Virus record (IMG/VR): IMGVR_UViG_3300040801_001865 | Location: 1 to 23,254 of that record | Length of the DNA stretch: 23,254 nt | Strand: one strand, 5' to 3' | DNA from: a virus | Shown here: positions 1-23,254 of the stretch, piece after piece | Layout of the letters: the number at the start of each line of letters is the position of its first letter | How positions within the stretch are numbered: the first letter of the stretch is position 1 | The notes under the pieces: model-generated | The model's database searches: none | What the model saw: only the letters and a program-made list of their open reading frames with translations | Told to the model about the DNA's origin: nothing | Translations under genes and position numbers: made by a program

Positions 1-444
1 CTTGGAATTCCAATGTCTGCCGCAATCCGGGCTTTGGGTTATGCTTCGGTTGGCTTGATGGTCGGTCAAACAATCGGCCAATTGGCAACGGGCAATTTTG
101 CTCATGGTGGCATTGTTGGGGGCAACAACTTCAACGGGGATAACCAGACTGCTAACGTTAATTCGGGCGAGATGATTTTGAACTTCAGTCAGCAAAAGCA
201 ATTGCTGGATATGGCAAATGGCCAAGCCCCTAATTCGGGCAAAACTAATGTTCAAGTTGTCATACACAACCATTCGGGCGAAAGAGCAACAACCCGCCGT
301 TCCCAAACGCAAGACGGTGAGTTGATTGAGGTCATAGTTGGTGAGGCTGAGAGGCGTATTGCGTCGACAATCCAAACTGGTGACGGAGAAGTTCCAAGGG
401 CGCTTGAAAGCAATTATCAGGGAATTCGAAGGGGGGTTGCGTGA
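1..444 (+). CDS. Tail tape measure protein, C-terminal end (partial)
   Basis: The reading frame is open from the first base of the window, so the gene starts upstream; the ATG at 13 is probably internal. The visible 147 residues contain a glycine-rich segment (FAHGGIVGG) followed by NSGEMILNFSQQKQLLDMAN, the pattern with which many siphophage tape measure proteins end (glycine-rich turn, then a VNSGEMILN-type stretch and a glutamine-rich helix). Tape measure proteins set tail length and are ejected ahead of the DNA. Its position directly before small tail-tip genes agrees with that role. The stop codon overlaps the start of the next gene. The length of the whole protein cannot be known from this window. 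I am fairly sure of the tape measure call; a different tail protein with the same glycine-rich end is the main alternative. Confidence 0.72.
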   Translation, partial: LGIPMSAAIRALGYASVGLMVGQTIGQLATGNFAHGGIVGGNNFNGDNQTANVNSGEMILNFSQQKQLLDMANGQAPNSGKTNVQVVIHNHSGERATTRRSQTQDGELIEVIVGEAERRIASTIQTGDGEVPRALESNYQGIRRGVA

Positions 445-944
445 TGGCAATGGAAGCATGGCCTAGTTTATTGCCGTTCCCAACAACGGCGTACAAAATC
501 GAACCCAAAAACGCGGTTATCGAAACCACTTTTGAAACGGGTGCTCCTTTGCAGCGTCTTCGTTTTGGTGAGCACTTCGAACTTGTCCGGGCTTCGTGGT
601 TGTTCAGCAACAAGGAATTTTTGATTTTCAAAAATTGGTTTGCAACTAAACTTTTGCGGGGAACTAAGAAGTTTGACATGCAACTTTACCTTGGGGATTC
701 GGTTGATACTTATGAAACTCAATGGGTTTCAGGCTCTGAACCTTACCAAGTTTCTCATCGGGGGGTTCTTTACTGGGGCGTAACAGCAACCCTTTTAGTC
801 CAAGACACGAAAGAAGTTTCCGAAGCTGTCCTTGACATTCTTCTTGAAGGTGAGCAAGGCGAGAATGACTTTTTGGTGGCAATTTCAAATCTTGATTCTT
901 TGGTTGAAATTACTTTACCATCCACAACTGACAACCTCCCATAG
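444..944 (+). CDS. Small tail protein, lambda gpM-like position
   Basis: This 166-residue protein follows the tape measure gene, with the ATG at 444 overlapping its TGA stop; a GTG at 441 is an alternative start two residues earlier. It has no signal peptide or membrane segment. The sequence is a mix of beta-strand-like and aromatic-rich stretches (FETGAPLQRLRFGEHFEL near residue 30, FDMQLYLGD near 75, YWGVTATLLVQD near 110), a pattern seen in small tail-completion and minor tail proteins encoded between the tape measure and tail-tip genes. In lambda the gene in this position, M, makes a tail-tip protein. The acidic C-terminal third (about 120-166) looks less ordered. I cannot assign a named family with confidence; a virion role is inferred mainly from position and fold style. 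Confidence 0.6.
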   Translation: MAMEAWPSLLPFPTTAYKIEPKNAVIETTFETGAPLQRLRFGEHFELVRASWLFSNKEFLIFKNWFATKLLRGTKKFDMQLYLGDSVDTYETQWVSGSEPYQVSHRGVLYWGVTATLLVQDTKEVSEAVLDILLEGEQGENDFLVAISNLDSLVEITLPSTTDNLP

Positions 945-946
945 CC

Positions 947-3520
947 ATGACGGAAACAACAGGAAAACAACTTGGTGACGCAGTTGCATCCCTCATCGAA
1001 AATGAAAGTTTTCTGGACAACTACATCGAATCCGATGACCAAACGGATGTTACAACCCCGGATGGCACAATTATGCCGTCTTTCCAAAAGCGGAACGCGC
1101 AACTAATTGCAGACACCAACGCCCAAGTAAGCGCTGTTATTAGCAACCTTTCCCAGCGAGAAATAGACGTTATGGCCTACGGTGTCACTAATGACGGTGT
1201 CACGGATAACAGCGCCGCGCTTCAAAGTCTTTTCAATGACAGGGGCCCCGGGAACACTTATATTTTTCCACGAGGCACCTACTATCTCGGTAGCCGTGTA
1301 GCCAATATACCCGAGCGCACGACAATTCTGGGGGAGGGGCCAGAGGACACCATTTTCCGGCCTGCGTTTAGACAAAATGACTACCCCGGAACGCCGGGCG
1401 CATGGTGGGGCGTCTGCTTTGGGGGGTACCCCGATACAGGTAGCGACCCACGCATCCCAGGCGTAAGCATCCGGGGCGTCGGTATGCAGAGCCAGAGCGC
1501 ACCGCCTGAATGGCAAAGCGGCCAAGCCTACGTCGCTGGCCAGTACGTTGGCTTCAACCACATCGCCACAATCGGCGGCAAAACAGACAACACGGCGCGC
1601 GACTGGTATGTGCGCGTTGAAGTTAACCACACCTCAACAGACTTCGCCGCAGACCTGGCTGCCGGGCGGCTGGTGGTCGATGATACCTTCTGGAAAAACT
1701 CACTGCTTTGGGGGCGTTATTATGACGACTTCAGTGCGGAGGATATTCAGACGGACGCTCTGGGGATCAAACTTTGGGAGTCTGACAACACCCGTATGGA
1801 GCGCATCCGCAGGCGTCACTCTGGCGGTGTTGAGTACCAGACGGACGCGCACCTGGTCAGCTACGCTGGCGGCAGCAACCACGAGCTGGTGAATATCGAC
1901 AGCCAAGGCAACACTGAGGTCATTGACTTTGGCCGGGTCAATGGCGCATCAGCGCGTATTATTCGCGGAGCCCGCCAAACCACCATGGTGGAGACCGATG
2001 AAGCCATCGACACAGGCGGCAGTAACCGCGTGCTGGTTGAGGACTTTGAGCTAGATGGCTTTATTCGTGCTTTCAACATCAAGAAGGAATACGGCGGCGG
2101 CAATAACATCACCCTGCGCAACGGGACTATTGACTGTACCAGTCAATCAGGCTCCATTGCTGTGCTGGTCAATGGTGGGATGGACACCATTTTAGTCGAC
2201 AACGTTCAGGCTAAAAATGCGGCCAAGTCAATGCGCCTGACGGCCTCTGCTGGGGAGACGGTGGCAGGCGTCACCGTTCGAGACTGCAACTTCTCGGCAC
2301 CTAACTTGGCAGGCTCTATCGGCTTTGAAGTCTTTTCCACATCCAGCTCCACGCGTGGAGACCTTGAGGGTTTTACCATCGAGAACACCAATATTGACAC
2401 GGATGGGTTCTGCTACCGGGGGCTATTTGGGCGTGACTTTGTGGCCAATGGTGGGCGCTGGCGCAGCCGAAGTGCTGATGTTATCCTGCCGTCGGTGCGA
2501 TGGTCTGGACGCAGCGTGTATGATGCGCCTAAGTTCAGCAACTGGCACCTACGCGCGGATAATGGGTACATCATCAACACAGCGGATTATGAGCTATTCG
2601 GCACCCCTTGGAACGCCGTCAACTTTCACCTAAGCCTGATCGGGTGCGCACCTGATGAGCGCAGCGCCTACGGGCTCAATCTTGTTCGCCCATCGCTGTT
2701 TTTGTCCGTTCAAGGCGGGAATGGCTGGCGTGACTTGCCTCACAACTGGGCTGGCCCGTTCAACAAAAGTTTCACAGGCAGCTTTCTCCCGGTTTTCGAT
2801 GACCCCATCTGGTCGGACAAGGTGCTGACGGTGCTGGATCTCAGCCGTGATGCAACGTGGCCCACGCAGGCCGCCAGCGTTCCCGCCAGTGCCACACTGG
2901 TAGACACGTACGGCGGGCCTTCCGACTGGCGCACGGCAAGCAATGTTGGCACAGGCGTCACTTATGATGCTGCTAGTCGTTCTATCCAGCTTCGCAACAC
3001 GGGCACAACGCTCAAGGTTCTATTGGGAGCTGACACGGGCGCAGGCACGCTAGGGGCGGCATTGGGTGGTACGCAGACACCCTTTTGGGTGGCGCTTACT
3101 TTCCGGCTGCCTGGCACAGGTACAGCGGCAACAAGCACACTGGCGCGCCTCGGAGAGCTGGAGGTTCGCACCTTTGGCGCGACCACGCTCGGAATCCGGC
3201 ATGAAGCAGATGGGAACAGTATCACACCCAGCGGCTGGACGGCCAACGCATGGCAGCAGCTTTTTGCCTACGTTGAGCCCGAGTTGGGGCGCATCTACAT
3301 CTACCAAAACGGCGCTAATGTACCGGACGGCATCACGGGCGACCCCTATTCGGAACGGTCAGCATGGACGTGGGCAGCCACGGATGAGGCGCAGATCGTC
3401 GCAGGCTCAGGCATGACAGACATCGATATTGGCCGCCTGGTCGTGGGCAAGGGCACACTGCCAAACCCGTCGATCTACGCAACCAGAGAACACGCGCACA
3501 GTAACTCTATATGGAGCTAG
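947..3520 (+). CDS. Tail spike with pectate-lyase-type beta-helix
   Basis: A protein of 857 residues starting two bases after the previous stop. Residues 1-75 probably form the particle-binding head. Near residue 75 comes DVMAYGVTNDGVTDNSAALQ, the opening of the pectate lyase 3 (Pfam PF12708-type) beta-helix common in phage spikes, with FPRGTYYL and ILGEGPEDTIF strands after it. An insert near 180-240 (WQSGQAYVAGQYVGF, then NHTSTDF) resembles the small carbohydrate-binding modules found in tail fibres. Strand-rich repeats run to about 500, and the C-terminal 250 residues look like a lectin or LamG-type sandwich. Such spikes bind and often cut surface polysaccharide. From about position 1150 the codons shift to CTG, CGC and GGC, unlike the TTG/CTT and CGG/CGA of neighbouring genes, a sign of transfer. 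Catalytic residues cannot be picked out by eye. Confidence 0.85.
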   Translation: MTETTGKQLGDAVASLIENESFLDNYIESDDQTDVTTPDGTIMPSFQKRNAQLIADTNAQVSAVISNLSQREIDVMAYGVTNDGVTDNSAALQSLFNDRGPGNTYIFPRGTYYLGSRVANIPERTTILGEGPEDTIFRPAFRQNDYPGTPGAWWGVCFGGYPDTGSDPRIPGVSIRGVGMQSQSAPPEWQSGQAYVAGQYVGFNHIATIGGKTDNTARDWYVRVEVNHTSTDFAADLAAGRLVVDDTFWKNSLLWGRYYDDFSAEDIQTDALGIKLWESDNTRMERIRRRHSGGVEYQTDAHLVSYAGGSNHELVNIDSQGNTEVIDFGRVNGASARIIRGARQTTMVETDEAIDTGGSNRVLVEDFELDGFIRAFNIKKEYGGGNNITLRNGTIDCTSQSGSIAVLVNGGMDTILVDNVQAKNAAKSMRLTASAGETVAGVTVRDCNFSAPNLAGSIGFEVFSTSSSTRGDLEGFTIENTNIDTDGFCYRGLFGRDFVANGGRWRSRSADVILPSVRWSGRSVYDAPKFSNWHLRADNGYIINTADYELFGTPWNAVNFHLSLIGCAPDERSAYGLNLVRPSLFLSVQGGNGWRDLPHNWAGPFNKSFTGSFLPVFDDPIWSDKVLTVLDLSRDATWPTQAASVPASATLVDTYGGPSDWRTASNVGTGVTYDAASRSIQLRNTGTTLKVLLGADTGAGTLGAALGGTQTPFWVALTFRLPGTGTAATSTLARLGELEVRTFGATTLGIRHEADGNSITPSGWTANAWQQLFAYVEPELGRIYIYQNGANVPDGITGDPYSERSAWTWAATDEAQIVAGSGMTDIDIGRLVVGKGTLPNPSIYATREHAHSNSIWS

Positions 3521-3530
3521 CCCTAGAATT

Positions 3531-3770
3531 ATGAAGAACACCGAATTAGCCTATTTACTGCTAATAATTGCCGTTTCTGTATTCTTTTACAGGGGAACCG
3601 GGTTGCAAGCAGCAGATAACACAGTTGAAGAAAAATTACCCAGGTGCTTCGAAATACTAGAAGTTGACGAAAACGGAATGCCTGTCTTGGTTTTAGACTT
3701 AACAACAGGGAAGGTTTATGAAATTAAAGAAGGCAAAATCGTTGAACTCCCACAAGCCCCCAAAGTATGA
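3531..3770 (+). CDS. Small one-pass membrane or exported protein
   Basis: A 79-residue protein. The ATG at 3531 is preferred to in-frame upstream starts, which lie inside the spike gene. Residues 1-30 form a hydrophobic segment (ELAYLLLIIAVSVFFYRG) ending in GLQAAD, which could be a signal peptide cleaved after LQA or a membrane anchor. There is no lipobox cysteine. The rest is a small acidic domain with three or four predicted strands (LVLDLTTGKVYEIKEG). It is the first of three small genes between the spike and the DUF1833 gene, and its stop overlaps the next ATG (ATGA), so the two are probably translated together. I do not recognise the family. A part in lysis or in superinfection exclusion is possible from the context only. 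Confidence 0.6.
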   Translation: MKNTELAYLLLIIAVSVFFYRGTGLQAADNTVEEKLPRCFEILEVDENGMPVLVLDLTTGKVYEIKEGKIVELPQAPKV

Positions 3771-4222
3771 CGCCAGCTATTATAAATGTCCTCATTGGCG
3801 CCGTTCTCAAGGTAGGGGCGTTCATGTTCACGTCGTGGCTGGAAGACCGAAGCGTCGATAAGCAACGTCAACATGAGCAAAACCTTGCCCTAATTAACGC
3901 CAAAAACAACCGCTACCATGAAGCTCACTTTGACGATACTGCTCACGACTCTACCCGTTTTACTAGGCGTGGCCTTGGCTGGATGGTCTTGTGGACATTC
4001 TGCCTGCTGGCCGGGTTCTGTGTCTACTACGGAGGAAACGAAATCATTGAAGTACAGCGAACGCCAGGATTCTTTGAGTGGCTCACGGGGAGCGTTGACA
4101 CAACGACCCGGCCCACGTCGCTAAGAATATGGACTATGGACAAAGTTTTCACAATAACAGAAATTGTTATTGGATTCTTCTTCACACCTGTGGGGAGGCA
4201 TTCCGCAAAACGTAACGGGTAA
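3767..4222 (+). CDS. Holin-like membrane protein, three segments
   Basis: A 151-residue protein whose ATG overlaps the previous stop by four bases. It has three hydrophobic segments: about residues 4-24 (IINVLIGAVLKVGAFMFTSW), 69-89 (GLGWMVLWTFCLLAGFCVYY) and 126-142 (VFTITEIVIGFFFTPVG). A charged stretch rich in K, R, E and D lies between the first two, and the C-terminus is basic (GRHSAKRNG). This layout fits three-segment phage holins such as those of gene-transfer-agent type, which make the membrane hole that starts lysis. The neighbouring small membrane genes support a lysis cassette. No endolysin lies next to it, so the holin call is an inference from topology and context; a structural or exclusion membrane protein is the alternative. 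A second open frame with a signal-like start lies inside this gene at 3918-4124. Confidence 0.5.
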   Translation: MTPAIINVLIGAVLKVGAFMFTSWLEDRSVDKQRQHEQNLALINAKNNRYHEAHFDDTAHDSTRFTRRGLGWMVLWTFCLLAGFCVYYGGNEIIEVQRTPGFFEWLTGSVDTTTRPTSLRIWTMDKVFTITEIVIGFFFTPVGRHSAKRNG

Positions 4223-4223
4223 A

Positions 4224-4595
4224 ATGACAGCAATCCGAGAAGAAATTAGAGATCGGCCAGTTCAAATAACGCTAAACACAATTACCATGCTGTTTATGGG
4301 GGCGATTGCATTCATATGTAAGCAGGCGCTGGGAGACATACGTGCTAACCAAAACGTGAATAACACACAAAACTTGCAGCTCGCTGTCATCACGGAGCAA
4401 CTCCGCATGGGGACGCGGTACACAGCTGAGGACGCCAATCGAGACTTCGGTAATGTTGTTTTATTGGTTAATGACAATGGTGAAGAGATCGATTATAACC
4501 GTGCCCGAATAGACATGAACAGCCAGGAGCTGGAAGATATTCGGTTACACCTGGTGGTTATAGAGGGGCGTGCGAACAAGTCCCAGCAAAACTAA
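4224..4595 (+). CDS. Small membrane protein with coiled coil, lysis cassette
   Basis: A 123-residue protein starting one base after the previous stop; an upstream in-frame start (4164) would lie inside the holin-like gene and is less likely. After a charged N-terminus (MTAIREEIRDRPVQ) comes one membrane segment at about residues 15-37 (ITLNTITMLFMGAIAFICKQ). The remaining 85 residues are hydrophilic and helical, with heptad-like spacing near the end (IDMNSQELEDIRLHLVVIEG). One membrane anchor followed by a periplasmic coiled coil is the layout of inner-membrane spanins and of some antiholins. No family was recognised. The three genes 3531-4595 are closely spaced and probably co-transcribed with the tail genes. 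Confidence 0.55.
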   Translation: MTAIREEIRDRPVQITLNTITMLFMGAIAFICKQALGDIRANQNVNNTQNLQLAVITEQLRMGTRYTAEDANRDFGNVVLLVNDNGEEIDYNRARIDMNSQELEDIRLHLVVIEGRANKSQQN

Positions 4596-4604
4596 TACAA
4601 TGAA

Positions 4605-5108
4605 ATGTCTAGCTGGAAAGATGCAATTAAAGAAGCTTATGCTTCGGCCCCAAAAGGTGTAGTCATTTACGAGACAATCCAAATACACCATGAGAGCTTT
4701 TCACCAGACTTCTTTTTAGTTGACCAAAGAGGAGACAAGTCTTTGCCCCTAGCTGAAGGTGAAGAACCAATTGTTTTCACAGCTTCTGGTTTTCGGTTTA
4801 CACTCCCACCAACGGGGGAGAACGGAACCCAAGATTTGCGAATCGCAATTGATAATGTTGACCGCCGAATTTCCGATTTTATCAAACAAGTTGTTGGCAC
4901 AAACACCCCGGTTGTTGTGACTTACCGGCCTTACCTTTCAAATGATTTGACCAAGCCGCAACTTGACCCGCCTTTGCAACTGAACCTTCGAGACTTGAAG
5001 ATCACAACCCTTCAGGTTTCGGGCCGTGCTTCTTACGCTGATATTCTCAACATGCCATTTCCAAATGAGTATTACACACGAACCCGGTTCCCTTCATTGG
5101 GCAACTAA
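4605..5108 (+). CDS. DUF1833-type tail-tip protein
   Basis: A 167-residue protein beginning SSWKDAIKEAYASAPKGVV, followed by IYETIQIHHESF, FTASGFRFTLPPTGENG and a conserved-looking IAIDNVDRRISDFIKQV, then VVVTYRPYLSNDL. This order of segments is that of the DUF1833 family (Pfam PF08875-type), small tail proteins encoded just before the NlpC/P60 and tail-tip J genes in many siphophages, in the place of lambda gene L. The gene begins nine bases after the lysis-type cassette, and its end overlaps the next gene by 44 bases. Codon use returns here to the TTG/CGG style of the rest of the phage. The exact role within the tail tip is not known for this family. Confidence 0.8.
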   Translation: MSSWKDAIKEAYASAPKGVVIYETIQIHHESFSPDFFLVDQRGDKSLPLAEGEEPIVFTASGFRFTLPPTGENGTQDLRIAIDNVDRRISDFIKQVVGTNTPVVVTYRPYLSNDLTKPQLDPPLQLNLRDLKITTLQVSGRASYADILNMPFPNEYYTRTRFPSLGN

Positions 5109-5478
5109 CCTAATTGGCAAGCCTTGGTCTGAACAATGGCATTGTTGGGAGCTTGTCAGAGACGTCTACAGTGTGAACTTGGGTGTTGCTCTGCCCTCTT
5201 ACCCTTCAATTAGCCCAAGAAAGGCTGAAGCGTTCGCAAGGGCAATTCACGGGGCAAGCTTCAAAGATCAATGGCAACGGGTTGGAAAGCCGTTTGAATT
5301 TGCTGTTGTTGGTATGTCCCGGCGTCAAACTTTTCACCATGTTGGGGTTTGGACTGAAGCCGATGGGGGGCTTGTTGTGCATGTCCAAGAAGGAACTTGC
5401 ACGGTTGCAGATTCTTTGCCAGATTTGAAACGCTTAGGTTGGAACCGAATCGAGTTTTTCAAATGGCATACTTTGTAG
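5065..5478 (+). CDS. NlpC/P60-like tail-tip peptidase (gpK-like)
   Basis: A 137-residue protein. The ATG at 5065 is chosen because it is the first plausible start and gives a standard N-terminus; it lies inside the end of the DUF1833 gene. It shows the NlpC/P60 pattern: a nucleophile-type cysteine at residue 27 in WHCWELVRDVY and a histidine at 91-92 in HHVGVW, followed by a VVHVQEGT strand. In this family the cysteine and histidine cut the peptide bridges of peptidoglycan; in lambda the equivalent protein, K, has such a domain and is used in tail assembly and entry. The residue before the cysteine is His rather than the usual Asp. The stop overlaps the TipJ gene by 16 bases. It could act as the wall-opening enzyme of the particle. 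Confidence 0.8.
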   Translation: MSITHEPGSLHWATNLIGKPWSEQWHCWELVRDVYSVNLGVALPSYPSISPRKAEAFARAIHGASFKDQWQRVGKPFEFAVVGMSRRQTFHHVGVWTEADGGLVVHVQEGTCTVADSLPDLKRLGWNRIEFFKWHTL

Positions 5479-8225
5479 AAGTTCAGAATCCTTTTGATCG
5501 GCGTTTTGACCGGGTGACACAAAGCCCGGAACAAACCGTTTGGGGTTGGTTATGTCAAAAGTTCCCCGGCTTTGTTCGGTTTAATCACCCAACTGTTTGT
5601 TGTGTGAATGACGAACCCATTCTTCAAGACGAATGGCGAAGCCGCAAACTCAAAGATGGGGACATTGTTTCGATCATCCCCGTTGTTGGTGATCCGATCA
5701 CCCTGATTGTCATTGCTGTTGCTGCCGCCGTTGTTGCCGCCGTTGCTGTCACGCTGGCATTGCCTACCCCGCAACCAAAGACACCGGGTAACATCCCCGA
5801 ACCTGATTCGGTGTTTACACTTGAAGGCCAATACAACCAATTCCGATTGGGGCAACCAATTGAAGTTTGCTTTGGCACAGTTCGGCGTTGGCCTTCTTAC
5901 GCTGCCGCCGTTTACAACAAATACCGCAACAACGAACAATTCTATTATGCTCTTTTCTGCATTGGGCAGGGTGAACACCAAGCGTTGGATGCTTTGCTTG
6001 AGGATACGCAGATCGCAAACTTTGAAGGTGCTGAATTTGATTTTATCGAACCCGGTGAAGATGTAAACCTTTTTGAAAACAACGTTGTGACATCTTCAGA
6101 AATCGGGAACATCGAATTGTTTGGGCCAAATGAAAGCGAATACTCTGGCTGGGTAGGGCCTTTTGTGCTGAACCCGGCAGGCACATCAACCAACCGTGTT
6201 GAATTAGACTTCATTCTTCCTCAAGGACTCTACTACTCGAACAATGACGGCGGTTTAAGCAGCAGGCAGGTATCTTTTGAGGTTCAATTTCAAAAAGTTG
6301 ATGATCTAGGCAACTCTGTAGGGGGTTGGCTAGCACCAGATCAATTTTTGCGCATAGAAACGAGGAAAAGAAAGGTTACAAAAGGGTACAAAGGTAAAAA
6401 AGCCAAGGCGGGCTCTTGGAAATTAAAAACAGTTACCTGGGAACCGAGTGATGGACTGGGCCAACCGGGGGATGTTATTAACATATACTCAAACAAGGAA
6501 AGCGGGTTTAACAAAACTTGGGTTCGTAAAACTTACACACTTTCCCAAGGCTATCAGGACAGAACCACAACCCCCCTTCGGTTCACTGAAGAATTCCCCT
6601 TGCCTGAAAATGCGCGTTGGCAAGTCCGCGCTCGAAGAACAAACGATGCAAGTAATTCACACCGTGTTGGCGATACTTTGAAATGGGGTGGGGCAAGGGC
6701 GTTCTTGCCAAACACAACCGATTTTGGGGGTGTTTCACTGTTTGCCTTCCAAGCCCGTGCAACAAATAATCTAAACGATAATTCACAACAACGGGTTAAC
6801 GTTTGGGTGACTCGAAAATTGCCGCTTTGGGATTCAGAAACGGGTTGGTCTGACCCAATGGCAACAAGATCAATTGTTGCGGCTTTTTGTGAAATTTTCC
6901 GTGCCAGATATGGCGGCGGGCTTGCTGATTCAATGCTGAATTTAACAGAACTTTGGGGAACGCTTGAACCATTCTATGACGGACGGGGCGAATACTTTGA
7001 TTATATTTTCGCTAACAAAACAACCGTCTTGGAAGCTGCAAAAACAGTTGCACGGGCGGGGCGGGGTGTTCCAATGATCGTTGGCACTCAATTAACCATT
7101 GTTCGAGACGGCCCGGCTTCTTTACCAACTGCTTTATTTGGCCCCCATAACATTGTTAAAAACACATTTGAATGGGAAGTTTCGCTTTACGATGACACTG
7201 AACCGGATGCCATTGAAATAATTTACACCGATCCTGAAACGTTCCAAGAAGAATCCATTGTTTGCGGGCTTGACGATGATCCCGTTGAACCCGTTCGGCC
7301 AAAACGTGTTCCGCTTCCCGGTGTTACGGATCGGGACATTGCTTATCGGGAAGGGCTTTATATTCGGGCAAACCAACGCCATGTTCGGGAACAAGTTAAA
7401 TTTAGGACTGGTTTAGAAGGCCGTATTCCCCGATACGGGGCTTTCATTGGCGTTGCCCATGACTTACCTCAATGGGGGCAATCGGGACGGCTTAAAAGCA
7501 TTTCAGGGACAACAGTCACTTCACTGAACAAGCTTGAATGGGCCGAAGGTGAGAATCATCAAATTGCTTTTCGGGATCGTTACGGAAACACCGTTGGGCC
7601 GTATTCTGTCACACAAGGGGCAACAAGCAACGTGTTGATCCTTGGAGCTGCTTTACCTTCAAACGTTTTGAATTCTTTGATTCAGGATGATAACACCGGG
7701 CATCCTTCGCTTTTCCTTTTTGGGGTGACGAATGACTTTTACCGACAAATGAAAGTGACAAGCATTCGGAATGCTGGAAACGATCAAGTTGAAGTAACTG
7801 CCGTGAATTATTCTGCAATCCCACATTCATTCGATGGGGTTTCCGCCCCGGCCAAAACAAGCACGTCTTCCGTTCTTTCTTTGCCCGATGTCCCCACAAT
7901 GTCAGGAATTACGGTTGAAGCCCTCCCAAACACAATCACGGATGCAATCATCAAATGGGAACCAGTCCTTGGGGCAAAGCGTTATATCATTGGGCAATCT
8001 TTCAATGAAGGTGTTACTTGGGTTCAAGTTGGCGAAGTTGTGACAAGCTTCTTTTACTTACCGGTTACGCCGGGCCGTCTGAATGTCCGGGTTGCAGCAA
8101 CAAACCAAGGGACTTCCCTTTTTAAAACTTGGGTTGGGGTTGTTGGTCTTGTCCGTATGATTGATGACGAAGAAAACGCTTTGACAGACGATGAAGGAAA
8201 TGTTTTATATGAATCCGAAAGTTAA
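5463..8225 (+). CDS. TipJ-type tail-tip protein (host specificity, gpJ-like)
   Basis: A 920-residue protein; the ATG at 5463 is preferred to in-frame starts further up because it matches the usual N-terminus (MAYFVEVQNPF). Residues 1-80 look like the beta-grasp domain of the lambda I type (VNDEPILQDEW, LKDGDIVSIIPVVGDP), followed by an alanine- and valine-rich hydrophobic stretch at about 82-102, the mark of TipJ-family proteins. FRLGQPIEVCFGTVRRWPSY follows, the core of the tail hub. Near residue 830 lies a fibronectin-III-like domain (IKWEPVLGAKRYIIG, then RLNVRVAATNQG). These proteins form the hub at the tail end and contact the receptor. About 6205-6700 is richer in A and in lysine codons (a KGYKGKKAKAG segment) than its surroundings, perhaps a swapped segment. 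Confidence 0.85.
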   Translation: MAYFVEVQNPFDRRFDRVTQSPEQTVWGWLCQKFPGFVRFNHPTVCCVNDEPILQDEWRSRKLKDGDIVSIIPVVGDPITLIVIAVAAAVVAAVAVTLALPTPQPKTPGNIPEPDSVFTLEGQYNQFRLGQPIEVCFGTVRRWPSYAAAVYNKYRNNEQFYYALFCIGQGEHQALDALLEDTQIANFEGAEFDFIEPGEDVNLFENNVVTSSEIGNIELFGPNESEYSGWVGPFVLNPAGTSTNRVELDFILPQGLYYSNNDGGLSSRQVSFEVQFQKVDDLGNSVGGWLAPDQFLRIETRKRKVTKGYKGKKAKAGSWKLKTVTWEPSDGLGQPGDVINIYSNKESGFNKTWVRKTYTLSQGYQDRTTTPLRFTEEFPLPENARWQVRARRTNDASNSHRVGDTLKWGGARAFLPNTTDFGGVSLFAFQARATNNLNDNSQQRVNVWVTRKLPLWDSETGWSDPMATRSIVAAFCEIFRARYGGGLADSMLNLTELWGTLEPFYDGRGEYFDYIFANKTTVLEAAKTVARAGRGVPMIVGTQLTIVRDGPASLPTALFGPHNIVKNTFEWEVSLYDDTEPDAIEIIYTDPETFQEESIVCGLDDDPVEPVRPKRVPLPGVTDRDIAYREGLYIRANQRHVREQVKFRTGLEGRIPRYGAFIGVAHDLPQWGQSGRLKSISGTTVTSLNKLEWAEGENHQIAFRDRYGNTVGPYSVTQGATSNVLILGAALPSNVLNSLIQDDNTGHPSLFLFGVTNDFYRQMKVTSIRNAGNDQVEVTAVNYSAIPHSFDGVSAPAKTSTSSVLSLPDVPTMSGITVEALPNTITDAIIKWEPVLGAKRYIIGQSFNEGVTWVQVGEVVTSFFYLPVTPGRLNVRVAATNQGTSLFKTWVGVVGLVRMIDDEENALTDDEGNVLYESES

Positions 8226-8230
8226 AGAAC

Positions 8231-8755
8231 ATGGCATTCACTGGTAACAAGCTTTTGGTTTCGGGAACCCCGGCAGCAAACGGGGCACGGCCAACAACTG
8301 AACTTTCCCCGCTTACTACGGTTGAAAATGCCGCTGGTTCTTTGCCGGGTGATAACGTCATTGGTGGGATCACGATCCCCGGTGACAACGTTATTGCGAG
8401 CATTTCAATTCCCGTCAATGGGGCCATTGCAGGAATCACCATTCCGGCGGACGGGACAATTGCCGGACTGACTTTTTCAGCGACACCAACCCAAGCGGAA
8501 GTTGAAGCCCTTCGGGATCAATGCGAAATTTTGCGGGATGGCGTTGCCAGCTTGTTGACTGAAAACGAATTGCTTCGGGATGGCGTTGCCAGCTTGTTGA
8601 CTCAAAGCGAAGTTTTGCGGGATGCCCTTGGTTCACTTCTCCCCGAAGATGAAAAGATTCGGGATTTTTTGGCGTCTGTTGAAAGCCGCCAACAAGAAAT
8701 CCGGGATCGGTTGAAAGTCACCGGCGGCGTTGGCATCATCAACGATCCGGCTTAA
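8231..8755 (+). CDS. Repeat-built tail-end protein (beta repeats, then coiled coil)
   Basis: A 174-residue protein, the last rightward gene. Residues 40-83 are four 11-residue repeats (GDNVIGGITIP, GDNVIASISIP, VNGAIAGITIP, ADGTIAGLTFS), likely a small beta-solenoid. After a linker, residues 101-156 are four 14-residue repeats beginning LRDG or IRD (LRDGVASLLTENEL, LRDGVASLLTQSEV, LRDALGSLLPEDEK, IRDFLASVESRQQE), each two heptads, which points to a coiled coil, probably trimeric. The end is glycine-rich (GGVGIINDPA). No family was recognised. Its place after TipJ and its fibrous make-up suggest a thin side fibre or tail-end connector. The stop codon is shared with the converging helicase gene through the sequence TTAA. 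Confidence 0.7.
   Translation: MAFTGNKLLVSGTPAANGARPTTELSPLTTVENAAGSLPGDNVIGGITIPGDNVIASISIPVNGAIAGITIPADGTIAGLTFSATPTQAEVEALRDQCEILRDGVASLLTENELLRDGVASLLTQSEVLRDALGSLLPEDEKIRDFLASVESRQQEIRDRLKVTGGVGIINDPA
8534..8602 (+). repeat. 42-base tandem repeat inside the tail-end gene
   Basis: A 27-base stretch starting CGGGATGGCGTTGCC occurs at 8534-8560 and again, without change, at 8576-8602, a period of 42 bases (14 codons). It encodes the first two LRDGVASLLT repeats. The perfect identity at DNA level, while the third and fourth protein repeats have drifted, suggests a recent duplication. Confidence 0.85.
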
Positions 8756-10131
8756 TTGGTCTTGACCAATTTTTGCAGGTTGCGAATTGCAAGCAAAAAT
8801 GCTGATTGGCCTAAACCCTTTTCTCGTAAAGCTTCGGCGGCAGCGTCGTCAATGGTTCCGGGGCAAAGCAACCGGTAAATCAAGGTTTCATGCTGTTGGC
8901 CGGTTCGAGCAAGCCGGGCGTTGAATTGATCCCAAAGTTCCCTTGAGTAAGGCGGGGTGAACCATACTGCAACCCGGCCCCCGTCTTGAAGGCCGTCAAC
9001 ACCGTGCCCGATACTTCGGGGATCGGCAACAAGGATTGGAATCTTTCCAGATCGCCAACGTGGAAGCGTGTCTTGCCCGAACTTTTCAGCTTCAGGAAAA
9101 GCCGCCTTGATCCGGTCTTGCTCATGGCGGAAGTGTGTTGCCACAAGAAGCGGTTCGCCAAGTTGCTTCTTGAGTTTCCGAAGTGCTTCAATCTTCTTTT
9201 GGTGGATTGGCACAACCCGCTTTTCGTCATCATACACGGCCCCCGAAGTGACTTGAAGCAACTTCATAACCTGAACTCCGGCGTTTACCGCCGTGATTTC
9301 TTTACCTTCAATCTCGGCCAAAAATTCTTTCTGAAGCTCTTTGTAAGTTTTGGCGGCATCCTTCGGCAAAGAAACTTCAATGTCTTCAAACCGGGTTGGT
9401 GGAATATCAAGCCAATCCTCTGTTCTAAGAGTCAATGCAAGACCGCTGACTTTTTTCAAGATGACATCATTTGAATGTTTGAGTGGTTCAAATTTGGGGA
9501 AATCCGAATAAGGGTTTGAAACCTTAAAATAAGTATCCCGAAACAAGGTAAAAGCTTTGCCCAACCGTTTGCCGTCATCAAGCAATCTGATTTGTGCAAA
9601 TATATCTAAAAGCCCGTTTGGGTGCGGGGTGCCAGTCAACCCCCAATGGAACTTGAAAAACCGTCTGTAATGACGAAACAAATTGATTCGTTTCGCCGAA
9701 TGGTTTTTAGCCCTTGAAAGCTCATCCCAAACAACTGCGTTCACTGGGACTTGGTGAACTCGCTTGCCCTTCAAATGCCTTTTACAAAAGTTGGGTATTT
9801 GCTCATAGTTAAGCAAATAAATATCAGCAGTTCCATTCTCAAAAGCGTTTTGTCCTTCCTTTGTCCGAAGGTTGGCAACCTTCATCCATGAGAATTCTTG
9901 CCATTTCTCAATTTCGTTGGGCCAAGTTAAAGTTGCAACCCGAAGCGGGGCAATCACAAGTAGCCCTTTAATTGCACCGGTGGTTGAAAGGTAGTCAAAT
10001 GCGGAAAGAACCGAAGCTGTTTTGCCCAACCCCATGCCCGCAAAAAGGGCAGCTTCTTCCCGTTCTTTCAACCAATCAATTGCAAGGCTTTGATGCTGAA
10101 GCGGTGAGAAACTTTTCACGAAGCTTTTCAA
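8752..10131 (-). CDS. SNF2-type (superfamily 2) DNA helicase
   Basis: A protein of 459 residues. Motif I is GMGLGKT (32-38), the acidic motif II is VVWDELSRAK (133-142, DE at 136-137), motif III is LTGTPHPNG (165-173), and the C-terminal lobe holds SIGHGVDGLQ (373-382) and motif VI, QFNARLARTGQ (402-412). This is the complete two-lobe core of phage SNF2-like ATPases, which move along or remodel duplex DNA in replication or recombination. There is no ATG before motif I: the frame opens with TTG at 10131, with GTG at 10119 as an alternative. The start overlaps the 66-residue gene upstream by 56 bases. It is the last gene of the leftward block and stands in the same cluster as VRR-NUC and polymerase genes, as in many other phages. 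Confidence 0.88.
   Translation of the reverse strand: MKSFVKSFSPLQHQSLAIDWLKEREEAALFAGMGLGKTASVLSAFDYLSTTGAIKGLLVIAPLRVATLTWPNEIEKWQEFSWMKVANLRTKEGQNAFENGTADIYLLNYEQIPNFCKRHLKGKRVHQVPVNAVVWDELSRAKNHSAKRINLFRHYRRFFKFHWGLTGTPHPNGLLDIFAQIRLLDDGKRLGKAFTLFRDTYFKVSNPYSDFPKFEPLKHSNDVILKKVSGLALTLRTEDWLDIPPTRFEDIEVSLPKDAAKTYKELQKEFLAEIEGKEITAVNAGVQVMKLLQVTSGAVYDDEKRVVPIHQKKIEALRKLKKQLGEPLLVATHFRHEQDRIKAAFPEAEKFGQDTLPRWRSGKIPILVADPRSIGHGVDGLQDGGRVAVWFTPPYSRELWDQFNARLARTGQQHETLIYRLLCPGTIDDAAAEALREKGLGQSAFLLAIRNLQKLVKTN
8754..8774 (+). terminator. Candidate terminator of the tail operon
   Basis: Directly at the tail-end stop codon, AATTGGT (8754-8760) and ACCAATT (8765-8771) form a seven-base stem with the loop CTTG, and the stem runs into TTTTT (8770-8774) on the plus strand. 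The stem is AT-rich, so termination may be weak. It lies inside the last codons of the converging helicase gene. No T-run follows it on the minus strand, so it would serve only the rightward genes. Confidence 0.45.
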
Positions 10132-10276
10132 TTTGTTCTTTTTGGGATCGGGTGAAAGAACGGTTGCGTTTCACGCTGGAAACAAAAGCCCGTTGCGGCT
10201 TTGTCAGTAATCCCCAAATGGCGTTGTCATTCAAACGGCGGACGGTTGCCCGTAGTTCTTCGGTTGTGATTCGCAT
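10076..10276 (-). CDS. Small unknown protein between VRR-NUC and helicase
   Basis: A 66-residue protein bridging the 97-base gap between the nuclease and the helicase; it overlaps the nuclease end by 46 bases and the helicase start by 56. The N-terminus (MRITTEELRATVRRLN) and the C-terminal half (PQRAFVSSVKRNRSFTRSQK, then EQIEKLREKFL) are helical and basic. The pattern F-[VI]-x-S-[VI], then LT/FTxxQ, then a leucine-rich helix, is common in short phage proteins next to replication helicases, but I cannot name the family. A shadow frame would be unlikely to give such a coherent charged helix pattern while exactly filling a gap. Confidence 0.55.
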   Translation of the reverse strand: MRITTEELRATVRRLNDNAIWGLLTKPQRAFVSSVKRNRSFTRSQKEQIEKLREKFLTASASKPCN

Positions 10277-10548
10277 AATTTACTTATTAACTGTTTTGCT
10301 TTTTCGATGTTATCAACCCAATCAGCATTGGCGTTGTTAGAATTTATCCGGTGCATTTCCCGCCCCTGCAACTTAGTTGGTATTTCCCCCGGTGCCTTGA
10401 TTTCCAAAAACAGAATCTTGCCAGTTGGGGCAATGATGATTCGATCCGGGACGCCCCGATTTGACGGCGAAGAAAACTTGTAATAAAGACACCCATTTGA
10501 CCGGGCAAAATCGCCTATTGCTTTTTCAAGTTTTGCTTCTTTGGCCAT
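10231..10548 (-). CDS. VRR-NUC family nuclease
   Basis: A protein of 105 residues with the compact PD-(D/E)XK core of VRR-NUC domains: SNRGVPDRIII (29-39, Asp 35), then ILFLEIKAPGE (45-55, Glu 49 and Lys 51) and a following glutamine-rich helix (TKLQGREMHRI). Stand-alone viral VRR-NUC proteins cut branched DNA such as Holliday junctions or flaps. The ATG at 10548 is chosen: an in-frame ATG at 10683 would add 45 residues, but that stretch is better explained by the 53-residue gene in another frame at 10526-10687. The gene lies between small genes in the polymerase-helicase cluster, where such nucleases usually lie. It probably resolves recombination intermediates. Confidence 0.85.
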   Translation of the reverse strand: MAKEAKLEKAIGDFARSNGCLYYKFSSPSNRGVPDRIIIAPTGKILFLEIKAPGEIPTKLQGREMHRINSNNANADWVDNIEKAKQLISKLCESQPKNYGQPSAV

Positions 10549-10687
10549 TTCCAACTTCCCACCCGTTGAGGTCACAAACCCGTGCGGCGTCTTGTTCAGT
10601 TGGGTATGAGCCAACGGGGGATGGAGAACCAGGGGGGTAAATAGTGAAGCCTTTTTCTGTTTCGACCACACATGCTTTCTCATTCAT
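10526..10687 (-). CDS. Small unknown protein, 53 residues
   Basis: A short gene whose ATG (10687) overlaps the TGA of the upstream 94-residue gene as ATGA, and which runs 23 bases into the nuclease gene. It reads MNEKACVVETEKGFTIYPPG, then SPSPVGSYPTEQDAARVCDL and NGWEVGNGQRSKT. The composition is that of a small folded domain: two strands (KACVVETEKGFTIY), a YPTEQDAARVC helix like those of small phage proteins that begin with a strand pair, and a tryptophan near the end. It competes with an N-terminal extension of the nuclease in another frame, which is rich in proline, leucine and lysine without any pattern. No function can be given. Confidence 0.6.
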   Translation of the reverse strand: MNEKACVVETEKGFTIYPPGSPSPVGSYPTEQDAARVCDLNGWEVGNGQRSKT

Positions 10688-10968
10688 AAGGCAGGGCGAA
10701 GTTTCAGGTTTTTGGTTGTGTTGATGACATCAATAATTTCAAGACGCTCTTGCTTTTGGAGTTTTACAATAAGCCGCTCGATAATTGATTCACGTGGTTG
10801 ATCCCTTTCACATTCAATCAAGATCATTTTCTTGATGTCATCAATGGACGGAACCCCTTGTTCACGGCAAAGGCGGTCAAGCTTATTCCATGAGTCAATA
10901 TAACCTGATTCAAGAATGCGATGGCGGTCTTTTTCAGTTACTTTTGGCATGTTTGGAAATGGTTTCAT
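10684..10968 (-). CDS. Unknown helical protein, 94 residues
   Basis: A mainly helical, charged protein with no membrane segment. The N-terminus reads MKPFPNMPKVTEKDRHRILE; an ATG at 10950 (MPKVTEKDRH) is a second possible start. The middle (SWNKLDRLCREQGVPSIDDI) looks like a helix-turn-helix or a small adaptor, and the C-terminal part (ESIIERLIVKLQKQERLEII) could form a coiled coil. Two back-to-back palindromes lie just upstream, so it may have its own control. The stop overlaps the start of the 53-residue gene. I do not recognise the family. Confidence 0.6.
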   Translation of the reverse strand: MKPFPNMPKVTEKDRHRILESGYIDSWNKLDRLCREQGVPSIDDIKKMILIECERDQPRESIIERLIVKLQKQERLEIIDVINTTKNLKLRPAL

Positions 10969-10979
10969 AAAAGCAAAGA

Positions 10980-11007
10980 AACAAAATTTTGTTAGGTTGT
11001 CAACCTA
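10980..11007. promoter_or_regulatory. Two adjacent palindromes before the 94-residue gene
   Basis: AACAAAATTTTGTT (10980-10993) is a perfect 14-base palindrome, and TAGGTTG-T-CAACCTA (10993-11007) is a perfect seven-base inverted repeat around one base; they share base 10993. On the minus strand the second contains TTGACA, a perfect -35 hexamer, though no good -10 follows at the right distance. The pair sits 12 bases before the ATG at 10968 and covers the stop of the methyltransferase remnant. An operator is the likeliest reading. Confidence 0.4.
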
Positions 11008-11119
11008 TAATCCGCAAGCTTCTTGAATGCGTTTTGTAGCCATTTCAAAATACTTCGGTTCTTTCTCGAAACCGATAAATCGACGGTTCTAAACAATCAC
11101 CTTGTTTTAGATCGAACAT
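11005..11119 (-). pseudogene. DNA methyltransferase remnant with a large internal deletion
   Basis: On the minus strand, an ATG at 11119 that overlaps the polymerase stop (TGATG) opens MFDLKQGDCLE, the typical first residues of an adenine or cytosine-N4 DNA methyltransferase (the GDCLE motif that precedes the catalytic region). The frame then shifts and, from about 11087 to the TAG at 11005, a second frame reads NRRFIGFEKEPKYFEMATKR and IQEACGL, the typical last helix and SAM-site strand (RRFIGFE or RRFIGIE, then Y-[FC]-x-[ILM]-A-x-x-R[IL]). Everything between, including the DPPY catalytic motif, is missing. I read this as an internal deletion of a formerly complete gene. The remnant cannot encode an active enzyme. 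Confidence 0.7.
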
Positions 11120-13161
11120 CAGTCTTTCACGTAATAAGGTTGAATGGCAGCTTCGGCTTCAATGGGTAACCCTTCAGCCCAATCGGGCAACTCACAAAGA
11201 GCGGCAGCAAATGCTTCCGGTGTTTGCCCTTTCAACCTTTCTGCAAGTGCTTGGTCATGCACAAGCATGAAAATTTGAAAGCCCCGTGTTTCCGCAACTA
11301 AAGCACCATGCGTCATAACATCGCCCGCAACGGCTTGAGTTGCATTTTCCAGAAGTTTGCCGCCGTAAGTAGAAACCCAGCCCCATTTTTCGCCCCCACT
11401 TGCAGTGCTGACTTTACCCCAGAACTGAATTTCCTCCGTCTCATATTCGCTATCGCGAAACTTCTTCAAAACTGGGAGCACGCGGGGCCGGGGATAAATT
11501 AAACAATGGCCGGATGGGAGCTTTAGAACCAGTGCTGGAAAGCCACATCGGTTGGTAACTTGAAACGCAAGTTTCTTGGTTCCCCAAAACACTTTTCCGG
11601 GGTTGAGGATCGCTTGCTTGGCAGCTTGGTCAATGGTCTTCCATGCCCGGACAATCGCAATATTGGTTTCGTCCGTTCGCCATGCTTTGACGGCTTTTTG
11701 TGCAAGCTCAAAAGAAATGTCTTGCCCGTAGTTTGCGCAAGTCTGTTGAAACTTGGCATCCCCCATGTTGTAACCGCAACCCAATTCGGCTTGCTTGCCA
11801 ACGAACCGCCAAATTTCCGATTTCTTTTTGGCAATGACTTCTTCAACGGTCTTGCCAAAAATCCTTGCTCCCATCCGTTCATAAATCGGGGCTTTCTTTC
11901 GGAACAACTCAAGTTTTGATTCGGCCCCGCAAAGCCAAGGGTTAATTCGGGCTTCAATTGCCGAATAGTCAGCATCAAGAAATTGCCCTTCGGTGTTCTG
12001 AATAAAATGCCTAATGCAAGAAGCGATTGCTTCAAGTGGTTCCCAATGAAGTGCCCGAACCGTGCTAAAATCGTTTTCCTGAATTAAAGAATAAATGCAA
12101 TCAGTGTTGTTGACCGTTGGACGGCGGAAGTTTTGTGGTTGTATGATCCGCCCGGCCCAACGATGGGTTCTTATTGCCCCTGACCACATGAGCGTTCCCC
12201 GAACCCGCCCGTCCGGGCAAGCAGCATTCAACATGGTGTTGACCTTCTTCAAGGCGGCAAAGCCAACATAAGATTTAAGTTCAAGGGCTTCATAACCAAG
12301 TTGACTAAACCCGTAAGAACTTGGGTCTTGCCCCAATACTTTTTCGACCGTTGCCGCTTGCATGTTCTTTCCGGGGAAGCCTTCTTTTTGAAGCCACTGA
12401 AGAACCTTGTCCCTTTGGGTTGGGTTTAACCCGGTGATTTCGCGGAACCGGGCCGTCAAACGTTCGTCGTATTCATCAACAAATTCTTTGGTGACTGAAA
12501 GGGCTTCAGTGTTTACAGGAACACCCCTTTCATTCATTCGGAGATCAAATTGAAAAGCCTGAAGGTTGATCCCTTCCAACTCGAACCGGGCAAGCTTTTC
12601 ATGGATCAGTTTTTCAACCCGAACATCTTGAAGACAGTATTCCCCAAGGGCGTAAAATTCTTCCGGTTCATCATCCGGCATGATCCGGGTTCGGGGATCC
12701 TTCTTGGTTGGCTTACGGGGTTGACTGAATTTATTCAGCAATTGCTTGCCCCGTTTGTCTTTAACCGTCTCAAGGTTCAGAAAATCCCCGGCAGCTTCAA
12801 GCGAATGGGGGATTGCGGCACGGCGGCACAAAGCGGCGGTGCAACGCCATTGTTCCAGTTTGGGGGCCGGGATGCCGAATGTTTTTTCCCAAAGGTATTT
12901 GGTGATAGCGATTTCAAACGGGGCGTTGTGGGCGTAAATAATTGCTTCGCCTTTTGATGCCAGTTCCAGCAATCGCATTGCTTCGGCATTGTCTTTTCGG
13001 TTGCAAAGCCAAAGGGCCGGTTCTTTGTCATGTTCAGCAATGGCCAAACAAAGAATTTCCGTTGAAGGGTCACAAGCGTAACGGTATTGCCCAAATCCCT
13101 TCAAGCCCTCGCCGCCAAGGTCTGAATAAGTTTCGTAATCAAGCGATAGAGTTAAAGCCAT
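11119..13161 (-). CDS. Family A DNA polymerase with 3'-5' exonuclease
   Basis: A 680-residue protein with both Pol I-type domains. Exonuclease motif I is SLDYETYS (Asp 8, Glu 10), motif II is AHNAPFEI (77-84, with Glu where Asp is usual) and motif III is YCLQDVRVE (175-183). The polymerase domain shows the TLMWSGAIRTHRWAGR and QPQNFRRP segments (323-348), motif A DADYSAIEAR (396-405, Asp 398), motif B RFVGKQAELGCGYNMG (452-467, Lys 456, Tyr 464) and motif C LVHDQALAE (633-641, Asp 636). Motif C has HDQ instead of the usual HDE. The YGGKLLENATQAVAGDVM stretch is typical of the phage branch of the family. It is the likely replicative polymerase. There is no 5'-3' nuclease domain. Confidence 0.93.
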   Translation of the reverse strand: MALTLSLDYETYSDLGGEGLKGFGQYRYACDPSTEILCLAIAEHDKEPALWLCNRKDNAEAMRLLELASKGEAIIYAHNAPFEIAITKYLWEKTFGIPAPKLEQWRCTAALCRRAAIPHSLEAAGDFLNLETVKDKRGKQLLNKFSQPRKPTKKDPRTRIMPDDEPEEFYALGEYCLQDVRVEKLIHEKLARFELEGINLQAFQFDLRMNERGVPVNTEALSVTKEFVDEYDERLTARFREITGLNPTQRDKVLQWLQKEGFPGKNMQAATVEKVLGQDPSSYGFSQLGYEALELKSYVGFAALKKVNTMLNAACPDGRVRGTLMWSGAIRTHRWAGRIIQPQNFRRPTVNNTDCIYSLIQENDFSTVRALHWEPLEAIASCIRHFIQNTEGQFLDADYSAIEARINPWLCGAESKLELFRKKAPIYERMGARIFGKTVEEVIAKKKSEIWRFVGKQAELGCGYNMGDAKFQQTCANYGQDISFELAQKAVKAWRTDETNIAIVRAWKTIDQAAKQAILNPGKVFWGTKKLAFQVTNRCGFPALVLKLPSGHCLIYPRPRVLPVLKKFRDSEYETEEIQFWGKVSTASGGEKWGWVSTYGGKLLENATQAVAGDVMTHGALVAETRGFQIFMLVHDQALAERLKGQTPEAFAAALCELPDWAEGLPIEAEAAIQPYYVKD

Positions 13162-13397
13162 ATCATTTCTTCTTTGTAGCTTCCCGCCGTGATAACAACA
13201 TGGATGGAAGTAACCGGCTTTGCGCTTAACTGAACCACGAATTTAGGGCAGACAAAGCCGAATTCAAATGCGTAATCTTCAACATTCTGAAGCATGAAAC
13301 CCCAAGTTGGTTTTTTGTAAAGCGGCTTGCTGAACCGGAACTTCCAAAGGTCAAAAGACCAAGGTTTAGAATGGGTCTTCTTCGTTTTCATCTTCAT
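13152..13397 (-). CDS. Unknown small basic protein
   Basis: An 81-residue protein that fills the 204-base space between the HNH-type gene and the polymerase gene, overlapping the first by 32 bases and the second by 10. It is aromatic-rich (KPWSFDLWKFRFSKPLYKKP, then TWGFMLQNVEDYAFEFGFVC) and has no membrane segment. Start codons at 13397 and 13391 are both possible. The tryptophan and phenylalanine content and the tight fit between two genes argue for a real gene. I do not recognise a family. Confidence 0.55.
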   Translation of the reverse strand: MKMKTKKTHSKPWSFDLWKFRFSKPLYKKPTWGFMLQNVEDYAFEFGFVCPKFVVQLSAKPVTSIHVVITAGSYKEEMIWL

Positions 13398-13944
13398 TCA
13401 AAGTTTGTGCTTCGATCAACTTCAAAACCTTGGCAAGAACGGCAAGTGCTTCTTCTTTGTATGCCCAAAAGCTTTTTTCGTTGCCTTGCCCTTTGGCCAA
13501 TTCGCGGGCTATTGGTTCCCAAGGTTCTTTCATGCCTTCAAGTGTGTGGTTGCAATTGTCGATCCATTTCAAAGCCCGGATGTTATCTGCTTGGTATGGC
13601 TTTGAAGGGTCAATTCGATCTATTGTTAAGCCTTCGGGGTCTTGCCCGTTACGGCGGGAAAAATAATTTGTTCGTTTGTCAAATTCCAGCAATTCCGCAA
13701 AGGTCAAAAGGAACGGGATGTTTCGTTTTCGGGCGGAATCCCGGATCATATCAAAGACATACCGCTTTGGGTTTCTTAATCGGTGCAAGCGTGATCGGCA
13801 CGTTGCACAACGGTAATGCCTAGTTTCGGGGGAAGATGGGCGTTTGCATCCCCATGAGACACAAACGCCCATCGCAATGTTCTTTAACCGGGTTTTTTCC
13901 GCAACCGGCTTGAGCAAGTATTTATGCGGAAACCCCGGTTCCAT
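13366..13944 (-). CDS. HNH-type nuclease
   Basis: A 192-residue protein. A cysteine cluster (Cys 33, 46 and 49; the last pair in CATC) suggests a zinc site. Near residue 105 comes LTIDRIDPSKPYQADNIRAL, followed by WIDNCNH (127-133): the pattern [IL]DRID...Y..[DE]N[IV]R...N..[NK] is that of the HNH fold, with the first catalytic residue replaced by Asp. A start at 13872 (MGVCVSWGCK) would remove 24 residues. It stands between the DUF2815 and polymerase genes, so it may help with DNA processing; homing is also possible. The C-terminal end (LNEDENEEDPF) is strongly acidic with a final Pro-Phe, like the docking tip of SSB (DDDIPF). Confidence 0.72.
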   Translation of the reverse strand: MEPGFPHKYLLKPVAEKTRLKNIAMGVCVSWGCKRPSSPETRHYRCATCRSRLHRLRNPKRYVFDMIRDSARKRNIPFLLTFAELLEFDKRTNYFSRRNGQDPEGLTIDRIDPSKPYQADNIRALKWIDNCNHTLEGMKEPWEPIARELAKGQGNEKSFWAYKEEALAVLAKVLKLIEAQTLNEDENEEDPF

Positions 13945-13952
13945 GCAGCCGA

Positions 13953-14528
13953 TTAAAGAAGGTCTTCGTCACTTGAAGAATCATCTTCAAGCGATTCAAA
14001 TTCTTCTTCAGGGTTAACACGGGTTTCCCCAAACGGTTCGCCATCCTTGACAAATTGGATTGCAAGAAGATTGGCGTTGACCCGCTTTCCGAAGGTATTC
14101 TTTTGCGGCCAAAGGCTAATCACAGCGTTGACGTAGCAACCGGCGTAAGGCTTCCCATCATAGGGAACAAGCGGAATCTTCGGGTTGCGGTCAACAACTT
14201 GGGGGCGGTTCTTGTTACTGGCAGAAACGAACATGGTTTCCGGGCCGTAACCGTCCTTATAGGTGCAGTCATCGTTGGTCTTTTCTTCGCCATCACGAAG
14301 GCAAGTTCCCTTCAACACTTTCATGTTGCCGTTGAATTCTTCTTTAACGACTTCGGCAATTGCGGCTTCAATTGCTTTGATGTCCTTTGCGTTGACCTTC
14401 TTATCAAGGATCAATGCTGCCCCGTATTTGGGATCGGACATTGAACCATCGGCTTGTTTCATTTGAGACGGCTTGAAAAGGGCCGGGAAGCTCAAACGAA
14501 CGTTCTTGAGGTGGATTTTGTTGCTCAT
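13953..14528 (-). CDS. DUF2815-type single-strand DNA-binding protein
   Basis: A 191-residue protein with the DUF2815 layout: KIHLKNVRLSFPALFKPSQM at the start, DPKYGAALILDKK near 30, the CLRDGEEKTNDDCTYKDGYG segment near 80, and VVDRNPKIPLVPYDGKPYAG near 112, then a VNAVISLWP strand. Proteins of this family stand in for SSB in phages that carry the DUF2800 nuclease and family A polymerase, as here. The ATG at 14528 is chosen because it fits the family start and follows the AAACCAG leader motif; the frame continues to an ATG at 14606. The last residues, SLEDDSSSDEDLL, form an acidic tail with a hydrophobic end, as in SSB proteins that dock partners through the tail. It probably coats single strands at the phage fork. 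Confidence 0.82.
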   Translation of the reverse strand: MSNKIHLKNVRLSFPALFKPSQMKQADGSMSDPKYGAALILDKKVNAKDIKAIEAAIAEVVKEEFNGNMKVLKGTCLRDGEEKTNDDCTYKDGYGPETMFVSASNKNRPQVVDRNPKIPLVPYDGKPYAGCYVNAVISLWPQKNTFGKRVNANLLAIQFVKDGEPFGETRVNPEEEFESLEDDSSSDEDLL

Positions 14529-14536
14529 TTTCTTTT

Positions 14537-14546
14537 TACTGGTTTG
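14537..14546 (-). promoter_or_regulatory. AAACCAG leader motif before the DUF2815 gene
   Basis: On the minus strand, CAAACCAGTA lies nine bases before the ATG at 14528 and no Shine-Dalgarno sequence is visible. The same core occurs in the leaders of four other genes of the block and in the repeat array near 22.6-23.05 kb. Confidence 0.4.
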
Positions 14547-14553
14547 CGGTTTA

Positions 14554-14572
14554 TTGAACCGATATGGTTCAA
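14554..14572. promoter_or_regulatory. Palindrome before the DUF2815 gene
   Basis: TTGAACC (14554-14560) and GGTTCAA (14566-14572) form a perfect inverted repeat with a five-base centre (GATAT). It lies 26 bases upstream of the ATG at 14528, with AT-rich sequence on its far side. It could be an operator or a leader hairpin. If translation started at 14606 instead, it would be within the coding region. Confidence 0.35.
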
Positions 14573-14611
14573 TATAAATATCATAGTCATCGTAAGTTTC
14601 ACTCACGGCAA

Positions 14612-15904
14612 CTATAGAAGGTCTCCATCTGGGACTTCTTCGATGTTTTCGAAAGCATCTGCCCCGGTATTCAACGCTTGGCGGGGGTCATTATCAATCG
14701 TCAAAGTTGGTTTACCTTCAGATTGAGTGATAAGCGTTGCCCAAATGTTTTTGGCTTTCGTTGTCAGTTCCTTGCCCTTCAAAAGTTTCTCGGCTTGTGC
14801 CGGTGAAACAAGGGATTTCTTGAACAAGTCCTTAGCCGAAACCTTTTGACCTTTAAGGAATTTTTCGGCGTGTTCTTCATCCGCCCAACGGCGGTTGCCG
14901 GGTCTTCCCTGAACAAGTTTCAAGCCATTGATTTGACGGCCCGATTCCAAAGCCCCTTGTGCCCCGCCAATGACTTCGTTGATCCACTTGATAACCGCCG
15001 GGCCGTGTTCGGCAATGCAAGCAATTTGTGAATCGGTCAAAGACTCGAACGGCGGGAACGCTGGAACCGATCCTTCGGGAACTGCAAGTTCACCTTCCCG
15101 GATGGATTCATCATTGAGCATTGCCACGGCGTTCAACCCCTCTTGATCGAATTCACATTGGGCATGTTCGGCACGGGCTTTGCAAATATGCTTTGCCAGA
15201 CAAAACCGGCAAGCCCCTTCCGCTTCGGGGGCAAAAGGCAAACGATCCGCCGGTTGCTTTGCTTCCAAGCGTTTCATCGTTTCTTGGATGTTTGCGGCAG
15301 CTTGAAGAATTTCCGTGCCGATGCCTTCACGAAGTTCCTTCAAAGACACGGCCCAAATTTTAGTTGGTGTTCCTTCAAAGCAACGGGGTTGAAATATCGT
15401 CATTGTGACAAGCGTTTCATCGGTGAAATCGTGAATCGCTTCGTATTCTTGAATCACCGAAAGGGCGTAAATTGCCATTTGATAATTGTCCTTCGCTTCA
15501 ACTGGAACGCCTTTGCCGTATTTCAAATCAAGGATATAAACCTTGTCATCCCGAATCAGTGCAAAGTCAATCGTGCCCTTGTCTTGGGGCCGGTAGAACA
15601 AGGGAACTTTTTCTTCAACGAAGTTGGTTGCCCCTTTGTAATGTTCTGATTCTTTCAGGCTTTCGCAAAGCTGAAGATAATCACCAACGCATTCCCGCAT
15701 TTCTTCAACGGGAATTTCGTCAATTGAGTTAAGACCGTTGAGGATGTTTGCCGCCCAATCATGGGCTTCAGTTCCTTCGGCGGCATATTCGCTTTCGTCA
15801 CTTGGAAGCCGGTCAAGGTTGGCTTCAATGAAGATCGGGCTTGCTTGGCAATGAACCCAACGCTTTGCCCCGGATGGGGCTAAAATTGAATGCTGATTAT
15901 TCAT
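14612..15904 (-). CDS. DUF2800-type PD-(D/E)XK exonuclease
   Basis: A 430-residue protein. The N-terminus has the LAPSGAKRWVHCQASP motif with Cys 19. The nuclease core is GTIDFALI (110-117, Asp 113), then ILDLKYGKG (124-132, Asp 126 and Lys 128) and the helix NYQMAIYAL (140-148, Gln 142), the pattern of RecB-type nucleases. Cys 232, 235, 241 and 250 (CRFCLAKHIC onward) with Cys 19 could hold an iron-sulphur cluster, as in AddB and Cas4. The family name DUF2800 is given from this layout and from its neighbours. Such enzymes trim DNA ends for recombination with a single-strand-binding protein, which fits the DUF2815 gene next to it. The C-terminus reads ENIEEVPDGDLL, an acidic tip with two final leucines. 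Confidence 0.85.
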   Translation of the reverse strand: MNNQHSILAPSGAKRWVHCQASPIFIEANLDRLPSDESEYAAEGTEAHDWAANILNGLNSIDEIPVEEMRECVGDYLQLCESLKESEHYKGATNFVEEKVPLFYRPQDKGTIDFALIRDDKVYILDLKYGKGVPVEAKDNYQMAIYALSVIQEYEAIHDFTDETLVTMTIFQPRCFEGTPTKIWAVSLKELREGIGTEILQAAANIQETMKRLEAKQPADRLPFAPEAEGACRFCLAKHICKARAEHAQCEFDQEGLNAVAMLNDESIREGELAVPEGSVPAFPPFESLTDSQIACIAEHGPAVIKWINEVIGGAQGALESGRQINGLKLVQGRPGNRRWADEEHAEKFLKGQKVSAKDLFKKSLVSPAQAEKLLKGKELTTKAKNIWATLITQSEGKPTLTIDNDPRQALNTGADAFENIEEVPDGDLL

Positions 15905-15912
15905 ATTCTGTT

Positions 15913-15922
15913 TACTGGTTTA
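15913..15922 (-). promoter_or_regulatory. AAACCAG leader motif before the DUF2800 gene
   Basis: TAAACCAGTA on the minus strand lies nine bases before the ATG at 15904, in a 29-base space between two genes. It is followed by AACAGAAT and the start codon. No Shine-Dalgarno sequence is visible. Confidence 0.4.
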
Positions 15923-15933
15923 GTTGGTTGGGG

Positions 15934-16122
15934 CTATTCTTCCCAAATCAAATCTTCGTTTTCCATTTTCAAGGCGTGAAGATTTTCTTTGATATAAAGC
16001 CCGATTTCCGATTGGCGGTCAAAGTCTTCTTGGTGGTAAAGCCAATGAAGATAACCGGCGGGAACATCCTGCATCGGCTTACCTTTGTGCTTACCAAACG
16101 GCATTGGTGTTGTGTCTTCCAT
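15934..16122 (-). CDS. DUF3820-like small protein
   Basis: A 62-residue protein with the pattern MPFGKHKGKPMQDVPAGYLH then WLYHQ, the signature of the DUF3820 family (first described around a virulence-linked protein; it is also found as an extension of exonuclease and DnaQ-type proteins). The ATG at 16122 is chosen because it puts the conserved motif close to the N-terminus; the frame continues to an ATG at 16176. The remaining residues are helical and acidic (IGLYIKENLHALKMENEDL). In phages it often lies beside recombination genes, as here. Its molecular function is not settled. Confidence 0.7.
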   Translation of the reverse strand: MEDTTPMPFGKHKGKPMQDVPAGYLHWLYHQEDFDRQSEIGLYIKENLHALKMENEDLIWEE

Positions 16123-16205
16123 GATTGGCAGTGTTAGGGCTTTCCCGGTCTTACACCTTTGCAGGATGCCGGGCACGGCAGTTTAGCCTTCTAACGCCCA
16201 AATTG

Positions 16206-16652
16206 TTAGCCTTGAAGATCGGCAAGGGTCTTGCCCGCTTCTTCTTCCAAACGCTTCAGCATGGCGGCTTTGTCACCGTCAAACTTCGTGATTGATTCGG
16301 TTTTGAATTCGGCCAAGACAGCTTGGAATTGCGGCTTTAATGATCCGCCTTCGGAATCGGGGCGCTTGATCATGTAAGTTGCAACCGTTCGGAGGTCTTC
16401 CGCCGTTACATCTTTGGCCAGGGTTTCGGCTTTTGGCGTTTCCTTCTTCGGGTTAGCCTTCGGCTTTTCGGTGGGTGGTTCGCTTACGGTCTTGGGTTCT
16501 TCGGCAGTGACTTCCGAACCATTAGCCGGTTCCTTTGTCTGCCCGCCTACAGGGGCGAACTGAAGCGGCAATTGAACGCCGCTGTTTGCAATTTCCTCAA
16601 GTGCATTTGCGATACGCTCAAGGTTTTGTTCTATGGTGTATTTGGTTTTCAT
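16206..16652 (-). CDS. Unknown protein with acidic linker and helical end domain
   Basis: A 148-residue protein in three parts. Residues 1-30 are a helix (YTIEQNLERIANALEEIANS) that could pair with a partner. Residues 35-80 form a low-complexity linker rich in proline, lysine, glutamate and threonine (EPKTVSEPPTEKPKANPKKE). The last 65 residues form a small helical domain (AEDLRTVATYMIKR, then FQAVLAEFKTESITKFDGDK and LKRLEEEAGKTL). A final domain of this pattern, in which FK(A/T)xSIxxL precedes another helix, is common in phage proteins near single-strand-binding genes. It has an exact 39-base leader repeat in common with the gene at 16681-17094. Function unknown. Confidence 0.6.
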   Translation of the reverse strand: MKTKYTIEQNLERIANALEEIANSGVQLPLQFAPVGGQTKEPANGSEVTAEEPKTVSEPPTEKPKANPKKETPKAETLAKDVTAEDLRTVATYMIKRPDSEGGSLKPQFQAVLAEFKTESITKFDGDKAAMLKRLEEEAGKTLADLQG

Positions 16653-16686
16653 TACTGTTTAGCTTGATTGCTGGTTTGAGTTAAAA
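16648..16686 (-). repeat. 39-base leader repeat, copy 1
   Basis: Identical over 39 bases to 17090-17128. On the minus strand it begins TTTTAACTCAAACCAGCAAT, continues with CAAGCTAAACAGTA and ends at the ATG of the gene starting at 16652. It contains the AAACCAG motif of other leaders and also the last codons of the preceding gene, which stops at 16681. It has no Shine-Dalgarno sequence. Confidence 0.9.
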
Positions 16687-17094
16687 AGTGATTTCTGAAG
16701 CTTCAGCAATTGCTTGCTTCCCGTTTTGGAACTCATTCAACCAAACCCGGTCAATGATTGCATTAAATTTGCGTTCCCATTGGATTTGTGCTTCTTTATT
16801 CAAAGCAACCGATTCATCATATTGCATTTTTGCAACTTTGAAAGAACTTGGCTGTTCAAAAACATCTTCAATGTCAATATCGTTGATGCTGCCCCAACGT
16901 TTTCCTGAACCGGTGATTTCTTTGGACATAACTTCTTGGACTTCAGCGATTGGTTTGAACTGAAGTTCGCCTTTCAAAACTGCCCGGCGGATATGCTCTT
17001 TTAAAGAAGGTGGTTTGCATTCGCAACTTGGCCCCTTTGAAGACATGATTTGGTTGATCCGATCAACCGTGTATTGTTTTTCTTGTTTGTTCAT
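16681..17094 (-). CDS. Unknown protein with N-terminal cysteine pair
   Basis: A 137-residue soluble protein. Near the N-terminus CECKPPSLKEHIRRAVLKGE has a Cys-x-Cys pair followed by a helix; the middle has acidic turns (INDIDIEDVFEQP) and the end a long helix (KEAQIQWERKFNAIIDRVWL). It begins directly after the second copy of the 39-base leader repeat, and its stop lies within the first copy. Similar length and composition occur in phage proteins of unknown function. I do not recognise it. Confidence 0.6.
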   Translation of the reverse strand: MNKQEKQYTVDRINQIMSSKGPSCECKPPSLKEHIRRAVLKGELQFKPIAEVQEVMSKEITGSGKRWGSINDIDIEDVFEQPSSFKVAKMQYDESVALNKEAQIQWERKFNAIIDRVWLNEFQNGKQAIAEASEITF

Positions 17095-17128
17095 TACTGT
17101 TTAGCTTGATTGCTGGTTTGAGTTAAAA
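17090..17128 (-). repeat. 39-base leader repeat, copy 2
   Basis: The second copy of the exact 39-base repeat also found at 16648-16686, ending at the ATG of the gene that starts at 17094. The two genes behind it do not resemble each other in protein sequence, so the identity concerns the leader alone and is not a trace of gene duplication. Confidence 0.9.
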
Positions 17129-17130
17129 GG

Positions 17131-17400
17131 TTAAAGCAAGTCTTCATCCGCCGGTTCGTTGGCGAGAATATGCTTGCGAGTATCGGACTTGAAAACACGG
17201 CCCGAACTGGCTTCGGCATGGACAAAATAAACATCCTCAAGGGATTCAATTTCATCTGGTTCCAAATGACTTTTTACAGTCATGTTTGAAACGCCTTTGC
17301 CCTTCTTGATGTTGATTTGCGAACCAACCGGAAACTTTTCCCGTGTGTCTTGGTAAGCTTCAACCAAAATGGTTCGGGCTTGTTCAATTTTGTCTTTCAT
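17131..17400 (-). CDS. Unknown small protein with acidic DEDLL end
   Basis: An 89-residue soluble protein. Residues 1-20 form a helix (DKIEQARTILVEAYQDTREK), and the remainder looks like a small beta barrel (VGSQINIKKGKGVSNMTVKS, then IESLEDVYFVHAEASSGRVF). The ending ILANEPADEDLL repeats the acidic tip with two final leucines seen in the DUF2815 and DUF2800 proteins. The start at 17400 lies 25 bases downstream of the structured RNA candidate at 17425-17499, so that element would be in its 5' leader. No family was recognised. A small OB-like or SH3-like fold is an inference. Confidence 0.6.
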   Translation of the reverse strand: MKDKIEQARTILVEAYQDTREKFPVGSQINIKKGKGVSNMTVKSHLEPDEIESLEDVYFVHAEASSGRVFKSDTRKHILANEPADEDLL

Positions 17401-17424
17401 AGCAAAATGGTTTTAAAGGTGGAA

Positions 17425-17499
17425 CCCTTGGAACTACCGGGACAGCTATTACCGGTCTATCCCGTCAAGCCGGGGGCCGTGCTTGAAGCGTTCCAAGGG
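17425..17499 (-). ncRNA. Candidate three-way-junction structured RNA
   Basis: A 75-base stretch in a 105-base gene-free space. Outer stem: CCCTTGGAAC (17425-17434) with GTTCCAAGGG (17490-17499), ten pairs. Inside, 17438-17445 pairs with 17457-17464 (eight pairs) and TCAAGC (17465-17470) pairs with GCTTGA (17481-17486). The inner stems touch each other, and three bases join each to the outer stem. In the eight-pair stem one position is a C-A mismatch if read from the plus strand but a G-U pair if read from the minus strand, which points to the minus strand, the strand of the genes around it. The apical loop carries ACCGGU, which is self-complementary and could pair two molecules. No known riboswitch, ribozyme or tRNA pattern fits. 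Confidence 0.5.
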
Positions 17500-17505
17500 C
17501 AAAGC

Positions 17506-17997
17506 TTATTCTTCAGAACCTTCCGCCGGAACATCCAGTTTACCACGGGTGCCGAAGTCGATTCGGAAACCGGTTTCAAGTTGAAGCATTTGGCGGATAC
17601 GGCGTTGAGATTCTTCCCGGCGTTTCCGTTCTTGTCCTTCGCTCATGCGGTCAAAGGCATCCTGAACAACTTCGTGAATGCGGGTTCGTTCTTGGCGGCA
17701 ATCACGGGCCGAAGTAGAAACCGCCCATTTGTATTGAAACGGGGCTTCCGGGTCAATTTGGGCCGTGTCGTGAACTTCGACAACTTGAGCAACCGAAAGG
17801 CCATCAGGTGTTTCAACGATAACATCTTGGCCGGGTTCAAGATCAAGCAAGGTCATGTAAGTATAAACCTTACCTTGTGACTTTTTCGGAATAGTCCCGT
17901 CCGGGCGTTGCTGAAGCGGGAAGTTGAATGAACACCCCACGGTTTTGACTTGCTCACAAAGGGCGGCAAGAATGAATGCTTGGTTAATCAGTTTCAT
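17506..17997 (-). CDS. Unknown protein with PriA-N-like small barrel
   Basis: A 163-residue protein. The ATG at 17997 is chosen; the frame runs on to 18030, into the neighbouring microprotein gene. Residues 40-75 read KVYTYMTLLDLEPGQDVIVE then TPDGLSVAQVVEVHD, a pattern (YTY, G-[QD]-x-V-x-V, VAxVVEV) like the small N-terminal DNA-binding barrel of PriA helicase and of related short phage proteins. The end is a charged helix (RKRREESQRRIRQMLQLETG) with an acidic final segment (DVPAEGSEE). It could bind 3' ends or forked DNA, but this rests on a short motif. Confidence 0.6.
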   Translation of the reverse strand: MKLINQAFILAALCEQVKTVGCSFNFPLQQRPDGTIPKKSQGKVYTYMTLLDLEPGQDVIVETPDGLSVAQVVEVHDTAQIDPEAPFQYKWAVSTSARDCRQERTRIHEVVQDAFDRMSEGQERKRREESQRRIRQMLQLETGFRIDFGTRGKLDVPAEGSEE

Positions 17998-18016
17998 ATT
18001 TAATTGATGGTTAGTT

Positions 18017-18103
18017 TTACAGTAATCCAACTATGCAAACCACGGCCCAATAAGAAAACCAAATGGGAAGCACAATCAGGAAGGCTTTAAGGTAAGGGTT
18101 CAT
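18017..18103 (-). CDS. 28-residue membrane microprotein
   Basis: A gene of 29 codons in the gap between the ParB-like gene and the next gene. Its ATG (18103) comes one base after the ParB stop (TAA, C, ATG). It reads MNPYLKAFLIVLPIWFSYWA then VVCIVGLL, a single membrane helix with a short polar N-terminus. Single-helix proteins of this size are common in phages as regulators of membrane proteins. It is real if translation passes from the ParB gene; the reading could also be chance in a short gap. Confidence 0.45.
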   Translation of the reverse strand: MNPYLKAFLIVLPIWFSYWAVVCIVGLL

Positions 18104-18104
18104 G

Positions 18105-18929
18105 TTAGGCGTTCGGCCCAACTTGGAATTGGTTGTTGAGGAAATCCCGGAAGGCTTCCCGAACGGATTTCGGAAATTCGGGGATCATTTCAAAAGCCGC
18201 CTTGTAATCTTCCGGGCTAATAGTTGGTTTTGCCTTGCCGGGCTTCTGACTTTTCTTGTCTTTGCCGTTTGCTTTCTTGGCCGTTTGCTTCTTGGTCACT
18301 TTGGTTTTGCCGCTTGCTTTAGCTTCGGCAATTTCAGACTTCAAACGATCCCTCAAAGCCTTTTCGTCACCCTTAGATTCCCGGTTCAGTTCGAGAAGAA
18401 GCGAAGACGAAATTTGACCGGCGAAGACCGCTTTCTTGCAGTCAACAGGCAAGGCATGGAGTTCGAGGCAATTCTTGATATGCTGAACCGCCATGCCTGT
18501 TTTTTCGGCAATCTTTTCTTCAGACCAACCGAAGTTCACAAGCCGCTTGAAACCTTCGCCTTGCTCAATCTGGTTCAACCGAACCCCATCGTTTGAAATG
18601 AAGACGTGAAGAACCCGTTCTTCTTCGGAAAGCTTAACGCCAATCACCGGCACGGTTGCAATTTCGTGCCCTTCTTCAATGGCTTGCATGGTCATACGCC
18701 AACGGCGTTCACCGTCCCGGATAAAATAACGTTCTTTGCCGTCACGTTTGACCGTTTCAACGGTAAGCGGTTTTTGAACCCCGTTGGCAAGGATGGATTG
18801 TTTCAACGCTTGGTTTTCATCGGATGCCGTGTTGATTTGGCGAAAGTTAAAACCTTTTTCCACTTCGAGAATCCGGGGATCAATCTTATGGGCGTCTTGC
18901 CGCCCTTGTGCTTGTTGCTTCAATGACAT
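18105..18929 (-). CDS. ParB-like DNA-binding protein
   Basis: A 274-residue protein. The ParB N-terminal domain is seen in QSILANGVQKPLTV (45-58) and the DGERRWRMT box (72-80); the segment LNQIEQGEGFKRLVNFGWSE (116-138) leads into a helix-turn-helix (EKIAEKTGMAVQHIKNCLEL). A lysine- and alanine-rich linker (about 205-240) joins a short C-terminal domain that contains FPKSVREAFRDFLNNQF. Proteins of this type bind specific DNA sites and may use CTP, as in ParB and Noc. In phages they act in segregation or as regulators. Here the repeats at 22.6-23.05 kb and the CTGGTTT leader motifs are possible binding sites, though no link is shown. The leader of the gene has a 16-base-pair hairpin and the AAACCAG motif. 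Confidence 0.82.
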   Translation of the reverse strand: MSLKQQAQGRQDAHKIDPRILEVEKGFNFRQINTASDENQALKQSILANGVQKPLTVETVKRDGKERYFIRDGERRWRMTMQAIEEGHEIATVPVIGVKLSEEERVLHVFISNDGVRLNQIEQGEGFKRLVNFGWSEEKIAEKTGMAVQHIKNCLELHALPVDCKKAVFAGQISSSLLLELNRESKGDEKALRDRLKSEIAEAKASGKTKVTKKQTAKKANGKDKKSQKPGKAKPTISPEDYKAAFEMIPEFPKSVREAFRDFLNNQFQVGPNA

Positions 18930-18942
18930 GGTAATTTCTGGT

Positions 18943-18952
18943 TACTGGTTTA
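18943..18952 (-). promoter_or_regulatory. AAACCAG leader motif before the ParB-like gene
   Basis: TAAACCAGTA on the minus strand, 13 bases before the ATG at 18929, next to the large inverted repeat at 18952-19007. A second, imperfect copy (AACCAG, at about 18939) lies closer to the start. Confidence 0.4.
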
Positions 18953-19007
18953 CTGTTTTCTTGTTGCTGCCCAAAGTCATTTTTGAGCATGGCAACAAGA
19001 AAACAGT
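18952..19007. promoter_or_regulatory. 16-base-pair inverted repeat, leader hairpin or terminator
   Basis: ACTGTTTTCTTGTTGC (18952-18967) and GCAACAAGAAAACAGT (18992-19007) are perfectly complementary, with a 24-base loop. On the plus strand the right arm is followed by TTTTT, the shape of a rho-independent terminator against rightward transcription. On the minus strand the hairpin stands in the leader of the ParB-like gene, with an A-run before it and the AAACCAG motif after it, where it could protect, process or pause the message. Either reading is possible. Confidence 0.5.
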
Positions 19008-19021
19008 TTTTTGATTTTCGG

Positions 19022-19207
19022 TCAAGCCCTTTTATGTCCGAAGTGATATTTCCCGCAAAATTGGCATCGGTAAGGGTGAAGATTGCCTTGATAACCTGCC
19101 GCTTTGTGAAGACCGTTGATTGCTTTCAAAGCGTCTTTCTTTGACTTGTATTGGACTTTGCCAACACAACCCTTTGCCTTCAAAAATGCTTTATTCGGCT
19201 TGGCCAT
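19022..19207 (-). CDS. Small basic zinc-finger-like protein
   Basis: A 61-residue protein with the pattern KVQYKSKKDALKAINGLHKA in the middle and YRCQFCGKYHFGHKRA at the end. Two cysteines (CQFC) and two histidines (YHFGH) at the C-terminus suit a small zinc site, and the overall pattern (lysine-rich start, DAxxAI helix, then Y-x-C-x-x-C-G-x-[YF]-H-x-[GH]-H) is met in short phage proteins. It overlaps the 56-residue gene upstream by 17 bases. It probably binds nucleic acid, though this is inferred from its charge and fold. Confidence 0.65.
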   Translation of the reverse strand: MAKPNKAFLKAKGCVGKVQYKSKKDALKAINGLHKAAGYQGNLHPYRCQFCGKYHFGHKRA

Positions 19208-19361
19208 CTTTCATTGATTTTGCGCGAGACTGTATCCGCTTTTTAATGTCACGGATTAGCTTCCGGCGTTGCTGCCGGGAATTGCATTGGTCAAGCATCT
19301 TGGAAAATTCAGGGTGCGATTTAATGAGTTGTTCAAGTGCTTTGTCTTGGTTGTTCTTCAT
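19191..19361 (-). CDS. Small helical unknown protein, 56 residues
   Basis: A short gene between the 89-residue gene and the zinc-finger-like gene. Its ATG overlaps the upstream stop as ATGA, and its stop overlaps the next start by 17 bases. It reads MKNNQDKALEQLIKSHPEFS, then KMLDQCNSRQQRRKLIRDIK and KRIQSRAKSMKDGQAE: an acidic-to-basic helical protein with a strongly basic second half. The double overlap and the sensible charge pattern argue for a real gene. Function unknown. Confidence 0.6.
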   Translation of the reverse strand: MKNNQDKALEQLIKSHPEFSKMLDQCNSRQQRRKLIRDIKKRIQSRAKSMKDGQAE

Positions 19362-19627
19362 GCCGGGTTCCTAGCTTGTTCAAAATCAGTTGTGAGAAAA
19401 TGCGGGGGCAATACACCTAAGCACGAAAGGTATATTGGCTTACCCGCAATCATGTTTTCGATGTCTTGAACGCTAGGTTGCCAAGCGGTTATTATCTGGT
19501 TGGCCCCATCAACAGAACCGGTTTTCACTTGCCCAACAAAAGCTTGGATTGAGTGAACTTGTTCTTCGGCATAACCTTCCGGCGGGCCAAATGTTGTGTT
19601 TGCTTCTTTGAATGTTGTTGGTGTCAT
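19358..19627 (-). CDS. Small unknown protein beside the primase
   Basis: An 89-residue protein; its ATG overlaps the primase stop as ATGA, so the two are probably coupled. Residues 20-75 (EEQVHSIQAFVGQVKTG, then IITAWQPSVQDIENMIAGKP and IYLSCLGVLPPHFLTTD) match a frequent small-phage-protein pattern: a tryptophan-proline motif (AWQPS), an EI-x-x-[ML]-x-[AG]-G helix turn, and a strand followed by a PP. The family has no known function to my knowledge. No membrane segment or zinc site is visible. Confidence 0.6.
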   Translation of the reverse strand: MTPTTFKEANTTFGPPEGYAEEQVHSIQAFVGQVKTGSVDGANQIITAWQPSVQDIENMIAGKPIYLSCLGVLPPHFLTTDFEQARNPA

Positions 19628-22239
19628 AATAAATCTTTTGCTTCTTCCAGTTGTTCAGCAACCCGGATGCGTTCCTTGAAGATTGCTTCAAAATCATCGT
19701 TATCAAAGGGGAAGAAATCAGCATTGCGGTTGACCCAAATTTGATGACGTTCGCCCATGATAGTTTGCCGCCCAACATAGTTGAAGTTCTTACTTGAAAG
19801 TAACTGGTTCAACGCCTTGGCCGAAACTGATTTTGGAAGTTCGGTGTTCAGCATGGCAAGCAATGACGAAGCCGAAAGAAGATCACCTTTAATCATTGGG
19901 TTGTCACCTTCGGCAATGATTTCATCAAACACCGTTTCCATTTCGGACTTTGTGACTTTGGCCATCTCTGCAAAGTAAGCAGTTTTTGGCGGGGGTGAGT
20001 TGGGGCAAAAGTCCGAACTGATTTCCCATTCTTCAAAGAATGCCCGAACTCCGCCAAATTCGCCCCCATCAACAAGGTCTTGCAGTGGTTGAAGCTTCTC
20101 AGATTGGTTCAATGCTTCAATGTCCTTGTCCGTCTGAAGGGGTGAGAAAACCACGAAATAACGCCGTTCCCGTTGTTCCAATGCCAGGGCGTCACGGTGG
20201 TTTGTGAACATCAAGTAATTTGTAAAGTTCTCAACTTCGCGGTTGTCCCGGAATCGTTGATTTACTGAAACGTGATCATCTGCAATTGGTTCCTTCAGCT
20301 TGTTCATTACGTCATGCCGTGAATGCCCGGTAAGCCGGATTTCATTCATGATTGTAAGTTGCGTTCCGTAAGCCCAATCGTTCCATTGGCTAAAGATTGC
20401 TTCCGGGTCAACGGTCTTGATATTGCCCCGGCCTAAGACGCCCCGAAGGGCTTTTGCGATCAACCCTTTGCCGTTGCCCTGTGCCGATTGGATCAGGAAC
20501 GCCCAACGGATTTTCCGCCCCGGATGCTGAACCATGAAGGCAATGAAATCAAGTAATTGTCTTTGGTATTCGGGTTCAGCGATTAACAAAGCAACATGGT
20601 TCTTCAGAATCTGCCCGTGTTCCTTGGCCAAGCCCGGCTTTGGGGTTGCGTAGCTTCGCCGGTAAGTGTTCGCAAACCGAACGCCGCCTTTTGTGCTGAT
20701 ATGGTCATCCGGGTTCAACGGGTCATAACAATCATCATACACGCAAGGAATTTGCAGTTCGTTCAAAACGAAATCTTGAGGTCGAATCGTTGGGGTGTTC
20801 TTGGCTTGGCGGGAAGTATCCCCCCGTTCTTCGAGCTCCCGCTCAGACGGCAAAAGCATTTTCGCATAAGTGGAATCGAACGATGATCGGGAAACCTGTT
20901 CACCGGTCTGGTAACGGTAAAACACTTCAAGCTTTGAAATGTATATCAACCCCTTGACCCAATCCGGCGTTCCCCGTTCGGCTTCTTCTTGCTTATACTG
21001 CCGATCCCGGATCAATGCCTTCAATGCCCGAAGGCGTTTGCCCATTTTGCTGATCGTGGCATTGAACCCAAGCTTCTTTGCCGCCTTCACAAGTTCGGCA
21101 ATCAAGGCTTCTTCGTAAACTGAAGTAAGCAATGGCGAAGCGGCTATTTTCTGCAAGCCCGGTTCAACCAGTTCACCAATCCGCCCTTGGGCGTGAATCC
21201 AACTCTTTAGGTATTGAAACCGATCTTCTTCTTTTTCGCTGGCATCCCAACCGGCATCTTTGGCCAACTTGAAAAGCGTTTTGATCGTGGTTGGAAGCCG
21301 CGTGAAAGTGTTCGGGCTTGTGTGTTCCCAACGGTAACGGGTCTTTTCCGTCCCTTCATAAGTTGCCCCGCCGGAACTCCAAGAATCATAAACCTGAAAG
21401 GCTTCATCATCTTGATCCGGGAATTGGTGACGCAAGGCCATTGCACAACGAATCCAATCGTGCATGGAACAATTCGGGGAGACATGGTTTAATGCTTCGG
21501 CGGCATCCCCTAGGGTGATCCCCTCAATGATGGGTTGAAGGAATTCAAGCCCTTCTAAAATGTTCCCTTCTTTCGCTTTGGTCTGCAAAGCTTTTGGTAA
21601 AAGGGTTGTTTGGCCTTGGAAGTGTTCCGGGGCAAGGGGTGACCCTTTAAGGTTGTGCAACAAGACCGGGTTTCCGTCACTGTCTGCAAAGACGGTTGGC
21701 CGGAACATGGCTTGGCTTGGGATTTGGGATTCCTTGTTGAGGGTTGGAAGCCCGATCTTTCCGGCGATAAAGTTTGATGCTTCGGCATATAAAGCGGGTT
21801 CAAATCCCGAAGCTTCCACAATGACACGAAGGCGGGGGGCTTCAGGTCTGTGGTTGAGAGTTGTATAAACAACGAAGTTGAAGCCATCCAGCATTTCCCA
21901 AAGCAATTTTGGGTTTTCAAAAATGGGTTGGGCTTCGGTTGCCGTGTCAATGTCGATGCATATAAGGGAAATTGATTCAACGTTTTCATTGTTCTTCGGG
22001 TATAGGTTCCCGGATTCGCATTCACGGAAAGCCCCCGGCGTGAAGTATCGAACCCATTTGGCAAGTTTCCGTTCATCCTTTCCAAGTGCCCGGTATTGAG
22101 TTTCAGTCAGTGCAAGCCGGACGGGTGCCCAAAGTTGGGTTTCAAAGAACCCTTGGAACGTTGAACATTGAAGGGGCGAAACAAACTTGAACTTACTTTT
22201 CGCGGATGGATCACCCCCAAAGAATTTAAGTTGTGACAT
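19624..22239 (-). CDS. Primase-helicase (PriCT-2, superfamily 3 helicase)
   Basis: The frame is 888 residues from an ATG at 22290, but the ATG at 22239 (871 residues) is chosen because it overlaps the previous gene by only 14 bases. In the chosen numbering, the primase part has the acidic ICIDIDTA motif (93-100) and LRVIVEAS (137-144). A PriCT-2-type domain lies at about 240-330 (DWIRCAMALRHQFPD, then FQVYDSWSSGG). The superfamily 3 helicase has Walker A in QSAQGNGKGLI (584-594), Walker B in LTIMNEIRL (628-636) and a sensor-like FTNHRDALAL (678-687). It makes primers and opens the phage origin. The end, EQLEEAKDLL, is acidic with two leucines, like three other proteins of the block. Confidence 0.92.
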   Translation of the reverse strand: MSQLKFFGGDPSAKSKFKFVSPLQCSTFQGFFETQLWAPVRLALTETQYRALGKDERKLAKWVRYFTPGAFRECESGNLYPKNNENVESISLICIDIDTATEAQPIFENPKLLWEMLDGFNFVVYTTLNHRPEAPRLRVIVEASGFEPALYAEASNFIAGKIGLPTLNKESQIPSQAMFRPTVFADSDGNPVLLHNLKGSPLAPEHFQGQTTLLPKALQTKAKEGNILEGLEFLQPIIEGITLGDAAEALNHVSPNCSMHDWIRCAMALRHQFPDQDDEAFQVYDSWSSGGATYEGTEKTRYRWEHTSPNTFTRLPTTIKTLFKLAKDAGWDASEKEEDRFQYLKSWIHAQGRIGELVEPGLQKIAASPLLTSVYEEALIAELVKAAKKLGFNATISKMGKRLRALKALIRDRQYKQEEAERGTPDWVKGLIYISKLEVFYRYQTGEQVSRSSFDSTYAKMLLPSERELEERGDTSRQAKNTPTIRPQDFVLNELQIPCVYDDCYDPLNPDDHISTKGGVRFANTYRRSYATPKPGLAKEHGQILKNHVALLIAEPEYQRQLLDFIAFMVQHPGRKIRWAFLIQSAQGNGKGLIAKALRGVLGRGNIKTVDPEAIFSQWNDWAYGTQLTIMNEIRLTGHSRHDVMNKLKEPIADDHVSVNQRFRDNREVENFTNYLMFTNHRDALALEQRERRYFVVFSPLQTDKDIEALNQSEKLQPLQDLVDGGEFGGVRAFFEEWEISSDFCPNSPPPKTAYFAEMAKVTKSEMETVFDEIIAEGDNPMIKGDLLSASSLLAMLNTELPKSVSAKALNQLLSSKNFNYVGRQTIMGERHQIWVNRNADFFPFDNDDFEAIFKERIRVAEQLEEAKDLL

Positions 22240-22555
22240 GCTCAGGAATGACGTGGAGGTTTGAAATTGAGACGTTGCTTGTGTCACCATTCAAATGAAT
22301 CACTTCGCCATTTGGGAACTTACCAGTTTGCACGGTGTAAGCAACTTCAGCAATGGGCAAAGGGTTGCCTTCAAAAGAAACGGTCGGCACTTTGGCCGAA
22401 TAACAACCGGCAAGCCTGTTTTTGCGCGCCCCCTGCCGTGATACCTTCCAAAGAAGTAAACCGCCGGACACTTCAAATGCTTCTTGCAAGTGGTGTGGTT
22501 CAAGGTATGTCAACGGGTCAAGCGATACCGCAAACTTATATTTCCCTAGCTTCAT
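22226..22555 (-). CDS. HNH-like nuclease, first leftward gene
   Basis: A 109-residue protein. The pattern LLLWKVSRQGARKNRLAGCY (33-52) then VAYTVQTGKFPNGEVIHLNG (71-90), DTSNVSISNLHVI (91-103) is that of phage HNH endonucleases of the HNH_3 or homing type (W-x-x-R near the start, then TG-x-[WF]-P, H-x-N-G-D and a final N-L). The expected first histidine, in the usual HRLAW, is missing: here AEVAY is found, so activity may be weak or lost. His 87, Asn 89 and Asn 100 are kept. The ATG at 22555 is chosen; the longer frame up to 22858 translates the repeat array. Its function here is unclear; a homing role or DNA processing is possible. Confidence 0.65.
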   Translation of the reverse strand: MKLGKYKFAVSLDPLTYLEPHHLQEAFEVSGGLLLWKVSRQGARKNRLAGCYSAKVPTVSFEGNPLPIAEVAYTVQTGKFPNGEVIHLNGDTSNVSISNLHVIPEHVTT

Positions 22556-22565
22556 TCTTGGGCAG

Positions 22566-22594
22566 ATTGTGCTAGCTAGGCTTGGCAAAGTCAA
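22566..22594 (-). promoter_or_regulatory. Weak sigma-70-like promoter for the leftward block
   Basis: On the minus strand, TTGACT (22594-22589) and CACAAT (22571-22566) are 17 bases apart. The -35 is five of six; the -10 is only four of six. The predicted transcript would begin within a few bases of the ATG at 22555, so it would be nearly leaderless. A promoter here is expected from the position, but the match is weak. Confidence 0.3.
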
Positions 22595-22770
22595 TGCGTT
22601 TATTTGAAAATTTTGAAGAAAAATTTTGTGTCGCTGGCAAAAAGTTTCAGGTGTTTTGCTGGTTTGCTGGCGGGAGTTTTCTGCCAGCCAGCAAAAAACC
22701 CCCTTGCTGGCGGAAGTTTTTGCTGGCAGAGATTTGGGCTTTTTTAAGTGTATTTCTGTCCATTTGTTTG

Positions 22771-22815
22771 GTTTCAACGGCAAAAATGGGGGCAAAAGTT
22801 TCAACGGCAAAAATG
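22771..22815 (+). repeat. 27-base tandem direct repeat (two copies)
   Basis: GTTTCAACGGCAAAAATG occurs exactly at 22771-22788 and at 22798-22815, a period of 27 bases, and the sequence after each copy is similar (GGGGGCAAAA and AGGGTAAAA). It lies between two groups of CCAGCAAA copies. Confidence 0.75.
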
Positions 22816-22910
22816 AGGGTAAAAATGGAATTCTGTAACTTGTTGGTAAAACACACACTTTGCCAGCAAACCAGATACGATCCTATCTAACGCGTGCGAG
22901 AAGAGAAGGA

Positions 22911-22928
22911 GTCTCAATAAGTTGAGAC
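22911..22928. promoter_or_regulatory. Small hairpin with four-base loop
   Basis: GTCTCAA (22911-22917) and TTGAGAC (22922-22928) form a perfect seven-pair stem around TAAG. On the plus strand ATTTTTCC follows five bases later. It may be a weak terminator or an operator. An AGAAGGAG run lies just before it but no open frame follows. Confidence 0.35.
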
Positions 22929-23105
22929 ACGATTTTTCCTGATTCTGCATTAAAGGTCCAGCAAAACACTGGTTTGCTGGTTGCGAGCTTTCAGGCTCAA
23001 AAACGGCGGCGAAAATTGGGCCTTTTTGCCAGCAAACCAGACAAACCCAGTGTTGAATTTGGTGCTTGCTTAATTCATTACTTGGCGCTTACATTTTTTG
23101 GCATC

Positions 23106-23254
23106 ATGGCAAAAATGACCGAGAACCATTTGCATTACTGTGAACTCAGGGCAATGGGCACAAAAACAATGGAAGCGTGCTATTTTGAAGCCTTCCCAAA
23201 GTGCAAGGCCCGGTTGACAGCCCGTTCGGGGGTGCAACGCCTAGAAGCCCGAGA
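23106..23254 (+). CDS. Terminase small subunit, N-terminal part (partial)
   Basis: A frame of 49 codons open to the right edge. It begins MAKMTENHLHYCELRAMGTK, then TMEACYFEAFPKCKARLTAR and SGVQRLEAR. The pattern (basic start, T-x-x-H-x-x-[YF]-C-x-L, then EA-x-x-x-AFP-x-C-[KR], and a helix with R-x-E) is that of the N-terminal helix-turn-helix of small terminase subunits, which bind the packaging site. It is the only gene on the right side of the control region, and rightward direction agrees with packaging and head genes to follow. A different helix-turn-helix regulator remains possible, since only a third of the gene is seen. Confidence 0.55.
   Translation, partial: MAKMTENHLHYCELRAMGTKTMEACYFEAFPKCKARLTARSGVQRLEAR

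Follow-up and report, generated by a model that had tools for sequence, protein, structure and literature searches.

The stretch of virus DNA analysed here (the window, a 23,254-base record) has a minus-strand early/replication operon in its right half and, by reading, tail-type genes on the plus strand of its left half. Within the operon, gene 164 and an 89-residue gene are separated by a gap of 105 nt that holds an element of ~75 bases with a predicted three-branched RNA fold, running from 17499 to 17425 on the minus strand (Table 1). The other short spacers of the operon measure 29, 29, 28 and 36 nt. The element begins 6 nt past the stop of gene 164 (17506) and ends 24 nt ahead of the start of the 89-residue gene (17400), where the sequence-only reading had counted 25; excising it leaves an ordinary spacer of ~30 nt. 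The 89-residue gene is followed by small genes, a DUF2800 exonuclease, an Enc34-type ssDNA-binding protein, an HNH-nuclease-like gene and a family A DNA polymerase.

Table 1. Coordinates of the three-way-junction element, its surroundings and other features of the window.
Feature	Coordinates	Strand	Basis or remark
Whole three-way junction including closing G-U pair 17500/17424	17424..17500	-	RNA folding
P1 5' arm CCCUUGGAAC	17490..17499	-	sequence and fold
P1 3' arm GUUCCAAGGG	17425..17434	-	sequence and fold
P2 hairpin UCAAGC-A-CGG-CCC-CCG-GCUUGA	17465..17486	-	predicted fold
P3 hairpin CGGGAUAG / CUGUCCCG, 11-nt loop	17438..17464	-	predicted fold
Self-complementary ACCGGU in P3 loop, possible kissing loop	17451..17456	-	read from sequence
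Gap holding the element	17401-17505	-	between gene 164 and 89-aa gene
A/U-rich leader of 89-aa gene, no Shine-Dalgarno	17401..17423	-	sequence
89-aa gene, ends DEDLL	17131..17400	-	downstream of element
Gene 164, 163 aa, PHROG 13551, function unknown	17506..17997	-	upstream of element
ParB-like gene	18105-18929	-	upstream of gene 164
Primase	19624-22290	-	three small genes, then parB, downstream
Promoter-like TTGACA ... TTTCTTTG, Bacteroidota type, one mismatch	10974-11003	-	gap before ORF 10684-10968
AAACCAGYAA copies	14536-14545, 15912-15921, 16668-16677, 17110-17119, 18942-18951, 22656-22665	-	repeat
Paired 42-nt leaders	16648-16689, 17090-17131		two consecutive genes
Near-perfect 24-bp hairpin	18951-19007	-	-32.7 kcal/mol
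Long hairpin	22965-23055		-41.5 kcal/mol
Tandem coding repeats	8524-8649		in ORF 8231-8755
Stable coding site	1391-1465	+	-41.0 kcal/mol
Stable coding site	1500-1579	-	-43.1 kcal/mol

Gene 164 had been described as PriA-N-like, a likeness that we could uphold only weakly. Its structural model (mean pLDDT 64) contains a barrel resembling the PriA N-terminal domain and a long helix, PriA was the second match when the model was compared with the PDB (probability 0.92, E 0.55), and two of the viral matches carry the annotation of primosomal protein; there was no Pfam match. For the 89-residue gene, no convincing relative was found. We dropped the idea of read-through at the gene 164 stop, since the open frame of 18 codons beyond it is what chance predicts.

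Neither a promoter-like site nor, on either strand, an intrinsic terminator was found in the gap. The stem is followed by UUCCACC and lacks a U tract, so the element is not an intrinsic terminator, and with promoter and terminator both absent there is no obvious sign that it is transcribed separately. The genes of the phage mostly lack Shine-Dalgarno sequences, with SD-like sequences upstream of 4 of 25 ORFs by a rough count in which non-coding ORFs are included. Together with a promoter-like sequence of TTG-N19-TTTCTTTG spacing, this scarcity suggests that the phage probably infects Bacteroidota, in which initiation depends on A-rich leaders and on how the mRNA is structured around the start codon (PMC6847099).

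Several leader sequences and structures elsewhere in the window were observed in their own right. The motif AAACCAGYAA occurs in six copies, all in one orientation, compared with 0.23 expected (0 of 100 shuffles reached six). Five of the six stand 0–24 nt ahead of possible starts, namely those of the ssDNA-binding protein, the exonuclease, two unknown genes and parB; the 89-residue gene that follows the three-way junction has no copy. The motif recalls phage stoperators or a leader that substitutes for the Shine-Dalgarno sequence, was absent from the relatives checked, and may merit more attention. Two consecutive genes also share 42-nt leaders that are 98% identical, through either recent duplication or selection on the leader. 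A near-perfect hairpin lies directly upstream of parB, so that this hairpin and the three-way junction stand on either side of the parB-gene 164 unit. A longer hairpin, in the region ahead of the early operon, has arms that nearly copy the AAACCAGCAA motif in places (CAACCAGCAA at 22974-22983); judged by its sequence, it may be an operator or an origin. A coding region elsewhere contains three 42-nt tandem repeats that encode 14-residue repeats.

Folding of the minus strand at 17425-17499 reproduced the architecture proposed in the sequence-only reading, i.e., stems of 10, 8 and 6 pairs with 0, 3 and 3 joining bases. P1 comprises ten pairs, or eleven with the G-U between 17500 and 17424; P2 forms six (UCAAGC / GCUUGA) and three more beyond a bulged A; and the eight pairs of P3 include one U-G at 17459/17443. 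The junction strands are GCU (J1/2, three bases), none (J2/3) and GUA (J3/1, three bases). The minimum free energy was -38.8 kcal/mol, compared to a shuffle mean of -23.4 (z -4.57; none of 200 shuffles equalled it), and the local optimum with the eleventh P1 pair was -41.3 kcal/mol. The fold was unchanged within a 221-nt context. It had been claimed that the structure makes sense only on the minus strand, and this is too strong, since the plus strand folds too (-35.5, z -3.81); the preference for the minus strand consists of the one U-G pair and the direction of the genes. The P3 loop does contain the self-complementary word ACCGGU, previously put forward as a means of dimerisation, but a 6-nt word of this kind is expected by chance in ~9% of 11-nt loops (rough estimate). 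The palindrome alone is therefore at chance level and carries little weight.

We then asked how unusual such a fold is across the window. The -41.3 optimum ranks second on the whole minus strand, an energy of -41 was matched in 11 of 200 dinucleotide-shuffled whole strands, and two coding sites in the window are equally stable (Table 1). Stability by itself is thus only modestly unusual window-wide, and because stable sites also occur inside genes, energy alone proves nothing. Compact three-way junctions at or below -38 were rarer, with five seen across the 200 shuffled strands. When stability is combined with placement in a gene-free gap, the element is clearly unusual; the combined chance of such a fold in a gap was <1%, as roughly estimated from the shuffles and the share of the window taken up by gaps. 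It is placement rather than energy that lifts the element above chance, given that it fills the gap, has a foreign G+C content (61%, where the other gaps have 35–44% and the window as a whole 48%) and leaves a normal spacer on excision. A high GC content of intergenic regions is an established hallmark of structured RNAs (PMC8723152).

Searches for relatives of the element returned nothing above noise. The Rfam 15 covariance scan that the sequence-only reading had proposed gave no match in the window at the gathering cut-off and only noise up to E 10 (best E 7.2, with the fold not covered), bearing out the earlier impression that the element matches no known RNA class. DNA similarity searches of 50,697 phage and 72,556 plasmid records yielded only 23-nt chance matches. 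When IMG/VR was scanned for the pattern of the P1 arms, >100 stretches came up, roughly the number expected by chance; folded and covariance-scored, these did not have the inner stems in common. The two best-scoring stretches were rejected: L008 (E 0.14) adjoins a tRNA-like stretch and lacks P2, and L030 (E 2.1) lies in apparent coding sequence. A covariance model built on the single sequence placed only the window's own copy above noise among ~250 loci and found nothing in 13 whole records of the nearest relatives; this is weak evidence, because drift would conceal distant homologues from a model built on one sequence.

The genomic neighbourhood was compared in the same way. By alignment of the polymerase, the nearest relatives in IMG/VR (L124, L215 and L125) are 52–55% identical, with others near 40%; single-protein searches of IMG/VR with gene 164, gene 89, the exonuclease and the polymerase gave no matches, as the chosen peptides are probably poorly conserved. 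In relatives where the primase-to-exonuclease interval is readable, it spans 0.7–1.5 kb, and parB, gene 164, the 89-aa gene and a 137-aa gene were not found in it. This interval is a hypervariable accessory locus (L124, L127, L128, L130, L131, L133-L136, L140) that usually ends with a low-complexity gene before the exonuclease and in L127 holds a gene that reads as methyltransferase-like. None of the other intergenic structures of the relatives resembles the fold of the element. Relatives of gene 164 occur in Queuovirinae and other phages, and the sequence downstream of them holds mostly a plain hairpin or nothing comparable, with no similar three-way junction.

We tentatively propose, at a probability of about 0.42, that the element is a cis-acting structured intercistronic element of a polycistronic early mRNA, placed at the boundary between the parB-gene 164 unit and the 89-residue gene. 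We infer that it is transcribed, folds in the cell and acts on mRNA stability or translation. The three-way junction, closed by its helix of 10–11 bp, would act as a boundary in the mRNA: following cleavage downstream, 3'-to-5' exonucleases would be stopped by it, which would stabilise the message of parB and gene 164, or, alternatively, it could separate ribosomes finishing gene 164 from initiation at the 89-residue gene. One mark of an intercistronic mRNA element, strong structure lying between operon genes of the same direction, was found here in the form of a stable autonomous fold. The lack of any homologue, and hence of any sign of covariation or conservation, counts against this proposal, as does the frequency with which shuffled strands hold something equally stable. 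A cis-acting leader was among the roles first suggested and, broadened to a cis role within the operon, it is the most economical reading. One form of it did not gain support: the end of gene 164 is predicted to pair with the start region of the 89-aa gene in the 221-nt fold, but this pairing was no better than chance (z -1.3 to +0.8 compared to shuffled flanks, depending on flank length), so a specific translational-coupling switch that sequesters the start codon is not supported.

The features that make the placement unusual also suit an inserted inverted repeat, MITE-like or REP-like, whose fold would be a by-product of the DNA with no role for the phage. P1 would then represent terminal inverted repeats of 10–11 bp, the G+C content is foreign to the gap, precise excision restores a normal 30-nt spacer, and the site falls in the hypervariable primase-exonuclease segment, where gene content differs among relatives. 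We nevertheless consider an insertion rather unlikely, since the ends show no target-site duplication (no direct repeat of at least three bases) and there is no second copy in the window, the phage or plasmid records, or the relatives. A chance fold without function is likewise improbable: the 11 shuffled strands of equal local energy, the equally stable coding sites and the absence of conservation are what it predicts, whereas the rarity of compact junctions, the small share of the window occupied by gaps, the resulting expectation of <1% (rough estimate) and the local z of -4.57 are not.

Other roles would extend beyond the transcript in which the element lies. The compact autonomous fold and the neighbouring genes, one ParB-like and one (gene 164) predicted to encode a nucleic-acid-binding-like barrel protein, would accord with a small trans-acting or protein-binding RNA processed from the operon transcript, perhaps forming dimers by way of ACCGGU or acting as the binding site through which the gene 164 product or ParB regulates its own expression. 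We find this quite unlikely, given that the element has no promoter or terminator of its own, that no comparable three-way junction follows the gene in homologues of gene 164, and that the loop palindrome is at chance level. The earlier suggestions of a small regulatory RNA or a packaging RNA found no support, in view of the missing flanking promoter and terminator and the location in an early replication operon. Alternatively, the junction could act in single-stranded DNA as a site of primosome assembly or replication initiation for the PriA-N-like gene 164 product, a reading consistent with the stable DNA fold (-22.4 kcal/mol, z -3.98) and the replication genes around it. It is made very doubtful by the weakness of the PriA similarity (E 0.55), the lack of a clear GC-skew turn at this position, the U-G pair, which is disfavoured in DNA, and the simple hairpins or lack of anything comparable in other phages with gene 164. 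A new class of phage regulatory RNA, in which a dimerising junction bound by the PriA-N-like protein or ParB would couple replication-protein levels to early expression, seems to us highly unlikely.

If the intercistronic element is functional, it would join a small number of structured cis-elements described from phages that are SD-less and probably infect Bacteroidota, where initiation relies not on Shine-Dalgarno pairing but on A-rich leaders and the structure of the mRNA. At present it is a single orphan candidate, mainly a catalogue entry to compare with sister phages once these are sequenced.

Like the phi29 packaging RNA (pRNA; Rfam Bacteriophage_pRNA), the element is a three-way junction encoded by a phage and may make a loop-loop contact, but it is smaller, has no Rfam match and lies in a replication operon; a phi29-type pRNA was rejected in the absence of a match to the pRNA model, and the window showed no connection to a packaging motor of the phi29 type. 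Hammerhead ribozymes and riboswitches of the three-way-junction kind similarly arrange three helices round a small junction, but the element has no Rfam match at E 10 and its joining strands (GCU, none, GUA) lack their conserved cores. A hammerhead was rejected because the CUGANGA and GAAA core is absent from the element and Rfam gave no match. With REP and MITE palindromic elements it has in common short length, GC-rich inverted repeats and an intergenic position, but it is single-copy and has no target-site duplication. The stem-loops that stabilise or process intercistronic mRNA in bacterial and phage operons are usually simple hairpins, whereas the element is a three-way junction, known here from its predicted fold. 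It nonetheless resembles them as a strong structure between co-directional genes that lacks its own promoter or poly-U terminator, and by analogy it could set unequal mRNA levels upstream and downstream. The element is an orphan in sequence, but ordinary in kind.
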